NCBI RefSeq assembly: GCF_011634835.1
Contig: NZ_SIRP01000001.1
Coordinates: 799,140-863,139, forward strand
Source: Isoptericola sp. BMS4
GTDB lineage: Bacteria > Actinomycetota > Actinomycetes > Actinomycetales > Cellulomonadaceae
Length of the DNA: 64,000 nucleotides
Direction: 5' to 3'
Part shown: piece after piece, positions 1 through 64,000 of the stretch
How positions within the stretch are numbered: the first letter of the stretch is position 1
How the letters are laid out: every line of letters begins with the position of its first letter
Position numbers and translations under genes: made by a program
The notes under the pieces: model-generated
Databases searched by the model: none
What the model saw: only the letters and a program-made list of their open reading frames with translations
What the model was told of the DNA's origin: nothing

Positions 1-1287
1 GGCGGCCACGGTGCGTGCCGGCAGCCGCAGGCTGTCGCCCCCGTCGGCGGCCTGCGCCGCGGTGGGGAAGAGGCGCGTCAGCCCGGGGATCCCGGACGCG
101 TAGGGCGTGCCGACCGCGGCAGCCAGGCGCCCCAGGTGGGTGCGGGCGGCGGCGACGCTGATCTGCTGGCCGACGATCGAGCGCACCACGAGCTCGTGCG
201 GGTCGACCGTGCCCGGCACCCGGATCCCGGGCGCGGCCGCGACGAGCGGCGCGAGCCGCGGGTCCGCGCCCAGCGTCCCGTCGACGGCGACCGGGTCGGC
301 GTCGAGGTCGAGGAGGCGGCGCAGCCGCGCCACGGCGACCGGCACGTCGGCGGCCGACGCGAGCTCGAGGTGGGCCGCGACACGGCCGGGACCGACGTCC
401 GCGCCGACCTCGACCTGCACGGCGCCCGGCCCGTGGGGCAGGTGCAGGGTGCGGGCGTAGCGTGCCCGGCCGCCGTCGATCTCGGCCGTCTCGACGCCCT
501 CGACGGCGCGCGCGGCGAGGAAGCGGACCACGCCGACGGCGTCGAACGGCTCCCGCACCGGCAGCGCGAGGTCGAGCCGGACGCTCGCGGTGTCCTGCCC
601 GTCCGCGCCGGGCGCCGGGCCCTGACCGGGTCCGGCGGCCGCGCCGGACGCCGGCGCGTACCCGGTGGGCCGGGGCGGGGCCGAACGGCGGCGGGCGCGG
701 GCCCGCAGGTCCCGCGGCGTGACGTCGAAGACCTCCGCGACCGTGTCGTTGAACTGCCGGATCGAGCCGAACCCGCTCGCGAACGCGACGTCGCCGAGCG
801 GCAGGTCCGTGCCGACGACGAGCGCGCGGGCCGTCTGGGCCCGCTGCGCCCGGGCGAGGGCGAGAGGGCCCGCGCCGAGCTCGGCGACGAGCAGCCGGTG
901 CACCTGCCGCGGGCTGTACCCGAGGCGGGCGGCGAGCCCGCGGACGCCCTCGCGGTCGATGACGCCGTCGGCGATCAGGCGCATGGCGCGTGCCGCGAGG
1001 TCGCCGCGCAGGTCCCACGCCGGGGTGCCGGGGGCCGCCTCCGGGAGGCAGCGCTTGCACGCGCGGTACCCGGCGTCGTGCGCGGCCGCGGACGTCAGGT
1101 AGAACGTGATGTTCTCCGGGTTGGGCGTGCGGGCGGGGCACGACGGCCGGCAGTAGATGCCCGTGGAGCGCACGGCCGTGAAGAACTGGCCGTCGAACCG
1201 GGTGTCCCGCGCCGCGATCGCGCGGTAGCGCTCGGCGAACCGGGCGTCGTCGACGGCGCGTGCCGGGGCGGCTGCTGTCGTGGTCAT
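1..1287 (-). CDS. Ada/AlkA fusion: AraC-type regulator with DNA-3-methyladenine glycosylase II (3' end outside window)
   Basis: Translating the minus strand from the ATG at 1287 gives an open frame to the left edge, 429 codons. The N-terminus is an Ada metal-binding domain: the paired cysteines of YCRPSC and CKRC (residues about 35-75) bind zinc, one being the methyl-phosphotriester acceptor in the family. An AraC helix-turn-helix follows ([16 protein letters not shown], about 110-190). The rest is AlkA-like, with the helix-hairpin-helix region starting [11 protein letters not shown] near residue 375. The catalytic Asp lies beyond the window. Known members sense alkylation and excise alkylated bases. 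No strong ribosome site is seen; GACGAT sits 6 nt before the ATG, a degenerate form of the leaderless arrangement used by other genes here. Confidence 0.9.
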
Positions 1288-1360
1288 GCCGCCATCGTCA
1301 CCCGCCGCGCCCGGCGTCCGCTAGCGGGAATCGGACACGGCGGTGCCGCCCTGGTGAGCG

Positions 1361-2338
1361 TCAGGAGACGCGGGAGTCGAGGAACTCCACGACGGCGGCG
1401 AGGTAGGCGTCCCGCGCGGGCGCCGGCGAGAGCGCGAGGTCGTGCGCGCCGCCCGCGATCTCGCGGACGGTGACGTCGGTGCCGAGCCGCGGGGCCCGGT
1501 CGCGGATGTGCACGACGTCGAGCACGGAGTCCGTGGTGACGAGCTCGGGGTGCCAGCTCCCGTGCGGCCCGGAGCGGTCGGAGGCGAGCACGAGCACCGG
1601 GATCCTCAGGTCGAGGCCGCGCGCCACGCGGCGGTGCGCGCGCCGGATCTCGCGCAGCCACCCGGCCCGCACGGGGAACCCCTCGTGCGGTTTCCACGCC
1701 AGGTCGTAGTCCCACTCGCCGCCGCCGTCGCGGTGCAGCGCCCGCCCGTAGTGCTCGCCCAGGTGCCCGACGACGAGGCGGGGCGCCACGCCGCCGAGCA
1801 GCTCCACCGCCCAGGTGGCCGGACCGCGCTGCAGCCAGCCCTCGTTGAGCTCCAGCCACGGGCTGTTGAGGACCAGGGCGTCGACCCGTCCGGGCCTCCC
1901 GTTCGCCCACAGCGGGGCCACCAGCCCGCCCGTGGAGTGCCCGAGCACGACGAGCCGCTCGTGACCCGCGGCGCGCACGACGGCGGCCGCCGCGTCGAGG
2001 TCCTGGGCGTACAGCGCCAGGTCGGTCACCAGGTTCGGGTCGCGCCCGCCCGCCACGTGCGCGGCGAGCGAGCGCCCGTGCCCCCGCAGGTCGACGGCGT
2101 AGAACGCGTGGCCGGCCGCCGCGAGCGCCCACGCCACGTGCGGGTGGAAGTAGTAGTCCACGAAGCCGTGGACGTAGAGGACCGCGACGCGGCGCGCGCC
2201 GTCGCCGTCGTCGGTGGGCGTCGACGGGACGTGGCGCACCAGCGTCGCCTCGGCGCCGCCCGGCAGCGGCAGCGTCCGCGCCTCGAAGTCCGCGCCGAGG
2301 ACGTCGGGGCGCCAGGCCCCGGTCGCGGGCTCAGGCAC
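1361..2338 (-). CDS. Alpha/beta hydrolase (monoacylglycerol lipase / serine aminopeptidase S33 type)
   Basis: A 325-residue alpha/beta hydrolase. The nucleophile elbow is GHSTGG, the likely acid is the Asp of VLASDRSG and the catalytic His is in AGGAHD near the C-terminus. YVHGFVDYYF after an early strand supplies the oxyanion region. No signal peptide is seen, so it is probably cytoplasmic. The GTG at 2338 is chosen because it overlaps the stop of the upstream lipoprotein gene by 8 nt (GTGCCTGA), which implies translational coupling, and because the family-like sequence begins just after it. The longer upstream reading frame is arginine-rich shadow sequence. The substrate is unknown; lysophospholipase or lipase activity is a family-level guess. 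Confidence 0.85.
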   Translation of the reverse strand: MPEPATGAWRPDVLGADFEARTLPLPGGAEATLVRHVPSTPTDDGDGARRVAVLYVHGFVDYYFHPHVAWALAAAGHAFYAVDLRGHGRSLAAHVAGGRDPNLVTDLALYAQDLDAAAAVVRAAGHERLVVLGHSTGGLVAPLWANGRPGRVDALVLNSPWLELNEGWLQRGPATWAVELLGGVAPRLVVGHLGEHYGRALHRDGGGEWDYDLAWKPHEGFPVRAGWLREIRRAHRRVARGLDLRIPVLVLASDRSGPHGSWHPELVTTDSVLDVVHIRDRAPRLGTDVTVREIAGGAHDLALSPAPARDAYLAAVVEFLDSRVS

Positions 2339-3350
2339 CGCGCGTCGGGCGGTCGTCCGGGCCGTCCGCGTCGTCCTCCCGGCCGGGCGAGGCCTCCGTC
2401 GTGCCGGCGGGCGCCGTGTCTTCCGACGGCGCGGCCGCGGTGTCCGCACCGGTCGCGCTCTCGTCCGTCCCGTCTGCGGGTTCGAACGGCTCCGCGACGG
2501 GTCCCGTGCTGGCGTCGGGCTCCCCGGGGGCCGCCGGGGCCTCCGGCTCGAGCGGCTCCGGCACCGGGCCGGTGGTCGGTACGGGGGAGGTGGGGTTCGG
2601 TGCGCCGAACACCTGCTGGTCGGGCGTGGGGCCGGCGACGGGTCCCGCGGCGGCGGCCGACGACGCGGCGCGAGCGCGGTTGGAGCGGACGACGAGCACC
2701 ACGACGACCGCGATGACGAGGACGCCGATCACGAGCCCGACGAGCCACCACGGGAACCCGCCCTTCGCGGACCCGACCGCGTGGATCTCCGTGACCTCGT
2801 CCATCGCGGGGGTCCAGGTGACGGTGGTGCCCTCGACGGTGCCGGTGGACTCGCTCACCGGCCCGGGGAAGGTGACGGCGATCCGCAGGGCAAGCGTGTC
2901 CATGTCGTCCTCGGGCATGGGACCGAGGGCGTCGGGCCCGCTCAGATCCATGACGCCGTCGACCACGTAGTCGTCGCCGTCGCGCGTGATGGCCAGCTGG
3001 ATGCCGGCGTCGTTTCGGATGGTGAAATCCTCCAGCGGCTTGTCGAGGAAGGTCACCTCGGCGCCGGTGTACTCGCCGTCAGAGTAAGGCTGCTGCGTGG
3101 AGTTCTCGGCGAGCGTGGAGTTGAGGTCACCGCCGGCCTGCTCCCAGAACTCCTGGGGGTCCATGCCCATCTGCTCGGCGAACTGGTTCGAGTAGGCCAT
3201 GACCATCGAGCCGGAGACGGTGTCGTCCTCCGAGAGCGTCAGGTCCGTGTCGATCTTCATGCACCCCGCGAGGGCGAGCAGTCCGACGACGGCGAGCGTG
3301 GCCGCCAGGGCGGTGCGGAGAGGGTGGGGGCTTCGGGTCGGTGTCGTCAC
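2331..3350 (-). CDS. LppM-like (DUF3153) lipoprotein with C-terminal membrane anchor
   Basis: A 339-residue envelope protein. A signal peptide ends in the lipobox LAGC (about residues 27-30). An LppM/DUF3153-type beta domain follows, beginning MKIDTDLTLSEDDTV. A single membrane helix sits near residues 225-250 (WWLVGLVIGVLVIAVVVVLV), followed by a long Pro/Glu/Ala-rich, probably cytoplasmic tail. Lipid anchor plus transmembrane helix is the usual architecture of this actinobacterial family; mycobacterial LppM has been linked to phagosome trafficking, but the role here is unknown. The GTG at 3350 places the signal peptide at the N-terminus. The gene diverges from clpB and is coupled to the downstream hydrolase. 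Confidence 0.85.
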   Translation of the reverse strand: MTTPTRSPHPLRTALAATLAVVGLLALAGCMKIDTDLTLSEDDTVSGSMVMAYSNQFAEQMGMDPQEFWEQAGGDLNSTLAENSTQQPYSDGEYTGAEVTFLDKPLEDFTIRNDAGIQLAITRDGDDYVVDGVMDLSGPDALGPMPEDDMDTLALRIAVTFPGPVSESTGTVEGTTVTWTPAMDEVTEIHAVGSAKGGFPWWLVGLVIGVLVIAVVVVLVVRSNRARAASSAAAAGPVAGPTPDQQVFGAPNPTSPVPTTGPVPEPLEPEAPAAPGEPDASTGPVAEPFEPADGTDESATGADTAAAPSEDTAPAGTTEASPGREDDADGPDDRPTRGA

Positions 3351-3403
3351 CGGGTCAGCATCCCGCAGGTCAGCGGCGGGGGCCAGCCCTGCCCGCACCG
3401 GGC

Positions 3404-3437
3404 TTGCGTCCAAAGTTGAGCGGAATAGACTCAACTT
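3404..3437 (+). promoter_or_regulatory. clpB promoter overlapped by an HspR/HAIR operator
   Basis: A perfect 8-bp inverted repeat AAGTTGAG / CTCAACTT with a 9-nt spacer lies at 3413-3437. Its core TTGAG-N9-CTCAA matches the HAIR element (CTTGAGT-N7-ACTCAAG) bound by HspR in actinobacterial clpB and dnaK promoters. It overlaps a plausible promoter: TTGCGT at 3404-3409, 16-nt spacer, TAGACT at 3426-3431. Repressor binding would therefore block polymerase. HspR itself is not encoded in the window. Confidence 0.85.
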
Positions 3438-3489
3438 CGCGGAGGTTGTCTGAGGCAGACGACCAACCCTGTCCTTCCCCGGAGGTCTC

Positions 3490-6096
3490 ATGGACATCAA
3501 GCTCACGACCATGTCGCAGCAGGCGCTCGGCGACGCCGTCCAGACGGCGTCCGCGGCCGGCAACCCCCAGCTCGAGCCGGTGCACGTGCTGTCCGCGCTG
3601 CTGCAGCAGTCCGGCGGCGTCGCCGTCGGGCTCCTCGAGGCCGTCGGGGCCGCCGCGCAGACGGTCGGGCAGCGCACCCGCGCCGCCCTCGTCGCGCTCC
3701 CGCAGGCCAGCGGGTCCGCCGTCGCCGAGCCGCGCGCGTCCCGCGCCACCCAGACGATGCTCGAGGTCGCGGGCAAGGAGGCCGAGGCGCTGGGGGACGA
3801 GTACGTCTCCACCGAGCACCTGCTCATCGCGATCGCCGCCGGGCAGTCCGCGGCCGCCCTCGCCCTCACCGAGGCGGGCGCGACGGCGGACGCCCTGCGC
3901 GCCGCCCTGCCGGCCGTGCGCGGCAGCTCCCGCGTCACCAGCCCGAACCCCGAGGGCACCTACAAGGCGCTCGAGCAGTACGGCACCGACCTCACCCAGG
4001 CGGCGCGCGACGGCAAGCTCGACCCGGTCATCGGCCGCGACGCCGAGATCCGCCGCGTCGTGCAGGTGCTGTCGCGTCGCACCAAGAACAACCCGGTGCT
4101 CATCGGCGAGCCCGGCGTCGGCAAGACCGCCGTCGTCGAGGGCCTCGCGCAGCGCATCGTCGCCGGCGACGTCCCCGAGTCCCTGCGCGACAAGCGCCTC
4201 GTCGCGCTCGACCTCGCGGGCATGGTCGCGGGCGCCAAGTACCGCGGCGAGTTCGAGGAGCGGCTCAAGGCCGTCCTGGAGGAGATCAAGGGCAGCGACG
4301 GCGAGGTCGTCACCTTCATCGACGAGCTGCACACCGTGGTCGGCGCGGGCGGCGGCTCCGAGGGCGCCATGGACGCGGGCAACATGCTCAAGCCCATGCT
4401 CGCCCGCGGCGAGCTGCGCATGGTCGGCGCGACCACCCTCGACGAGTACCGCGAGAACATCGAGAAGGACCCGGCGCTGGAGCGCCGGTTCCAGCAGGTC
4501 TTCGTCGGCGAGCCGTCCGTCGAGGACACGATCGCGATCCTGCGCGGGCTGTCCGAGCGCTACGAGGCGCACCACAAGGTGACGATCGCGGACTCCGCGC
4601 TCGTGGCCGCCGCGTCCCTGTCCGACCGGTTCATCACCGGCCGCCAGCTGCCGGACAAGGCGATCGACCTCGTCGACGAGGCGGCGTCGCGCCTGCGCAT
4701 GGAGCTCGACTCCTCCCCGGTGGAGATCGACGAGCTGCAGCGCGCCGTCACCCGCCTCGAGATGGAGGAGGTCGTGCTCAGCGAGCAGACCGACACCGCC
4801 AGCACCGAGCGGCTGGAGAAGCTGCGCGCCGACCTCGCCGACAAGCGCGAGGAGCTCTCCGCGCTCACCGCCCGGTGGGAGGCCGAGAAGGCCGGCCACA
4901 ACCGCGTCGGCGACCTGCGCGCCCGTCTCGACGGGCTGCGGAGCGACGCGGAACGCAAGCTGCGCGACGGCGACCTCGAGGCCGCCGCGCGGATCCGGTA
5001 CGGCGAGATCCCCGCCGTCGAGCGCGAGCTGTCCGACGCCGAGCGCGCCGAGGCGTCCACCGAGGCCGCGGAGGAGGTGGCCCACGAGGCGCCGATGATC
5101 GCGGACAAGGTCGGCGCCGACGAGATCGCCGAGGTCGTCTCCGCCTGGACCGGCATCCCGGCAGGCCGCCTGCTGCAGGGCGAGCAGGAGAAGCTCCTGC
5201 ACATGGAGGACGTCATCGGCGAGCGGCTCATCGGGCAGCGGGGCGCGGTGCGCGCCGTGTCGGACGCCGTCCGGCGCTCGCGGGCGGGCGTCGCCGACCC
5301 CGACCGCCCGACGGGCTCGTTCCTGTTTCTCGGGCCCACGGGCGTCGGCAAGACGGAGCTGGCCAAGTCGCTCGCGGACTTCCTCTTCGACGACGAGCGC
5401 GCCATGGTGCGCATCGACATGTCGGAGTACTCCGAGAAGCACGCGGTGGCGCGCCTCGTCGGGGCGCCCCCGGGGTACGTCGGCTACGAGGAGGGCGGCC
5501 AGCTCACCGAGGCCGTCCGCCGCCGGCCCTACTCCGTGATCCTGCTCGACGAGGTGGAGAAGGCGCACCCCGAGGTCTTCGACATCCTGCTGCAGGTGCT
5601 CGACGACGGCCGCCTCACCGACGGTCAGGGCCGCACCGTGGACTTCCGCTCCACGATCCTCGTGCTCACGTCGAACCTCGGATCGCAGTTCCTCGTCGAC
5701 CCGACCCTGGGCGACGAGCAGAAGCGCGAGGCCGTGATGACGGCGGTGCGGGCGTCGTTCAAGCCGGAGTTCCTCAACAGGCTCGACGACGTGGTCGTCT
5801 TCGACGCGCTGAGCGTCGAGGAGCTGGGCCGGATCGTCGACCTGCAGGTCGCGGCGTTCGCGCGGCGGCTCGCGGACCGGCGGATCACGGTCGAGGTCAC
5901 CGACGCGGCGCGCGACTGGCTGGCCCTCGAGGGCTTCGACCCCGCCTACGGCGCGCGCCCGCTGCGCCGACTCGTGCAGCGCGAGATCGGCGACCGGCTG
6001 GCCCGGCTCCTGCTGGCGGGCGACGTGGCAGACGGCGACACGGTCGTCGTGGACCGGGCCGACGACGTCGAGGGCCTGAGCGTCGCGAAGGCCTGA
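3490..6096 (+). CDS. clpB: ATP-dependent disaggregase ClpB
   Basis: An 868-residue Hsp100 chaperone, the normal family length. It has an N-domain (about 1-145), a first AAA+ module with Walker A GEPGVGKT (about 206) and Walker B FIDELHT, a coiled-coil middle domain (about 400-530) and a second AAA+ module with Walker [14 protein letters not shown] (about 615) and the pore loop GYVGYEEGG. The middle domain and the absence of a ClpP-binding loop favour ClpB over ClpA/C. It extracts polypeptides from aggregates together with DnaK. The start follows GGAGGT at 3481-3486. Heat-shock control by HspR is indicated by the HAIR site upstream. The gene ends about 20 nt before a very long hairpin. Confidence 0.98.
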
Positions 6097-6116
6097 CGCC
6101 GGTCGCCCTCGGTCAC

Positions 6117-6195
6117 CCCCTGCTGGCCGGTGGTTCTGACTGGTTGCGGAATCCGCCGGATTCCGCAACCAGTCAGAACCACCGGCCAGCAGGGG
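6117..6195 (+). terminator. Very long perfect hairpin after clpB (39-bp arms, 1-nt centre)
   Basis: Positions 6117-6155 are the exact reverse complement of 6157-6195, with a single C at 6156 as centre. It starts 20 nt after the clpB stop and ends 10 nt before the -10 box of the next gene. There is no T-tract, so it is either a U-tract-independent terminator or an insulator between two co-directional genes. Confidence 0.8.
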
Positions 6196-6205
6196 CGGGG
6201 GCGGC

Positions 6206-6211
6206 TACGGT
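6206..6211 (+). promoter_or_regulatory. -10 box TACGGT of a leaderless gene
   Basis: TACGGT ends 6 nt before the GTG at 6218 and no Shine-Dalgarno lies between them, so transcription probably begins at the start codon. Confidence 0.55.
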
Positions 6212-6217
6212 GGCGGC

Positions 6218-7297
6218 GTGACGCAGGAGATCAGGACCACCATGGACGACGGCGTCGGGCGGATCACCCTGGACCGCCCGCGGGCCATCAACGCCCTGAC
6301 CGAGGCGATGCTCGCCGCCCTCGGCGAGACGCTCGACGCGTGGCGCGACGACGGCGCCGTGCGCCTCGTGCTGCTCGACGGCGCGGGGGAGCGCGGGCTG
6401 TGCGCCGGCGCTGACGTGCGGGCCCTGCGGGCGGAGGTCGTCGCCGGGCGCCGCGACGTCGCCCGGCGGTTCTTCCGCACGGAGTACGCCGTGGACGCGG
6501 CGCTCGGGGAGTACCCGAAGCCGGTCGTCGCCCTCATGGACGGCGTCACGATGGGCGGCGGGCTGGGCCTGAGCGCGCACGCGGGCGTGCGCGTGGTGAC
6601 CGAGCGCTCGCGCGTGGCGATGCCCGAGACGCGGATCGGGTTCACGCCCGACGTCGGCGTCTCGCGGCTGCTGGCGCTCGCCCCGGGCCGGGTGGGGGAG
6701 CACCTCGCCCTCGGCGCGGTGACCATGGACGCCGGCGACGCGCTGCACGTGGGCCTCGCCGACCACCACGTGCCGAGCGGTCGGCTCGGCGACCTGGCGG
6801 CGGCGCTCGCCGAGGTGGCCGCCGTCGGCCCGCTGTCGGTCGAAGCCGCCCACGCGGTGGTACGCCGGTTCGCGACGCCGGCGCCGCCGTCGGGGCTGGC
6901 GGCCCGCCGCGCGCTGATCGACGACGCGTACTCGGCCGGCACCGTGTCCGAGATCGTGGCGCGGCTCCGGTCGGCCGAGGGTGCGGGAGACCCGGACGCC
7001 GGCGCCTGGGCCGACGAGCTCGGGCGGCTGTCGCCGTCCGCGCTTACGGTGACGCTCGCGGCGGTGCGCCGCGCGCGGGAGCTGCCCGGCCTGCGGGCCG
7101 CGCTGGCGCAGGAGTACGGGCTCGCGTGCTGGTTCGTCGACACCCAGGACGACTTCGTCGAGGGCGTCCGGGCGCAGGTGGTGGACAAGGACAGGTCGCC
7201 GGCGTGGTCGCCCCCGGCGCTCGCCGACGTCCCGGCGGACCTGGGTGAGCGCGCCCTCGCGCACGTCCCCGCCGACCCGCTGCTCCTGCCCGGCTGA
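6218..7297 (+). CDS. Enoyl-CoA hydratase/isomerase family protein, probable 3-hydroxyisobutyryl-CoA hydrolase
   Basis: A 359-residue crotonase-fold enzyme. The oxyanion-hole segments are GLCAGADVRAL (about 65-75) and DGVTMGGGLGLS (about 108-120), followed by MPETRIGFTPDVG with the acidic residues expected for catalysis. The C-terminal extension (LAQEYGLACWFV... DFVEGVRAQVVDKDRSPAW) is typical of the longer 3-hydroxyisobutyryl-CoA hydrolases of valine breakdown rather than the roughly 260-residue hydratases. Activity on another acyl-CoA cannot be excluded. The start is a GTG directly behind a TAnnnT box, suggesting a leaderless mRNA. It stands alone between the clpB hairpin and a bidirectional terminator shared with the converging NlpC/P60 gene. 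Confidence 0.85.
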   Translation: MTQEIRTTMDDGVGRITLDRPRAINALTEAMLAALGETLDAWRDDGAVRLVLLDGAGERGLCAGADVRALRAEVVAGRRDVARRFFRTEYAVDAALGEYPKPVVALMDGVTMGGGLGLSAHAGVRVVTERSRVAMPETRIGFTPDVGVSRLLALAPGRVGEHLALGAVTMDAGDALHVGLADHHVPSGRLGDLAAALAEVAAVGPLSVEAAHAVVRRFATPAPPSGLAARRALIDDAYSAGTVSEIVARLRSAEGAGDPDAGAWADELGRLSPSALTVTLAAVRRARELPGLRAALAQEYGLACWFVDTQDDFVEGVRAQVVDKDRSPAWSPPALADVPADLGERALAHVPADPLLLPG

Positions 7298-7308
7298 GCG
7301 GGGACGAC

Positions 7309-7340
7309 GACGGCGTGGGCCCCGGAAGGCCCACGCCGTC
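7309..7340. terminator. Bidirectional terminator hairpin
   Basis: A perfect 13-bp stem GACGGCGTGGGCC / GGCCCACGCCGTC with a 6-nt loop lies in the 62-nt gap between two converging stop codons, so it can serve both genes. Confidence 0.8.
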
Positions 7341-7359
7341 GGTCCCGCGGAGCCGTCCG

Positions 7360-8187
7360 TCAGAGGCGGACGAAGCGCGGGTTGTCCTGCCAGATGTGCC
7401 GCTTGACGACGCCGACGCCCGGGCGGGCGGCCTCGACCTGCTTGCCGCCACCGATGTAGATGGCGACGTGGCCGGGCGTCCAGATGAGGTCGCCCGGGCG
7501 CGCCTTGGACCGCGAGACGGTCCTGCCAGCGTTCTTCTGGGCGGACGACGAGCGCGGCAGCGTCCTGCCCGTCGCCTTCTTGTACACGTACTTGGTCAGG
7601 CCGGAGCAGTCGAAGGCGTTCGGCCCGTTCGCGCCGTAGCGGTAGCGGTCGCCGACCTGCTGCTTGGCGACCTTCACGACCCGGGCGCCCCGGTCCAGCT
7701 TCTTCGCGCGCACGACGACGCTGCGCGACCAGGCGGTGCGCAGCTTGTCGGACCTGGGGTGGACCGTGATGCGGACCTTGTTCTTGCCGACGCGGTACTT
7801 GCTCCAGATCGGGGTGAAGCGGGCCTTGCCGTGCTTGAGCTTCTTGGTCGCCTTGACCTTGCCGTTGATGACCAGCTTGGCCTTGCCGGCGATCCGGTGC
7901 CCGTTCGCCGAGGCGGTCATCCGGTAGACGGGCCGCTTGGCGCCCATGTTCTTGACCATGGTGCGGCGGGGCGCCTCGAACGAGGTGTGCGGCCGGGTCT
8001 TCGAGGACGACGCCGCGTGGACGGAGGTCGCGGTGGCGGCGGACGCCTGCGGCGCCGACGCACCCTGGGCGACGAGCCCGCCGCCGGTGAGGGCGGCGAC
8101 CACGCCGAGCGCCACGAGGGCGTTCCGGCGCCGGGTGGTCGGACGGGTCGCGGCGTCAGGGCGCGACCGAGCGAGGAAGGTGGACAT
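7360..8187 (-). CDS. Secreted NlpC/P60 peptidoglycan endopeptidase
   Basis: A 275-residue exported cell-wall hydrolase. After a basic N-terminus, a signal segment NALVALGVVAALTGGGLVAQGAS (about 25-47) precedes a linker and an Arg/Lys-rich Ig-like or beta region with repeated V(K/R)(I/V)T patterns. The C-terminal NlpC/P60 domain carries the catalytic Cys in FDCSGLTKYVY and the His in PGHVAIYIGG. The family cleaves peptide cross-links of peptidoglycan (D-Glu-mDAP type bonds). The ATG at 8187 is chosen because AGAGGT lies upstream and the signal peptide then begins at the N-terminus; the upstream extension is riboswitch sequence. Expression is probably controlled by c-di-AMP through the leader. 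Confidence 0.92.
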   Translation of the reverse strand: MSTFLARSRPDAATRPTTRRRNALVALGVVAALTGGGLVAQGASAPQASAATATSVHAASSSKTRPHTSFEAPRRTMVKNMGAKRPVYRMTASANGHRIAGKAKLVINGKVKATKKLKHGKARFTPIWSKYRVGKNKVRITVHPRSDKLRTAWSRSVVVRAKKLDRGARVVKVAKQQVGDRYRYGANGPNAFDCSGLTKYVYKKATGRTLPRSSSAQKNAGRTVSRSKARPGDLIWTPGHVAIYIGGGKQVEAARPGVGVVKRHIWQDNPRFVRL

Positions 8188-8201
8188 GGGTGACCTCTCG
8201 A

Positions 8202-8372
8202 GCCTGCGAGATGAGCTGTCGGGTGAGGCCGAGATCGATGGCCTGCCGTGCGTCGCTCGGACGGGACGGCTTGACCCCAAGGCCGGCGGGGGACGTGGCG
8301 TGCCGCGTCCCGGGCCGGCCGGAAGTGGTTCTCCCGCTGCTGCCGTGCGTTCGTGGTGACCGGGGCGCCGGC
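8202..8372 (-). ncRNA. c-di-AMP riboswitch (ydaO/yuaA class)
   Basis: Read on the minus strand, the leader contains the family hallmarks: GGGAGAACCACTTCCGG near 8320-8337, TTGGGGTCAAGCCG near 8267-8280, and the 3' signature CCGACAGCTCATCTCGCAGG at 8203-8222. P1 can form between GCCGGCG (8366-8372) and CGCAGGC (8202-8208) with one mismatch. It ends 14 nt before the start codon, and the ribosome site lies just after P1. In actinobacteria this class typically switches off cell-wall hydrolase genes when c-di-AMP is high, which fits the downstream gene. Confidence 0.9.
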
Positions 8373-8425
8373 AGCACTCGGCTGCGTCCCGCTGCCGCCC
8401 ACCGTGCGTGGCGTGCGGTCGAGGG

Positions 8426-8466
8426 ACGCTAACCCCGGCGACCCCTGAAGGTCACGTTTCGGTCAC
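8426..8466 (-). promoter_or_regulatory. Promoter of the NlpC/P60 transcript with a GTGACC direct repeat
   Basis: On the minus strand a -10 box TAGCGT lies at 8426-8431. Two copies of GTGACC, 11 nt apart (8461-8466 and 8450-8455), lie upstream, the second occupying the -35 position. Helical-turn direct repeats are typical of OmpR-type response regulators; MtrA, which controls cell-wall hydrolases in actinobacteria, is a candidate by inference only. Confidence 0.45.
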
Positions 8467-8556
8467 GCGGGCAACCGCCGGCACGCCCGCGAGCGCCCGG
8501 CGTCCGCGCAGGACGACTCGGGCATGGGGGCGCAACCGGGCACGCCGGGGATGCCT

Positions 8557-8578
8557 CGATGTGACGAAAGTCACATCG
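8557..8578. promoter_or_regulatory. CRP/GlxR-type palindrome TGTGA-N6-TCACA (or small GAAA-loop hairpin)
   Basis: CGATGTGAC / GTCACATCG form a perfect 9-bp inverted repeat around GAAA, and the core 8560-8575 matches the CRP/GlxR consensus TGTGA-N6-TCACA exactly. It lies about 140 bp upstream of the predicted NlpC/P60 transcription start, and CRP/GlxR sites precede rpf/NlpC genes in other actinobacteria. The alternative is a terminator for the septum-like gene, whose stop is 38 nt away, but no T-tract follows. Confidence 0.5.
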
Positions 8579-8616
8579 GCGAGGTCCGGACCGGGTCGGG
8601 ACGGCGCCGCGGGGAG

Positions 8617-9261
8617 TCAGTCGAGCAGCGAACCGGTGGCCGGCTCGTCGTGCACGGCCAGACAGAGCCCGGCGCGGTCGCCGTCCGCCCACGACTCCTC
8701 GCTCGGCGCCCACACGACGAACGACACGCCGTCCGCGCGCTCGCGCCCGTCCGCGCCGAGCAGGAGGCGCCCGCAGCCCGCCGACGCGTACGCGGCCGCG
8801 CCGTCGGTGCCGGGCCACGTCGCCTCCGGCGAGGAGTCCCGCCGTCCGACGACCTGCGCCGCGTGCGCGTCGGCGCAGGGCACCACCCGCACGCGCTCGA
8901 CGGGCCCGTCCGGGGGCAGCTCCTCGACGCACGACCCCAGCACGAGCTGGACCGCGTTCGCCTCCGTGGCGGTGCTCGGGTCCGCCGGGACGGGCTCCCA
9001 GGCGCGCTCCCTCGCGGCCTGCACCCCGACGGCGGTGCCCACGGCCGCCACGGCGAGCACCGCCGCCGCGGACGCCAGGACGACCGTGGCCCGCCGGCGC
9101 CCCGGCCGTGGCGCCCGCGGCGACGGCGCGGTGCCCGCGGAAGCTGCCGTCGCGGGCGCCGCGGCGGGGTCCGGCAGGGCCGAGTCCGCGAGCCCGTCCG
9201 CGGGCAGCGCGCCGGGCGGCGTCGGCGAGGCGAACGTCGGCTCGGGCGGGTCGGAGCTCAT
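8617..9261 (-). CDS. Single-pass membrane protein with septum-formation-like domain
   Basis: A 214-residue protein. A Pro/Ala-rich cytoplasmic N-terminus (about 1-50) with a basic stop-transfer run leads into one membrane helix (VVLASAAAVLAVAAVGTAVGV, about 60-80) and an extracytoplasmic domain. VVPCADAHAAQVVGR and the later Cys of GLCLAV match the pattern of the septum formation domain (PF13845-like), in which conserved cysteines probably pair. The biochemical role is not established. Start ATG 9261 sits 6 nt after a TAGGTT box, indicating a leaderless mRNA. Confidence 0.7.
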   Translation of the reverse strand: MSSDPPEPTFASPTPPGALPADGLADSALPDPAAAPATAASAGTAPSPRAPRPGRRRATVVLASAAAVLAVAAVGTAVGVQAARERAWEPVPADPSTATEANAVQLVLGSCVEELPPDGPVERVRVVPCADAHAAQVVGRRDSSPEATWPGTDGAAAYASAGCGRLLLGADGRERADGVSFVVWAPSEESWADGDRAGLCLAVHDEPATGSLLD

Positions 9262-9267
9262 GCGCCC

Positions 9268-9273
9268 AACCTA
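9268..9273 (-). promoter_or_regulatory. -10 box TAGGTT of a leaderless gene
   Basis: The hexamer ends 6 nt before the ATG at 9261 on the minus strand, with no ribosome site between. Confidence 0.5.
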
Positions 9274-9340
9274 CCGACGCGGCCGGGCAGCCGCGTGGGT
9301 GACGGGGCGTGCGGGCGACGGTGCCGCGCGGCGGACGGCC

Positions 9341-10180
9341 TCAGGGCGCCGCGTCGAGGTCCAGGACCACCGGCACGTGGTCGCTGGCGCCCTTGCCCTT
9401 GCGCTCGTCCCGGTCGATCGTCACGCCCGCCACGCGCCGGCGCAGCGCCGGCGACGCGTACGCGAAGTCGATGCGCAGCCCCTTGTTCCTCGGGAACGCG
9501 AGCTGCTGGTAGTCCCAGTAGGTGTACGTGTGCTCGGCGGGCAGGTGCTCGCGCGACACCTCCGTGTAGCCGGCGTCCGCGAACGCGGCGAACGCCTCCC
9601 GCTCCGGCGGGGTGACGTGCGTGTGCCCCTCGAAGGCCGTCGGGTCGTAGACGTCGGTGTCCAGCGGGATCACGTTCCAGTCGCCCACCAGCGCGACCTG
9701 CGCGCCGGGGTCGCCCTCGAGCCAGCCGCCCGCCGCGTGCCGCAGCCTCGTCAACCAGTCGAGCTTGTAGGCGTAGTGCGGGTCGCCGACGGCGCGGCCG
9801 TGCGGCACGTACAGCGACCAGACCCGCACGCCGCCGCAGGTGGCGCCGATCGCCCGGGCCTCCACCGGCGGAGGGACGTCCAGCAGGGCGTCGCCCGCGG
9901 CGGCGTCGGCAGGCGCCTTGGCGAACCCGGGCTGCCCGGGGAACGACGTCTCGACGTCGCCCAGCCCCACGCGGGAGACGATCGCGACGCCGTTCCACGC
10001 CGACGTCCCGACGTGCGCCACCTCGTATCCCGCGGCCTCGAACCGCGGGTACGGGAACTGGTCGTCGCGGCACTTCGTCTCCTGGATCGCCAGGACGTCC
10101 GTGCCCGACCGTTCGAGGAACGCGACCACCCGGTCGACGCGGGCGCGGACGGAGTTCACGTTCCAGGTGGCCAGGCGCAC
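9341..10180 (-). CDS. xthA: Exodeoxyribonuclease III
   Basis: A 279-residue EEP-fold nuclease. Motifs are the N-terminal RLATWNVNSVRAR, AIQETKCRDDQFP with the metal-binding Glu, VGDWNVIPLDTDVYDP with the catalytic Asp/Asn pair, and DHVPVVLDL near the C-terminus with the catalytic His. It acts on abasic sites and 3' ends in base-excision repair. Two in-frame GTGs exist at 10186 and 10180. The second is preferred: it gives the family-typical start (V/M)RLATWNVNS and lies exactly 6 nt after a TAGCGT box, the leaderless spacing seen in other genes here. Confidence 0.95.
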   Translation of the reverse strand: MRLATWNVNSVRARVDRVVAFLERSGTDVLAIQETKCRDDQFPYPRFEAAGYEVAHVGTSAWNGVAIVSRVGLGDVETSFPGQPGFAKAPADAAAGDALLDVPPPVEARAIGATCGGVRVWSLYVPHGRAVGDPHYAYKLDWLTRLRHAAGGWLEGDPGAQVALVGDWNVIPLDTDVYDPTAFEGHTHVTPPEREAFAAFADAGYTEVSREHLPAEHTYTYWDYQQLAFPRNKGLRIDFAYASPALRRRVAGVTIDRDERKGKGASDHVPVVLDLDAAP

Positions 10181-10186
10181 GGGCAC

Positions 10187-10192
10187 ACGCTA
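10187..10192 (-). promoter_or_regulatory. -10 box TAGCGT of leaderless xthA
   Basis: The hexamer ends 6 nt before the GTG at 10180 and directly abuts the alternative GTG at 10186, which argues for the downstream start. Confidence 0.55.
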
Positions 10193-10250
10193 CCTGGCGC
10201 CCCCGACAGGGCCCGCGACCACCCGGCGCCCACCACCGCCGCCGACGTTC

Positions 10251-10256
10251 TAGGCT
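10251..10256 (+). promoter_or_regulatory. -10 box TAGGCT of a leaderless gene
   Basis: TAGGCT ends 6 nt before the ATG at 10263, with no Shine-Dalgarno. Confidence 0.6.
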
Positions 10257-10262
10257 GCCGTC

Positions 10263-11045
10263 ATGGGAACCGCGCTCGTCACCGGCGCCACCGCCGGCCT
10301 CGGCCTGGAGTTCGTCTGGCAGCTCGCCACCGCGCGGCACGACGTCGTGCTGGTCGCGCGGGACGCCGACCGCCTGGAGGAGGTGGCCCGGCAGGTCCGC
10401 GCGGCCGCCGGGGTGCACGTGGAGATGCTGCCCGCCGACCTGGCCGACCCCGACGACCTCGAGCGCGTCGCAGCCCGCCTCCGTGCCGTGGGCGACGGCG
10501 ACGGGCCCGACGCCCCCCGCCCTCGGCCCGTGGGGCTGCTCGTCAACAACGCGGGCTTCGCGACGGCGCAGCCGTTCGTGCGCGGCGACCTCGACGTCGA
10601 GCTGCGGGCCCTCGACGTCATGGTCCGGGCCGTGGTCGTGCTCTCGCACGCGGCGGCGGGCCAGATGACGGCACGCGGCCGTGGCGCGATCCTCAACGTC
10701 GCCTCCGTCGCCGCGCTCACGGCCGGCGGCAGCTACGCGGCCGCGAAGGCGTACGTGCGCTCGTTCACGGAGGGGCTCGCCGTCGAGCTCAAGGACACCG
10801 GCGTGACGGCGACCGTCGTGTGCCCCGGGTTCGTGCACACCGAGTTCCACGACCGCGCCGGGCTCGACATGGGCCAGATCCCCGAGCTCGGCTGGCTCGA
10901 GGCGCCCGAGGTCGTGGCCGAGGCGCTCGCGGACGTGCGCCGCGGCGCCGTCATCTCGACGCCGTCCGTGCGCTACAAGGCGGCGTCCGCGCTGCTGCGG
11001 GTGCTGCCGAGGTCCGCCGTCCGCGCCGTCGGCAAGTACCGCTGA
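10263..11045 (+). CDS. Short-chain dehydrogenase/reductase
   Basis: A 260-residue classical SDR. The nucleotide-binding motif is TGATAGLGLEF (about residues 7-17), NNAG occurs near 96, and the catalytic Ser in ASVAAL is followed by the motif YAAAKAY (Tyr and Lys) near 160. The segment CPGFVHTEFHDRAG after the active site is typical of the DltE/YqjQ-like subgroup acting on carbonyl or hydroxy substrates with NAD(P)H. The substrate cannot be predicted. It diverges from xthA and converges on the TetR gene with only 43 nt between the stops. Start ATG lies directly after a -10 box, so a leaderless transcript is expected. Confidence 0.88.
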   Translation: MGTALVTGATAGLGLEFVWQLATARHDVVLVARDADRLEEVARQVRAAAGVHVEMLPADLADPDDLERVAARLRAVGDGDGPDAPRPRPVGLLVNNAGFATAQPFVRGDLDVELRALDVMVRAVVVLSHAAAGQMTARGRGAILNVASVAALTAGGSYAAAKAYVRSFTEGLAVELKDTGVTATVVCPGFVHTEFHDRAGLDMGQIPELGWLEAPEVVAEALADVRRGAVISTPSVRYKAASALLRVLPRSAVRAVGKYR

Positions 11046-11088
11046 CCGCGCCGACGGCGGTCGAGGGGCCGGCGGTGACGGCGGGCCG

Positions 11089-12084
11089 TCAGCGGGAGGC
11101 CCGCTCCGCCGCCGCCCGGGCCGCCTCGGCCTCGGCCTTGCGGGCGTCGCGCAGCGCCTTCTCCAGCTCGCGGACCTTCTTCTGCGCCTCGCGCACCTTC
11201 TTCTCGGCCTCCTTGCGCCGGACGGCGGCCTTCTTCACCTTCGGGTCCGAGGCGTACGCCTCGACGACGGCGGCGACGTCGGACGGTGTCGCGTCGTCGT
11301 CGGCCGTGCCGCCCTCGCCGGCGTCGGCGCCCACGCCGGCGTCCTTCCCCACGACGTAGGCGGCGACCCCGTCGAGGGTGCGCTCGAGGCCCCACGCGAC
11401 GTCGTCGACGTCGTCGAGCTCGGGCACCTCCGGCACGTACGTCCCCCGCTCGACGAGGGGCCGCAGGTACGGGAACCGCACCTCGTCGACGAGGGCGCGC
11501 AGCGTGTCGGCCATGCCGGTGGCGTCGTAGGCGCCGTCGTGCTGGTCGGCGGCGCGCTGCAGGTCGCGGCCCAGCATCGCGGCGTTGCGGGTGTAGCCGT
11601 TGACCAGCAGGATCGTCGCGACCTTCTCGGAGTCGTCGAGGGGCGCGGAGCGCAGGGCGCGCAGGCCGGCGTCCGCGGCGCGCAGGTTGTTGGGCGTCAT
11701 GGGAGCGCCGGTGATGGGGATGTCGAGCACCCACGGGTGCCGGCGGTACGTCGCGAGCGTGAGGAGCGCCCACTCGCGGAGCTCGTTCCGCCAGTCGGCG
11801 GGGTCGTGGGCCGGCGGGAACTCGACGTCGAACGCCACCTCCTGCATGAGCAGCAGCAGGTCGTCCTTGCTCGTGACGTACCGGTACAGCGACATCGTCG
11901 TGAAGCCCAGGCTCTTGGCCACCCGGGCCATCGAGACCCCGGCCAGGCCCTCGGCGTCCGCGATCTCGACCGCGGCCTCGACGATCCGCTCGATGCTCAG
12001 CTCACGGCGGGGCACCCGCTCGGGGCGTTCGGCGACGCCCCAGGCGAGCGCGAGGCGAGGTGGCAGCTCTGGCGCGTCCGTCAT
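11089..12084 (-). CDS. TetR-family regulator with long C-terminal coiled coil
   Basis: A 331-residue regulator, longer than the usual 190-230. The helix-turn-helix (IVEAAVEIADAEGLAGVSMA... LGFTTMSLYRYVTSKDDLL) occupies about residues 30-80 and a TetR_C-type ligand domain about 90-235. After an acidic linker, about 70 residues rich in Lys, Glu and Ala (KKVREAQKKVRELEKALRDA) form a predicted coiled coil to the C-terminus. It lies downstream of, and on the same strand as, a DrrA/B-type exporter whose promoter carries three tandem palindromes, the obvious candidate operators. A long hairpin separates it from the exporter, so it is probably transcribed separately. Confidence 0.88.
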   Translation of the reverse strand: MTDAPELPPRLALAWGVAERPERVPRRELSIERIVEAAVEIADAEGLAGVSMARVAKSLGFTTMSLYRYVTSKDDLLLLMQEVAFDVEFPPAHDPADWRNELREWALLTLATYRRHPWVLDIPITGAPMTPNNLRAADAGLRALRSAPLDDSEKVATILLVNGYTRNAAMLGRDLQRAADQHDGAYDATGMADTLRALVDEVRFPYLRPLVERGTYVPEVPELDDVDDVAWGLERTLDGVAAYVVGKDAGVGADAGEGGTADDDATPSDVAAVVEAYASDPKVKKAAVRRKEAEKKVREAQKKVRELEKALRDARKAEAEAARAAAERASR

Positions 12085-12135
12085 GGCCTCATCATCTCCG
12101 ATCCCGTCGCCTCGCCGCCCCGCCGCCCCCGGCCT

Positions 12136-12196
12136 GCCGAACATGGGGTTGATGGCCGATTCGGGGCTCGAATCGGCCATCAACCCCATGTTCGGC
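12136..12196 (-). terminator. Long perfect hairpin after the ABC exporter operon (28-bp stem)
   Basis: 12136-12163 pairs perfectly with 12169-12196 around a 5-nt loop. It begins 10 nt after the permease stop. The outer arm GCCGAACATGGGGTTGAT is nearly identical to that of the hairpin at 35262-35328. No T-tract follows. Confidence 0.75.
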
Positions 12197-12206
12197 GCCG
12201 AGGAAG

Positions 12207-13028
12207 TCAGCGGGCCGTCCGACGGCGGTAGAGCAGGCTCCCGGAGACGACGCTCGCCGCCAGGAAGGCCAGCAGCCAGACGCACGCCGTGAGGATCGTG
12301 CCGCCGTCCGGCGTGCCCATGAGCAGCCCGCGGACCGACTCGATGATCGGCGTGAACGGCTGGTGCTCCGCGAAACCGTGCAGCCAGCCGGGCATCGTGT
12401 CGACGGGCACGAAGCCCGAGCTGAGGTAGGGCACGAACAGGAAGATCATGTTGACCGACTGCGACGAGTCGACGCTGAGCACCAGCCCGAGCGCGGCGCT
12501 GATCCAGGTGAACGTGAGCACGGACAGCGCGGCGAAGCCGGCGAAGCCGAGCCACCCGCCCAGGCCCGCCTCGGGCCGGAAGCCCATCGCCAGCGCGGCG
12601 AGGATCACCACCGCCGCGGAGGTGAGGTTGCGCACGACGCTCGCGACGACGTGCCCCCACAGCGGTGCCGGGCCGAGGATCGGCAGGGTCTTGAACCGGT
12701 CGATGGTGCCGGACGTCATGTCCTGCGCCACGGCGATCGCGGCGGTGGCGGAGTTCATCCCCAGGCACATGACGAGAACGCCCGGCACGACGTAGTCGAT
12801 GTAGTCACCGCCGGTGCTTCCGGAGATCGCGCCGCCGAAGATGACGACGAACACGATCATGATGAGGACGGGCAGGGCGAACGCGGTGACGAGGCCGTCG
12901 ACAGAGCGCAGCGTGCGGCGGGTCTCGCGGCGGGTCATCGTCACGACGTCGCGCAGGGGCGCACCCCGGTGGGCGCGGACGGCGGGCGGGCGGGTCGTGC
13001 CGGTGGGCGCGGGCAGGGTCGTGGTCAT
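12207..13028 (-). CDS. ABC-2 type exporter permease (DrrB-like)
   Basis: A 273-residue membrane protein with six hydrophobic segments, in the size range of DrrB/ABC-2 permeases. A cytoplasmic N-terminus leads to the first helix (AFALPVLIMIVFVVIFGGA, about 50-70), and the family-like FVPVDTMPGWLHGFAEHQPFTP loop precedes the last helix. Its ATG overlaps the stop of the ATPase gene by 4 nt (ATGA), so the two subunits are translationally coupled. It should form the membrane channel of a drug or lipid exporter powered by the upstream ATPase. The substrate is unknown. Confidence 0.9.
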   Translation of the reverse strand: MTTTLPAPTGTTRPPAVRAHRGAPLRDVVTMTRRETRRTLRSVDGLVTAFALPVLIMIVFVVIFGGAISGSTGGDYIDYVVPGVLVMCLGMNSATAAIAVAQDMTSGTIDRFKTLPILGPAPLWGHVVASVVRNLTSAAVVILAALAMGFRPEAGLGGWLGFAGFAALSVLTFTWISAALGLVLSVDSSQSVNMIFLFVPYLSSGFVPVDTMPGWLHGFAEHQPFTPIIESVRGLLMGTPDGGTILTACVWLLAFLAASVVSGSLLYRRRTAR

Positions 13029-14074
13029 CGCAGGGCCTCCTCGGTGGCGGGGCGGTCGGTGCTCGGTGAGTCGGTGTCCGGTGTGTCGCTGCCGGGTGTG
13101 TCGCCGCGCCGTGCGTCGGTGTGGGGGACGCCGGAGAGAGTGTGCGGGCCGGTGAGAGCGAGGAAGACGTCGTCGAGCGTCGGCCGGACGACGCTCACGC
13201 CGACGACGGCGAGGTCGCGGGTCTCCGCCTGGTCGAGGACGTCGCGGATCGCGCGGACCGGCTCGGCGCTGGGGAACGTCAGGGCGAGGTCCTTCTCGTC
13301 CGTCTCCGCGGCGTCCAGGCCGGCGACGGGGAGCGTGCGGGCCGCAGCGAGGCTCGCGGCGTCGGAGAACGCGATCCGCACATGGTCGCCCGCCACGAGC
13401 GCCTTGAGCTCGGCGGCGGTGCCCCGCGCCGCGATGCGGCCCTCGGCGAGGACGGCGATCGTGTCGGCGAGGCGGTCGGCCTCCTCCAGGTACTGCGTGG
13501 TGAGCAGGATGGTCGTGCCGTCGGCGGCGAGCCCGCGCACGACCTCCCACAGCCGGGAGCGTGACGCCGGGTCGAGCCCGGTCGTCGGTTCGTCGAGCAC
13601 GAGCACCTGCGGGTCGGCGACCAGGCTGATGGCCAGGTCGAGGCGTCGGCGCATGCCACCCGAGTAGGTGCCGACCGGGCGGCGCGCGGCGTCGGCGAGG
13701 TCGAAGCGCTCGAGCAGCTCGGCCGCGCGGCGGCGGACGGCGCGCCGGGGCAGGTGCGCGAGGTCCGCCATCATGACGAGGTTCTCCTCGCCGGTCTGGA
13801 ACTCGTCGACCGACGCGTACTGCCCGGTCAGCGCGATGCTGCGCCGGACGGCAGCCGGGTCGTGAACGACGTCGGCGCCCGCGATCGTGGCGGTGCCGCC
13901 GTCCGGCCGCACCAGCGTGGTGAGGATGTTGACGGTGGTGGTCTTGCCCGCGCCGTTGGGCCCGAGCAGGGCGAAGATCTCGCCGCGGCGGACGGTGAGG
14001 TCGACGCCGCGCAGGACGTCGGTGCGCCCGTAGGCCTTGCGCAGGCCCCGCACGGCGATCATCGGGTCGTTCAT
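13025..14074 (-). CDS. Daunorubicin-resistance-type ABC transporter ATPase (DrrA-like)
   Basis: A 349-residue nucleotide-binding subunit. Walker A is GPNGAGKTT (about 40), the signature YSGGMRRRLDLA (about 138), Walker B VLVLDEPTTGLD (about 158), and the H-loop position has TTQYLEEADRLADT. A C-terminal DUF4162-like domain (RPTLDDVFLALTG) is typical of DrrA, followed by a Thr/Asp-rich tail. The ATG at 14074 follows GGAGGG in the leader; upstream in-frame codons lie in the operator region. It couples ATP hydrolysis to export through the overlapping permease gene and is probably repressed by the TetR protein encoded downstream. Confidence 0.93.
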   Translation of the reverse strand: MNDPMIAVRGLRKAYGRTDVLRGVDLTVRRGEIFALLGPNGAGKTTTVNILTTLVRPDGGTATIAGADVVHDPAAVRRSIALTGQYASVDEFQTGEENLVMMADLAHLPRRAVRRRAAELLERFDLADAARRPVGTYSGGMRRRLDLAISLVADPQVLVLDEPTTGLDPASRSRLWEVVRGLAADGTTILLTTQYLEEADRLADTIAVLAEGRIAARGTAAELKALVAGDHVRIAFSDAASLAAARTLPVAGLDAAETDEKDLALTFPSAEPVRAIRDVLDQAETRDLAVVGVSVVRPTLDDVFLALTGPHTLSGVPHTDARRGDTPGSDTPDTDSPSTDRPATEEALR

Positions 14075-14095
14075 GGCCGGTCCCTCCGAGTGTGT

Positions 14096-14145
14096 GTGTA
14101 TGGCGTACACGAGTGTATGGCATACACGGAGTGTTGGCCATACGC
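14096..14145. promoter_or_regulatory. Three tandem palindromic operators upstream of the ABC exporter
   Basis: GTGTATGGCGTACAC (14096-14110), GTGTATGGCATACAC (14113-14127, a perfect 7-1-7 palindrome) and GTGTTGGCCATACGC (14131-14145, diverged) are spaced 17 and 18 bp apart, about 20 bp before the DrrA-like start. Size and symmetry fit TetR-family operators; the regulator at 11089-12084 is the natural candidate. Confidence 0.75.
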
Positions 14146-14231
14146 GTCGTGTGCGTAATACGCGGACGGGTTCGCGGCGTGGCGGTGCTCAGGAGTCCTG
14201 CTCCGTGGTGCTCTGTGGCGCTCCGCGCCCG

Positions 14232-14237
14232 TACCCT
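14232..14237 (+). promoter_or_regulatory. -10 box TACCCT of leaderless pyrE
   Basis: The hexamer ends 7 nt before the GTG at 14245, with no ribosome site. Confidence 0.55.
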
Positions 14238-14244
14238 GGAGCCC

Positions 14245-14823
14245 GTGACGACCGCCGACTTCTCCCCGACCCCCCGCGAGCAGCTGCGCGACCTCATCAC
14301 CGAGCTCGCCGTCGTGCACGGGAAGGTGACGCTCTCCTCCGGCAAGGAGGCCGACTACTACGTCGACCTGCGCCGCATCACGCTGCACCACCGCGCCGCG
14401 CCGCTCGTGGGCCACGTTCTCCTGGACCACCTGGAGGAGGTCGGGCTCGGCACCGCCGAGATCGACGCCGCGGGCGGCCTCACCCTCGGGGCCGACCCGA
14501 TCGCCGACGCCCTCCTGCACGCCGCCGCCTCCCGTGGCCAGGACCTCGACGCGTTCGTCGTGCGCAAGGCCAACAAGACGCACGGCATGCAGCGGCAGAT
14601 CGAGGGACCGGACATCGAGGGCCGCGCCGTCGTCGTCGTCGAGGACACCTCGACGACCGGCGGTTCGCTGCTCCAGGCGATCGATGCCGTCGAGGAGGCC
14701 GGCGCCCGCATCAAGGGCGTGGCGACGCTCGTCGACCGCGCGACCGGCGCGAAGGAGAAGATCGAGGCGCGCGGCTACGACTACCACTACCTGTACGACC
14801 TGGCCGACCTGGGTCTCGCGTAA
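14245..14823 (+). CDS. pyrE: Orotate phosphoribosyltransferase
   Basis: A 192-residue PRTase. The PRPP-binding loop is VVVVEDTSTTGGS (about 130-142). The early segment VTLSSGKEADYYVDLRR is characteristic of PyrE, with the substrate-contacting Lys and Tyr. It converts orotate and PRPP into OMP in pyrimidine synthesis. The GTG at 14245 directly follows a -10 box; the in-frame extension upstream runs through the exporter operators and is not coding. No other pyr gene is nearby, so it is a stand-alone unit closed by a hairpin just after the stop. Confidence 0.95.
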   Translation: MTTADFSPTPREQLRDLITELAVVHGKVTLSSGKEADYYVDLRRITLHHRAAPLVGHVLLDHLEEVGLGTAEIDAAGGLTLGADPIADALLHAAASRGQDLDAFVVRKANKTHGMQRQIEGPDIEGRAVVVVEDTSTTGGSLLQAIDAVEEAGARIKGVATLVDRATGAKEKIEARGYDYHYLYDLADLGLA

Positions 14824-14825
14824 GC

Positions 14826-14846
14826 CTCGGCCGCGCAGCGGCCGAG
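14826..14846 (+). terminator. Hairpin terminator after pyrE
   Basis: CTCGGCCGC / GCGGCCGAG form a 9-bp stem with a GCA loop immediately after the stop. The rest of the gap to 15036 shows no gene. Confidence 0.65.
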
Positions 14847-15036
14847 CCTCGCGATCCTCGTGGTCCCGTCGTCGGGCTCGGTCTCGTGCGCCGGCGTGCG
14901 TCGCTCCCCGCGTGCGGCACGCCGAGGACGTCGGCGTGCCGCAAGGGCCGCCGGGGCCTCGACGTCGTCGACGCCAGGCCGGCCTCCCGGGGCCGCGGCC
15001 TACCTGCCGCGCTGACGGCCGCGGCGGACCGACGCC

Positions 15037-15813
15037 TCAGACCCGGCCGACGAGGTCCGCGACGGAGTCGACCACGTGCGTGGGGCGGAACGGGTAGGTG
15101 TCGACCTCGGCGGCCGTCGTCGACCCGGTCATGACGAGGAACGTCTCGAGGCCCGCCTCGATGCCCGCGACGACGTCGGTGTCCATGCGGTCGCCGATCA
15201 TCGCCGTCGTCTCGGAGTGCGCCTCGATACGGTTGAGCGCCGAGCGGAACATCATCGGGTTCGGCTTGCCCACGTAGTACGGCGAGCGGCCGGTGGCGGC
15301 CTGGATCATCGCGGCCACCGCGCCCGTGGCCGGCAGCGGCCCCTCCGCGGACGGCCCGGTCGTGTCCGGATTGGTGGCGATGAACCGGGAGCCGTCGCGC
15401 ACCAGTCGGATCGCCTTGGTGATGGCCTCGAAGGAGTACGTGCGGGTCTCGCCCAGCACCACGTAGTCCGGGCTCGACTCGGTGAGCGTGTACCCGGCCT
15501 CGTACAGGGCCGTGGTGAGCCCGGCCTCGCCGATCACGTACGCCGACCCGCTCGGCACCTGGTCCGTGAGGAACTGCGCCGTCGCGAGGGCGGACGTCCA
15601 GATGGCCTCCTCCGGCAGGTCGATGCCGGACGTCGCCAGGCGGGCCCGCAGGTCGCGTGCCGTGAAGATCGAGTTGTTCGTGAGAACGAGGAAGGGACGC
15701 TCGGCGTCGCGCAGCGCGCGCACGAACTCGGGGGCTCCGGGGATCGCGCGGCCCTCGTGCACGAGGACGCCGTCCATGTCGGTGAGCCAGGACTGGATGG
15801 TGCGTGCGGTCAC
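15037..15813 (-). CDS. HAD-IIA family phosphatase (NagD-like)
   Basis: A 258-residue HAD phosphatase. Motif I is LTDMDGVLVHEG, with the nucleophile Asp and second Asp; motif II is FLVLTNNS; the motif III Lys lies in YYVGKPNPMMF; motif IV is MIGDRMDTDVVAG. The arrangement with the cap between motifs II and III is the NagD/HAD-IIA type, acting on small phosphate esters such as nucleotides or glycerol phosphate. The second of two in-frame GTGs (15813) is preferred because it lies 6 nt after a TAGGGT box, whereas the first (15819) abuts that box. It diverges from the DUF368 gene. Confidence 0.9.
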   Translation of the reverse strand: MTARTIQSWLTDMDGVLVHEGRAIPGAPEFVRALRDAERPFLVLTNNSIFTARDLRARLATSGIDLPEEAIWTSALATAQFLTDQVPSGSAYVIGEAGLTTALYEAGYTLTESSPDYVVLGETRTYSFEAITKAIRLVRDGSRFIATNPDTTGPSAEGPLPATGAVAAMIQAATGRSPYYVGKPNPMMFRSALNRIEAHSETTAMIGDRMDTDVVAGIEAGLETFLVMTGSTTAAEVDTYPFRPTHVVDSVADLVGRV

Positions 15814-15819
15814 GCCCAC

Positions 15820-15825
15820 ACCCTA
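15820..15825 (-). promoter_or_regulatory. -10 box TAGGGT of a leaderless gene
   Basis: Minus-strand hexamer ending 6 nt before the GTG at 15813. Confidence 0.5.
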
Positions 15826-15862
15826 GTCACGCTTGCTCCGCGGGCGCTCTACGACGCCCGGC

Positions 15863-15868
15863 TACGCT
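15863..15868 (+). promoter_or_regulatory. -10 box TACGCT of a leaderless gene
   Basis: The hexamer ends 7 nt before the GTG at 15876. Confidence 0.55.
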
Positions 15869-15875
15869 GCCCTGC

Positions 15876-16850
15876 GTGACCAACCCTCCCCGGCCCTCCG
15901 GCCGCTCGTCCGGTCCCGGACCGTCCCACCGCCACGCCTCCCCCCGCCGGTCGGGGTCCACGCCGGCGGCGTGGGCCGTGACGCTCGGCAACGCGGTGCG
16001 TGGCGGTGCGGTGGGTGCCGCGGAGTCGGTGCCGGGGGTCTCGGGCGGGACGATCGCGCTGGTCGTGGGCCTGTACGACCGGCTCCTGGCCGCGGCGAGC
16101 CAGGTGGTGCACGCCGGGCGCGAGCTGGTGCAGGGCCTGGCGCAGCGGCGGGGCCTGCGGCCAGCGGGCGCCGCGCTGGCGCGGGTGGACTGGCGTTTCC
16201 TGGTGCCCGTGCTGGTGGGCATGGTCGTGGTGCTGCTGGTGTCGCTGTCGACGATCGCGCCGCTGCTGGAGTCCCACCCGGTCCCGATGCGCGCGCTGTT
16301 CTTCGGCATGATCGCGGTGTCCGTGGCGGTGCCGGTCCGCATGATGCCGCACCGGGTCCGTGCGGGTGACGTGGTGCTGGGGCTCGCCGCGGCCGCGGCG
16401 GCGTTCTTCCTCACCGGGCTGCCCGCCGCCGAGCTGTCCGACCCGCCGCTGTGGCTCGTGTTCGCCGGCGCCGCGGTCGCGATCAACGCCCTGGTGCTGC
16501 CCGGGGTGTCCGGGTCGTTCGTGCTGCTGGCGATGGGCCTGTACGTCCCGGTCACCGACGCCCTGCACGAGCGCGACCTCGCCGTGATCGGGACCTTCCT
16601 GCTCGGCGCCGCGATCGGGCTCGCGTCCTTCGTCAAGCTGCTGCACTGGCTGCTCGACCACCGCCGCCAGGGCACGATGGCGGTCCTCGCGGGCCTCATG
16701 CTCGGCTCCCTGCGAGCCCTGTGGCCCTGGCAGGAGGACGACGGTTCGCTGCTCGCCCCGACCGGCGGCCTGGTCGGCCCGCTGCTGCTCGCCCTCGCCG
16801 GCGCCGCCGTCGTCCTGACCGCCCTGTGGTGGGAGAGCCGCCGCGCATGA
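15876..16850 (+). CDS. popT: DUF368 membrane protein, probable undecaprenyl-phosphate translocase (PopT type)
   Basis: A 324-residue polytopic membrane protein with about eight hydrophobic segments. The DUF368 signature GAAESVPGVSGGTIALVVG lies near residues 47-65, and a second, inverted-repeat-like NALVLPGVSGSFVLLAMGLY near 205-225. DUF368 proteins (PopT) were shown in other bacteria to flip undecaprenyl phosphate back across the membrane for wall synthesis; the same job here is an inference from family. It starts with GTG directly after a -10 box. Its stop overlaps the TrmH-family start by 4 nt (ATGA), so the two are co-translated. Confidence 0.88.
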   Translation: MTNPPRPSGRSSGPGPSHRHASPRRSGSTPAAWAVTLGNAVRGGAVGAAESVPGVSGGTIALVVGLYDRLLAAASQVVHAGRELVQGLAQRRGLRPAGAALARVDWRFLVPVLVGMVVVLLVSLSTIAPLLESHPVPMRALFFGMIAVSVAVPVRMMPHRVRAGDVVLGLAAAAAAFFLTGLPAAELSDPPLWLVFAGAAVAINALVLPGVSGSFVLLAMGLYVPVTDALHERDLAVIGTFLLGAAIGLASFVKLLHWLLDHRRQGTMAVLAGLMLGSLRALWPWQEDDGSLLAPTGGLVGPLLLALAGAAVVLTALWWESRRA

Positions 16851-17509
16851 GCGTCCCGCGATCCTCCGGTGGGGCGGACCGCGAGGTCGGCGTCGGCCCC
16901 TGGGAAGGCCCGTGGCCCGACGACCCCCGCTACGACCCGGAGCTCCTGGAGCACGGCGACCGGCGCAACGTCGTCGACCGGTACCGGTACTGGACGGTGG
17001 AGGCCGTGCGTGCCGACCTGGACGCGCGCCGCCCTGCCGGGCGGTCCCTGCACGTCGCCATCGAGAACTGGGCGCACGACCTCAACATCGGGTCGGTGGT
17101 CCGCACGGCGAACGCGTTCAACGCGGCCGGCGTGCACGTCGTCGGCCGACGCCGGTGGAACCGGCGCGGCGCGATGGTCACCGACCGCTACCTGCACACC
17201 CATCACCACGCCGACGCCCAGGAGCTCGCCACCTGGGCCGCCGGCGAGGGCCTGGACGTCGTCGGCGTCGACAACGTGCCCGGGTCGGTGCCGCTCGAGA
17301 CGTACGCGCTGCCGCCGCGGTGCGTGCTGCTCTTCGGGCAGGAGTCGGCCGGCCTGACGCCGGCGGCCCAGGCGGTGTGCACCGCCGTCGTGCACATCGC
17401 GCAGCACGGGTCGACACGCTCGCTCAACGCGGGCGCGGCGGCCGCGATCGCGATCCACGGCTGGGCGTCGACGTGGCTGGCGCCGTCTCACGGAGCCGAC
17501 GGCATGTGA
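16847..17509 (+). CDS. TrmH/SpoU-family RNA 2'-O-methyltransferase
   Basis: A 220-residue SPOUT methyltransferase. Motif 1 is IENWAHDLNIGSVVRTANAF (about 64-83), with the catalytic Arg; motif 2 is LLFGQESAGLTP (about 158-169); motif 3 is GSTRSLNAGAAAAIAIHG (about 188-205). The last two form the SAM-binding knot. It lacks an N-terminal L30-like domain. The RNA target (tRNA or rRNA) cannot be read from sequence. Start ATG overlaps the preceding membrane protein gene. A small hairpin (CCGGA / TCCGG, 17521-17540) follows the stop. Confidence 0.92.
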   Translation: MSVPRSSGGADREVGVGPWEGPWPDDPRYDPELLEHGDRRNVVDRYRYWTVEAVRADLDARRPAGRSLHVAIENWAHDLNIGSVVRTANAFNAAGVHVVGRRRWNRRGAMVTDRYLHTHHHADAQELATWAAGEGLDVVGVDNVPGSVPLETYALPPRCVLLFGQESAGLTPAAQAVCTAVVHIAQHGSTRSLNAGAAAAIAIHGWASTWLAPSHGADGM

Positions 17510-17573
17510 CTGTCATGACCCGGACGTGAGAAAATCCGGATGCATGCGGGCCTGACGGAGCCCCGGCGCGACG

Positions 17574-17600
17574 TTGCGGCCCGATGCGTCCTCGTACGTT
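17574..17600 (+). promoter_or_regulatory. Probable promoter of the aldolase gene
   Basis: TTGCGG (17574-17579), 15-nt spacer and TACGTT (17595-17600) would give a short leader with GGAG at 17609-17612. The spacer is slightly short. Confidence 0.45.
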
Positions 17601-17620
17601 CCCTCATTGGAGTACCGCAG

Positions 17621-18640
<1,020 letters not shown>

Positions 18641-18681
18641 CTCTCGCCCCCGGCGAGCCGGCGCGGCTCCGCGCCGAGTCA

Positions 18682-18721
18682 CGAACGCCCCCTCCGCCCG
18701 CACGGGCGGAGGGGGCGTTCG
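18682..18721. terminator. Strong bidirectional terminator
   Basis: A perfect 19-bp stem: CGAACGCCCCCTCCGCCCG at 18682-18700 pairs with 18703-18721 around CA. It lies between the converging aldolase and STAS genes. Confidence 0.85.
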
Positions 18722-18739
18722 CGCGCGGGCGGCCGGGCG

Positions 18740-19174
18740 CTACTGCGGCGTGCGCCGACCGCTCGACGTGGACCCGTCGAGCTCGAAGCCCGGGTCGTCG
18801 TCGACGATGTCCAGCAGCTCGCCGATCCGCGTCACCTCGAGCAGGAACCGCACCGTCGGCGGCGCGCGCAGCACCCGGACGCGGTGCGGGCTGCGCGAGG
18901 CGAGCCGCGCGAGGAACGCGACGCCGGAGGAGTCCATGAACGTCACGTGGTGGGCGTCGAGCTCCACCGGCAGGCCGGAGGCCTCGGCGTCGGCGATGGC
19001 CTCGCTCAGCTCGGCGCCGATGTCGGCGTCGATCTCGCCCGAGAGCACGATGCGCGCCCGGGAGGTGCCCATGATGACGTGGACGCTGGCGGGGTCGCCG
19101 ACGTCCGGGCGCGCGTCGTCGGGCACGTCCGCGGACAGCGGATCAGGCAGGTTCGGTTTCGATCCGTCGTGCAC
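18740..19174 (-). CDS. STAS-domain anti-sigma factor antagonist
   Basis: A 144-residue protein. After a poorly conserved N-terminus, a STAS domain (about 28-130) carries VTFMDSSGVAFLARLA, where the Ser after MD is the phosphorylation site in SpoIIAA/RsbV-type antagonists. When dephosphorylated such proteins bind anti-sigma kinases. GTG 19174 is chosen for AAGGAG just upstream. It diverges from a PP2C-type phosphatase gene across 114 nt, and another STAS protein lies beyond, so a partner-switching module is likely. The cognate sigma factor is not in the window. Confidence 0.85.
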   Translation of the reverse strand: MHDGSKPNLPDPLSADVPDDARPDVGDPASVHVIMGTSRARIVLSGEIDADIGAELSEAIADAEASGLPVELDAHHVTFMDSSGVAFLARLASRSPHRVRVLRAPPTVRFLLEVTRIGELLDIVDDDPGFELDGSTSSGRRTPQ

Positions 19175-19288
19175 GGTGCTCCTTCCACGCGCCGGGGCGC
19201 TCGCTCGAGTCTCGGCGGACACCAATCTACGGTTGAATGACCAGCGAGAACACCAAGCGCGGCGGGAAACCACGGTATCGGAGGCATT

Positions 19289-21478
19289 ATGACCGAATCA
19301 TCCGGTCCTGTGCCCCCCGTCTCGGAGGAAATGTTGGGCGCCGCGCTGTCGGGCGCGATCCTTCCGGTCTTCGTCACCGGGTCCTGGGACGACGGCATGC
19401 CCGTGCTGTGGGTCAACGAGTCCTTCACACGCACCACCGGCATCCGGGCGGACGACCTCCGGCGCCGCGGCGCCCACCCCCTGCTCTCCCTCGTCGAGGA
19501 CGACCCCGAACGCACCCCGAGCCAGATCGCGCTGCGGGCCGGCCGCCCCACCGCGCGGATGATCAAGGGGCACCGGCCCGACGGCGTCGACACCTGGTGG
19601 CACGTGACCATGTCCCCGCTGCCGGACGGCGACGGCGACGTGCCGTACTGGCTCGGCGCCGCGACCGACGTGTCCGGCTTCGTCGAGCAGCACGCCGCCC
19701 AGCTCGCCTCGCTCGAGGTCGAGCGCCGCGAGCGTGCCGACCTCGACCTCATCGCCCAGACCACCGAGCTGCTCGGCGACCTGGAGTACCCGTACGCCCT
19801 GCGCGACATCGCCGACCTGCTGCGGTCCCTCGTGCCGTGGGCGGGCTTCTACCTCAACGACGACGGGCTCGTCTTCGCCGAGGGCGTCGACGTCATGTCC
19901 CCGCCGAGCGGCCGGGGCCGGCGCCACGCCCGGTACGTCCCCGAGTCGACCGTCCTCGACCGGGAGCTGGCCGCCGCCCACGGCGACGAGGGCACCCGGG
20001 AGCCGCACCGGGCCGACCAGGTGCAGGACCTCCTCGACGGCGTCGTCGACGGCCCGGTGCTGCTGCCCCTCGGCGTGCCGTACCCGGCGCACTCGGCGTC
20101 CGGGTGGCTGCGGCGCGACCTCGTGCGCCGCGTCGTCGAGGAGACCGGCGCGGTGCCGAGCTCCGTCGTCGTGCACGCCGTCGCCGGGCGCCGCCGCGTC
20201 CTCGGGCTGCTCGTGAGCTGGCACGGCGAGGGCACCACCATCGAGGGCCCGGCGCGGGACGAGGAGCCGCGGTCGGCGTACACCGGCCACCAGCACATCG
20301 ACACGGTCGTCGAGGTGGTGGCGCGCCGCGCCGGCACCGCGATCGACAACGCCCGCCTGTACGCACGCGAGCACCGGCTCGCCGAGGCGCTGCAGCGCGC
20401 GATGCTGCCCGAGCAGGCCGACGTCCCCGGCCTCGACGTGTGGACCTACTACGCCCCGAACGCCGAGCACGCGCAGGTCGGCGGCGACTGGTACGACGTC
20501 GTGCAGATCTCGGCAGGCACCGTCGGGCTCGTCGTCGGCGACGTCGTCGGGCACGACGTCGAGGCCGCGGCTGCGATGGGGCAGCTGCGGTCCGTGGTGC
20601 GGTCCTACGCCTTCGAGCTCGCCACCCCCGGCATCGTCGTCGACCGGGTCGACCAGCTCGTCACGGGCATGCGCATCCCCCGGTCCGCGTCGATGGTGTA
20701 CGCCACGCTGGAGCAGCAGCCGGGCGGTGTGTGGCGCGTCCTCTACACACGCGCCGGGCACCTGCCGCCCCTGCTGCTGCGCGACGCGAAGGTCACCCAG
20801 CTCGCCGACGCCGGCGGCTCGCTCATCGGGTTCGGCTCAGAGCCCCGCACCACCGCCCAGGCGGAGCTCCGGCCCGGCGACGTGCTGCTGTTCTACACGG
20901 ACGGGCTCATCGAGCGGCGGGACCGCTCCCTGAAGATCGGGCTCGACGCCCTCATCGAGGCCTCGGCCCGGATCACCGCCCGGGACGCCGCCGGCGTGGG
21001 GGAGGAGCTGCTGTCCCGGCTCGCCGACGCGCCCGAGGACGACGTCGCGCTCGTCGTCGTGCGGGTGCCGGACCCCGTGGTCGACGCGCAGGTGCAGCCG
21101 CTCAGCCCGCGCTCGCGGCGCTGGCTGCTGCCCAGCGAGCCCGCCTCCATCGGCCGTGCCCGGCACGCCGTGCTGCGCACCTGCCAGGCGTGGGGCCTGC
21201 CGGAGTCCGCCGCGGCGGAGCTCGTCGTCTCCGAGCTCGTCGCCAACGGCGTGCTGCACGGGTGGGGCAACATCGCGCTGCGGCTCTACGACACGGGCGA
21301 CGGGCTGCGCATCGAGGTCGAGGACTCCAACCCGGCCCCACCGGTGTCCACCGACGGGCACCCGAACCGCGTCGGGGGCTTCGGCATGCAGATCGTCGAG
21401 CGGCTCGCCGACTGGGGGTGGCGGCCCGCCGGGTCCGGCAAGCTGGTGTGGGCGAAGCTGCGTCCGTCGCCTGCGTGA
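19289..21478 (+). CDS. PAS/GAF-SpoIIE phosphatase with C-terminal HATPase (RsbW-like) domain
   Basis: A 729-residue stress-signalling protein. A PAS-like domain (about 20-135; PVLWVNESFTRTTGI) is followed by a GAF-like region (about 150-370) and a PP2C/SpoIIE phosphatase (about 370-600) with the metal-binding motifs VGGDWYDVV, VVGDVVGHDVEAAAAMG, FYTDGLIERR and EDDVALVVVRV. The C-terminal histidine-kinase-like ATPase (about 615-725) has the N-box ELVVSELVANGVLHG and GGFGMQIVERLADWG. Such fusions dephosphorylate STAS antagonists and can also bind or phosphorylate them. STAS genes on both sides are likely partners. The start follows GGAGG (19280-19284). Confidence 0.92.
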   Translation: MTESSGPVPPVSEEMLGAALSGAILPVFVTGSWDDGMPVLWVNESFTRTTGIRADDLRRRGAHPLLSLVEDDPERTPSQIALRAGRPTARMIKGHRPDGVDTWWHVTMSPLPDGDGDVPYWLGAATDVSGFVEQHAAQLASLEVERRERADLDLIAQTTELLGDLEYPYALRDIADLLRSLVPWAGFYLNDDGLVFAEGVDVMSPPSGRGRRHARYVPESTVLDRELAAAHGDEGTREPHRADQVQDLLDGVVDGPVLLPLGVPYPAHSASGWLRRDLVRRVVEETGAVPSSVVVHAVAGRRRVLGLLVSWHGEGTTIEGPARDEEPRSAYTGHQHIDTVVEVVARRAGTAIDNARLYAREHRLAEALQRAMLPEQADVPGLDVWTYYAPNAEHAQVGGDWYDVVQISAGTVGLVVGDVVGHDVEAAAAMGQLRSVVRSYAFELATPGIVVDRVDQLVTGMRIPRSASMVYATLEQQPGGVWRVLYTRAGHLPPLLLRDAKVTQLADAGGSLIGFGSEPRTTAQAELRPGDVLLFYTDGLIERRDRSLKIGLDALIEASARITARDAAGVGEELLSRLADAPEDDVALVVVRVPDPVVDAQVQPLSPRSRRWLLPSEPASIGRARHAVLRTCQAWGLPESAAAELVVSELVANGVLHGWGNIALRLYDTGDGLRIEVEDSNPAPPVSTDGHPNRVGGFGMQIVERLADWGWRPAGSGKLVWAKLRPSPA

Positions 21479-21483
21479 CCTCT

Positions 21484-21499
21484 GGTTGCGACCGCAACC
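21484..21499 (+). terminator. Short hairpin after the phosphatase gene
   Basis: GGTTGCG / CGCAACC with a 2-nt loop begins 5 nt after the stop. CTGGTTGCG is also part of the long clpB hairpin arm. Confidence 0.45.
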
Positions 21500-21566
21500 G
21501 GGGCCGGGCCGGGCGAGGCGGGGGGCGTGCGCCCCGAGGCGCGCCATCCGCCGCGCTCGTCCCTCG

Positions 21567-21676
21567 CGCGGCTCCCGCCAGACCCAGCCAGCCTCGGGGC
21601 ACACGCCCCCGCCCCGCCCGGCGTGACCGGGTGCGGGCCGTGGCTGTCGCGGCTCCCGCCAGGTCCAGCCAGCCTC
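21567..21676. repeat. Two imperfect 29-nt direct repeats in the 260-nt intergenic gap
   Basis: CGCGGCTCCCGCCAG followed by (A/G)(C/T)CCAGCCAGCCTC occurs at 21567-21595 and 21648-21676, 81 nt apart. No convincing gene was found in 21500-21737. Confidence 0.6.
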
Positions 21677-21737
21677 TCGGCACGGGCAGCCCGGATCCGG
21701 GCGGCCTGGGGGCTGCGGGCCGGCGTCCGACGCGGGG

Positions 21738-22208
21738 TCAGGGGAGGAGCGCGGCGACCTCCTCGGGCGAGGTGCCGGAGTCGCGGAGGAACTGCTCGCA
21801 GCGCTGCGCCTCGTCCTCCTCGCCGATGTGGTGCGCCGCCCGGGAGAGTGCCAGCAGCGCGCGGAGGAAGCCCTGGTTCGGCGCGTGGTCGGCGGGAACC
21901 GGGCCTTGGCCGCGCCAGCCGGCGCGGCGCAGCGCGTCCAGGCCGCGGTGGTACCCGGTGCGGGCGTACGCGTACGCGGTGACCGCCCGGGCCGCACCGG
22001 GGCCGTCGGCGCCGTCGGGGCTGTCCGGGCCGTCGTCGAGCGTCTGCTCGGCGAGCACCGCCCAGGCGAGGCTGGACGACGGGTGGTCGGCGGCGAGCCG
22101 GGCGGGGTCCTCGCCGGTGTCCAGCCCTTCGCGCACCTGCGGGTGGTCGTCGGGGAGCAGGGTCGGGGGAGGGCCGGCGAGCAGGGAGTCGCGGTGCTGG
22201 GAGCTCAT
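21738..22208 (-). CDS. DUF3151 family protein
   Basis: A 156-residue protein recognisable as actinobacterial DUF3151 by AYARTGYHRGLDALRRAGWRG, GPVPADHAPNQGFLRALLAL, AAHHIGEEDEAQRCEQFL and an N-terminal LLPDDHPQ. The central part is predicted helical and the protein is soluble, with no export signal. The function is unknown; the family is widely conserved in actinobacteria. Its ATG at 22208 lies 6 nt after CACAAT, a degenerate -10, so it may also be leaderless. It diverges from the second STAS gene. Confidence 0.85.
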   Translation of the reverse strand: MSSQHRDSLLAGPPPTLLPDDHPQVREGLDTGEDPARLAADHPSSSLAWAVLAEQTLDDGPDSPDGADGPGAARAVTAYAYARTGYHRGLDALRRAGWRGQGPVPADHAPNQGFLRALLALSRAAHHIGEEDEAQRCEQFLRDSGTSPEEVAALLP

Positions 22209-22293
22209 GGGGCCATTGTGGTGGACAGCGGGACCCGGGCGCGCGGGGCGCGGCCGGGCACGCGTTCGACGGTCGGGCCGGCCCGGACCCGGG

Positions 22294-22299
22294 TAGGCT
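22294..22299 (+). promoter_or_regulatory. -10 box TAGGCT of a leaderless gene
   Basis: The hexamer ends 7 nt before the ATG at 22307. Confidence 0.6.
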
Positions 22300-22306
22300 C
22301 GGGGAC

Positions 22307-22675
22307 ATGATCGAGATCGCGACGTCCTCGGCGACGACGACGCTCGTGATCGCCGGTGACCTCGACCTGGCGGAGCGGGACCAGTTCCCGGAGATCGCGG
22401 CGCGCGTCGTCGGGCTGCGCCGCCAGCTCCTCGTCATCGACATGTGCCGGGTGACGTTCATGGACTCCACCGGCGCGGCGTTCCTCATCTCGCTGGCGGA
22501 CTCCGGTCGTAAGCGCGGCGGCGCCACCGTGCTGCGGGGCGCGGACGAGCGCGACCTGTTCGTGCTCGAGGTGTGCGGGGCCCTCGACCTCTTCCGCATC
22601 GACCGCGACCACCGCTGCGAGACGCCCACCCCCGCCGCGGGCACCCCGCTGCCGCACCGGCACCGCCCCGCCTGA
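22307..22675 (+). CDS. STAS-domain protein (anti-sigma factor antagonist type)
   Basis: A 122-residue STAS protein. [18 protein letters not shown] and [19 protein letters not shown] match the antagonist fold, with Ser as presumed phosphorylation site. The C-terminal 20 residues are Pro/His-rich and unconserved. Cysteines at VIDMCRV and VLEVCGALD are unusual but not obviously functional. It is about 830 nt downstream of the SpoIIE-type phosphatase and on the same strand, and is probably a substrate of it. A leaderless start is indicated by TAGGCT 7 nt before the ATG. Confidence 0.82.
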
Positions 22676-22742
22676 CGCGCCCCGCCGCCGCGACCCGTGC
22701 GCGGCGGACGGCGCGCGTCCCGGCTGCGCGGACGCTCGCGGG

Positions 22743-22748
22743 TAGACT
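22743..22748 (+). promoter_or_regulatory. Probable -10 box TAGACT of purA, with structured leader
   Basis: GGTAGACTCG here is repeated exactly at the purS promoter (30299-30308). The roughly 80-nt leader contains CCTCG / CGAGG (22807-22811 with 22818-22822), whose 3' arm overlaps the GGAG ribosome site, and a GGG-AAT-CCC repeat just before the ATG. Confidence 0.5.
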
Positions 22749-22836
22749 CGGGCGCGGCCCGGACCCGACCCGCCCGCGACGACCGCCCGGCGGCCATCCT
22801 CCCGGGCCTCGTCGATGCGAGGAGAGTGGGAATCCC

Positions 22837-24129
<1,293 letters not shown>

Positions 24130-24133
24130 CGAT

Positions 24134-24182
24134 CGTCCCGGTTCTGCGGGCCACCCGGCCCGAAGCCCGCAGAACCGGGACG
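24134..24182. terminator. Bidirectional terminator after purA, copy 1 of a hairpin repeat
   Basis: CGTCCCGGTTCTGCGGGC (24134-24151) pairs perfectly with 24165-24182; the loop is 13 nt. A diverged copy (about 36 of 45 positions, no gaps) lies at 25233-25277 on the other side of the next gene. Confidence 0.8.
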
Positions 24183-25172
24183 TCAGACGGCGAACACGTC
24201 GGAAGCCTGGCGGCCAGGTGTCCACGTCGTGCTGCGCAGGAACGCCGCGACCTCGTGGGCGACGGTGCCCCGTAGGGCGTCCGTCCCCGTGTAGCGGCGC
24301 ACGACCGTGCGGTCCGTGACGATCCGGTTCTGCCGGGCGCGGTCGCGGAACAGTGCTTCCGGCGTCGAGTGCGGGTCCTGCCCGTCGATCTCGACGATCA
24401 GCGCCCGCCCGTCGGGCAGCAACCACGCCAGGTCGACGCGTGCGAGGAACCTGCCGTGCAGCGACGGGCCGTCGACCAGCATCAGCTGGAGGGCGTCCGG
24501 CGGGACGCCCGCGTCGCGGCACGACAGGCGAGCCCACGTCTCTGCCGGTGACTCCGCCGCGCCGTCGGCCTCGTCCCACCAGGGATGGGTGCGTCCCGCG
24601 CCAGGCCGGCCGCGTGCCGCGTCGTGCGCGCGCTCCAGCCCGTCGCGGGTGATCAGGCGCCCCTGGAGAGCGGAGTCCATCACGGCGACGGCCTCGTGCC
24701 GCCGGAGCTCGGGTACCGCCTGGGCGAGCGCGTCCTCGACGGTGACGCACGGGATGCCGCGGACGACGTCCCACCGGCGCACGGGGAGCCGCCGGACGCG
24801 GACCGTCGACCTCCCGGCGCGGGACGTCCCGTCCGGGAGCGTGACCTCGGGGCGGATGTCGGTGGGCAGCCCGAGGACGCCGTGGAGCGCCAGCGCGGCC
24901 GCGCCGGTGGCGACGCTGCCCGGGTACGCGAGGGGCCCGATGGCTGCGGAGCGGAGCCTCCGCAGGCCCCGCGGGTCGTGGTCGGCGCGTGCCACGGGGC
25001 CGAGGTCGTAGACGCCCCGGGCGACGCGCTGCCACGCCCCTGACCGGGCGGCCCGGGTCACACGGTCCGGAGGGACACCGCACGCCGCGCACTGCCGCAT
25101 CGAGACGAGGCCGCCCTGACGACGCGCGACCTCCAGGAGCGCAGGGGGGACCGGGGCGCGGCGACGGGGCAC
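24183..25172 (-). CDS. AbiEi-like winged-helix / DUF559 (Vsr-like nuclease fold) protein
   Basis: A 329-residue protein with two parts. The N-terminal 100 residues resemble AbiEi-type winged helices (LLEVARRQGGLVSMRQCAACGV... VARGVYDLG). The C-terminal part (about 205-320) is DUF559-like: ESPAETWARL, ARVDLAWLLPDGRALIVEIDG with the D and E-x-D of Vsr/PD-(D/E)XK folds, then FRDRARQNRI. Such proteins are common solitary genes in actinobacteria; a link to abortive infection or DNA repair is suggested for the domains but unproven. The start is a GTG at 25172. It is flanked by two homologous hairpin repeats. Confidence 0.75.
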   Translation of the reverse strand: MPRRRAPVPPALLEVARRQGGLVSMRQCAACGVPPDRVTRAARSGAWQRVARGVYDLGPVARADHDPRGLRRLRSAAIGPLAYPGSVATGAAALALHGVLGLPTDIRPEVTLPDGTSRAGRSTVRVRRLPVRRWDVVRGIPCVTVEDALAQAVPELRRHEAVAVMDSALQGRLITRDGLERAHDAARGRPGAGRTHPWWDEADGAAESPAETWARLSCRDAGVPPDALQLMLVDGPSLHGRFLARVDLAWLLPDGRALIVEIDGQDPHSTPEALFRDRARQNRIVTDRTVVRRYTGTDALRGTVAHEVAAFLRSTTWTPGRQASDVFAV

Positions 25173-25232
25173 CGGCCTACTTCAGCACCACCCCGGTATC
25201 TCCTGCAGGGCTCATCCACAGCACGTGTCGCG

Positions 25233-25277
25233 CGTCCCGGGTCTGCGGGAATCTCGGCGCGAAGCCCGCAGTTCCAG
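25233..25277. repeat. Diverged second copy of the purA hairpin repeat
   Basis: CGTCCCGG-x-TCTGCGGG... CGAAGCCCGCAG aligns without gaps to 24134-24178 in the same orientation, with about 9 mismatches in 45. Its hairpin is reduced to CTGCGGG / CCCGCAG. It lies just before the purD promoter. Confidence 0.7.
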
Positions 25278-25297
25278 GCCGTAGGTCACGGTCCGGT

Positions 25298-25303
25298 TAG
25301 CAT
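25298..25303 (+). promoter_or_regulatory. -10 box TAGCAT of leaderless purD
   Basis: The hexamer ends 8 nt before the GTG at 25312. Confidence 0.5.
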
Positions 25304-25311
25304 GGCTGCCC

Positions 25312-26595
25312 GTGAAGATCCTCGTCGTCGGGAACGGTGCCCGCGAGCACGCCATCGTCCACTCCCTCGCGTCGGAGGACCCGGCGCACGAGCTGCACGC
25401 CGCCCCCGGCAACCCGGGTATCGCCGCGCAGGCGACGCTGCACCCCGTCGACGCGAACGACGGCGCCGCGGTCGCCCGGCTCGCGCGCGAGCTCGGCGCG
25501 GAGCTGGTCGTCGTCGGCCCGGAGGCCCCGCTCGTCGCGGGCGTCGCCGACGCGGTGCGCGACGCCGGGATCCCCGTCTTCGGCCCCTCGGCCGAGGCGG
25601 CGCGGCTGGAGGGCTCGAAGGCGTTCGCCAAGGACGTCATGGCGGCCGCGAACGTCCCGACCGCGATGGCGCACGTGTGCACGACCACGGACGAGGTCGC
25701 CGCCGCCCTCGACGCATTCGGACCGCCGTACGTGGTCAAGGACGACGGGCTCGCGGCCGGCAAGGGCGTCGTCGTGACGCCGGACCGGGACGCCGCGATG
25801 GCCCACGCGCGCGACGCGCTGGCCGCGCGCGGCGCGGACGGACGGATCGTCGTCGAGGAATTCCTCGACGGGCCCGAGGTGTCGCTGTTCTGCCTCTGCG
25901 ACGGCACCACCGTGGTGCCGATGGTGCCCGCGCAGGACTTCAAGCGCGTCGGTGACGGCGACGCCGGCCCGAACACCGGCGGCATGGGCGCCTACACGCC
26001 GCTCGACTGGGCGCCCGAGGGCCTCGTCGCCGAGGTCGTCGAGCGCATCGCCCAGCCCACCGTGGACGAGATGGCGCGCCGCGGCGTCCCGTTCGCCGGC
26101 ACCCTCTACGTGGGGCTGGCCCTGACGAGCCGCGGCACGCGCGTCGTGGAGTTCAACGCCCGCTTCGGCGACCCGGAGATCCAGGCGGTGCTCGCGCGCC
26201 TGCGCACGCCGCTGTCCGGGGTGCTGCTCGCCGCCGCCACGGGCCGCCTCGCCGACGTGGGGCCGCTGCGCTGGTCCGACGACGCCGTCGTCAACGTCGT
26301 CGTCGCCTCGCAGGGTTACCCGGAGTCGCCGCGCAAGGGCGACCCGATCAGCGGGATCGCCGCCGCCGAGGCGCTGGACGGGGTGCACGTGCTGCACGCC
26401 GGCACCGCGCTGTCCGGCGACGGCGGCCTGGTGTCTGCGGGCGGGCGCGTGCTGTCCGTCGTCGGGCGGGGCCGCGACCTCGCCGCCGCGCGCGCGGCGT
26501 CCTACGCGGGCGTGGCGATGATCGGCCTCGACGGCTCGCACCACCGCTCCGACATCGCGCTGGCCGCCGAGCGGGGCGAGGTCACCGTTCCCTGA
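25312..26595 (+). CDS. purD: Phosphoribosylamine-glycine ligase
   Basis: A 427-residue GARS of normal length. The N-terminal MKILVVGNGAREHAI, the ATP-grasp segments VVKDDGLAAGKGVVV and EEFLDGPEVSLFCL, the nucleotide site TGGMGAYTP and the metal-binding EFNARFGDPE are all present. It makes glycinamide ribonucleotide in purine synthesis. The GTG at 25312 directly follows a -10 box. It stands alone, diverging from the DUF559 gene and converging on a lipoprotein gene only 13 nt from its stop. Confidence 0.96.
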   Translation: MKILVVGNGAREHAIVHSLASEDPAHELHAAPGNPGIAAQATLHPVDANDGAAVARLARELGAELVVVGPEAPLVAGVADAVRDAGIPVFGPSAEAARLEGSKAFAKDVMAAANVPTAMAHVCTTTDEVAAALDAFGPPYVVKDDGLAAGKGVVVTPDRDAAMAHARDALAARGADGRIVVEEFLDGPEVSLFCLCDGTTVVPMVPAQDFKRVGDGDAGPNTGGMGAYTPLDWAPEGLVAEVVERIAQPTVDEMARRGVPFAGTLYVGLALTSRGTRVVEFNARFGDPEIQAVLARLRTPLSGVLLAAATGRLADVGPLRWSDDAVVNVVVASQGYPESPRKGDPISGIAAAEALDGVHVLHAGTALSGDGGLVSAGGRVLSVVGRGRDLAAARAASYAGVAMIGLDGSHHRSDIALAAERGEVTVP

Positions 26596-26608
26596 CGGGA
26601 CACCGCTC

Positions 26609-28129
26609 TCAGCCGGGTGTACCGGTCGCCAGCACCTCGCCGTCGGCGTCGAGCGCCTGGACCGCCACGTAGGCCGCGTCGCCGGGCACCCCAGGGACGG
26701 CCGTCTCGAACCCGGACCGCGGGACGGTCGTGACCTCCGTGGCCGTATCGGCGTCCTCGCCGGCGACCAGCCTCCAGCGCGCGACGTCGGTCGCGCCGTT
26801 CCAGCTCACGGAGGCCGTGTCGCCGTCCACCACGACGGCGGGCGGGTCGGACGGCGTCGCGTGCCAGTCGAAGCGGTAGGCCCGGTAGGTCTCGCCACCC
26901 AGCAGCGGGAACTCGCGCACGAGGGTGCCGTCGCCGGTGTACTCGCTGGTCCACTGCGCGTCGCCCCAGCCGATGACGACGTTGCCGCCCTCGAGCACCT
27001 GCATGTTCCCCTGGCTCCCGGCGAGCCGGTCCGGGTCGCCGGGCAGCCACTCCTGGTCCACCGACGCGGTCATGGCGTCCGTGTCGACGTCCAGCCGCAG
27101 GCCGCGCGAGTGCTTCCCGACCGGGGGGTCGCCCTGGTTGTCGAACACCGTCACGGTGCCGTCGTCGTGCCACTGGGCGTCGTGCTGCCAGGCGAACTGC
27201 GCGCCGGTCCCGGGCTCGTCACCGTCGCCCGAGCCCTCCATCGTGAAGTCCGAGCTCTTGCCGCCGAGCGTCCACCGGACGTCGCCGGTCGACCGGTCGA
27301 CGACGTACACCGCGTGGGTCTGCCGGGACGAGACCAGCAGGTCACCGTCGGGGGTGAGGGTCGCGGAGTTGACGTGGAACCAGTCGAACGGGTCCTCCTC
27401 CGTCCCCGACGGCTCGTCCTCCTCGTCCTCGGGCTCGACGGTGGCGTGCGTGTCGGTGAGGTCGACGTGGTCGAGCGCGGACCAGGTGGAGAGCACCTCG
27501 CCCGTCGCGACGTCGACCTCCTGGACGACGCCGTCGTAGACGTAGCCGTCCTCGTCGCCGCCCGCGGCGGTCAGGTCGCGCGGCACGACGGGGTAGGACA
27601 GGACCAGCATCGTGCCCTCGGGCGTGATGGTGGCGTCGTGCAGGTCGGCCTGGTGCGGTTCGAGGTCGGCGCCCGTCGTGACGGTCGCGATCTCCTCGTA
27701 CGACGTGTCGAGGACGTGGATGTCGCCGGTGCCGTGCCCGACGACGTCGGACCTGCCGGCGTAGTAGGTCAGGACCGGCTCGCCCCGGTACTCCTGGACG
27801 CGGAAGTCGTAGATCGGCGACTCCGCCGGGTCGATCCAGACCGGCTCGCCGGTGGCGTCCACGATCAGGCCGCCCAGGTGCGGCTCGGCCTCCTTCTTCG
27901 GCGCGAGGAAGTAGAGGTGGTCCGAGTCGTCGTCCGCGGCTGCCGGCCCCTCGGTGACCGGGAGGGGCGGGGCCGACATGTCGACGGTGCGGTACGTGCG
28001 GGGAGCCGGTTCAGGCTCGTCCTCGTCCTCGTCCCCGGCGCAGGAGACGAGGGCGAGCGCGAGCACGCCGCCGGCGCCGAGAACGGCGGTCCGGCGCCGT
28101 CGGGACGAGGGTGCGCGCTGAGGGGCCAT
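26609..28129 (-). CDS. Arylsulfotransferase-family (ASST-like) lipoprotein
   Basis: A 506-residue exported protein. A signal peptide with lipobox LVSC (about 27-30) is followed by an acidic linker and a beta-propeller-like body with repeated T-G-E/D-V-x-W-x turns (DRSTGDVRWTLGG, ATGEPVWIDP). WFHVNSATLTPDGDLLVSSR, FAWQHDAQWHDDGTVTVFDNQG and QGNMQVLEGGNVVIGWGD are ASST/Asst_2 hallmarks, including the conserved His residues. The C-terminal domain (about 410-506) is fibronectin III-like. True sulfotransferase activity is unproven for the actinobacterial lipoproteins of this group. A CAGGCT box lies 6 nt before the ATG. Confidence 0.82.
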   Translation of the reverse strand: MAPQRAPSSRRRRTAVLGAGGVLALALVSCAGDEDEDEPEPAPRTYRTVDMSAPPLPVTEGPAAADDDSDHLYFLAPKKEAEPHLGGLIVDATGEPVWIDPAESPIYDFRVQEYRGEPVLTYYAGRSDVVGHGTGDIHVLDTSYEEIATVTTGADLEPHQADLHDATITPEGTMLVLSYPVVPRDLTAAGGDEDGYVYDGVVQEVDVATGEVLSTWSALDHVDLTDTHATVEPEDEEDEPSGTEEDPFDWFHVNSATLTPDGDLLVSSRQTHAVYVVDRSTGDVRWTLGGKSSDFTMEGSGDGDEPGTGAQFAWQHDAQWHDDGTVTVFDNQGDPPVGKHSRGLRLDVDTDAMTASVDQEWLPGDPDRLAGSQGNMQVLEGGNVVIGWGDAQWTSEYTGDGTLVREFPLLGGETYRAYRFDWHATPSDPPAVVVDGDTASVSWNGATDVARWRLVAGEDADTATEVTTVPRSGFETAVPGVPGDAAYVAVQALDADGEVLATGTPG

Positions 28130-28238
28130 GTGCTGAGCCTGCCGTGTCGGGCGGTGCCGGTGCCACCGGTCGCCCGGCGGCGCCGAGCCGCGAGGTCCCG
28201 GAGATCGGCCCGGCGGCCCCGGGTCGGTCCCGCAGTGA

Positions 28239-28244
28239 GAGACT
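28239..28244 (+). promoter_or_regulatory. Degenerate -10 box GAGACT of purC
   Basis: The hexamer ends 7 nt before the GTG at 28252, with no ribosome site; it differs from TAGACT only at its first base. Confidence 0.35.
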
Positions 28245-28251
28245 GGGCGCC

Positions 28252-29232
28252 GTGACCGACGCGCGCCCCACCTCGACGTCCGAGATGTCCGACGCCTTCG
28301 CCGGCGGCCCGCTGGACCTGCCCGGCTGGCGGCACGTCTACTCCGGCAAGGTGCGTGACCTGTACGAGCCGGACCTGCCGGCGCTCGGCGGGGTGCACCC
28401 GCTGGGCGACGTGGTGCTCGTCGTCGCGTCGGACCGCGTCTCCGCGTACGACCACGCGCTCAGCCCCAGCATCCCCGACAAGGGCGTGGTGCTGACCCAG
28501 CTCAGCCTGTGGTGGTTCGACCAGCTCGCCGACCTCGTGCCGAACCACGTGGTCTCGTGCGAGCCGTCCGCCGAGCCGGGCGACGGCCTGGTGCCCGACG
28601 TCGTCGCCGGGCGCGCCATGATCTGCCGCCGGCTGGACATGTTCCCGGTGGAGTGCGTCGCGCGCGGCTACCTCACCGGGTCCGGCCTCGCCGAGTACCG
28701 TGCCGGCGGCGAGGTCACCGGCATCCCGCTGCCCGCCGGGCTCGTCGACGGGTCGCGGCTGCCCGAGCCGATCTTCACCCCCGCCACCAAGGCCGAGCAG
28801 GGCGAGCACGACGAGAACGTCACCTTTGCGGAGGTCGCCCGGCGGCTGGGCGACGACGACGCGTCGCGCCTGCGCGACCTCACCCTCGCGGTCTACGCTC
28901 GCGCCGAGCGGATCGCGCGCGAGCGCGGCGTGATCCTCGCTGACACGAAGCTGGAGTTCGGCGTCGACCCGGCCACCGGCGCGACCGTCCTCGGCGACGA
29001 GGTGCTGACCCCGGACTCGTCCCGCTTCTGGCCGGCGGACCAGTGGGAGCCGGGCCGTGCGCAGCCGAGCTTCGACAAGCAGTTCGTGCGGGACTGGCTC
29101 ACGTCCGACGCGTCCGGCTGGGACCGGTCCGGCGACGTCCCGCCGCCCCCGCTGCCCGACGACGTGGTGCGGCGGACCCGGGACCGCTACCTGGAGGCGT
29201 TCGAGCGGCTGACGGGCTCGCCGCTGCGCTAA
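28252..29232 (+). CDS. purC: Phosphoribosylaminoimidazole-succinocarboxamide synthase
   Basis: A 326-residue SAICAR synthetase of the longer type. YSGKVRDLYEPD near residue 28 is the N-terminal signature, followed by DRVSAYD, ARGYLTGSGLAEY, PIFTPATKAEQGEHDENVTF, LADTKLEFG and DEVLTPDSSRFW. It condenses CAIR with aspartate. The GTG at 28252 is the most plausible start; the reading frame is open further upstream but there it overlaps the promoter and the diverging lipoprotein gene. No other pur gene is adjacent on this side. Confidence 0.96.
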   Translation: MTDARPTSTSEMSDAFAGGPLDLPGWRHVYSGKVRDLYEPDLPALGGVHPLGDVVLVVASDRVSAYDHALSPSIPDKGVVLTQLSLWWFDQLADLVPNHVVSCEPSAEPGDGLVPDVVAGRAMICRRLDMFPVECVARGYLTGSGLAEYRAGGEVTGIPLPAGLVDGSRLPEPIFTPATKAEQGEHDENVTFAEVARRLGDDDASRLRDLTLAVYARAERIARERGVILADTKLEFGVDPATGATVLGDEVLTPDSSRFWPADQWEPGRAQPSFDKQFVRDWLTSDASGWDRSGDVPPPPLPDDVVRRTRDRYLEAFERLTGSPLR

Positions 29233-29279
29233 GAGGTCGACGCCGGGCGGGCCCGGCTCCGCGCTGCGGCGGCCCGTCG

Positions 29280-30152
29280 TCACATGCGGGAGAAGGCGAC
29301 GCTGTCCTCGAGCAGGGTGCCGTCGGGGTTCTCCACGACGCAGAGCATTTGGCGGTCGCCGAAGCCCCACGTCGTCTCGTCGGGGCCGATGTAGTACATC
29401 GACAGGCTCGAGTCCTCGTAGCCGATCCCCACGTACACGGTGAAGGAACGGGAGCAGAGGTCCTCGAAGCTGGCCTCGATCTCGTCGGTGCCCGGGAACG
29501 CGTCGCCCTCGAGGGTGTGCACGCCGACGACCTGCGACGTGTGGGGGGTGTCGCAGTCGGCCGGGGAGATGTCCTCGAGGGTCGTGGCCTCGTACGGCAG
29601 GTCGAAGCAGTCGCCCTGGTCGTAGCCGAGGCCCATCCCCTCCTGCAGCCCCTCCTGGTAGCTCTCCTCGAAGCCCTCGGTGAACGCGTCCTGGAAGTCC
29701 TGGTTGCTCGCCACGAACAGGACGGCACCGATGGCGATCGCCCAACCGATGGTGCCGAGCGCACCGAGGACGATGCCCGCGATCGCGAGGCCGCGCCCCG
29801 AGCGCTCGGGGCGCTTGGTGCGCACCACCCCGGCGATGCCGAGGCCGAGTGGGATCAGCGCCATGCCCAGGATGCCGGTGACCAGCGCGGCGACCGACAC
29901 CCCGTCCGTCCTGGGCTGCTGCGGCGCGGAGTACGGCGTGCCGTACCCGGGCGGGGGCGCCGCCGGGCCGGCGTCGGGCGTCGTGTACGGGGCGGGTGCC
30001 GCGTACGGAGGGGCGGGGGGCTGCGGTGCCCCGGGAACGGCAGGAGGCTCGCCGGACACCGCGTACGGGTCGGTCGCGCCGCCCTGCGGCGTGGACGGCG
30101 ATGCCGGCTGCTCGGGCGGGGTGGGGCCGGTGGGCGGCGTGGGGGCGGACAT
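29280..30152 (-). CDS. DUF4190 / septum-formation-domain membrane protein
   Basis: A 290-residue protein. A Pro/Tyr/Ala-rich cytoplasmic N-terminus (about 1-85) precedes a DUF4190-type pair of membrane helices (VAALVTGILGMALIPLGLGIAGV and GLAIAGIVLGALGTIGWAIAIGAVLF, about 85-150) and an extracytoplasmic septum-formation-like domain with GDCFDLPYEATTLEDI, ADCDTPHTSQVVGVHTL and a later CSRSFTVYVG. It is built like the smaller protein at 8617-9261. The role is unknown. The ATG at 30152 follows GAGGG; longer starts run into the purS promoter region. Confidence 0.8.
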   Translation of the reverse strand: MSAPTPPTGPTPPEQPASPSTPQGGATDPYAVSGEPPAVPGAPQPPAPPYAAPAPYTTPDAGPAAPPPGYGTPYSAPQQPRTDGVSVAALVTGILGMALIPLGLGIAGVVRTKRPERSGRGLAIAGIVLGALGTIGWAIAIGAVLFVASNQDFQDAFTEGFEESYQEGLQEGMGLGYDQGDCFDLPYEATTLEDISPADCDTPHTSQVVGVHTLEGDAFPGTDEIEASFEDLCSRSFTVYVGIGYEDSSLSMYYIGPDETTWGFGDRQMLCVVENPDGTLLEDSVAFSRM

Positions 30153-30300
30153 CTGCCCTCTCTGGTGTCGTGGCTCGGGGTCGTGGACGTGGGCGGTGCC
30201 CGGGGGCGTCGACGCACGTCGCGCACGAGGGTAGCGCCCGCCCCCGACGCCGTGTCGCGGGGTGACGAGGGCGGGCGCCGGCCCTCGGCCGCCCGACAGG

Positions 30301-30428
30301 TAGACTCGACGCGGAATCCCGCCGCCGTGCTCCCGCTCGCCACACGCGCTCCTCCTGGTGCGCGTCCCTGCTGGGATCCCGGAGCGGCGGCCCCACCGAC
30401 TTGCCCGGTCACGATTCAAGGAGCGCCC
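30301..30428 (+). promoter_or_regulatory. purS promoter and structured leader with anti-Shine-Dalgarno loop
   Basis: A -10 box TAGACT (30301-30306) leaves a leader of about 115 nt. It can form CCGCCG (30319-30324) with CGGCGG (30385-30390) plus CTCC/GGAG, or alternatively GGAaTCCC (30313-30320) with GGGATCC (30373-30379). A central hairpin ACGCGC/GCGCGT (30344-30349, 30360-30365) exposes TCCTCCTGGT, whose CTCCT complements AGGAG of the purS ribosome site (30419-30423). It is a candidate cis-regulatory RNA, not a recognised class. Confidence 0.45.
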
Positions 30429-30689
30429 GTGGGACGCGTCGTCGTCGAGGTCATGCCCAAGCCCGAGATCCTGGACCCCCAGGGCAAGGCCGTCGTCGGG
30501 GCGCTGCCGCGCCTCGGCTTCACCCAGTTCAGCGGGGTCCGTCAGGGCAAGCGGTTCGAGCTCGAGGTCGACGGCGAGGTGACGCCGGAGGTGCTGGCCG
30601 CGGCGCGCGAGGCCGCCACGACCGTGCTGTCCAACCCGGTGATCGAGGACGTCGTCGCCGTCACCGACGCCACCGAGGTGTCCGCCTGA
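30429..30689 (+). CDS. purS: Phosphoribosylformylglycinamidine synthase subunit PurS
   Basis: An 86-residue small subunit: [19 protein letters not shown] at the N-terminus and [19 protein letters not shown] match PurS. It bridges PurQ and PurL and channels ammonia in FGAM synthesis. GTG 30429 follows AAGGAG with 5-nt spacing. Its stop overlaps the purQ start (TGATG), so the subunits are coupled. Expression may be modulated by the structured leader. Confidence 0.95.
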
Positions 30690-31405
30690 TGCCGGAGACG
30701 CTCGCGGCCGCCAGGATCGGCGTCGTCACCTTCCCCGGCACGCTCGACGACCGCGACGCCGCCCGCGCGGTGCGCCTCGCCGGCGGCGAGCCGGTGTCCC
30801 TGTGGCACGCGGACGGGGACCTGCAGGGGGTCGACGCCGTCGTGCTGCCGGGCGGGTTCTCCTACGGCGACTACCTGCGCGCCGGCGCGATCAGCCGCTT
30901 CGCGCCCGCGATGGACGCCATCGTGGACGCCGCGAAGGGCGGCATGCCCGTGCTCGGCATCTGCAACGGCTTCCAGGTGCTCACCGAGGCACACCTGCTG
31001 CCGGGCTCGATGATCAAGAACGACCACCTGCACTTCGTGTGCCGAGAGCAGGTGCTGTCGGTCGAGAACGCCGACACGGCCTGGACCAACGCCTACGAGC
31101 AGGGCCAGCGGATCACCATCCCGCTGAAGAACCAGGACGGGCAGTTCGTCGCCGACGAGCGCACCCTGGACGAGCTGGAGGGCGAGGGCCGGGTCGCGTT
31201 CCGTTACCAGGACGGCAACCCCAACGGCTCGCGCCGCGACATCGCGGGCATCACCAACGCCCGCGGCAACGTGGTCGGCCTGATGCCGCACCCCGAGCAC
31301 GCCGTCGAGGCGGGCTTCGGGCCGGCGGACGCGACGGGCCCCCGGGCCGGGACCGACGGGCTCGGGTTCTTCACCTCCGTGCTCGCGTCCCTCGTGCGGG
31401 CGTGA
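30689..31405 (+). CDS. purQ: Phosphoribosylformylglycinamidine synthase subunit PurQ
   Basis: A 238-residue class I glutamine amidotransferase. The nucleophile Cys lies in [11 protein letters not shown] (about 92-102) and the His/Glu pair in [11 protein letters not shown] near residue 200. [20 protein letters not shown] opens the domain. It releases ammonia from glutamine for FGAM synthetase. The large PurL subunit is not encoded next to it; a GNAT gene follows 31 nt later, so purL must be elsewhere. Confidence 0.96.
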
Positions 31406-31436
31406 CGTCCCGGGCCGCCGGACGAGAGGACACCCC

Positions 31437-31949
31437 GTGAGCACGACGACGCACCAGCATGCCGACCAGGTCGTGGTCGAGGCCGTGGCGTGGGACGCGC
31501 CCGGCGCCGCCGCCCTGCGCGCGGCGCAGGAGGCCGAGATGGCCGTGCGGTACGGCGGCGAGGACGACGCGCCGGCCATCGACCCGGCGTCGATCGTCGT
31601 GACGCTCGTCGCCAGGGTGGACGGCGAGCCCGCCGCCACCGTCGCGGTGCGGGACGTGTCCGGCACCGACGACGGCCGCGGGCGCGGCACCACGCACCCG
31701 GCCGCCACGGGCGAGGTCAAGCGCCTCTACGTGGACCCGGCCCGGCGCGGGCTGGGTCTGGCCAAGCGGCTCATGGCCGACGTCGAGACGGCGGCGCGCA
31801 GGGTCGGCTTCCGCCGCTTCGTCCTCGAGACCGGTATCGAGCAGCCGGAGGCGATCGGCCTGTACGAGGCGCTCGGGTACGCGCCGATCGAGAAGTACGG
31901 CGACCACGCCCACGAGGAGAAGCAGCGCTGCTACGGCAAGCGCCTCTGA
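31437..31949 (+). CDS. GNAT-family N-acetyltransferase
   Basis: A 170-residue GNAT. The acetyl-CoA binding motif A is VKRLYVDPARRGLGLAKRLM (about 99-118), with the R-x-x-G-x-G/A loop, and motif B is GLYEALGYAPIEKYGDH. The acceptor is unknown. Start GTG follows AGGA. It lies 31 nt after purQ on the same strand and may be co-transcribed, but no purine role is implied. Confidence 0.88.
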   Translation: MSTTTHQHADQVVVEAVAWDAPGAAALRAAQEAEMAVRYGGEDDAPAIDPASIVVTLVARVDGEPAATVAVRDVSGTDDGRGRGTTHPAATGEVKRLYVDPARRGLGLAKRLMADVETAARRVGFRRFVLETGIEQPEAIGLYEALGYAPIEKYGDHAHEEKQRCYGKRL

Positions 31950-31973
31950 CCGGTCACGGCCGTCGCCGAGGGG

Positions 31974-32345
31974 TCAGCTCCACGGCCGCAGCTGCTGCAG
32001 GGTCCAGGAGTTGCCGTCCGGGTCGTCGAAGGTGACGAACCGTCCCCAGGGCTGGTCGTCCACGCCCTCGGCCGCCACGCCGAGCCCGCGCAGGTGGGCC
32101 AGCGCCTCGTCGGCGTCGGGCACGACCACCTGGATCGAGTCCTGGGTGCCCGGCGCGAGGCCGCCGCCGAGGCCGGTGCCGAACGCGATGGAGCAGGCCG
32201 ACCCCGGCGGGGTCATCTGGACGAACCGGAGGTCGTCGCTGACCTGGTGGTCGTGGTCCCGGTGGAACCCGATGCGCTCGTAGAAGTCGGCGGCGCGGTC
32301 CACGTCGGTGACGGGGACGAAGATGAGCTCGATCTTCCAGTCCAT
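31974..32345 (-). CDS. VOC-family (glyoxalase/bleomycin resistance-like) protein
   Basis: A 123-residue protein with two beta-alpha-beta-beta-beta modules: LIFVPVTDVDRAADFYERIGF (about 6-26) and VVVPDADEALAHLRGLGV, ending in VTFDDPDGNSWTLQQL, the usual VOC C-terminal signature with metal-site acid residues. The substrate is unknown. ATG 32345 follows AGAGGT. It sits 28 nt behind an LLM oxidoreductase gene on the same strand, probably an operon. Confidence 0.88.
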   Translation of the reverse strand: MDWKIELIFVPVTDVDRAADFYERIGFHRDHDHQVSDDLRFVQMTPPGSACSIAFGTGLGGGLAPGTQDSIQVVVPDADEALAHLRGLGVAAEGVDDQPWGRFVTFDDPDGNSWTLQQLRPWS

Positions 32346-32373
32346 GGCAGGGACCTCTTCTCGGTGGCGGGTG

Positions 32374-33282
32374 TCAGTCGGTGGACAGCAGGGGACGGAC
32401 CTCGCGGCCCAGGAGCTCGACGAGTCCCGGCAGGTCGGGCTCGTCCGCGGTCGGCTGGATCGCGACGGCCGTCGCGCCGGCGTCGGCCAGGCGCAGGACG
32501 CCGTCGGCGATCGCCCGCGCGTCGCCGGCCGCGCCGACGCCTCGGCCGGGCTCGGCGCCCCACTGCGGCAGCTCGGCGTCGAGACGCTCCTGGGCACCGG
32601 GCCCTGTGGCGGCGATCAGGGTGGCGTGCACGTCCGGCAGTCGGCGGCCCGCCCCCTTCGCCGCGTCCCGCGCCGTCGCGACCGAGCCGCGTACGTCGTC
32701 GGGCGTCAGCGCGTTCGCGAGCACGAGACCGTCGCCCAGCTCGCCGACCAGCGCGAGGGACCTCGGCCCGACGCCGCCCAGCCACAGCGGCAGCCCCGGC
32801 TCCGGCGGCCAGTCGAGGCGGACGCGGTCGAGCGTCACGTACCGGCCCGACGTCGTCACCTCCTCGCCCGCGAGCAGGCGGCGCAGCGCGTCGGTGTGCT
32901 CGCGCAGCAGCGTGAGCGGCGACCCGGCGCGGACCCCGGACTGGGCCATCCACTCCTGGACGCCGTGGCCGACGGCGGGGAGGAAGCGGCCGGGGAACAG
33001 GCGGGCGAGCGTGGCGATCTCCATCGCCGTGATCGCCGTGCTGCGCAGCGGCGCGGGCATCAGGCCGATGCCGACGCGGATCCGCTCCGTCCACGCCAGG
33101 GCCGCGCTCGCCGACGCCAGGCCGCTCTGCTTGAAGCAGTCCTCCCAGACCCACAGGTCGTCCAGACCGGCCGCCTCCGCGGTGGTGGCGAGCGGGCGCA
33201 GCGTCTCCGGCTCGTGGGTGGGGACGAAGGCGATGCCGAGGCGGACAGGGGCGTCGGGGCGTGGGGCAGCAGCGACCGTCAT
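32374..33282 (-). CDS. LLM-class (luciferase-like) flavin-dependent oxidoreductase
   Basis: A 302-residue TIM-barrel oxidoreductase. Recognisable segments are LGIAFVPTHEPETLRPLATTAEAAGLDDLWVWED at the N-terminus, RIRVGIGLMPAPLRS, GRFLPAVGHGVQEWM and LPLWLGGVGPRSLALVGELGDG. These match the F420- or FMN-dependent LLM superfamily; which cofactor is used is not clear. The ATG at 33282 gives the conventional N-terminus. No ribosome site is evident; CACGAT lies 6 nt upstream. Confidence 0.85.
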   Translation of the reverse strand: MTVAAAPRPDAPVRLGIAFVPTHEPETLRPLATTAEAAGLDDLWVWEDCFKQSGLASASAALAWTERIRVGIGLMPAPLRSTAITAMEIATLARLFPGRFLPAVGHGVQEWMAQSGVRAGSPLTLLREHTDALRRLLAGEEVTTSGRYVTLDRVRLDWPPEPGLPLWLGGVGPRSLALVGELGDGLVLANALTPDDVRGSVATARDAAKGAGRRLPDVHATLIAATGPGAQERLDAELPQWGAEPGRGVGAAGDARAIADGVLRLADAGATAVAIQPTADEPDLPGLVELLGREVRPLLSTD

Positions 33283-33345
33283 GCCGCTATCGTGCCTGCC
33301 GCCTCCGACACGGGCTGTCACGGCCCGGTGGCGCCGGTGGTGCCG

Positions 33346-34143
33346 TCAGCCGCGGGAGCGCAGGTAGGTGAGCTGCGCCGCGACGGACTGCCGCGCCGCG
33401 CCCCGCACGGCGGGGTCGACGTCCGCATACACCTGGTCGACGACGGCGTCGACGACGCCGTCGGCGACGGCGCTGCCCGCGTCGACGCCGAGCTCGCCCA
33501 GGGCGCCCCGGACCTGGTCCAGTCGCTCGAGCCGGTGCGCCCGGTACGCGCGCACCACGGGGCCGAGGTCGTCGAGCGCGGGGCCGTGCGCGGGGACCGC
33601 GCGCCGGCCCTCTCCGACACGTTCGAGGGCGTCGAGGCTGTCCAGGTAGTCGGCCAGGGAGCCGTCGGGCTCGGTGATGACGGTGGTGCCGCGCCCGAGC
33701 ACGGTGTCGCCGGTGAGGACCACGGGATCCTCGCCCGGTCCGGTGACGACGAACGACACCGAGTCGGCGGTGTGCCCCGGCGTCGCGAGCACGTCCACGC
33801 GGACACCGGCCGCCTGGATCGTCTCCCCGTCGCGCAGGGGCGTGCCGCCGTGGCAGTGCGCCGGGTCGGCCGCCCGCACCGGGGCGCCCGTGAACTCGCG
33901 CAGGCGCGGCGATCCCGCCGTGTGGTCGGCGTGCCGGTGCGTGATCAGCACCAGTTCCACCGGCCCGGTCCCGGCGAGCGCCCGCAGGTGCGCCTCGTCG
34001 TCCGGGCCGGGGTCGACGACGACGCACGACGACGAGCCCGGCGCGCGCAGGACGACGGAGCGTGTGCCGTCCAACGTCATCGGGCCGGGATTGTCGGCGC
34101 GCAGGACGGCGACGCTGCGGGTCACGTCCCACGTCGCGCCCAC
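33346..34143 (-). CDS. MBL-fold metallo-hydrolase
   Basis: A 265-residue beta-lactamase-fold hydrolase. The metal ligands are THRHADHTAG (about 68-77), ATPGHTADSV (about 118-127), LTGDTVLG (about 142-149) and a C-terminal PAHG. The C-terminal helical region (about 195-265) resembles the LACTB2/winged-helix extension of this branch, which includes RNA- and thioester-cleaving members. GTG start 34143 is 1 nt after the stop of the LLM gene, so the two are co-transcribed. Confidence 0.88.
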   Translation of the reverse strand: MGATWDVTRSVAVLRADNPGPMTLDGTRSVVLRAPGSSSCVVVDPGPDDEAHLRALAGTGPVELVLITHRHADHTAGSPRLREFTGAPVRAADPAHCHGGTPLRDGETIQAAGVRVDVLATPGHTADSVSFVVTGPGEDPVVLTGDTVLGRGTTVITEPDGSLADYLDSLDALERVGEGRRAVPAHGPALDDLGPVVRAYRAHRLERLDQVRGALGELGVDAGSAVADGVVDAVVDQVYADVDPAVRGAARQSVAAQLTYLRSRG

Positions 34144-34144
34144 C

Positions 34145-35200
34145 TCAGCCTGCCAGCAGCTCGAGGGTCCGCACCCGGCCGGGCGTCTCGTCCAGCGGCT
34201 CCCCGGCGTACGTGCCCGCGACGGGCACGACCATCACCTCGTCGGCGCCGTGCCGGGCGGCGAGCGCCGCCACCTCGGCCCGCGCGGCGTCGGGCTCGTC
34301 GATGATCCACCGCGCGCGCATGTCGCCGATCATCTGCTCGCCGAGCTGGTCGAGCGGGGCGGCCAGCGCCTCCTCGACGGTCTCGGCGCGGCCCATCGGC
34401 TTGCCGGTGCGCAGCCGGGCCATCGCCCGCAGCTGAGGGAGGGCGCGCTCGGACGCCTCGTCGGCGGTGGGGGCGACGACGGCGTTCACGGTGAGGAAGG
34501 TGCGCGGCTCGGGGTGGGCCTCGCTCGGCCGGTAGCCGTCGCGGTACAGCGCGAGCACCTGGTCGATGCCGGCCCCGGAGAAGTGGTTGGCGAAGACGTA
34601 CGGCAGCCCGAGCTCGGCCGCGAGGCGGGCGGAGTAGTCGCTGGAGCCGAGGAGCCAGATCGTCGGCGCGGCCTCGGCCGCCGGGGTGGCGTGCACGTCG
34701 TAGACGTTGCCGTCGCCAAGGCGGAGCTGGGCGCCGTCGGGCCGCATCAGCGACAGGATGTTCTGCACGTGCTCTCCGAACCGCTCGACGTCCGACGTCG
34801 GGCCCGACGCGCGCAGCAGGGCGGTGACAACGGGATCGGAGCCGGGCGCCCGGCCGATGCCGAGGTCGATGCGCCCGGGCGCGAGCGCCTCGAGGGCCGC
34901 GAACTGCTCGGCCACGACGAGCGGGGCGTGGTTGGGCAGCATGACGCCGCCGGAGCCGACGCGGATGCGCCGCGTCTGCGTGGCCGCGGCCGCGATCATC
35001 ACGGGCGGCGTGGACGCGGCGACGGCGGGCATGTTGTGGTGCTCGGCGAACCAGTACCGCGCGAAGCCGAGCTCGTCGGCGCGGCGCACCAGGGCGAGCG
35101 ACGAGGCGAGCGCCTGGGCGCTGGACTGCCCGGTGCGGACCGGGACGAGGTCGAGGACGGACAGGCGCGGAGGCGTGGGAGAGTAAGTCGGCGTGGTCAT
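34145..35200 (-). CDS. LLM-class flavin-dependent oxidoreductase (MsnO8/YhbW-like)
   Basis: A 351-residue monooxygenase-like protein. Diagnostic stretches are LSVLDLVPVRTGQSSAQAL, YWFAEHHNMPAVAASTPPVMI, RIRVGSGGVMLPNHAPLVVAEQF, GRIDLGIGRAPGSDP and IWLLGSSDYSARLAAELGLPY, as in the MsnO8/YhbW subgroup of luciferase-like proteins. The ATG at 35200 is preferred over a TTG four codons upstream. It is followed immediately by the MBL hydrolase gene. The natural substrate is unknown. Confidence 0.9.
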   Translation of the reverse strand: MTTPTYSPTPPRLSVLDLVPVRTGQSSAQALASSLALVRRADELGFARYWFAEHHNMPAVAASTPPVMIAAAATQTRRIRVGSGGVMLPNHAPLVVAEQFAALEALAPGRIDLGIGRAPGSDPVVTALLRASGPTSDVERFGEHVQNILSLMRPDGAQLRLGDGNVYDVHATPAAEAAPTIWLLGSSDYSARLAAELGLPYVFANHFSGAGIDQVLALYRDGYRPSEAHPEPRTFLTVNAVVAPTADEASERALPQLRAMARLRTGKPMGRAETVEEALAAPLDQLGEQMIGDMRARWIIDEPDAARAEVAALAARHGADEVMVVPVAGTYAGEPLDETPGRVRTLELLAG

Positions 35201-35261
35201 CGCCTGGGTCAACCGCCGCCCGGCACATGCCTATTCCGAGCCGTCGACCATGCGCTACAGG

Positions 35262-35328
35262 GGTGCCGAACATGTGGTTGGTCCGGGACTCAGGGTCTGA
35301 GTCCCGGACCAACCACATGTTCGGCACC
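35262..35328 (-). terminator. Long perfect hairpin after recD (32-bp stem, 3-nt loop)
   Basis: 35262-35293 is the exact reverse complement of 35297-35328 with loop GGT. It lies 46 nt after the recD stop, between two genes on the minus strand. Its arm GCCGAACATGTGGTTGGT is almost the same as that of the hairpin at 12136-12196. No T-tract. Confidence 0.75.
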
Positions 35329-35374
35329 TCCCCGCAACCGATCAGGGAATGCGGGACGGGCGGAGGGGAGCCGG

Positions 35375-37285
35375 TCAGGAGGGGAGGGGTTCGCGGAGTC
35401 CGCTCGCGCGGCGCACGGGGTGGGCGACGGCGGCACGGACGGCGTCGGCGCTCGCCACGACGCGCACGTGCTCCTGGGCGCGTGTCACCGCCGTGTACAG
35501 CAGCTCGCGGGTCAGCAGCGGCGAGCTCTCCGGCGGCAGCACCAGCGACACGCGGCGGAACTGGCTGCCCTGCGCGCGGTGCACCGTCATCGCGTGCACC
35601 GTCTCGACGGGAGGAAGCCGGTGGGTGCGGACAGTCATCGGCGCGTCCTGGTCGCCGAACACGGCCACGGCGCCGTCGTCGGCGGCGACGACCACGCCGG
35701 TGTCGCCGTTGTACAGCCCCACCTCGGCGTCGTTCGCGGTCACGAGCAGCGGCCTGCCGACCACCCACGGCGTGGTGGCGGCGGGCCCGCCGGTGGCGGT
35801 GGCCTCCTCGACCCACGCCTCGACCTGCGCCGCCCAGCGGGCGACGCCCACCGGGCCCCTGCGGTGCGCGACCATCACCCGGTGCGCGGACAGCGCCTCG
35901 AGCGCCCCCGCCGCGTCGCCGGCGCGTGCCGCGGCGACCAGCCGGCGGCCCGCGGCCACGGCGTCGTCGCGCAGCCCGGCCACCGCGCCCTCGTCGAGAC
36001 GTTCCGTGTCGGCCTCCATCAGCTCGACGCCGCCCGCTCCCGTGCGCAGGACGTCCAGGACGGTGTCCGCGTCCCCGTCGCGGATCGCGGAGGCGAGCGG
36101 CAGGATCGCCGAGTCGGATCCCTGCCGGTGCACGGTCACGAGCCGCACGACCCCGTTGCCCAGGTCGTCGGGGTCGGCCTCGGCCGCCCGGGGACGGGCC
36201 GGCGGCGGCGCGACGGGCGGTCGCGCCACGAGGTCGCCCAGCACCGCGCCCGCCTCGACGGACGCGAGCTGGTCGGGGTCGCCCACCAGCAGCAGGCGCG
36301 CGTCGGGCCGTACCGCCTCCAGGAGCCGTGCCATGAGGGACAGCGGGACCATCGACGTCTCGTCGACGACGACCACGTCGTGGGGCAGGTGGTGCCCGGC
36401 GTGGTGCCGGAACCGGGTGGCGCTGCGGTACCCGAGCAGGCGGTGCACCGTCGTGGCCTCGGGGGCCCCGGTCCGTGCCCGGTCGGCGGGGGAGAGCTGC
36501 CCGACGACGCCGCGCACCGCCTCCTGCAGCCGCGCGGCCGCCTTGCCCGTGGGGGCGGCGAGCGCGACCCGCAGGGCAGGGCCGGTCTCGCCGTCACCGG
36601 CGGCGGTGTCCTGCAGCACGGCGAGCAGCCGCGCCACCGTCGTCGTCTTGCCGGTGCCCGGGCCGCCCGTGAGCACGGTGAGCCGGCGGTGGGCCGCGTG
36701 CTCGGCCGCGAGGCGCTGGCGCGCGTCGCCCGCGGCGGGGAACAGGCGGGCGAGGGCCGCGTCGAGCCGGGCCTCGTCCGGGGCCGGGGGGTCGGCCCGC
36801 AGGCGGGCGTCGACCAGGTGCCGCACGGTCAGCTCGTCGCGCCAGTACCGGTCCAGGTAGAGGCGGCCGCCGACCCAGCGCGCGGGGCGGTCCGCCGGCC
36901 CGTCGAGACCCGCGGCGACGAGCGGGCTCGCCTCGATCGCCGCCACCCACTCCTCGGGTGCGGGCCAGGGGGGCGGCTCCGCGGGCGGCGCGTCCCCGTC
37001 GGTGCGGTCGGCGTCCTCCGGGCGGGCGAGCGCCGCGAGCTCGTCGGCGTCGAGCCGCAGGCACACCGACCCGCCGCGCAGGGCCCGTACCGCGAGGGCG
37101 ACAGCGAGCAGCACCCGCGCGTCGTCCTCGCCCGTGAGGCGCCCCAGCCGCGTGGCGACGTGCACGTCGGTCGCCGCGACGACGCCGGCGGCGTTGTAGT
37201 CGCGCAGCAGCCCTGGGGCGCCGACGGCGACCCGCACGTCGCCGTCGCCCGCCGCGGGACCCGCAGGTGCCGTGACCGTCGTCAT
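35375..37285 (-). CDS. recD: RecBCD exonuclease V alpha subunit
   Basis: A 636-residue SF1B helicase. An N-terminal domain (about 1-170) precedes Walker A LTGGPGTGKTTTVARL (about 203), motif Ia APTGKAAARLQEA, Walker B VVVDETSMV and LLLVGDPDQLASVEAG. The C-terminal motifs are VHAMTVHRAQGSQF and LLYTAVTRAQ. It moves 5'-3' along DNA as the fast motor of RecBCD. Its ATG overlaps the recB stop by 4 nt (ATGA). The long hairpin downstream closes the operon. Confidence 0.95.
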   Translation of the reverse strand: MTTVTAPAGPAAGDGDVRVAVGAPGLLRDYNAAGVVAATDVHVATRLGRLTGEDDARVLLAVALAVRALRGGSVCLRLDADELAALARPEDADRTDGDAPPAEPPPWPAPEEWVAAIEASPLVAAGLDGPADRPARWVGGRLYLDRYWRDELTVRHLVDARLRADPPAPDEARLDAALARLFPAAGDARQRLAAEHAAHRRLTVLTGGPGTGKTTTVARLLAVLQDTAAGDGETGPALRVALAAPTGKAAARLQEAVRGVVGQLSPADRARTGAPEATTVHRLLGYRSATRFRHHAGHHLPHDVVVVDETSMVPLSLMARLLEAVRPDARLLLVGDPDQLASVEAGAVLGDLVARPPVAPPPARPRAAEADPDDLGNGVVRLVTVHRQGSDSAILPLASAIRDGDADTVLDVLRTGAGGVELMEADTERLDEGAVAGLRDDAVAAGRRLVAAARAGDAAGALEALSAHRVMVAHRRGPVGVARWAAQVEAWVEEATATGGPAATTPWVVGRPLLVTANDAEVGLYNGDTGVVVAADDGAVAVFGDQDAPMTVRTHRLPPVETVHAMTVHRAQGSQFRRVSLVLPPESSPLLTRELLYTAVTRAQEHVRVVASADAVRAAVAHPVRRASGLREPLPS

Positions 37286-40200
37286 GCGATCCCTCCGTCG
37301 TCCGTCCCCCGGTCCAGCAGCGCCGAGAGCGCCGGCACCAGCCCGGGCGGCGGGCGCCAGGACACCACGCCGAACGGCGCCCCGTCGGGGCCGAGCGGGG
37401 TGCCCGGACCGCACATGCCGCGCACGAACAGGTACAGGCCGCCGCCCAGGTGCACCTCCGGGTCGTACCCGGGCAGCCGCCAGCGCAGGTACCGGTGCAG
37501 CGCCACCAGGTAGAGCACCATCTGCAGCGGGTAGTGCGCGTGCAGCATCGCGTCGACCGTCGCCGCGGGCCGGTAGTCGTGCGCCGTGAGGGGCGCGTCG
37601 GGCACGCCGAGCCGGTTCGTCTTGTAGTCCACGACCAGGAACCTCGGGACGCCGTCGTCGCCGACGACCCGCAGCACCGCGTCGACGGACCCGGTGAGGT
37701 AGCCGCGCAGCCGCCGGTCGCCGACCTCCGCCGCCGTGGCCTCGGCGAGCTCGGTCAGCATCGCCGGGTACGCCGCGAACGGGTCGTCGTCGGCGAGGAA
37801 CCGCCCCAGCAGCGCCGCGACGTCGGCCAGGCCTGCCCCCGCGCCGGGACGCCCGCCGTCGTGCCCGTCCCCGCCGGCCAGCGGCAGCTCGAACTCCAGC
37901 TCCGCGAGCCGGTCGGGCGGCGGCACGTCGGCGAGCGTGCGGCCCGCGGCGAGCGGCCCGAGGGGCGTGCGGGCCACGACGCCGAGCGCGGCGGCCAGGT
38001 CGGCCGGGTCGGTGCCGGGCACGCGCACGGTCGCGGCCGCCGTGCACCGGGCGAGGATCTCGGCGTCCAGGTCCGGGGCGGCCGTGTCGACGTACTCCAG
38101 CACCTCGTGCACGAGCGTGCCGAACCCGGTGCCCGCCGGGAGCCCGGACATCGGCGAGGGCAGGTCGAGGCCCGGGGCGTCCGCGGGCTGCCCCGCGTCG
38201 GCGCGGAGCAGGGCGGGCGCCTCCGGGGCGTCGGGCTCGTCGCGCAGCCCGCCGTCCTCCGGCTCGGACTCGACGCCCCCCACGGCGGTCGGCGGCGGTG
38301 CGACCGCCGTCGCGGCGGCCGGCCGCGGCCGCGCGTGCGCCGCCGCCGTCAGGGCGCTGTACGACGCCCGCCGCCACGTCGGGTCCGGCACCCGGTCGAG
38401 GTGGGCGACGGCCAGCGGCGGGTCAGCCCGCTCGGCGGGCCGCCACGGGGCGGTGGACGGCCGCGCGGGGACCTCCTCGACGGCGACCGCGCCGCCCGCC
38501 CGCTCGGCGAGCGCGGCGAGCGTGCCCCGCACGGCGTCGTCGCGCATGGCCGGCTGGCCCGCGTGCGTCGCCGGCTGGCCGTCGAGGGTGCGGTCCGCCA
38601 GGAGCACGCGCGTCAGCGCGCCCTTGGCCGTGTTCCGCTTGGTCGGCGCCCAGTGCGCCACCACCTGGTGCCGGGCGCGCGTCAGCGCCACGTAGAGCAG
38701 CCGCAGGTCCTCGCCGCGCTCCTCGGCCCGGTGCCGGTCGAGCGCCGCGTCGTACCCGAACGAACCGGGGCCGCCGACGTGCAGGATGCGGCGCCCGTCG
38801 CCCGCGTGGAACCGCAGCACCCCCGGCTGGTCGGACTCGAACCGGTCCCACCCGTACGGCACGTACACGACGCCGAACTCCAGCCCCTTGCTGGCGTGCA
38901 CCGTGACGACCTGGACGGCCGCGGCGTCGGTCTCCAGGCGCCGGCTGCGCTCCTCGTCGTAGTCCTCCGCCGCCTCGCGGATGCGCCGGCGCAGCCAGCC
39001 CGTGAGCGCCGACGCGCCCAGGCCCTCCGTCACCGCGGCCACGTGCAGGACCTCGCCCACGTGCCGCAGGTCGGTCAGCCGGCGCTCGCCGGCGGAGGTG
39101 CGCAGCAGCCGCTCCGCGAGCCCGTCGCGGGTCACCGCCTCGTGCAGCGCCGCCACGCCGCGGGTCGCGAGGAGCCGTGCCCAGCGGCGCACCGTGTCGG
39201 ACAGGGCGTCGTGGGCGGCGTCGTCCGCCGTCGCGAGCCGGGCGGCGTCCCAGCCGACGAACGGCGTGAGCGCCAGGGCCGCGGCCCGGCCGTGGGACCC
39301 CGGCTGCTCCAGCGCGGCCAGCAGCGTGAGCCAGTCGCGGGCCGACGGCGTCGCGAAGACGCTCGACAGGCCGGAGACGACGGCGGGCACGCCGCGCGCC
39401 ACGAGCGCCGACCGCACCGCCTCCGCCTGGGCGTTGGTGCGGGTGAGCACCGCGACGTCCCGCGGCTCGAGGGTGCGCCATCCGTCGTCCGCCCCCGGGT
39501 CGGGGTCGTGGAGCCGGTCCCGGCCCAGGCGGGCCGCGACGTCCGCCGCGACGTCCGCGGCCACGAGCGCGCGGGGCGCGCCCACCGGTGGCGTCTCGCC
39601 GGGGGAGAGGCCCAGCGAGCCCCGTGTGACCTGGCGCAGCCGCAGCGGCGGGCCGCCGTCGAACCGGGACCCGCCGTGCGCCGCCTCGACCGGGCGCACG
39701 ACGATGCGCTCGTCCCCGAGCGCCGTCCCGCCGAGGACGGCGTCCAGGGCGCGCAGCAGCGGGCCGTCGCTGCGCCAGCTCGTGCCGAGCGTCGCCACGG
39801 TGCCTGCCTCGTCGCGCGCGTCGAGGTACGCCACGACGTCCGCGCCGCGGAACGCGTAGATGGCCTGCTTCGGGTCGCCGATGAGCACGAGCGTGCGGTG
39901 CCCCACGAACGCCGTGCGCAGGATCTGCCACTGGACCGGGTCGGTGTCCTGGAACTCGTCCACCATGACCACGCGGTACCGCGAGCGCACCCGCTCGGCC
40001 GCCGTGGGCCCGTGCTCGGGGTCGGCCAGGGCGTCCCGGAGCAGCACCAGCAGGTCGTCGTAGTCCATGAGGTGCTGCGCCCGCTTGCGACGCAGCGTCT
40101 CCGCGCGGGTCTCGGCGGCCACCGCCTGGCGCAGCGTGCCGAGGCTCGAGGGCGCGGCGCCGCCCGGCTCGGCGGGCTCGACCACCGCCTGGTGGTCGCT

Positions 40201-40818
40201 CACCGCGGCACGCCCCAGCTCGGCGGCCGTCGTCGGGGTGAGGGCCGGCGAGGCCTCGTCCGCGAAGCGCCGCACGTACAGGTCGTCGGAGACCTCGCGC
40301 ACGAGGTCCGCCACGTCGGGGACGAACGTCGCGGCCGGGTCGACGTCCGCGGCGATCCCCAGGGCCACGAGCATCTGCTGGCAGAAGCCGTGCGTGGTCG
40401 TGATGGTCGCCGCGTCGAGCTGCGAGAGCGCGACCGTCAGCCGGGCGCGCCGCCGGTCCAGCTCGGCCGGGTCGACGTCGGCCAGCAGCGCGACCACCGG
40501 GTCGTCGCTGCGGGCCGGGTCCGGGCCCCGCAGCGCGCGCTCGGTGCTCACCAGCCGTTCGCGCACCCGGTCGCGCAGCTCCGAGGTGGCCGCCCGCCCG
40601 AACGTCACCAGCATCAGCTCGTGCAGCTCGGCGACGCCCTCGGCGACGTAGCGGGTCGCGAGCGCGGCGATCGTGAACGTCTTGCCGGTGCCGGCGCTCG
40701 CCTCGAGCACCGTCGTGCCCTGCGGCAGCGGTCCGCAGACGTCGAACACCGCGGACGGCGCCCCGGCGGTGCCGGGCACGGCGCCGGATGCGGTGCCGGG
40801 CGAGGTGTCGGCGGACAT
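37282..40818 (-). CDS. recB: RecBCD exonuclease V beta subunit
   Basis: An 1178-residue helicase-nuclease. Motif I is EASAGTGKTFTIAALA (about 39), Walker B VMVDEFQDTDPVQW, then GDPKQAIYAFRGAD, VQVVTVHASKGLEFGVVYVP and LRLLYVALTRARHQ. The C-terminal nuclease has GTLVHEVLEY, TGSVDAVLRV and FLVVDYKTNRLG (about 1060), with the Asp and Lys of the RecB/PD-(D/E)XK site. It unwinds 3'-5' and cuts both strands until Chi recognition. Start ATG overlaps the recC stop by 1 nt (TGATG). Confidence 0.96.
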   Translation of the reverse strand: MSADTSPGTASGAVPGTAGAPSAVFDVCGPLPQGTTVLEASAGTGKTFTIAALATRYVAEGVAELHELMLVTFGRAATSELRDRVRERLVSTERALRGPDPARSDDPVVALLADVDPAELDRRRARLTVALSQLDAATITTTHGFCQQMLVALGIAADVDPAATFVPDVADLVREVSDDLYVRRFADEASPALTPTTAAELGRAAVSDHQAVVEPAEPGGAAPSSLGTLRQAVAAETRAETLRRKRAQHLMDYDDLLVLLRDALADPEHGPTAAERVRSRYRVVMVDEFQDTDPVQWQILRTAFVGHRTLVLIGDPKQAIYAFRGADVVAYLDARDEAGTVATLGTSWRSDGPLLRALDAVLGGTALGDERIVVRPVEAAHGGSRFDGGPPLRLRQVTRGSLGLSPGETPPVGAPRALVAADVAADVAARLGRDRLHDPDPGADDGWRTLEPRDVAVLTRTNAQAEAVRSALVARGVPAVVSGLSSVFATPSARDWLTLLAALEQPGSHGRAAALALTPFVGWDAARLATADDAAHDALSDTVRRWARLLATRGVAALHEAVTRDGLAERLLRTSAGERRLTDLRHVGEVLHVAAVTEGLGASALTGWLRRRIREAAEDYDEERSRRLETDAAAVQVVTVHASKGLEFGVVYVPYGWDRFESDQPGVLRFHAGDGRRILHVGGPGSFGYDAALDRHRAEERGEDLRLLYVALTRARHQVVAHWAPTKRNTAKGALTRVLLADRTLDGQPATHAGQPAMRDDAVRGTLAALAERAGGAVAVEEVPARPSTAPWRPAERADPPLAVAHLDRVPDPTWRRASYSALTAAAHARPRPAAATAVAPPPTAVGGVESEPEDGGLRDEPDAPEAPALLRADAGQPADAPGLDLPSPMSGLPAGTGFGTLVHEVLEYVDTAAPDLDAEILARCTAAATVRVPGTDPADLAAALGVVARTPLGPLAAGRTLADVPPPDRLAELEFELPLAGGDGHDGGRPGAGAGLADVAALLGRFLADDDPFAAYPAMLTELAEATAAEVGDRRLRGYLTGSVDAVLRVVGDDGVPRFLVVDYKTNRLGVPDAPLTAHDYRPAATVDAMLHAHYPLQMVLYLVALHRYLRWRLPGYDPEVHLGGGLYLFVRGMCGPGTPLGPDGAPFGVVSWRPPPGLVPALSALLDRGTDDGGIA

Positions 40819-43800
40819 CAGGTGGTCCCCTTCTGCTCGTGGGCCAGCAGCGGGTCCCACACGCGCCGGGCGAGCGCGCCCAGCCGGGTCGGTTCGTCGG
40901 GGAACGCGCGGCGGTCGTCGTCGTCCGGGACGCCGGCGAAGGCGTCGAGGGCGGCCCCGTCGCCCCAGCAGAGCACGTGATAGGGGTCGGCTCGCTCGAA
41001 GCCGCCGTTCCATGTGTAGCGCGCCTCGCTCATGGCCTGGCCGGGGTCGCCCGTCCCGCCGCCGCGGGAGACGGCGTAGGCGTGCGCGGCCTCCGGCGGG
41101 ACCGGCAGCGGGGCGCGCGCGGCCGCGGCCCGCAGCCCCACCAGGTCGTCCAGCAGCCGCGCGGCCTCGGTCGCGTCCGGCGCGTCGATGCGGCTCCACG
41201 CCGCGCGCGGGCTGCGCCCCGGCGCCCGCCCGACCGTGGCGGCGTGCCAGGAGCCCGCGGGCGGGGGGCCGGGCGACGCCGCCAGCGCGAGCACCTGCAG
41301 CCACGCCCGCAACCGGTGCTTCGGCCCCAGCTTGGAGTACTCGGCCCGCACCACCCGGCCGTCGTGCACGGCCGGCACCGTGCCCGCGACCACCACGCCG
41401 GACGGCAGGGTCGCGGCCACGTCCACGGCGCGGGCCGCGCCCACGCCGGTCGTGACGTTCTGCGTCATCGCCTGCACGGGGCGGACCCGGTCCACGACGT
41501 CGCGCAGGGCGGTGAAGCCGAGGCGCCGCGGCGGGGCCTGGCCCCGGCGCCACTCCGCCTGGAACGCCAGGTCGGGGTCGGTGCCGGCGAGCAGCGCGGT
41601 GAGGATGCGGTCCCCGGCGCCCCACTTCGCCAGCGGCTCCATCGTCAGCGGCAGACGGTCGTCGACCTCGTCCTCGTCCCGTGCGATGCGTGCCGCGAGC
41701 GTCGTGGTGACGAACCAGCGGGCGGGGTGCTCCAGCAGCGCCACCAGGTCGTCGAGGTCCACGGTGGGCGCGCCGGCCACGCCGGGCCGGGCGTCGTCGC
41801 GTGGCGCGAGCGGCTCGGCGACGAGCGGGCCCGGCTCCGCGCGCTCTCCGCGGCCCGCCCGGGCGCCGTCGAACGCGGCGACGTCGAAGCTGAACGGGCC
41901 CGTGCCCCCGAGCGCCCCGGCGACGAAGTTGCGCTCGCCGACCACCTGCAGCGGGTGCCGCACGACGACCTGCTCCCGCACCGGGGAGCCGTCGGCCGTG
42001 CGCCCGACGCGGTCGAGGGCGTCGAGCAGCTCGGCCACCGGGACGGCGGGCGGGCGGGCGGCGCCCGTCCGCTCGTCGGCGCCGGAGTGCAGCACCACCA
42101 GGTGCTCGCGGGCCGCGGTGAGCGCGTCGAGGAAGATGTGCCGGTCCTCGCTGCGCCGGTCGCGCTCCCCGAGGCAGGCGTCACGGGCGAGCAGGTCGTC
42201 GCCGTCGGGGGACGCGGAGCGCGGGAACACGCCGTCGTCCATGCCCAGCAGGCACACCACCCGGTGGGGCACCGCGCGCATCGGCTCGAGCGAGCACACG
42301 GTGAGCGCCCCGGTGCGGAAGCCTGCCCGGGTGGGGCGGCCCGCCAGCCGGTCGCCGAGCAGCGCCCGCACGTCCTCCAGGCGCAGGTCGGAGCCCGCGG
42401 GCCCGCCCGCGGACGCCCCCGCGGCGCGCACGTCGCCCAGGACGCGGCGCGCCTGGACGGTCTGCCACGCGTCGTCGGGGGCGGGGTCCGTCAGCAGCGT
42501 GACCGCGCGGTCGAGCACGTCCAGCCAGTCGCCGAGCGGTCGCGGCCCGTCGAGGCCGGCCAGTAGGTCGGTGAGCCGGGCCACCAGCTCGGCGAACCGC
42601 CCGGCGACGTCGACGTCGGTGGAGCCGACGTCGTCCAGGGGCAGCGCGGGCCCCACGAATCGGGAGTCCTCCTCGGCCATCGCGACGCCCAGCAGCACCC
42701 GGTCGAGCGCCGCGTCCCAGGTGCCCTGGCGCACCCGGGCGTCGATGCCGAAGCGGGCGCGGCGCGTCCCGTCCTCGCCCCAGCGCACGCCCACCTCGAC
42801 GGCCCAGTCCCGCCAGCGGTCCAGGTCGTCGTCCGACAGGCGGAAGCGGCGGCGCACCGGCTCGGCGGCCGCCAGGTCGAGCACCTCGGACGCCGTGACG
42901 CGACCGTCCGCGAGGCGCAGCAGGGTGGCGAGGACGCCGAGCACAGGGTTGACGACGCCCGCGCCCCGGTCCGCGAGGCTGACACGTAGCCGCTGGCCGG
43001 GGTGCACCGGCACACCGTCGGGCGCCGCGCCGAACGTCGCGGTGACCAGCGGCGCGAACGCCTCCACGTCGGGGCACATGACGATGACGTCGCGCGGCTC
43101 CAGCGTGGGGTCGGCGGCGAACAGCCCGGTGAGCACCTCGCGCAGCACGTCGACCTGGCGGGCCCGGCCGTGGCAGGCGTGCACCTGGACGCTGCGGTCC
43201 GTCGGCCCGACGTCCGTCGGCTCGGGCGCCGGCTCGTCAGCGTGCACCGCGCGCTGCAGGGCCCCGAGGAGCGTGGCCGGCGGGTCTGCCGCCGGGTGGT
43301 GCGTCGTGCGCACGCCGACGTCGGTGCCCGCGCCGGTCGCCGCCTCGCCGTCGGCGGCGAGGCGCAGCTGCAGCTCCACCGAGTCCCGCGCCGTGGAGGC
43401 GAGCAGGGGGTGGCGCGCCAGCAGGGGCACGTCGGCGCGGCGGGCGACGCCCGCCGGGCCGCCGGCGACGGAGTCCCACAGGGCAGGGGAGGGGTGCGGC
43501 AGCCACAGGTGCACCTCGCGGTGCGCGGCCAGCGCGCGCAGGACGGCGAGCTGGTCGGCCGGCAGCCGGGTGGGGCCGAACACGGACAGCCGGGAGGGCA
43601 GGTCCACCGCGGCCGGGTCGTCGACGAGGCGGGTCACGGCGTCCCCGAGGACCTCGGGCGGGCTCGGCGCCCCGATCGCGTCCCGCACGCGGCGCCACAG
43701 GACCGGCTGCCAGGCGAGGTCGGCGGGCACCGGCCGGCCGGCCCCGTCGTCGTCGGGCGCCCCCTCGCCGCCGTCCAGCCACGCGACGAGCAGGCCTGGC

Positions 43801-44249
43801 CGCTGCTGCGCGTACGAGGAGAACAGACCGGCCACGCGCTGGGCCAGTGCCAGGCGGCGCGACCGGCGCACCACGTCGTCCTCCGCGCCCACGTACCGGG
43901 CGAGCGGCGCGGCCCAAGGCTCGCCGAGCGCCGCGTCGATCGTCTCGAGTACCGGCCAGACCAGGCGCGCGCGGCGCCACGGGTCGTCGTCCGGCTCGAC
44001 GCCGGTCACCGCCGCCGTCGCCGAGCCGACCAGCCGCGCGGGCGAGCCGAAGTCGACGTTCGCGCAGACGCCCGCGCCGTCGCCCGCGCCCAGATGGTGC
44101 GCCAGCCGCTGCGCCAGCCACCGCTCGATGCCGCGCGTGGGCACGGCGACGACGTCGGGCGCGAACGGGTCCTCGGGCGGCGCGGCCAGCACCTCCGCCA
44201 GCGGCTCGACCAGCGCGTCGGCGCGCTCGGAGCGGTGGATGTGCAGCAC
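40818..44249 (-). CDS. recC: RecBCD exonuclease V gamma subunit
   Basis: A 1143-residue RecC, normal length. LHIHRSERADALVEPLAEVL opens the protein, followed by VPTRGIERWLAQRLAHHLG, the FSSYAQQRP region, and VHACHGRARQVDVLREVL. Like other RecC proteins it has a helicase-like fold without intact Walker motifs. RecC splits the duplex and recognises Chi. It is first in the recC-recB-recD operon. The GTG at 44249 lies 6 nt after TAACCT, so the operon mRNA is probably leaderless. Confidence 0.95.
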   Translation of the reverse strand: MLHIHRSERADALVEPLAEVLAAPPEDPFAPDVVAVPTRGIERWLAQRLAHHLGAGDGAGVCANVDFGSPARLVGSATAAVTGVEPDDDPWRRARLVWPVLETIDAALGEPWAAPLARYVGAEDDVVRRSRRLALAQRVAGLFSSYAQQRPGLLVAWLDGGEGAPDDDGAGRPVPADLAWQPVLWRRVRDAIGAPSPPEVLGDAVTRLVDDPAAVDLPSRLSVFGPTRLPADQLAVLRALAAHREVHLWLPHPSPALWDSVAGGPAGVARRADVPLLARHPLLASTARDSVELQLRLAADGEAATGAGTDVGVRTTHHPAADPPATLLGALQRAVHADEPAPEPTDVGPTDRSVQVHACHGRARQVDVLREVLTGLFAADPTLEPRDVIVMCPDVEAFAPLVTATFGAAPDGVPVHPGQRLRVSLADRGAGVVNPVLGVLATLLRLADGRVTASEVLDLAAAEPVRRRFRLSDDDLDRWRDWAVEVGVRWGEDGTRRARFGIDARVRQGTWDAALDRVLLGVAMAEEDSRFVGPALPLDDVGSTDVDVAGRFAELVARLTDLLAGLDGPRPLGDWLDVLDRAVTLLTDPAPDDAWQTVQARRVLGDVRAAGASAGGPAGSDLRLEDVRALLGDRLAGRPTRAGFRTGALTVCSLEPMRAVPHRVVCLLGMDDGVFPRSASPDGDDLLARDACLGERDRRSEDRHIFLDALTAAREHLVVLHSGADERTGAARPPAVPVAELLDALDRVGRTADGSPVREQVVVRHPLQVVGERNFVAGALGGTGPFSFDVAAFDGARAGRGERAEPGPLVAEPLAPRDDARPGVAGAPTVDLDDLVALLEHPARWFVTTTLAARIARDEDEVDDRLPLTMEPLAKWGAGDRILTALLAGTDPDLAFQAEWRRGQAPPRRLGFTALRDVVDRVRPVQAMTQNVTTGVGAARAVDVAATLPSGVVVAGTVPAVHDGRVVRAEYSKLGPKHRLRAWLQVLALAASPGPPPAGSWHAATVGRAPGRSPRAAWSRIDAPDATEAARLLDDLVGLRAAAARAPLPVPPEAAHAYAVSRGGGTGDPGQAMSEARYTWNGGFERADPYHVLCWGDGAALDAFAGVPDDDDRRAFPDEPTRLGALARRVWDPLLAHEQKGTT

Positions 44250-44255
44250 GCGGCC

Positions 44256-44261
44256 AGGTTA
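44256..44261 (-). promoter_or_regulatory. -10 box TAACCT of the leaderless recCBD operon
   Basis: Minus-strand hexamer ending 6 nt before the GTG at 44249. The remaining sequence up to 44356 shows only a small imperfect hairpin (AGGC / GCCT near 44331-44342). Confidence 0.5.
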
Positions 44262-44356
44262 CGGGGTCGGACCGACAGCGGCGTGCCGTCCGTCCACAGC
44301 CCTCCGTCGTCGCGGCGGTGGCTCAAAGAGGCGGCGCTGCCTATCCGTGCGACCTC

Positions 44357-45628
44357 TCAGGCGCGCAGGGCCTGCTCGACGTCCTCGATGATGTCGAGCG
44401 GGTCCTCGAGCCCGACGGACAGCCGGACGGTCGTCTCCGCGATGCCGACCCGGGCGCGCCCCTCGGGGCCGAGCTTGCGGTGGGTCGTCGTGGCGGGGTG
44501 CGTGACGATCGACTTGGCGTCGCCGAGGTTGTTGGAGATGTCCGCGACCTGCAGGGCGTCGAGGAACGCGAACGTGCGCTTCTTGGACTCCGCGGGCTCG
44601 GTGCCCTCGGGCGTCGCGAGGTCGAAGGTGACGACGGTGCCGCCGCCCGACTGCTGCGCCAGGGCGAGCTCGTGCTGCGGGTGCGAGGGCAGGAACGGGT
44701 AGCGCACGCCGGTGATCCCGTCGAGCCCCTCCAGCGCCGTCGCGACCTGCAGCGCCGCCGCGTTCTGCGCCCGGACCCGCACGTCGAGCGTCTCGAGGCC
44801 CTTGAGCAGCACCCAGGCGTTGAACGCGCTGAGCGACGGGCCGGTGTGCCTGACGAAGGTCTGCACCGGCCCGGTGAGGAACTCCTCGGTGCCGAGGATC
44901 GCGCCGCCCAGCACGCGCCCCTGCCCGTCGATGTGCTTGGTCGCGGAGTAGACGACGACGTCGGCGCCGAGCTCCAGCGGCTTCTGCAGCACCGGGGTGG
45001 CGAACACGTTGTCCACCACGACGACGGCGCCCGCGGCGTGCGCGAGCTCCGTCACGCGGCGCACGTCCACCAGGTCCTGCATGGGGTTGGACGGCGTCTC
45101 GAAGAACACGACGTCGGCCGGCGTGGCCAGCGCCTCCTCCCACCGGGAGGTCACGTGCCCGTCCACGAGGTCGACCCGCACGCCCCACTTGGCGAGGATC
45201 TCGTCGTAGATGACGTTCGTGGAGCCGAACAGGGCGCGCGACGACACGATGCGCGAGCCGCTGGACACGAGCGCGGCGAGCGTCGTGAACACGGCGGACA
45301 TGCCCGACGCCGTGGCATAGCAGGCCTCGGCGCCCTCCAGCAGGCGCAGCCGCTCCTCGAAGACGTGCACGGTCGGGTTGCCGTAGCGGGAGTACTGGAA
45401 CTGCGACCGCTCGCCGGCGAAGGCGGCCTCGGCCTCGGCGGCGGAGCCGTACGTGTAGCCCTGGGTGAGGAACAGGCCCTCGGACATCTCCTGGAAGTCG
45501 GACCGGCGGTGGCCCCCGCGCACGGCCAGCGTCGCGGGCCGCGCGGTCGCGGGCAGCGGGCGCGACCCGCCGAAGGGGACGTCGTCGGCGACGGGGCCGG
45601 TGGGGACGCCGGTCTCCCGGGCGGTCAC
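44357..45628 (-). CDS. metZ: O-succinylhomoserine sulfhydrylase / trans-sulfuration PLP enzyme
   Basis: A 423-residue Cys/Met-metabolism PLP enzyme. SQFQYSRYGNPTVHVFEERL, EGAEACYATASGMSAVFTTL, FFETPSNPMQDLVDV, VVVDNVFATPVLQKPLELGA and the PLP-lysine segment YSATKHIDGQGRVLGG are present. The sequence and gene order (rhodanese-metZ) favour O-succinylhomoserine sulfhydrylase making homocysteine from sulfide; cystathionine gamma-synthase is a close alternative. GTG 45628 overlaps the rhodanese stop (GTGA). Both are downstream of a SAM riboswitch, fitting feedback control of methionine synthesis. Confidence 0.9.
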   Translation of the reverse strand: MTARETGVPTGPVADDVPFGGSRPLPATARPATLAVRGGHRRSDFQEMSEGLFLTQGYTYGSAAEAEAAFAGERSQFQYSRYGNPTVHVFEERLRLLEGAEACYATASGMSAVFTTLAALVSSGSRIVSSRALFGSTNVIYDEILAKWGVRVDLVDGHVTSRWEEALATPADVVFFETPSNPMQDLVDVRRVTELAHAAGAVVVVDNVFATPVLQKPLELGADVVVYSATKHIDGQGRVLGGAILGTEEFLTGPVQTFVRHTGPSLSAFNAWVLLKGLETLDVRVRAQNAAALQVATALEGLDGITGVRYPFLPSHPQHELALAQQSGGGTVVTFDLATPEGTEPAESKKRTFAFLDALQVADISNNLGDAKSIVTHPATTTHRKLGPEGRARVGIAETTVRLSVGLEDPLDIIEDVEQALRA

Positions 45629-46098
45629 CGGGCGCCCTCCCGCGCCGCGGCGTCCGCCGGCTCGTACGCGCCCCAGGGCAGGCCGCGCACCTTCCAGCCC
45701 TCGCGGTCGCGGACGCCGTCGAACCCGGCGCCGCCCTCGAAGCCCTCCAGCACGTTGTAGGACGGGCCGATGCCGGCCGACGTCGCGAGCCGCGCGGCGC
45801 CGATGGAGCGCTGCCCGGAGCGGCACAGGAACACCACGGGACCGTCGGTCACGCCCGCCGCCGCGAGCTCGGTGAGGAAGTCGCCGTTGGGGCGCCCGCC
45901 CGCACGCACCCACTCGGCCAGGACGGGCGCCTTGCCGAGCGTGGCGACGTCGGGGACGCCGACGGCGCGCCACTCGCCCTCCGTGCGCACGTCCACCAGC
46001 ACGGCGGCGGGTTCGCGCTCCAGGAGGTCCCATGCCTGCTGCGGGGTGAGGTCGCCGGCGTAGCCGTCGGCGGGGCGGGGATCGATCGATGTCGTCAC
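45625..46098 (-). CDS. Rhodanese-like sulfurtransferase
   Basis: A 157-residue single-domain rhodanese. LTPQQAWDLLEREPAAVLVDVRTEGEWRAVG opens the fold. The active-site loop is VVFLCRSGQRSIGAA, with Cys as the persulfide carrier (about 92). It may hand sulfur to the following sulfhydrylase; the two genes overlap by 4 nt. GTG 46098 follows GGAGGAG. A SAM-I type aptamer occupies the leader, so sulfur transfer and homocysteine synthesis are probably shut down together when SAM is plentiful. Confidence 0.9.
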   Translation of the reverse strand: MTTSIDPRPADGYAGDLTPQQAWDLLEREPAAVLVDVRTEGEWRAVGVPDVATLGKAPVLAEWVRAGGRPNGDFLTELAAAGVTDGPVVFLCRSGQRSIGAARLATSAGIGPSYNVLEGFEGGAGFDGVRDREGWKVRGLPWGAYEPADAAAREGAR

Positions 46099-46122
46099 GG
46101 AGCTCCTCCCATCGGTCGTGGC

Positions 46123-46226
46123 GGTAGCACCCTCGTCCGGTCCGGATCCGTGCTGACACGGTGCCCGGCCCGCGGGTTGCTGCGGCGTCGACGTGCCACG
46201 TCACTCGGCCGCTCGGGATGGTCACC
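46123..46226 (-). ncRNA. SAM riboswitch, SAM-I (S-box) superfamily
   Basis: Read on the minus strand, ATCCCGAGCGGCCGAGTGAC then GTGGC, GTCGACGCCGC and AGCAACC follow the S-box order: AUC..GAG, GG, GAG.GAC, UGGC, GA.GCC, GCAACC. GCGGC/GCCGC forms P2 around the kink-turn, CCGTG/CACGG forms P4, and CATCCC pairs with GGGTG in P1. A -10 box TACGAT (46230-46235) puts the RNA start near 46224. It precedes rhodanese-metZ. The P3/P4 region is unusual, so a SAM-I/IV variant is possible. Confidence 0.8.
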
Positions 46227-46347
46227 GCGATCGTACGACACGACGTCCGGTGCGTGGGCGTGGCGTCTCACGCATCGGTCGAACCGCGCGGATCCGGGCC
46301 TCCCGAAGCGTCGCTGCGCCCGCATCGTGAGACATCACGTCCAGATC

Positions 46348-46376
46348 TTGACGCCGGCGCGGCGCGTGCGCAGCAT
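46348..46376 (+). promoter_or_regulatory. Promoter of the SAM-IV controlled transcript
   Basis: TTGACG (46348-46353), 17-nt spacer and CAGCAT (46371-46376) predict a start near 46383, immediately before the aptamer. CGTGA-GACA-TCACG (46326-46339) just upstream could be an operator. Confidence 0.6.
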
Positions 46377-46384
46377 GGGCACCA

Positions 46385-46499
46385 GGTCAAGAGCGCCAGC
46401 GCCAAGCCCCGGCTCGCTGGCCGGCAACCCTCCCCTCGCGGCGGGGTGCCCCGGGTGACGACCAGGCCCGCGCCGACCGGCGCCGGGCAAGCGCGGGGA
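46385..46499 (+). ncRNA. SAM-IV riboswitch
   Basis: Nearly every conserved block of SAM-IV is present in order: GGTCAAGAGCGCCAGCG, CAAGCCCCGGCTCGCTGGCC, GGCAACCCTCC, GGGGTGCCCCGGGTGACGAC and the downstream pseudoknot segment GGGCAAGCGCGGGG. After the aptamer, CCTCC (46507-46511) can pair with the GGAGGAGG ribosome site (46521-46528), so control is probably at translation initiation. SAM-IV is known mainly from actinobacteria, upstream of sulfur-metabolism genes. Confidence 0.97.
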
Positions 46500-46533
46500 G
46501 CCCGGACCTCCCCGGACGACGGAGGAGGCCCCC

Positions 46534-47976
46534 ATGAGCACGCTGACCGAGACCGCCACCTGTCCTGCCACGGAGCCCGCCCCGGTGCACGACGTCGCGC
46601 CCGTGCTGCCCGTCGTCGGCGGCGACACGCTCGTGCCGCTCGTCGACGGCCGCCGCGTGCGGTACGCCAACCTCGACGTCGCGGCGTCGGCCCCGGCGCT
46701 GGAGGCCGTCGCCGACCGGGTCACGCAGGTCCTGCCCCTGTACGCGAGCGTGCACCGCGGCGCCGGCTACCTGTCCCAGGTCTCCACCGCCCTGTACGAG
46801 ACCGCCCGCCGCACCATCGGGGCGTTCGTCGGGGCGCGCGACGACGACCTGCTGATCGTCACGCGCCACACCACGGACTCGCTCAACCTGCTCGCCGGCT
46901 GCGTCCCGGCGGACCCGGGCACCGGCGAGCCGGGCCGGGTGCTCGTCCTCGACGTGGAGCACCACGCCAACCTCCTGCCCTGGCAGCGCGGTACCGAGGC
47001 CACCGTGCTCAGCGGCGGCCCGTCCGTGGCCGCGACCGTCGCCGAGCTGCGCGACGAGCTGCGCGCCGGCGTCGCCGAGGCGCGACCGTACGCGCTCGTC
47101 GCGGTGACCGGTGCGTCCAACGTGACCGGGGAGGCCCTGCCGGTCGCCGAGATCGTCGCCGCCGCGCACGACGCCGGTGCGCGCGTGGTTCTGGACGGCG
47201 CGCAGCTCGTCCCGCACCGCCGGTTCTCGCTGGAGGACACCGGCGTCGACTACCTCGCGTTCTCCGGTCACAAGACGTACGCGCCCTTCGGCGCGGGCGT
47301 CCTCGTCGGGCGGCGGGACTGGCTCGACGCCGGCACGCCGTACCTCGCCGGCGGCGGGGCCGTGCGCCGCGTGCGCACGACGAGCACCGACTGGCACGAG
47401 GGCCCCGCGCGGCACGAGGCCGGGTCGCCGAACGTCATCGGCGCCGTCGCGCTCGCGGCCGCGTGCGAGGAGCTGGCGTCGGTGGAGGAGTCCGACGTCC
47501 GCGCCCACGAGGACGCGCTGCGGCGCCGCCTCGTCGCCGGGCTCGAGGCCCTCGACCGCGTGGAGGTCGTGCGGGTGTGGGAGGACGCCGCCGACCCGGT
47601 CGGCGTCGTGACGTTCACCGTGGCCGGGTACGACCCGGGCCTGGTCGCCGCCTACCTGTCCGCGGAGCACGGCATCGGGGTGCGGGACGGCCGATTCTGC
47701 GCCCACCCGCTCCTCGGGCGCCTCGGGTTCGACGCCGGCGCGGTGCGGGCGTCCGTCGGCGTCGGGACCGCGGGCGAGGAGGTCGAGCGGCTGGTGGCGG
47801 CGGTGGCCCACCTGGTCGCCGACGGGCCCGAGGCGCGCTACGGCGTCGTCGACGGCCTGTGGGTGGTCGTGGACGACCCGCGCCCGGTGCCGGCGGGCTC
47901 CGGCCTCGACGGGCTGCTCGCGACCGCCGCGCTCGGCACCGACGAGGCGTTCGGCTGCCTTCCGGACGACGTCTGA
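46534..47976 (+). CDS. Class V aminotransferase (cysteine desulfurase-like), SAM-IV regulated
   Basis: A 480-residue PLP enzyme. RRVRYANLDVAASAPALEAV, SVHRGAGYLSQVSTALYE, VTRHTTDSLNLLAG, LVLDVEHHANLLPWQ, VVLDGAQLVPHRRFSLED and the PLP lysine in YLAFSGHKTYAPFGAGVLVG identify the SufS/CsdA-like fold. GVRDGRFCAHPLLGRLG carries a Cys where SufS-type desulfurases have their persulfide-region loop. It is longer than SufS (about 410) with an extra C-terminal tail of about 60 residues. No suf or isc partner is nearby. Regulation by SAM suggests a role in sulfur or methionine supply, perhaps cysteine or homocysteine sulfur mobilisation; the exact reaction is unknown. Confidence 0.88.
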   Translation: MSTLTETATCPATEPAPVHDVAPVLPVVGGDTLVPLVDGRRVRYANLDVAASAPALEAVADRVTQVLPLYASVHRGAGYLSQVSTALYETARRTIGAFVGARDDDLLIVTRHTTDSLNLLAGCVPADPGTGEPGRVLVLDVEHHANLLPWQRGTEATVLSGGPSVAATVAELRDELRAGVAEARPYALVAVTGASNVTGEALPVAEIVAAAHDAGARVVLDGAQLVPHRRFSLEDTGVDYLAFSGHKTYAPFGAGVLVGRRDWLDAGTPYLAGGGAVRRVRTTSTDWHEGPARHEAGSPNVIGAVALAAACEELASVEESDVRAHEDALRRRLVAGLEALDRVEVVRVWEDAADPVGVVTFTVAGYDPGLVAAYLSAEHGIGVRDGRFCAHPLLGRLGFDAGAVRASVGVGTAGEEVERLVAAVAHLVADGPEARYGVVDGLWVVVDDPRPVPAGSGLDGLLATAALGTDEAFGCLPDDV

Positions 47977-48008
47977 GAGCCCCGCCGGCGCTCACGCGAC
48001 CGGCCCAC

Positions 48009-48057
48009 GCATGACGACGGGGGTGCCACCGGCCGGGTGGCACCCCCGTCGTCATGC
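48009..48057. terminator. Strong bidirectional terminator
   Basis: A perfect 22-bp stem (48009-48030 with 48036-48057) with loop GGCCG lies between two converging stop codons. Confidence 0.88.
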
Positions 48058-48063
48058 AGCGGG

Positions 48064-48234
48064 TCAGCCCGAGAACGCGTCCTTGACGTCGTCGCCCGCC
48101 TGCTTGAGGTGCGCCGCGGCCTTGCGGGCCTTGCCCTCGGCCTCCTGCTTCTCGTCGCCGGTGAGCTGTCCCGCGGTCTCCGTGACCTTGCCCTCGACCT
48201 CCTCGGCCAGGTGCTTGGCCTTCTCGAGTCCCAT
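48064..48234 (-). CDS. CsbD-family stress protein
   Basis: A 56-residue Lys/Glu/Ala-rich protein: MGLEKAKHLAEEVEGKVTET, GQLTGDEKQEAEGKARKAA and a helical tail match the short CsbD family. CsbD is a general-stress protein of unknown mechanism, in Bacillus under the stress sigma factor, so the STAS/phosphatase module in this window may be relevant, by inference. ATG 48234 follows GGAAGGAG. Confidence 0.88.
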   Translation of the reverse strand: MGLEKAKHLAEEVEGKVTETAGQLTGDEKQEAEGKARKAAAHLKQAGDDVKDAFSG

Positions 48235-48326
48235 CGGGGCTCCTTCCGTCGAACGAACGACCTCGATCACCGACGGTAGGCAACTCTGGTCCCGTCCGCA
48301 CCTCGGGGCGGCGACCCGCGGTGCCC

Positions 48327-48965
48327 TCAGGCGGCGACCGCGAACCCGACGCAGAGCGCTGCCACGGTGAGGTCGAGCCCGATGCACCACACGGCGAGGG
48401 ACCGGGGCACGACGGCGTCGCGACGGTAGTGCCGCAGGTCCCAGGCGACGTGGGCGGCGAGCGCCAGGGCGGCGACGGCGAGCCCGGCCCGCGAGGGGAG
48501 GGCCACCGCCGCGACGGCGACGCCGTAGTACGCGACCATCGCCACGGCCTGGGCGACCGTCGTCGGGCTCCGCCGGGCGAGCCCGTACGCGAGGAAGGCG
48601 AGCCCGAGGGCGCCGAACGACGCCCACCGGGGGACGCCCGCGTACTCCAGGAACGGTGCGGCGCTGGCGACGGGCACCATCGCCCAGCCCACCCAGCGGC
48701 GGCCGGTGGCGGCGGCCGCGAGGTAGCAGACGGCGGCGACGCCGACGGCGGTGGCCGGCACGGCGGCGGCGGTGGTCTCGGCGGGAGCCCCTCCGCCCGC
48801 CGTGCCGTCGGAGCCCAGGGCGAGCACGATCCCCAGGCCGGAGGCGATCCCTACCACCACCCACAAGGTGTTGGTCCACAGGGTCCCCGCGCGGCCGCGT
48901 GGCGCCCCGTGCCGGCGGCCGGGAGCCTCGGGTCCTGCGGTGGTGGTCGCGTCGACGTCGGACAT
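48327..48965 (-). CDS. Uncharacterised polytopic membrane protein under a CsoR-like operator
   Basis: A 212-residue protein with about seven hydrophobic segments and a short hydrophilic N-terminus. The family is not recognised with certainty. A conserved-looking C-terminal stretch, AHVAWDLRHYRRDAVVPRSL followed by AVWCIGLDLTVA, holds His, Asp and Cys residues next to membrane helices that could bind metal. The ATG at 48965 is preferred over a GTG three codons upstream because GGGAG then has 8-nt spacing. The promoter region carries a tandem CsoR/CstR-type operator, suggesting induction by copper(I) or reactive sulfur. No copper ATPase or CsoR gene is adjacent. Confidence 0.75.
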   Translation of the reverse strand: MSDVDATTTAGPEAPGRRHGAPRGRAGTLWTNTLWVVVGIASGLGIVLALGSDGTAGGGAPAETTAAAVPATAVGVAAVCYLAAAATGRRWVGWAMVPVASAAPFLEYAGVPRWASFGALGLAFLAYGLARRSPTTVAQAVAMVAYYGVAVAAVALPSRAGLAVAALALAAHVAWDLRHYRRDAVVPRSLAVWCIGLDLTVAALCVGFAVAA

Positions 48966-48991
48966 GGCGGTCACTCCCTCGTGTACGCCTC

Positions 48992-49029
48992 GTGTACCCC
49001 TCAGGGGTATATACCCCTGAGGGGTACAC
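48992..49029. promoter_or_regulatory. Nested 38-bp palindrome with two CsoR/CstR-type boxes
   Basis: TACCCCTCAGGGGTA (48995-49009) and TACCCCTGAGGGGTA (49012-49026) each match the TACCCC-N3-GGGGTA form of CsoR/CstR-family operators. The two boxes are mirror images, making the whole of 48992-49029 a perfect palindrome with TATATA at its centre, which could be the -10 region of the minus-strand gene starting 26 nt away. Confidence 0.75.
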
Positions 49030-49080
49030 TAGCGCCGGAGTGCTCGGGAGGGAAGGGGGCGTCCCGGCAGGCTCGGTCGC

Positions 49081-50550
49081 TCACCAGACCGGCGGGCGCC
49101 GGTCCGGCCACCGCAGCCGGTCCTCGAGCTGTGCCGCCAGCGCCAGCAGCGCCCGCTCGCCGCCCGGACGCCCCACGAGCTGCACGCCCATGGGCAGCCC
49201 GTCGTCGGTCCAGCGCGTCGGGACGGTGATCGCCGGCAGGCCCGCCACGTTGAGCATCGACGTCCACGGCGTGTACTGGCACTGCTGGGCGAAGTTGCGC
49301 TCCGGGTCCTCCGGGTCGAACCAGCCCAGCGGGCGCGGCGACATCGCCAGCGCGGGGGTCACGACCGCGTCGTACGCGGCGACCTGCGCGACCAGTCGCC
49401 GCTCGAACCGGGTGAGCGTGCCGAGCGCCTCCGCGAGCTCGCGTGCCGGGACCTGCCTGCCCCGGCCGATGAGCCACCGCGTGAGCGGCTCGAGCCGGTC
49501 GAGGCGGTCCGGGTCGTCGAGCGGGACGGCCGACGCCCCGGACATCCACAGCGTGCGGAAGGCCGCGCCGAAGTCCGGGTCCGGGGCCAGCGACAGGGAT
49601 CCCACGTCGTGGCCCAGCCCGGTGAGTGCCGCCACGCCGGTCTCCAGCGCCGCCTGCGCCTCTGGCGTCACGGTGATCTCGTAGAAGTCGTCCCACGCCG
49701 AGTCGGTCGTGACCGCCACGCGGAACCGGCCGCGCACGTCCTCGCCGCCCTCCCCGCCGACCTCGCCGCGGCGGGCCGCCGCGAGGTAGTCTCCGGCGCG
49801 GGCCGACGGCGCCCGCAGGGTCAGCGGGTGCGCGACCCGGCCGTCCGGGGCCCAGGACAGCATCCCTTCGAGCAGCAGGGCGGTGTCGGCGGTCGTGCGG
49901 GCCAGCGGGCCGTTGACGACCAGCCCGCCCAGCGACTCCTGCCCGGAGCCGGCCGGCACGAGCCCGCGGCTCGGCTTGAGCCCGACGATGCCGCACGCGG
50001 ACGCCGGGATGCGCACCGACCCCCCGCCGTCGGACCCCGGCGCGAACGGCAGCAGGCCCGCCGCGACCGCCACGGCCGCGCCGCCGCTCGACCCGCCCGC
50101 CCCGAGGGAGGTGTCCCACGGGTTGCGGGCCACCGGGCCGGCGAGCGGCTCCGTGTACGCAGGGAAGCCCAGCTCCGGCGCGGTCGTGCGGCCCAGGCTG
50201 ACCGTCCCCGCGGCGTCGAGCACCTCGACGATCTCGTCGCTCACCGGCGGCAGCACCGCGTCGTCGCCGGCGAACGCCCGCGACCCGAACCGTGCGGGCA
50301 CGCCCGCGCGCAGCCAGAGGTCCTTGTCGCCGCTGGGCAGGCCCCACAGCGCGCCGCGGGCCCCGGTCCTGGTGAGCGCGGCCGCGCGCTCGCGGGCGTC
50401 CTCCGGCGCGACGGCGACGAACGCGCCGAGCTCCGGGTTGGCCCGTGCGATGCGCTCCAGGAAGTGGTCCGCGACCTCGGTGGGGGTGACCTCGCCCGCC
50501 CGGAGGCGGTCGCGCAGCTCGACGGCCGTGAGCTCGTGCAGGGCGTCCAT
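49081..50550 (-). CDS. Amidase (amidase-signature family)
   Basis: A 489-residue amidase-signature hydrolase. The Ser-cisSer-Lys triad is recognisable: Lys in GLPSGDKDLWLRAG (about 75), Ser residues in GAGGSSGGAAVAVAAG (about 150) and the nucleophile Ser in GSDGGGSVRIPASACGIVGLKPS (about 175). The C-terminus NVAGLPAITVPT and GLPMGVQLVG is standard. Substrate amides cannot be predicted; no Gat partner genes occur, so GatA is unlikely. ATG 50550 lies 7 nt after TAGCGT, indicating leaderless expression; a GTG three codons upstream overlaps that box. Confidence 0.92.
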   Translation of the reverse strand: MDALHELTAVELRDRLRAGEVTPTEVADHFLERIARANPELGAFVAVAPEDARERAAALTRTGARGALWGLPSGDKDLWLRAGVPARFGSRAFAGDDAVLPPVSDEIVEVLDAAGTVSLGRTTAPELGFPAYTEPLAGPVARNPWDTSLGAGGSSGGAAVAVAAGLLPFAPGSDGGGSVRIPASACGIVGLKPSRGLVPAGSGQESLGGLVVNGPLARTTADTALLLEGMLSWAPDGRVAHPLTLRAPSARAGDYLAAARRGEVGGEGGEDVRGRFRVAVTTDSAWDDFYEITVTPEAQAALETGVAALTGLGHDVGSLSLAPDPDFGAAFRTLWMSGASAVPLDDPDRLDRLEPLTRWLIGRGRQVPARELAEALGTLTRFERRLVAQVAAYDAVVTPALAMSPRPLGWFDPEDPERNFAQQCQYTPWTSMLNVAGLPAITVPTRWTDDGLPMGVQLVGRPGGERALLALAAQLEDRLRWPDRRPPVW

Positions 50551-50557
50551 GCTCCGC

Positions 50558-50563
50558 ACGCTA
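50558..50563 (-). promoter_or_regulatory. -10 box TAGCGT of the leaderless amidase gene
   Basis: Minus-strand hexamer ending 7 nt before the ATG at 50550. Confidence 0.5.
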
Positions 50564-50607
50564 CCCGTCCGGCCGGAGGCGGCGCCCGTGCCCCGGCGCC
50601 CGCCGGC

Positions 50608-51180
50608 TCAGCGGTCGAGCATGGCGAGGATGCGGGAGACCATCAGCTCCGTCGCGGCCGCGTCGTAGCCGGGCAGCGAGCTGTCGGCGAAGTAGTGCTG
50701 GTCGCCGGGGTACAGGAAGAGCTCCGTGGTGCCGGACTCCTCGACCAGGGCGCGTGCCGCCTCGAGGTCGCCCTCGCCCACGAAGATCGGGTCCTGGTCC
50801 ATGCCGTGGACCTGCGCCGGGACGCCGGCGGGCCACCCGCCGAACTCCGAGGTCGGCACGCACGAGTAGCACAGGACGGCGCCGCGGCACCCCGGCCGGG
50901 TCTGGGCGAGGCTCTGGGCGGCCACGACCCCGAGCGAGAAGCCGAGGTAGACGAGGTCGGTCGGCAGCGTCGAGGCGATCGCCGTGCCGCGGTCGAGGAG
51001 CGCGCCGAAGCCGCCGTGCTCCTGGACGTGGGCCAGCCCCTCGTCGATCGAGTCGAACGTGCGGCCGTCGAACAGGTCCGGCGCGTGCACGGTATGGCCG
51101 GACGCGCGGAACGTGTCCGCGAGCTCGTGGATGCCCGGGGTCAGTCCCTGGGCGTGGTGGAAGAGCAGGATCTCGGCCAT
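50608..51180 (-). CDS. Dienelactone hydrolase family protein
   Basis: A 190-residue alpha/beta hydrolase. MAEILLFHHAQGLTPGIHEL, HTVHAPDLFDG, DLVYLGFSLGVVAAQSLA with Ser at the nucleophile position, and LYPGDQHYFADSS with the His fit the DLH family. Classical dienelactone hydrolases use Cys; Ser is common in relatives of unknown substrate. ATG 51180 follows GGAG; the longer frame upstream lacks family sequence. It lies between the amidase and LysR genes on the same strand. Confidence 0.88.
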   Translation of the reverse strand: MAEILLFHHAQGLTPGIHELADTFRASGHTVHAPDLFDGRTFDSIDEGLAHVQEHGGFGALLDRGTAIASTLPTDLVYLGFSLGVVAAQSLAQTRPGCRGAVLCYSCVPTSEFGGWPAGVPAQVHGMDQDPIFVGEGDLEAARALVEESGTTELFLYPGDQHYFADSSLPGYDAAATELMVSRILAMLDR

Positions 51181-51352
51181 CGGAGGCTCCTTGCCGGCCG
51201 TCGGTGCGGGGTGGTCGGGGTGCCGCGCTCCGCACGTTGCCACCCCGTGCGGGCCTGCGCAACGGTTCCCGGCGGCCGGCGTCGAGCGCGCACCGGCGCG
51301 CGTGCCGGGACCGCGGCCAGGACGCCGGCGCCCGCCTCGACGAGCGGGCCGC

Positions 51353-52252
51353 TCAGGCTGCGGCGGCGTCGGTGAGCAGCTCGAGGAGGCGGGCGGACGG
51401 GGCCTCGACGCGGTCCCAGGCGGACGACACCACGGACACGGTCCACGACAGGCCGGTGGTCGGGGACATCGCCATCGCGCGCAGCGGCGCCGCCTGGGGC
51501 TTGGCGGCGACGTGGCGCGGCACGATCGCGACGCCGAGCCGCCGCGTCACCAGGTCGAGCAGGGTGTGCACGTCGTTGACGGTGCAGCGCACGTGGCGGT
51601 GCACGCCGTGGGCGGCGAAGGCGTCGTCGTTGAGGTCGCGCATCCCCCACGACGGGGTGAAGTCGATGACGTCCGCGCCCTCCAGCGCCTCCCAGGGCAC
51701 CTCGTGCCCCGAGGCGGCGTCGGCCGCCAGGGGGTGCTCCGGCGGCGTGAGGAGGACGAGCGACTCCTGGCCCAGCGTGCGGTGCGGCAGCGAGCCGAGG
51801 TGCTTCGTCGTCGCGACGAACGCCACGTCGACGTCGCCGGAGCGGGTCATCGCCACGAGGTCCTGGGACCCGGCCTGCGTGAAGTGCGTCTCCACGCGCG
51901 GGTAGCGGCGGTGGAACCGTTCGAGCAGGGCGGCGACGTCCACGAAGCCGAGGCACTGCTCGGCGCCGATCCGCAGCGACCCCGTCACCTCGTGGCTGGC
52001 CTTCACGACGGCGTCGCGCGCCCCGGCGGCCTGGGTGAGCATGCGGCGCGCGTAGGGGAGGAGCGCGCGGCCCGCCTCGGTGAGCTCGACCCGGCGCGTG
52101 GTGCGCGTGAACAGGGCCGTGCCGAGCTCGGTCTCCAGGCCGCGGATCGCCGCCGACAGGCCCGACTGGGTGATCCCCGCGAGCTCGGCGGCACGCGTGA
52201 AGTGGCGTTCCTCCGCGACGGCGAGCAGGTACTCCATCTGCCGCAGATCCAT
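51353..52252 (-). CDS. LysR-family transcriptional regulator
   Basis: A 299-residue LysR regulator. The winged helix-turn-helix (MDLRQMEYLLAVAEERHFTR, then ITQSGLSAAIRGLETELG) spans about 1-65 and the periplasmic-binding-like effector domain about 90-295 (GSLRIGAEQCLGFVDVAALL). It is divergent from two aldo/keto reductase genes across 121 nt containing palindromes, so it probably controls them and itself. The effector is unknown. Confidence 0.92.
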   Translation of the reverse strand: MDLRQMEYLLAVAEERHFTRAAELAGITQSGLSAAIRGLETELGTALFTRTTRRVELTEAGRALLPYARRMLTQAAGARDAVVKASHEVTGSLRIGAEQCLGFVDVAALLERFHRRYPRVETHFTQAGSQDLVAMTRSGDVDVAFVATTKHLGSLPHRTLGQESLVLLTPPEHPLAADAASGHEVPWEALEGADVIDFTPSWGMRDLNDDAFAAHGVHRHVRCTVNDVHTLLDLVTRRLGVAIVPRHVAAKPQAAPLRAMAMSPTTGLSWTVSVVSSAWDRVEAPSARLLELLTDAAAA

Positions 52253-52269
52253 CCATCGCTCCCGCTTCT

Positions 52270-52293
52270 GAGTTCCACAACTCGCAACTGTTG
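52270..52293. promoter_or_regulatory. Palindromes in the LysR/aldo-keto reductase divergent promoter
   Basis: GAGTT-CCAC-AACTC (52270-52283) and CAAC-T-GTTG (52285-52293) lie between the divergent starts, in a locally AT-richer stretch. They are plausible LysR-type binding sites. Confidence 0.5.
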
Positions 52294-52373
52294 GACTTCT
52301 AGATTACCGATTCCTAGGGTGACGACCGGGCCGCACGGCCCCACCAGCGACGACATCGGCGAAGGGTTGGCAG

Positions 52374-53231
52374 ATGCAGCAGCGCACCATCGGAGGCCGG
52401 GCCGTCTCGGCGATCGGGCTCGGCGGCATGCCCATGTCCATCGAGGGCCGGCCGGACGCGGACCGCTCGGTCGCGACGATCCACGCCGCGCTCGACGCCG
52501 GCGTCACCCTGATCGACACCGCCGACGCCTACCACCGCGACGCGCACGAGGTCGGCCACAACGAGGAGCTCATCGCCCGCGCGCTGCGCGAGTACGGCCC
52601 CGGAGCGTCCGACGTCCTCGTGGCGACCAAGGGCGGTCACCTCCGCCCCGGCGACGGCACGTGGACCCAGAACGGCGACCCCGAGTACCTCAAGCGCGCG
52701 GCCAAGGAGTCGGCCCGCCGGCTCGGCGTCGACGCGATCGGCCTCTACCAGTTCCACCGCCCCGACCCCGCCGTGCCCTACGCCGACTCGGTCGGCGCGG
52801 TCCGCGAGCTGCTCGACGAGGGCGTCATCGCCATGGCCGGCATCTCCAACGCCGACGTCGCGCAGATCGACGAGGCGCAGCAGGTGCTCGGCGGGCGGCT
52901 CGCGTCGGTGCAGAACCAGTTCTCGCCGGCGTTCCGCTCCAGCCAGGGCGAGCTCGAGCACTGCGCCGACCTGGGCGTCGCGTTCCTGCCGTGGAGCCCG
53001 CTGGGCGGCATCGCGAACGCCAAGGACCTCGCGGCCCGCCACGGCGTGTTCCAGGAGGTCGCCGACGAGGTCGGCACGAGCGTGCACCAGGTCACCCTGG
53101 CGTGGGAGCTCGCCCTCGCGCCCGTCGTCGTCCCGATCCCCGGGGCATCGCGCCCCGCCAGCGTCCGCGACTCCGCGGGCGCGCCCGAGCTCGAGCTCAC
53201 CGCCGAGCAGGTCGCACGCCTGTCCGCCTGA
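52374..53231 (+). CDS. Aldo/keto reductase
   Basis: A 285-residue AKR. VSAIGLGGMPMS opens the barrel. The catalytic Asp-Tyr pair lies in LIDTADAYHRD, the Lys in VLVATKGGHL and the His in LYQFHRPDP, followed by GISNADVAQI and the NADPH-binding VVVPIPGASRPASVRD. It reduces aldehydes or ketones; the substrate is unknown. It lies 31 nt before a second AKR gene, probably one operon opposite the LysR gene. Confidence 0.92.
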   Translation: MQQRTIGGRAVSAIGLGGMPMSIEGRPDADRSVATIHAALDAGVTLIDTADAYHRDAHEVGHNEELIARALREYGPGASDVLVATKGGHLRPGDGTWTQNGDPEYLKRAAKESARRLGVDAIGLYQFHRPDPAVPYADSVGAVRELLDEGVIAMAGISNADVAQIDEAQQVLGGRLASVQNQFSPAFRSSQGELEHCADLGVAFLPWSPLGGIANAKDLAARHGVFQEVADEVGTSVHQVTLAWELALAPVVVPIPGASRPASVRDSAGAPELELTAEQVARLSA

Positions 53232-53262
53232 CCTGCTCCGCCTGAATCACGGGAGAGACACC

Positions 53263-54195
53263 ATGAAGACCTTCACCCTGCCCGGCACCGAGATGGTGGT
53301 GCCCGACGTCGTCCTCGGGCTCATGCGGATCCAGGACAAGTCGGACGAGGAGGTGCGGACGCTCGTGCGCACGGCGCGCGACGCCGGCATCACGTTCCTC
53401 GACCACGCCGACGTCTACGGCACCGGCATGCACGGCTGCGAGCGCCGCTTCGCCGAGGCGCTGAACCTCACGCCGTCCGAGCGCGAGCAGTACGTCATCC
53501 AGTCGAAGGCCGGCATCGTCAAGGACGGCCCGTACTTCGACTTCTCCTACGGGCACCTCGTGGAGTCCGTGAACGGCTCCCTCGAGGCCCTCGGCACGGA
53601 CTACCTCGACATCCTGCTGCTGCACCGTCCCGACGCCCTCGTCGAGCCCGAGGAGGTCGCCCGCGCGTTCGACGACCTGTCGGCCGCGGGCAAGGTGCGC
53701 GCGTTCGGCGTGTCGAACCACACGCCTGGTCAGCTCGACCTGCTGCGCAAGCACGTGTCGCAGCCCATCGTCGCGAACCAGCTGCAGCTGTCGATCACGC
53801 ACGCCCCGATGATCGCGCAGGGCGTCGCGGCGAACATGCAGGGCCTCGACCAGTCGGTGGGCCGCGACGGCGGGATCGTCGACTACTGCCGCCTGCACGA
53901 CATCACGGTCCAGGCGTGGTCGCCGTTCCAGGCCGGCTTCTTCGACGGGCCGTTCCTCGGCTCGGACCGCTACCCGGAGCTCAACGCCGTGATCGATCGG
54001 CTGGCGACGAAGTACGACGTCCCGGGCGAGGCGATCGCCGTCGCGTGGATCACCCGGCACCCGGCGCGGATGCAGGTGGTGCTCGGCACCACGACGCCCG
54101 GGCGGGTCACGGCCGCGGCGCAGGGTTCCGACGTCGAGCTGACCCGCGCGGAGTGGTACGAGCTGTTCCGCGCCGCCGGCTACACCGTGCCGTGA
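53263..54195 (+). CDS. Aldo/keto reductase (YdhF-like)
   Basis: A 310-residue AKR of the YdhF group. TFLDHADVYGTGMHGCERRF has the Asp and Tyr, YVIQSKAGIV the Lys, DILLLHRPDALVEPEEVARAF the His, and FGVSNHTPGQLDLL and VQAWSPFQAGFF the cofactor-side motifs. ATG 53263 follows GGGAGAG. It is the second gene of the AKR pair. Its stop is only 7 nt from that of the converging ATPase gene, so no terminator can lie between them. Confidence 0.92.
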   Translation: MKTFTLPGTEMVVPDVVLGLMRIQDKSDEEVRTLVRTARDAGITFLDHADVYGTGMHGCERRFAEALNLTPSEREQYVIQSKAGIVKDGPYFDFSYGHLVESVNGSLEALGTDYLDILLLHRPDALVEPEEVARAFDDLSAAGKVRAFGVSNHTPGQLDLLRKHVSQPIVANQLQLSITHAPMIAQGVAANMQGLDQSVGRDGGIVDYCRLHDITVQAWSPFQAGFFDGPFLGSDRYPELNAVIDRLATKYDVPGEAIAVAWITRHPARMQVVLGTTTPGRVTAAAQGSDVELTRAEWYELFRAAGYTVP

Positions 54196-54202
54196 CAGGC
54201 GG

Positions 54203-55468
54203 TCAGGGGCCGAGGAGAGCCGCGGGGACGACGGCGATGCCGTCGGTGCGGCGATAGGCATACTTGCCGGTCGTCACGACGACGAGGTCGGCCACCTGGT
54301 CGGGCAGCTTCTCCTTCAGCCAGTGCAGATGCCGGAGGTCGTGATCGGTGGGCGCGGTGCTGAGCTTGATCTCGACGGCGACGACGCGCCCGTCGCGGCG
54401 TTCGACGATCAGGTCGACCTCGTGCTCGCCGCGCTGCGTCCGCAGGTGCCCGACGTGTGCGCCGATCACCTCGGCGTAGACCTGGACACTCTGCGCGACG
54501 AGGTTCTCGAAGAGGGCGCCGAGGAGCGTCCCTTCTCGGAGTTCCGTACCGCGGGTGTCCTCTCCGCTGAGCAGGCCCTCCGCGTCGATGCCGAGCAGAT
54601 GGGCGGCCAGGGCTGGGTCGGCCAGCTGGTGCTTCGGTGCCTTGGCGAGGCGGTTGAGATGGTTCCGCGTGGGCAGCCACGCAGGGATCGGGTCGAGCAT
54701 CCACAGGCCGTCGAGGACGTCGCGGTAGTTCTGGATGGTCGATCGCGCCGGCTTCTCCGCCTCGCCCGGCGTCGCGGCGTCGAGGATCTTCGAGTAGGTC
54801 ACCGCCTTCGACGTCGCGGCGGCGTAGGCCGTCATCCAGGCGCGAAGTGTCCGCGGCTTCTTGACGACGACGCCCTGCTCCGGGAACGAGCGCTGCACGA
54901 TCGTGTGGACGTAGCCTTCGAGGCGTGCCGTCCGTGCGCGAGGGCCCAGGCCGTGAATGTCAGGAAAGCCTGATGCCGTGATCTCGTCCGCGTATTCCGG
55001 GACCGCCAGTGCGGTCTCGCCGTCGATCACGGCGTCCGGCCTGAAGAGCGCGCCGAGGCTGACGGACGGCGCCGCAAGCCCTCGTTCCACGAGACTCATG
55101 GGCCGCATGCGGTAAGGGACCATCCGACCTGCGCCGGAATGGGTCGGTGCGGAGACCGGAACGGCGCTGCCCGTCAACAGGTACGACCCGACGTGGTCGT
55201 CGACCGCGCGGCGAACCAGGTCCCACGATTCCGGATGCCGTTGCCACTCGTCGATGAGGAGCGGATGGTCCTGTCGGCGAATCCGATCCGGGTCGCCTGC
55301 GAGGAGTGACCGTTCCTGATCGGAGTCGAGGCGGATCACGGACCGCGCTCGACGCACCGCCGTCGCGGTCTTGCCGACGCCCTTGGCCCCGTAGATCTCG
55401 ATCGCGGGCAGCTCGTCGACGAGTTCGTCCAGGACATCGTCCAAGAGGCGGCGGCGGTAGTCGGTCAC
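54203..55468 (-). CDS. AAA-family ATPase with DUF4143 nuclease-like C-terminus
   Basis: A 421-residue protein. Walker A is IEIYGAKGVGKTATA (about 25-39), Walker B HPLLIDEWQRHP (about 70-80) and sensor YLLTGSAVP. The C-terminal DUF4143 region (about 215-410) ends in EHEVDLIVERRDGRVVAVEIKLS, a PD-(D/E)XK-like D...E-x-K arrangement. Proteins of this AAA_14/DUF4143 type are scattered, mobile and functionally unassigned. Base composition looks lower in GC than all neighbours, with more GAT, ACA and AAG codons, suggesting acquisition. GTG 55468 lies 7 nt after TAGTGT. Confidence 0.85.
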   Translation of the reverse strand: MTDYRRRLLDDVLDELVDELPAIEIYGAKGVGKTATAVRRARSVIRLDSDQERSLLAGDPDRIRRQDHPLLIDEWQRHPESWDLVRRAVDDHVGSYLLTGSAVPVSAPTHSGAGRMVPYRMRPMSLVERGLAAPSVSLGALFRPDAVIDGETALAVPEYADEITASGFPDIHGLGPRARTARLEGYVHTIVQRSFPEQGVVVKKPRTLRAWMTAYAAATSKAVTYSKILDAATPGEAEKPARSTIQNYRDVLDGLWMLDPIPAWLPTRNHLNRLAKAPKHQLADPALAAHLLGIDAEGLLSGEDTRGTELREGTLLGALFENLVAQSVQVYAEVIGAHVGHLRTQRGEHEVDLIVERRDGRVVAVEIKLSTAPTDHDLRHLHWLKEKLPDQVADLVVVTTGKYAYRRTDGIAVVPAALLGP

Positions 55469-55475
55469 CCGGTAA

Positions 55476-55481
55476 ACACTA
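55476..55481 (-). promoter_or_regulatory. -10 box TAGTGT of the DUF4143 ATPase gene
   Basis: Minus-strand hexamer ending 7 nt before GTG 55468. The remaining 55500-55691 shows no gene, RNA or clear terminator. Confidence 0.5.
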
Positions 55482-55691
55482 CAGATTCGCCATCCCATAC
55501 GCTACATAAACGCCACCTCGAACGCGACAAGAACGCCGTCGTCCATCCTCCAGATCTGCCGACCCGGTTCCAGGGCGCCGGTCGAGCGAGTCGGCCGGTG
55601 CAGAACGCCGCACAGGGGGCCGACGCCGTGGTGGGCGCCGTCCCGGCGCGCATCGCGGCGTCAGCCCCTTGGCAAGCGAGCGCCGAGCCGG

Positions 55692-56699
55692 TCAGAGCGG
55701 CGTGACCGTCCCGGAGAAGTGCCGCCGCCCGCGGCGGGCGTTCCAACCCACGTAGGAGAAGCCGGGGTCGTCGGGCGTCACCGCGACGTCCACGGTGCCG
55801 GGCAGCAGCACGGGGGCGGCGAACTCCACCGTCCACCTGTACGCGTCGCCGCGGGCGTGCCCGACGTCGGCCAGCGCGCGGGCCGCGGTGTACATGCCGT
55901 GGGCGATGGCGCGGGGGAACCCGAACGCCTTGGCGGACAGCGCCGACAGGTGGATCGGGTTCCGGTCGCCCGACACCGCGCCGTACGCGCGGCCGGTGCC
56001 CGGCCCGAGCGCCCAGCGGCCGGTGGGCAACGGAGGCGTCCACGTGCCCGACGGCGCCTGGTCCGGGTCCGGCTCGCCGGGCTCCTCCGACGGCAGGTGG
56101 AACCCCTTGACGAGGTAGGTGGACACGCCGCGCCACACGGGCACGTCGTCGCCCTCCGGCCCGCCGGCGCGCCGGACCTCGGCCACCAGGTCCACCTGGA
56201 CGCCCCTCCGGTGGGGCCGCAGGCGCTCCGCCCACGCGCGCACCTCCAGCACGTCGCCGAGGTGCACGGGCGCGCGCAGCTCGACGTCGTTCGCCAGGTG
56301 CACCATGCCCAGCAGCGGCAGCGGGAAGTCGCCGCGCACCATGACCGCCGTCGCCAGCGGGAACGCGAGCACGTGCAGGTATCCGGCCGGGAGCACGTCC
56401 GTCACGGGCTCGTGCAGCAGCCGCTGGTAGTCGTGCAGGTGCCGGGCGAGCGGCGCGGTCGCGACGGACGGCACGCGGTAGGCGACGTCCGGCAGCGCGA
56501 GCGGCCGCTCGGTCGTGTCGGTGCCGTCGCCGGTGCGGCCCGCGCCGATCACCGGGAGCCCGGGCAGGGCGCGGCCGGCGGCGATGCGCCCGGACGCAGC
56601 GGCGCCGCGGGCGTACAGCCCGCCGAGCGCCGGCAGGGTGGGCAGCGTCTCGACGCGCAGGGGCTCGCCGGCGCCCGTGGCCGGTGCGCCGGCCGTCAC
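55692..56699 (-). CDS. MaoC-like (R)-specific enoyl-CoA/ACP hydratase (HtdX-like)
   Basis: A 335-residue double hot-dog protein. The catalytic hydratase-2 motif is YGAVSGDRNPIHLSALSAKA (Asp and His, about 235-255), followed by GFPRAIAHGMYTAA. The N-terminal half is a degenerate hot dog (LPAGYLHVLAFPLATAVMV). Gene order hydratase-FabG4-thiolase matches the mycobacterial htdX-fabG4-fadA2 locus. It probably hydrates 2-enoyl thioesters. GTG 56699 overlaps the stop of the reductase gene (GTGA), so they are co-translated. Confidence 0.88.
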   Translation of the reverse strand: MTAGAPATGAGEPLRVETLPTLPALGGLYARGAAASGRIAAGRALPGLPVIGAGRTGDGTDTTERPLALPDVAYRVPSVATAPLARHLHDYQRLLHEPVTDVLPAGYLHVLAFPLATAVMVRGDFPLPLLGMVHLANDVELRAPVHLGDVLEVRAWAERLRPHRRGVQVDLVAEVRRAGGPEGDDVPVWRGVSTYLVKGFHLPSEEPGEPDPDQAPSGTWTPPLPTGRWALGPGTGRAYGAVSGDRNPIHLSALSAKAFGFPRAIAHGMYTAARALADVGHARGDAYRWTVEFAAPVLLPGTVDVAVTPDDPGFSYVGWNARRGRRHFSGTVTPL

Positions 56700-58039
56700 C
56701 GGCCCACCAGGTTCTGGCCGCACACGCGCAGCACCTGCCCGTTGACGCCGGCCGCGGCGGGGGAGGCGAGGAACGCGATCGCCTCCGCGACGTCGACCGG
56801 CTGCCCGCCCTGCTGCAGCGACGACAGCCGCCGCGCGACCTCGCGGGTGGCGAACGGGATGGACGACGTCATCTCGGTCTCGATGAAGCCGGGCGCGACG
56901 GCGTTCGCGGTGCCGCCGTGCGCGGCGACGAGCGGCGCGGTGGCCCGGGTGTGGCCGATGACGCCCGCCTTGGAGAACCCGTAGTTCGCCTGTCCCTTGT
57001 TGCCCGCGATGCCGGACGTGGACGCGAGCGACACGACGTGGAGCCCCTCGACGCCCGCCTCCAGGAGCTGGGCGTTGATCCGCAGCTGGGCGGCCAGGTT
57101 GACCGCGATCACGGCGTCCCACTGGGCGGGCTTCATGTTGGCGAGGAGCTTGTCGCGCAGGATGCCGGCGTTGTGCACGACGATGTCGAGGCGCCCGTGG
57201 CGGGTGCGCGCGTGCTCGAGGATCCGCGTGCCCGCGTCCTCGGCGGTGACGTCGAGCTGGAGCGTCGTCCCGCCGACGGCGTTGGCGGTGCGGGCGAGGC
57301 CCTCGCCGGCGGCCGGCACGTCGACGCACACGACGGTCGCGCCGTCGCGCGCCAGCGTCCGCGCGATCGCCGCGCCGATGCCCCGCGCGGCGCCCGTGAC
57401 GACGGCGACCTTCCCGGTCAGCGGGTGGTCCCAGTCGGCGGGGAGCTCCGCGTCGCCGGGGCCGACCGCCAGCAGCTGGCCGTCCACGTAGGCGGACCGG
57501 GCGGACAGGAAGAACCGCACCGTGGCAAGTGCCGACGGGGCGTCGACGGCGGCACCGTCGGTCAGCAGCACCCCGTTGCCGGTGGTGCCGTAGCGCAGCT
57601 CCTTGGCCACGGAGCGCAGGAACCCGTCGACGCCGTTGCGGGTCGCGGCCAGCTCGGGGGCGTCGCCGTCGGCCGCCGCGCGGGACACGGTGACGACGCG
57701 GCCGTTCGGGGCGAGGCGCCGCAGCACGGAGCCCAGTTCGAGCACCGCCTCCGAGACCTCGGTCGGCCGGGCGGCGTTCGTCAGCACCAGCACGACGGCG
57801 CCCCAGCGGGCGTCGTCCGTGGGCTCGCGGCGCACGTCGAGGTCCCAGCCGAGGAGCGTCGTGGCGAGCGTGTCGGCGTCGGACCGCGACGCGTCGTCGG
57901 ACAGCACCAGCACCGGCCCCACGGTCAGCGGGTCGCCGGCGCGGAAGCGCCGCAGGACCGCCGGGCGCGGCAGGCCCAGCTTCGTGGCGAGGGTCTTGGT
58001 GAACCCGGAGTTGACGGCCTTGGTGTACGTGTCGGTCAT
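56696..58039 (-). CDS. High-molecular-weight 3-oxoacyl-ACP/CoA reductase (FabG4-like)
   Basis: A 447-residue SDR, about twice the size of ordinary FabG. The N-terminal half (about 1-205) is a flavodoxin/Rossmann-like domain without cofactor motif. The C-terminal half has TGAARGIGAAIA (about 217), VHNAGIL, Ser in VVSLASTSGIAG and the YGFSK motif (about 370), ending in LRVCGQNLVGR as in FabG4. It reduces or oxidises 3-oxoacyl thioesters, with NADH preference in the mycobacterial protein. ATG 58039 follows GAGGAG and lies 16 nt after the thiolase stop. Confidence 0.92.
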   Translation of the reverse strand: MTDTYTKAVNSGFTKTLATKLGLPRPAVLRRFRAGDPLTVGPVLVLSDDASRSDADTLATTLLGWDLDVRREPTDDARWGAVVLVLTNAARPTEVSEAVLELGSVLRRLAPNGRVVTVSRAAADGDAPELAATRNGVDGFLRSVAKELRYGTTGNGVLLTDGAAVDAPSALATVRFFLSARSAYVDGQLLAVGPGDAELPADWDHPLTGKVAVVTGAARGIGAAIARTLARDGATVVCVDVPAAGEGLARTANAVGGTTLQLDVTAEDAGTRILEHARTRHGRLDIVVHNAGILRDKLLANMKPAQWDAVIAVNLAAQLRINAQLLEAGVEGLHVVSLASTSGIAGNKGQANYGFSKAGVIGHTRATAPLVAAHGGTANAVAPGFIETEMTSSIPFATREVARRLSSLQQGGQPVDVAEAIAFLASPAAAGVNGQVLRVCGQNLVGR

Positions 58040-58055
58040 CGGTGCTCCTCCCGGT

Positions 58056-59438
58056 TCACGCCGACTCGATGATGGCGGTGGCGCCGAGCCCACCGGCGGC
58101 GCACACGGAGACCAGCGCGCGGGCCGGCTCGCCGGTCTCGGCCGCCTTCGCGGCGACGAGCTTGGCGGCGGTCGCCAGGATCCGCCCGCCGGTGGCGGCG
58201 AACGGGTGCCCGGCGGCGAGCGAGGAGCCGTTGACGTTGATGCGGTCGGGGTCGATGCTGCCGAGCGCGCCGTCCAGACCGAGCTCGGCCTTGCAGTACT
58301 CGGCGTCCTCCCAGGCCTTGAGCGTGGTCAGCAGGGTGGCGGCGAACGCCTCGTGGATCTCGACGAAGTCGAAGTCGGCGAGGGTGAGCCCGTTGCGGGC
58401 GAGCAGGCGCGGCACGGCGTGCACGGGGGCCATGAGCAGTCCCTCGCGGCCGTGCACGAAGTCCACGGCCGCCGTCTCGGCGTCGACGAACCGGGCGAGC
58501 ACGGGCAGGTCGCGCGAGGCGGCCCACTCGCGCGAGGCGAGCAGCACGGTGGACGCGCCGTCGGTCAGCGGCGTCGAGTTGCCGGCCGTCATGGTGGGCT
58601 CGGCGGCGTCGGACGACGTGGCGAGGCTCTTGCCGAAGACGGGCTTGAGGCTCGCGAGCTTCTCGAGCGAGGTGTCGGGGCGCAGGTTGTCGTCGCGCAC
58701 GAGGCCGCGGAACGGGGTGACGAGGTCGTCGAAGAACCCGGACTCCCAGGCGGCGGCGAGGCGGGTGTGGCTGGCGAGCGCCACCTCGTCCTGCGCCTCC
58801 CGGGTGATGCCCCAGCGCGCGGTGGTGATCGCCTGGTGCTCGCCCATGGACAGGCCGGTGCGGGGCTCGTCGGTCGCGGGGGTCAGCGGCTTGAGGTCGG
58901 ACGGCCGCACCCGGGACAGCGCCTTGAGGCGGGCCGGGAGGGTCTTGGCGTGCGAGGCGTCGAGCAGCGCGCGACGCAGGCCCTCGCTGACGGCGACGGG
59001 CGCGTCGGAGACGGTGTCGGTCCCGCCGGCGACGCCGGCGGAGATCTGCCCGAGGCGGATCTTGTTGGCGACCGTGATGGCGGCCTCGAGCCCGGTGGCG
59101 CACGCCTGCTGCAGGTCGAAGGCCGGCGTGGCGGGGGACAGCGAGGAGCCGAGCACGGACTCGCGGACCAGGTTGAAGTCGCGCGAGTGCTTGAGGACGG
59201 CGCCGCCGACGACCTCGCCGAGGCGCTCGCCCTGCAGGCCGAAGCGGGCGACGAGCCCCTCGAGGGCGGCCGTGAACATCTCCTGGTTGGAGGCGTCCGC
59301 GTACTTCTTGCCGGCGCGGGAGAACGGGATGCGGTTCCCGCCGACGATCACGGCGTCGCGGACGCCGTCGGCGGGGGCCGTGGAGGCGGTGCGGGTGGTG
59401 CTCCGCGAGGTGCCCGCGGAGGGCTTGCGTGTGGCCAC
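58056..59438 (-). CDS. Acetyl-CoA acyltransferase (thiolase)
   Basis: A 460-residue thiolase of the FadI/FadA2 type. The nucleophile Cys lies in FDLQQACATGLEAA (about 112), EIHEAFAA replaces the usual NEAFA, and INVNGSSLAAGHPFAATGGRI and VSVCAAGGLGATA hold the His and second Cys. It cleaves 3-oxoacyl-CoA in beta-oxidation or condenses in reverse. It is the first gene of the fadA-fabG4-maoC operon and diverges from a TetR gene. GTG 59438 is chosen because the residues after it are poorly conserved and an AAGGA lies 10 nt upstream; the exact start is uncertain. Confidence 0.93.
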   Translation of the reverse strand: MATRKPSAGTSRSTTRTASTAPADGVRDAVIVGGNRIPFSRAGKKYADASNQEMFTAALEGLVARFGLQGERLGEVVGGAVLKHSRDFNLVRESVLGSSLSPATPAFDLQQACATGLEAAITVANKIRLGQISAGVAGGTDTVSDAPVAVSEGLRRALLDASHAKTLPARLKALSRVRPSDLKPLTPATDEPRTGLSMGEHQAITTARWGITREAQDEVALASHTRLAAAWESGFFDDLVTPFRGLVRDDNLRPDTSLEKLASLKPVFGKSLATSSDAAEPTMTAGNSTPLTDGASTVLLASREWAASRDLPVLARFVDAETAAVDFVHGREGLLMAPVHAVPRLLARNGLTLADFDFVEIHEAFAATLLTTLKAWEDAEYCKAELGLDGALGSIDPDRINVNGSSLAAGHPFAATGGRILATAAKLVAAKAAETGEPARALVSVCAAGGLGATAIIESA

Positions 59439-59464
59439 AGCGATGGGTTCCTTCTCGACGTCGG

Positions 59465-59488
59465 TCAGGTAGGACTCACAGTACCTGA
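59465..59488. promoter_or_regulatory. Inverted repeat operator between thiolase and TetR genes
   Basis: TCAGGTA (59465-59471) and TACCTGA (59482-59488) form a perfect repeat with a 10-nt spacer, adjoining the TetR gene's -10 box. GACTCAC (59473-59479) and GTGAGTC (59502-59508) form a second, overlapping pair. Both fit autoregulation by the divergent TetR protein. Confidence 0.6.
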
Positions 59489-59494
59489 TACTCT
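59489..59494 (+). promoter_or_regulatory. -10 box TACTCT of the leaderless TetR gene
   Basis: The hexamer ends 7 nt before GTG 59502 and overlaps the putative operators. Confidence 0.55.
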
Positions 59495-59501
59495 CAGTCT
59501 C

Positions 59502-60299
59502 GTGAGTCGAGTCACACGGCCGATGACGGCCGCACAGCGAGAGCACGACCGTCGTGCCGCGCCGGACGGGCGGTCGACGCGGTGGGACGACCATCGTGCC
59601 GCGCGCCGCGCCGAGCTGGTGCACGCGGCGCGCAAGGCGGTCCACCGGTCCGGGCCTGGGGTCTCCATGGACGAGATCGCCGCCGCCGCCGGCACCTCCA
59701 AGTCGATCGTGTACCGCTACTTCGAGGACAAGGCCGGCCTGCGGCTGGCCGTCGCGACCCAGGTCGTGGAGACCATGCACGACGCGCTGCGCGAGGCAGC
59801 CGAGTCCGCGTCGTCCCCGCACGCCGCGCTGCGGGCGATGGTGCGCGTGTACCTCGAGATGATCGAGCACTCGCCGAACGTGTACTGGTTCGTCACCCGC
59901 ACCGCGCTCGGCGGGAACGTGCCCGCCGCCGACGCGGCCCCGGCCGGCGGTTCGACCGGCAACGTCGAGGCGCTCGGCTCCTACCTCGACTCCGTCATCG
60001 AGCTCGTCGCCGAGCCGTTCGCCCGCGCCGTCCACGTCCCGCCGGCGACGGCGGCCGCCTGGGCCGCCGGAGCGGTCGGCTTCGTCCGCGGCGCGGGCGA
60101 GTGGTGGCTCGGCCACCAGCCGGCCGAGGGCCGGCTCACCCGCGACGAGCTCACCGAGCAGGTCACGCTCTGGCTGTGGACCGGCCCCGTGGGCGTCCTG
60201 CACCACGACGGCGCTCCGCCGTCCACCCCCGACGACGCGCCCCACGCCGGCGCAACCCGCCCGGCCACCCACCCCGCACGCACGCAGGAGAACCGATGA
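59502..60299 (+). CDS. TetR-family regulator of the fatty-acid cluster
   Basis: A 265-residue TetR protein. An N-terminal basic extension (about 1-35) precedes the DNA-binding domain (AELVHAARKAVHRSGPGVSM, DEIAAAAGTSKSIVYRYFED, about 38-85) and a ligand domain with VYLEMIEHSPNVYWFVTR and AAGAVGFVRGAGEWWLG, the pattern of fatty-acid-related TetR regulators that sense acyl-CoA. It lies between the divergent fadA-fabG4-maoC operon and the acyl-CoA oxidase gene, overlapping the latter by 4 nt (ATGA). It therefore likely controls both directions. Confidence 0.9.
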   Translation: MSRVTRPMTAAQREHDRRAAPDGRSTRWDDHRAARRAELVHAARKAVHRSGPGVSMDEIAAAAGTSKSIVYRYFEDKAGLRLAVATQVVETMHDALREAAESASSPHAALRAMVRVYLEMIEHSPNVYWFVTRTALGGNVPAADAAPAGGSTGNVEALGSYLDSVIELVAEPFARAVHVPPATAAAWAAGAVGFVRGAGEWWLGHQPAEGRLTRDELTEQVTLWLWTGPVGVLHHDGAPPSTPDDAPHAGATRPATHPARTQENR

Positions 60300-62395
60300 C
60301 CACGACCTCCGACCGCCTCCCGGCCGCCGGCGCCGACCAGGCCGCCACGGGACCCACCAAGCCGACCCCGCGCGTCGACGTCCACGGTCTCTCCGAGCAG
60401 CTGCTCGGACGCTGGCCCGAGTGGCGCCGCCACGCCCGCGCCCGCTCCGCCGACCCCGTGTTCTGGAAGGACGAGTCGCTCTCGATGGCCGAGCACCGCG
60501 AGCGGGTGCTCGAGCAGATGCGCCGGCTCGCCACGGAGGACGAGAAGCACCAGGTCTGGCTGGCGTTCCCGGAGCGCCTCGGCGGCGGCGACGCGCCCGG
60601 CGCCAACCTCGCGGGCTTCGAGGAGCTCGTGGTCGCCGACCCCTCGCTGCAGATCAAGGCGGGCGTGCAGTGGGGCCTGTTCTCCTCCGCGATCCTGCAC
60701 CTCGGCACGCCTGACCAGCAGGACCGCCTCCTGCCCGGCGCGATGGACCTGTCCGTGCCGGGCGCGTTCGCGATGACGGAGATCGGGCACGGCTCGGACG
60801 TCGCCTCGATCGGCACCACCGCGACCTACGACCCCGACACCGAGGAGTTCGTCATCCACACGCCGTTCCGCGCGGCGTGGAAGGACTACCTCGGCAACGC
60901 GGCCGCGCACGCCACCGCGGCCACCGTGTTCGCCCAGCTGATCACGAACGGCGTCAACCATGGCGTCCACTGCTTCTACGTGCCGGTCCGCGACCCGGAG
61001 ACCATGGAGTTCCTGCCCGGCGTCAGCGGCGAGGACGACGGTCTCAAGGGCGGCCTGCGCGGCGTCGACAACGGGCGCCTCGCGTTCGACCACGTGCGCG
61101 TGCCGCGCACCGACCTGCTGGCCCGCTACGGGGCGGTGGCCGCCGACGGCACGTACTCGTCGCCGATCGACAGCCCCGGGCGCCGCTTCTTCACCATGCT
61201 CGGCTCGCTCGTGCAGGGCCGCGTGTCGCTCGACGGCGCGGCGTCCACGGCATCGAAGCTCGGCCTCGCCATCGCGGTGAGGTACGCGGCGGAGCGGCGG
61301 CAGTTCACGTCGTCGTCCCCCGTGGACGAGACGGTGCTGCTCGACTACGCCACCCACCGCCGCCGCCTCTTCCCGCGCATCGCCGAGACGTACGCCACGC
61401 ACTTCGCGCACGACCGGCTGCTCGACCTGTTCGACGACGTGTTCTCCGGGGCGAAGGACACCCCGGAGAACCGCGAGGACCTGGAGACCACGGCCGCCGC
61501 GCTCAAGGCGACGTCGACGACCTTCGTGCTCGAGACGCTGCAGGAGTGCCGCGTCGCGTGCGGCGGCGCCGGATTCATCACCTCCAACCGCATCACGAGC
61601 CTGCACCACGACATGGACGTGTACGCGACGTTCGAGGGCGACAACACGGTCCTGCTGCAGCTCGTCGCCAAGCGGCTCGTGGGCGACTACGCCAAGGAGC
61701 TCAAGGGCGCCACGTCGACCCCCGCGGGCCTCGCCCGGTTCGTCGTCGACCAGGCCGCCGACGCCGCCCTGCACCGCACCGGGCTGCGCCGGGCGGGGCA
61801 GGCCATCGTCGACGCCGGCGACCCGCGCCGTGCCGCCGGGCACCTGCGCGACGCCGACACCCAGCGCGAGCTGCTCGCCGACCGCGTCGCCACGATCGTC
61901 GAGGACGTCGCCATGGCGCTGCGCCCCGCGCAGAAGGCCGACCCCGCCACCGCCGCGCGGATCTTCGACGAGAACCAGGTGCAGCTCGTCGAGGCGGCGA
62001 AGGCGCACGCCGACCTGCTGCGCTGGTCGGCGTTCACCGACGCGCTGGAGCAGGTCGCCGACCCGGGCACGCGTCGCGTCCTGACGTGGCTGCGGGACGT
62101 CTTCGGGCTCACGCTCATCGAGCGCAACCTGGCCTGGTACCTGGTCAACGGCCGCCTGTCGGCGCAGCGCGCGCGGACCGTCACGTCGTACGTCGACCGG
62201 CTGCTGGACCGCCTGCGCCCGCACGCCGTCGACCTCGTCGACGCGTGGGGCTACGGGCCCGACCACCTGCGCGCCGTCATCGCGTCCGGCGTCGAGGCCG
62301 AGCGCCAGGAGGAGGCGCGGGCGTACTACGCGCGGCAGCGGGCCGACGGCTCCGCGCCGGTCAGCGAGAAGTCGCTCAAGAAGAAGCGCGGCTGA
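60296..62395 (+). CDS. Acyl-CoA oxidase/dehydrogenase (ACOX architecture)
   Basis: A 699-residue flavoenzyme, much longer than FadE dehydrogenases (about 390) and similar to acyl-CoA oxidases. FAMTEIGHGSDVASIGTTATYD and the flavin-contact segment are followed by LLDYATHRRRLFPRIAETYA and CRVACGGAGFITSNRI, then MDVYATFEGDNTVLLQLVAK with the probable catalytic Glu. A C-terminal ACOX-like helical domain (about 480-680) ends in a Lys-rich tail. It should introduce the first double bond into acyl-CoA, passing electrons to oxygen if a true oxidase. Start ATG overlaps the TetR stop and follows CAGGAG. Confidence 0.9.
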   Translation: MTTTSDRLPAAGADQAATGPTKPTPRVDVHGLSEQLLGRWPEWRRHARARSADPVFWKDESLSMAEHRERVLEQMRRLATEDEKHQVWLAFPERLGGGDAPGANLAGFEELVVADPSLQIKAGVQWGLFSSAILHLGTPDQQDRLLPGAMDLSVPGAFAMTEIGHGSDVASIGTTATYDPDTEEFVIHTPFRAAWKDYLGNAAAHATAATVFAQLITNGVNHGVHCFYVPVRDPETMEFLPGVSGEDDGLKGGLRGVDNGRLAFDHVRVPRTDLLARYGAVAADGTYSSPIDSPGRRFFTMLGSLVQGRVSLDGAASTASKLGLAIAVRYAAERRQFTSSSPVDETVLLDYATHRRRLFPRIAETYATHFAHDRLLDLFDDVFSGAKDTPENREDLETTAAALKATSTTFVLETLQECRVACGGAGFITSNRITSLHHDMDVYATFEGDNTVLLQLVAKRLVGDYAKELKGATSTPAGLARFVVDQAADAALHRTGLRRAGQAIVDAGDPRRAAGHLRDADTQRELLADRVATIVEDVAMALRPAQKADPATAARIFDENQVQLVEAAKAHADLLRWSAFTDALEQVADPGTRRVLTWLRDVFGLTLIERNLAWYLVNGRLSAQRARTVTSYVDRLLDRLRPHAVDLVDAWGYGPDHLRAVIASGVEAERQEEARAYYARQRADGSAPVSEKSLKKKRG

Positions 62396-62407
62396 CCGCC
62401 GCGAGCA

Positions 62408-62446
62408 CGACGTCGGGACCGCCCTCCTGGGACGGCCCCGACGTCG
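62408..62446. terminator. Bidirectional terminator hairpin
   Basis: CGACGTCGGGACC (62408-62420) pairs with GGCCCCGACGTCG (62434-62446) with one mismatch, between the converging acyl-CoA oxidase and small membrane protein genes. Confidence 0.7.
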
Positions 62447-62487
62447 AGCGCACCACCTGAGTCGACGCTGCCTGCCCGCGCGACCTT

Positions 62488-62790
62488 CTAGGCGGCGGCG
62501 GGTGCGGGCGTCGGCGTGCCCGCGGGGTGCGGCAGCGGCTCGATCGCGTCCCGGTCGTCCTGCTCGGCGGCGTCCTCGTCACGCAGCGGGAGCCCGAGCG
62601 TCACGGTCGACGGTCGCGCCGCGGTGCGTCGTCGCGGCGGCGGGGCCGACATGGCGACGGCGACGGCGCCGACCAGCCCCGCCACGACGGCGGCGAGTGC
62701 CACCAGCGTCCATCCGAGCGCCGCGGCGACCCCGAGCATCGCTCCGTCGATCGTCGCGACGGCGAGCCCGACGACGAGAACCCTCCGCAT
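62488..62790 (-). CDS. Small uncharacterised membrane protein
   Basis: A 100-residue protein. Two adjacent hydrophobic helices (VLVVGLAVATIDGAMLGVAAAL and LVALAAVVAGLVGAVAVAM, about 4-48) precede a basic stop-transfer RRRTAAR and a Pro/Ala/Asp-rich soluble tail. The family is not recognised. ATG 62790 follows GGAG with 8-nt spacing. It ends in TAG, against the TGA used by almost all other genes here. The role is unknown. Confidence 0.6.
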   Translation of the reverse strand: MRRVLVVGLAVATIDGAMLGVAAALGWTLVALAAVVAGLVGAVAVAMSAPPPRRRTAARPSTVTLGLPLRDEDAAEQDDRDAIEPLPHPAGTPTPAPAAA

Positions 62791-62892
62791 GACACGTCTC
62801 CCCACGGTCCGCCTCTTCCGTGCCCTTTCCAGGAGACGACAGGTCGGGCCGGAGTGCATCCGCAGGGAGCGGTCGGCGCGGTCACGAGTGCA

Positions 62893-63411
62893 TCACGGTT
62901 GCGCGCCGAGCCCCCGGGCGGGCTGCACGGCCGGCTGCGGGGACGAGTGCTCGGACGCGCGGCGGTCCATCGGCAGGGCGGGGGAGACCAGGCCGGAGCT
63001 TCGCCGCAGGGCGAGGTGCATGTCGCCCGTGAGCCGCAGGGCGAGCTCGAGCCGGACGGGCTCGACGCGCTCGGCGTGGAGCCTGCCGCCGACCGCCGGG
63101 TGCGGGGAGAACGTGAACACCTCGTCCGGGGCGGCCACCACGCCGCGTGCGGCGACCTCCTGGCAGATGTCCTCCAGGAGGAGGTCGCCGCGCCCCTCGG
63201 GCGACTCCAGCTCGGCGTACAGCTCGACGGCGGTCGGCCAGCGCAGCTCCAGCGATCCCTCGAGCGTGTCGAGGAACCACCACCCCTCCAGCGACTCCAG
63301 GAAGACGTCGCCGAAGGCCGTCGTGAAGCGGGGGGTCTTGCCGTGGACCCCCAGCCACGACCAGGACGTGAGTCCGTACGCGAAGGCGCCAGGGTCGAAG
63401 GCTCGAAGCAT
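62893..63411 (-). CDS. DUF1851 / T6SS immunity (Tdi1-like) domain protein
   Basis: A 172-residue protein. GKTPRFTTAFGDVFLESLEG, WWFLDTLEGSLELRW, LLLEDICQEVAARG, EVFTFSPHPAVGGRLHAERV and ALRLTGDMHLALRR follow the DUF1851 immunity-domain pattern (FGDVF, WFLDTLEG, Y/FxFxPHPxxGG, GxLHxQxR). The C-terminal 25 residues are unconserved. In proteobacteria the domain neutralises secreted toxins; no toxin gene is visible here. The start is uncertain: ATG 63411, an in-frame GTG at 63417, or a TTG at 63450 inside an AT-rich promoter-like stretch. Confidence 0.7.
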   Translation of the reverse strand: MLRAFDPGAFAYGLTSWSWLGVHGKTPRFTTAFGDVFLESLEGWWFLDTLEGSLELRWPTAVELYAELESPEGRGDLLLEDICQEVAARGVVAAPDEVFTFSPHPAVGGRLHAERVEPVRLELALRLTGDMHLALRRSSGLVSPALPMDRRASEHSSPQPAVQPARGLGAQP

Positions 63412-63698
63412 GTCCACGAGCGAATCAAACCATCTTGTGATAAAAGGCAAAACCCCCTCTGGGGATCTTTCCGGCTCGCGTGGTTCTGCTCACGGGCGTG
63501 GGTCACTCGCGTGGGCCACGGTCGACGGTCGGGGCAAGCGGTCGCCACGAATGGCTGCGGGGATCGTCATCGTTCCTGCTCGGCACGGTCATGGGCGCCT
63601 TCGTCGCCCGCCCGCCGGCGGCCTCGGTGGGCCTGCTCCGGGAGGCCGCGGACGTGGCATCCTCGACGAAGGACGGCGCGCGCGACTCTGGAGGTGCC

Positions 63699-64000
63699 AT
63701 GACCCGGCCGAACGCAGCACGAGAGGGCGCGGGGGTTCCCGCGGCGCACGAGGGGCACGACAGCCCCGACGTGCGTAGCGCGGTGGTCACCGGCGTCACC
63801 ACCGCGCTCTGGTACGCGGTGCCGGACGTCGTCGGACCGCGCTGGGGGCGCGCGCTGGCCAAGACCGCCGTGCTCGGCGCCGGCGTCGGCATCGGCATCG
63901 CCGTGACCTTCGAAGGGCGCGCGGCCCTGGCGGGCCTGCGTGCCGTCGAGGCCTCCGACGCCGAGCTCGACGAAGGCCTCGACCACGGTCCCGACGATGA
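63699..64000 (+). CDS. Hypothetical protein, cut by the right edge
   Basis: An open frame of 100 codons to the edge, beginning MTRPNAAREGAGVPAAHEGH. A mildly hydrophobic middle (SAVVTGVTTALWYAVPDVV and AKTAVLGAGVGIGIAVTFEG) is followed by an acidic tail. The family is not recognised. ATG 63699 has GGAGGT just upstream. The same frame is open and codon-biased further upstream, with an ATG at 63591 preceded by a hydrophobic SSFLLGTV and followed by GAFVARPP, so the real start may be earlier. The 63412-63590 gap holds an AT-rich segment (63423-63470) that looks like promoter DNA and otherwise nothing recognised. Confidence 0.5.
   Translation, partial: MTRPNAAREGAGVPAAHEGHDSPDVRSAVVTGVTTALWYAVPDVVGPRWGRALAKTAVLGAGVGIGIAVTFEGRAALAGLRAVEASDAELDEGLDHGPDD

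Follow-up and report, generated by a model that had tools for sequence, protein, structure and literature searches.

The intergenic region between two divergent operons of Isoptericola sp. BMS4 is, as a whole, probably best explained as a divergent pair of SAM-repressed leaders that stand before sulfur and methionine genes. The plus-strand leader carries a SAM-IV aptamer upstream of a class V aminotransferase gene, and the minus-strand leader carries a variant of the SAM-I aptamer, lacking the P4 hairpin, upstream of a rhodanese-metZ operon. We report the covariance matches, the conservation and the gene contexts of the two elements, together with covariation within the minus-strand element and the fusion of its P1 helix to a Shine-Dalgarno sequence. 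Throughout, 'the window' denotes the whole stretch of 64,000 nucleotides that was analysed, for which a first-pass annotation had proposed two SAM riboswitches of different classes at this locus.

Organisation of the locus

The genes and the region between them are as follows.

44357..45628, minus strand: metZ (O-succinylhomoserine sulfhydrylase), GTG start; NF005870 701 bits, cut-off 618
45625..46098, minus strand: rhodanese-domain gene, GTG start (46098-46096); open reading frame, PF00581 33.3 bits, cut-off 22.2
46099-46533: intergenic region separating rhodanese-metZ (minus) from the class V aminotransferase gene (plus)
46534..47976, plus strand: class V aminotransferase (AMT), cysteine-desulfurase-like; PF00266 267 bits

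The family models for the rhodanese, MetZ and the class V aminotransferase bear out the gene calls of the first-pass annotation. AMT scores 281 bits against TIGR01979, under the cut-off of 475, and cysteine desulfurases in the PDB match it down to E 6.7e-56. The metZ start overlaps the rhodanese stop in the sequence GTGA (45625-45628), so that metZ translation should follow that of the rhodanese by coupling. From the family names alone, we would guess at a sulfur route from cysteine through a persulfide and the rhodanese to MetZ.

The proposal of two outward-pointing SAM-clan aptamers of differing architecture is supported by the RF00634 and RF00162 matches and by the same arrangement in relatives; the gap between them measures 162 nt (46223-46384) rather than the 158 nt first given.

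The plus-strand aptamer

46385..46499, plus strand: SAM-IV aptamer; RF00634 95.3 bits, gathering 38

A cmscan of the whole window at curated thresholds returned RF00634 (E 4.4e-16 over the window) as its sole match, at exactly the position annotated as SAM-IV, and the minus strand gave no Rfam match at gathering threshold in that scan. The accessible text of PMC6890682 describes SAM-IV as lacking P4 and having P5 and PK-2. The match is full-length (1-116) and includes P5 and the 3' strand; PK-2, which is not part of RF00634's nested structure, was identified by eye. The aptamer shows no visible difference from RF00634, and it precedes a class V aminotransferase gene, like the Streptomyces clavuligerus SAM-IV described in the accessible part of PMC8269248. 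We assign the element as a canonical SAM-IV, which is predicted to bind SAM.

A P4-less SAM-I aptamer on the minus strand

46109..46222, minus strand: P4-less SAM-I (S-box) aptamer, 5' end at 46222; RF00162, alignment A1, model R1
46217..46221, minus strand: P1 5' strand CCAUC; A1 columns 2-6, invariant 76/76
46182..46212, minus strand: P2a, kink-turn (tandem G-A), P2b and loop; A1 columns 11-41
46196..46200, minus strand: PK-1 5' strand CGUGG in the P2b loop; A1 columns 23-27, covarying with 109-113
46114..46125, minus strand: J3/1, 12 nt, no space for P4; A1 lengths
46117..46121, minus strand: PK-1 3' strand CCACG in J3/1; A1 columns 109-113
46109..46113, minus strand: P1 3' strand GAUGG, whose final G also opens the Shine-Dalgarno GGAGG; A1 columns 117-121
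46105..46109, minus strand: Shine-Dalgarno GGAGG, 6 nt upstream of the GTG (46098-46096); from sequence

The best Rfam match of this element is RF00162, at 46224-46106 on the minus strand, with 38.1 bits and E 3.9e-7 (46050-46560 searched, 511 bases against 4227 families), a score below the gathering threshold of 44.4. When RF00162 alone was run against the whole own genome the element was found at E 8.1e-7, and at E up to 1 the genome holds one further site (54.6 bits), an element of the same kind that precedes a metF-like gene (methylenetetrahydrofolate reductase; TIGR00676 231 bits, under the cut-off of 293.7). A search of the own genome with RF01725 gave no match at E values up to 1. The three families that the first-pass annotation had named for a covariance search thus gave RF00634 on the plus strand, sub-threshold RF00162 on the minus strand and no RF01725; orthologues of the minus-strand element exceed the RF00162 threshold in seven of 17 loci scanned. 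The span it had drawn, 46123-46226, is too short, as it omits the 3' strands of PK-1 (46121-46117) and P1 (46113-46109), and for this reason we have redrawn the element as 46222-46109.

Alignment A1 combines rhodanese-type and metF-type sites. From 85 unique elements found by regular expression, five were dropped (SAM-IV or chance matches, and one without J3/1) and four of the remaining 80 were left out for a very long P3 (L051, L052, L054, L058), which leaves 76 distinct sequences, the window's own included, with a mean pairwise identity of 0.81 and a minimum of 0.62. The named structure is paired in 98.6% of 1897 cells, a figure that leans toward these sequences since the structure was derived from RF00162 and from the same sequences. 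Covariation scores 0.113 in A1, compared with 0.047 for shuffled alignments and at most 0.032 for slid controls. Both bases vary in five pairs, where shuffles average 3.4, and these pairs lie in P2a (two pairs), P2b (one pair) and PK-1; further pair types, at 9 against 9.2 in shuffles, are not above control in A1. P1 is invariant and so receives no covariation support.

The tandem G-A bases of the kink-turn are invariant (A1 columns 17, 18, 34 and 35) and P3 varies in length. PK-1, formed between the P2b loop and the strand 3' of P3, has 5 bp, reads CGUGG/CCACG in the window and CCUGG or UCUGG/CCAGG elsewhere, and is paired in 97.3% of cells; its column pair 24-112 is CG in 35 sequences and GC in 31, and of its ten unpaired cells five belong to sequences with an ACUUGG loop. 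As J3/1, between P3 and P1, measures 12 nt in 72 of the 76 sequences and 11 nt in the other four, P4 is absent from all of them. The start codon follows P1 by 10 nt in the window, which makes P5 and PK-2 impossible, and the element has no extra pseudoknot. The minimum free energy fold of the minus leader, by a method that cannot model the pseudoknot, does not form P1, and its stability does not exceed that of shuffled sequences (z 0.66).

The earlier label 'SAM-I/S-box type' therefore stands as regards the RF00162 match, the kink-turn and PK-1, and needs amending as regards P4. The element shares with RF00162 the core, P1, P2 with its kink-turn, PK-1 and P3; it differs in the missing P4, in a PK-1 3' strand that lies in a J3/1 of 11-12 nt and in a 5-bp P1 that is invariant in the window's family. 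Since P4 is listed among the features of SAM-I, with the kink-turn and the lack of an extra pseudoknot, in the accessible text of PMC7270179, we assign the element as a P4-less variant of SAM-I, predicted from its sequence to bind SAM. The combination of PK-1 and kink-turn with neither P4 nor PK-2 is not named in the accessible parts of PMC6890682 and PMC7270179.

Membership of SAM-I/IV (RF01725), a family of the same clan with a common core, is very improbable and was rejected: the covariance search gave no match, and the architecture is the reverse, for SAM-I/IV has P4 and lacks the P2a/P2b split and PK-1 (PMC6890682, accessible part), whereas the minus-strand element has the split P2, kink-turn and PK-1 and neither P4 nor a downstream PK-2. 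A chance match or a decayed copy, for which the sub-threshold RF00162 score might speak, is more improbable still and was likewise rejected, because the element is present in 53 of 80 related loci, is conserved and covarying at orthologous positions and has orthologues that exceed the RF00162 gathering score.

Conservation of the pair in relatives

The 80 named loci are those that carry the rhodanese, searched with strict regular expressions. AMT is present in 51 of them, and every one of these carries SAM-I upstream of its rhodanese-metZ operon as well as SAM-IV ahead of AMT (48 by regular expression; L068, L072 and L075 by cmscan), an arrangement whose retention by the relatives settles the reality of the minus-strand element. 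In some loci a distance of about 0.3 to 3.4 kb separates the SAM-I/rhodanese unit from the SAM-IV/AMT unit, and each unit has a switch of its own. In six of the 53 loci with SAM-I, 220-313 nt separate the element from the rhodanese match, and another short frame may therefore intervene there; two loci have SAM-I without an aminotransferase in the stretch examined. By regular expression, neither switch was found in five rhodanese-metZ loci or in nine loci with a rhodanese and no adjacent metZ, out of the 80.

In thirteen loci of Nocardia, Skermania and Aldersonia (L098, L101, L105, L107, L113, L118, L121, L127, L128, L131, L133, L135 and L140) SAM-IV stands immediately upstream of rhodanese-metZ, and the operon thus carries different riboswitch classes in different groups.

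A cmscan of 17 loci placed SAM-IV above gathering in 17 and SAM-I in seven (best 61.7 bits). Nine others fall under the SAM-I cut-off as does the window (Isoptericola, Luteimicrobium, Antribacter, Myceligenerans, Xylanimonas and Cellulosimicrobium), and the tenth is a Nocardia locus with SAM-IV alone. The Rfam threshold therefore misses SAM-I in the window's subclade, in nine of the nine loci scanned, with the result that these rhodanese-metZ operons would be annotated as unregulated.

Distribution of the P4-less form

A covariance model, R1, was built from A1; it scores the minus-strand element at 94.5 bits, its source alignment including this sequence. R1 matches 54 of 81 sources at E < 1e-17, namely the window and 53 of the 80 named loci, with one further weak match (E 0.007), and across the order it matches 128 of 297 genomes, belonging to 54 of the 94 genera, of which the richest genome holds 13 sites. 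Seventeen non-family loci taken from the 30 best R1 matches all lie above the RF00162 cut-off, so Rfam already collects the form: P4-less SAM-I is widespread in the order and is already within RF00162. Elsewhere in the phylum, 20 RF00162 regions chosen mostly for short match length comprised, by eye, 18 without space for P4 and two with P4.

Genome G560 (f82 g234) has 13 matches to the P4-less SAM-I model and seven SAM-IV sites, and L231 (G651:C14:1-20000) has five R1 matches within 20 kb of G651; the sites in both genomes suggest a large SAM-controlled sulfur regulon.

Why two classes at one locus

The first-pass annotation saw a functional reason for the use of two folds, and for this the comparative evidence is weak. 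We surveyed 20 genomes of other families, hand-picked after their matches had been seen, which hold 118 R1 and 95 SAM-IV sites. Twenty-one pairs lie within 500 nt, all of them divergent, of which 17 are mixed, two I/I and two IV/IV. The four same-class pairs are counter-examples that reject a strict avoidance of such pairs.

Of the mixed pairs inspected, those of L226-L228 join the aminotransferase to metF (put to a family test in L226), that of L205 joins two solute-binding proteins, that of L232 a MetN-like ATPase and SfnG, and those of L233 and L234 a sulfonate-type ATPase and an NtaA/DmoA monooxygenase; L235 has a UgpA-like permease on its one identified side. Among the same-class pairs inspected, a SufS-like class V gene stands opposite a luciferase-like monooxygenase in L236 (IV/IV) and an SfnB-like oxidoreductase opposite a sulfonate-type ATPase in L237 (I/I), and L229 (I/I) has a sulfonate-type ATPase on one side.

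We lean slightly towards the view that the difference in class is a historical accident, in which each unit keeps the riboswitch it inherited and no selection has acted for two folds; that same-class pairs occur as well is what allows this reading. It also draws on L226-L228, from another family, where an aminotransferase 60-62% identical to AMT has SAM-IV beside a different partner, metF, under SAM-I, on the SAM-IV of the SufS-like class V gene in L236, and on the 13 Nocardia-type loci with rhodanese-metZ under SAM-IV. Against it stands the excess of mixed pairs, 17 of 21 where label shuffling within genomes leads one to expect 10.2 (p 0.0012), a comparison made on genomes chosen post hoc and in which many pairs are orthologous; counted by inspected distinct gene pair there are about five mixed and two to four same-class, too few for a test. 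That the class is mostly inherited with each gene is a conclusion we hold with moderate confidence.

Proposed control of the two leaders

46494..46514, plus strand: hairpin CGGGGAG (46494-46500) / CUCCCCG (46508-46514), candidate expression platform; p 0.030 against base shuffles
46521..46528, plus strand: Shine-Dalgarno GGAGGAGG of the aminotransferase gene; from sequence

The suggestion that the two riboswitches have different expression platforms finds support in the sequence: P1 of SAM-I enters the ribosome-binding site (RBS), and SAM-IV is followed by a hairpin that overlaps PK-2. In the window, base 46109 is common to the P1 3' strand and the Shine-Dalgarno sequence, and this fusion occurs in 46 of 53 SAM-I loci and is absent from seven. 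As P1 runs into the Shine-Dalgarno sequence, SAM probably blocks translation of the rhodanese directly. Control of SAM-I by an RBS within P1 has already been described and is not new here; for the preQ1-I riboswitch, occlusion of the first G of the RBS alone has been suggested to suffice, according to the accessible part of PMC10907184. The minus leader would start near the aptamer and fold into the P4-less SAM-I structure with P1, P2 and its kink-turn, PK-1 and P3; SAM would lock the 5-bp P1, whose 3' strand enters the RBS, and translation of the rhodanese would stop, and with it that of metZ, whose start overlaps.

In the plus leader, PK-2 stabilised by SAM would take bases otherwise held in the downstream hairpin, the 5' arm of which shares bases with the PK-2 3' strand GCGCGG (46491-46496), and the 3' arm, once freed, would mask the RBS of AMT. 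Both units would then be OFF at high SAM and ON in methionine or SAM shortage. The hairpin varies in sequence among relatives and, of the two groups examined, is found in the window's family and absent from Nocardia-type loci. It is better than base shuffles, which do not preserve dinucleotides, at p <= 0.05 in 14 of 40 scored leaders (39 AMT-type and L101), many leaders having been skipped where the start-codon regular expression fired early or left no room. Of 44 AMT leaders folded with the PK-2 strand blocked, 12 lose more than 0.1 in predicted RBS accessibility and one gains, the mean control shift being +0.05; the window's own leader is unchanged (0.19 to 0.20), and among 11 Nocardia-type leaders three rise and two fall by more than 0.1, in folding that is limited by GC content and pseudoknots. 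SAM-IV may act through the PK-2-overlapping hairpin, a platform that is a hypothesis.

It is a less probable, if serious, alternative that SAM-IV acts here mainly through premature transcription termination rather than RBS masking. A premature transcription unit is reported, in the accessible part of PMC8269248, at the SAM-IV upstream of the class V aminotransferase gene of Streptomyces clavuligerus, which hints at transcriptional control and counts against the translational model; a GC-rich hairpin 3' of the aptamer and the unchanged RBS accessibility of the window's own leader under the PK-2 block point the same way. However, the hairpin and the PK-2 3' strand have bases in common, so that SAM would disfavour the hairpin, a terminator at this position would make an ON switch, and no U-run follows the hairpin in the window.

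Promoters and a possible shared operator

46230..46235, minus strand: putative -10 TACGAT for SAM-I/rhodanese-metZ; conserved box
46255..46270, minus strand: putative operator TGAGACGCCACGCCCA upstream of the SAM-I promoter; pattern TGAGACNNNNNGYCCA; GAGAC in 24/49
46328..46343, plus strand: putative operator TGAGACATCACGTCCA upstream of the SAM-IV promoter; pattern TGAGACNNNNNGYCCA; GAGAC in 38/49
46348..46376, plus strand: putative promoter TTGACG-N17-CAGCAT for SAM-IV/AMT; TTGAC conserved

Promoter-like boxes recur at fixed distances in 49 gaps, those of 48 loci and of the window itself, the distance windows having been chosen after inspection: TTGAC lies 33-42 nt upstream of SAM-IV in 49 of 49 and TA(CGAT|GCAT|ACAT|AGGT) 10-16 nt upstream of SAM-I in 44 of 49. 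GAGAC precedes SAM-IV by 54-61 nt in 38 of the 49 gaps and SAM-I by 44-50 nt in 24, the background being about 0.005 per position overall, sites included. One copy of TGAGAC-N5-GYCCA stands upstream of each divergent promoter. The pattern derived from the window's two sites has no other match in the 4.4-Mb genome, and its reversed-control pattern has no match there. TGAGAC-N5-GYCCA is a possible binding site of a sulfur regulator, and a shared transcription factor above both riboswitches is plausible on this pattern.

Implications

We regard as doubtful the combined proposition that the P4-less, PK-1-only element with its P1 fused to the RBS is a fourth SAM-clan architecture, and that its back-to-back pairing with SAM-IV is a selected design with an operator common to both promoters; were the design selected, it might provide, for example, staggered SAM thresholds or avoid an inverted repeat. 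A literature search found no paper on P4-less SAM-I and none on a divergent SAM-I/SAM-IV pair, most subscription papers being beyond reach and novelty unproven.

Two SAM-clan aptamers that face one cellular SAM pool offer a natural opportunity to compare, side by side, the purposes of the different scaffolds, and the P4-less form raises the question of how small a SAM-I aptamer can be. The contrast with Nocardia indicates that either riboswitch class can serve one and the same operon.
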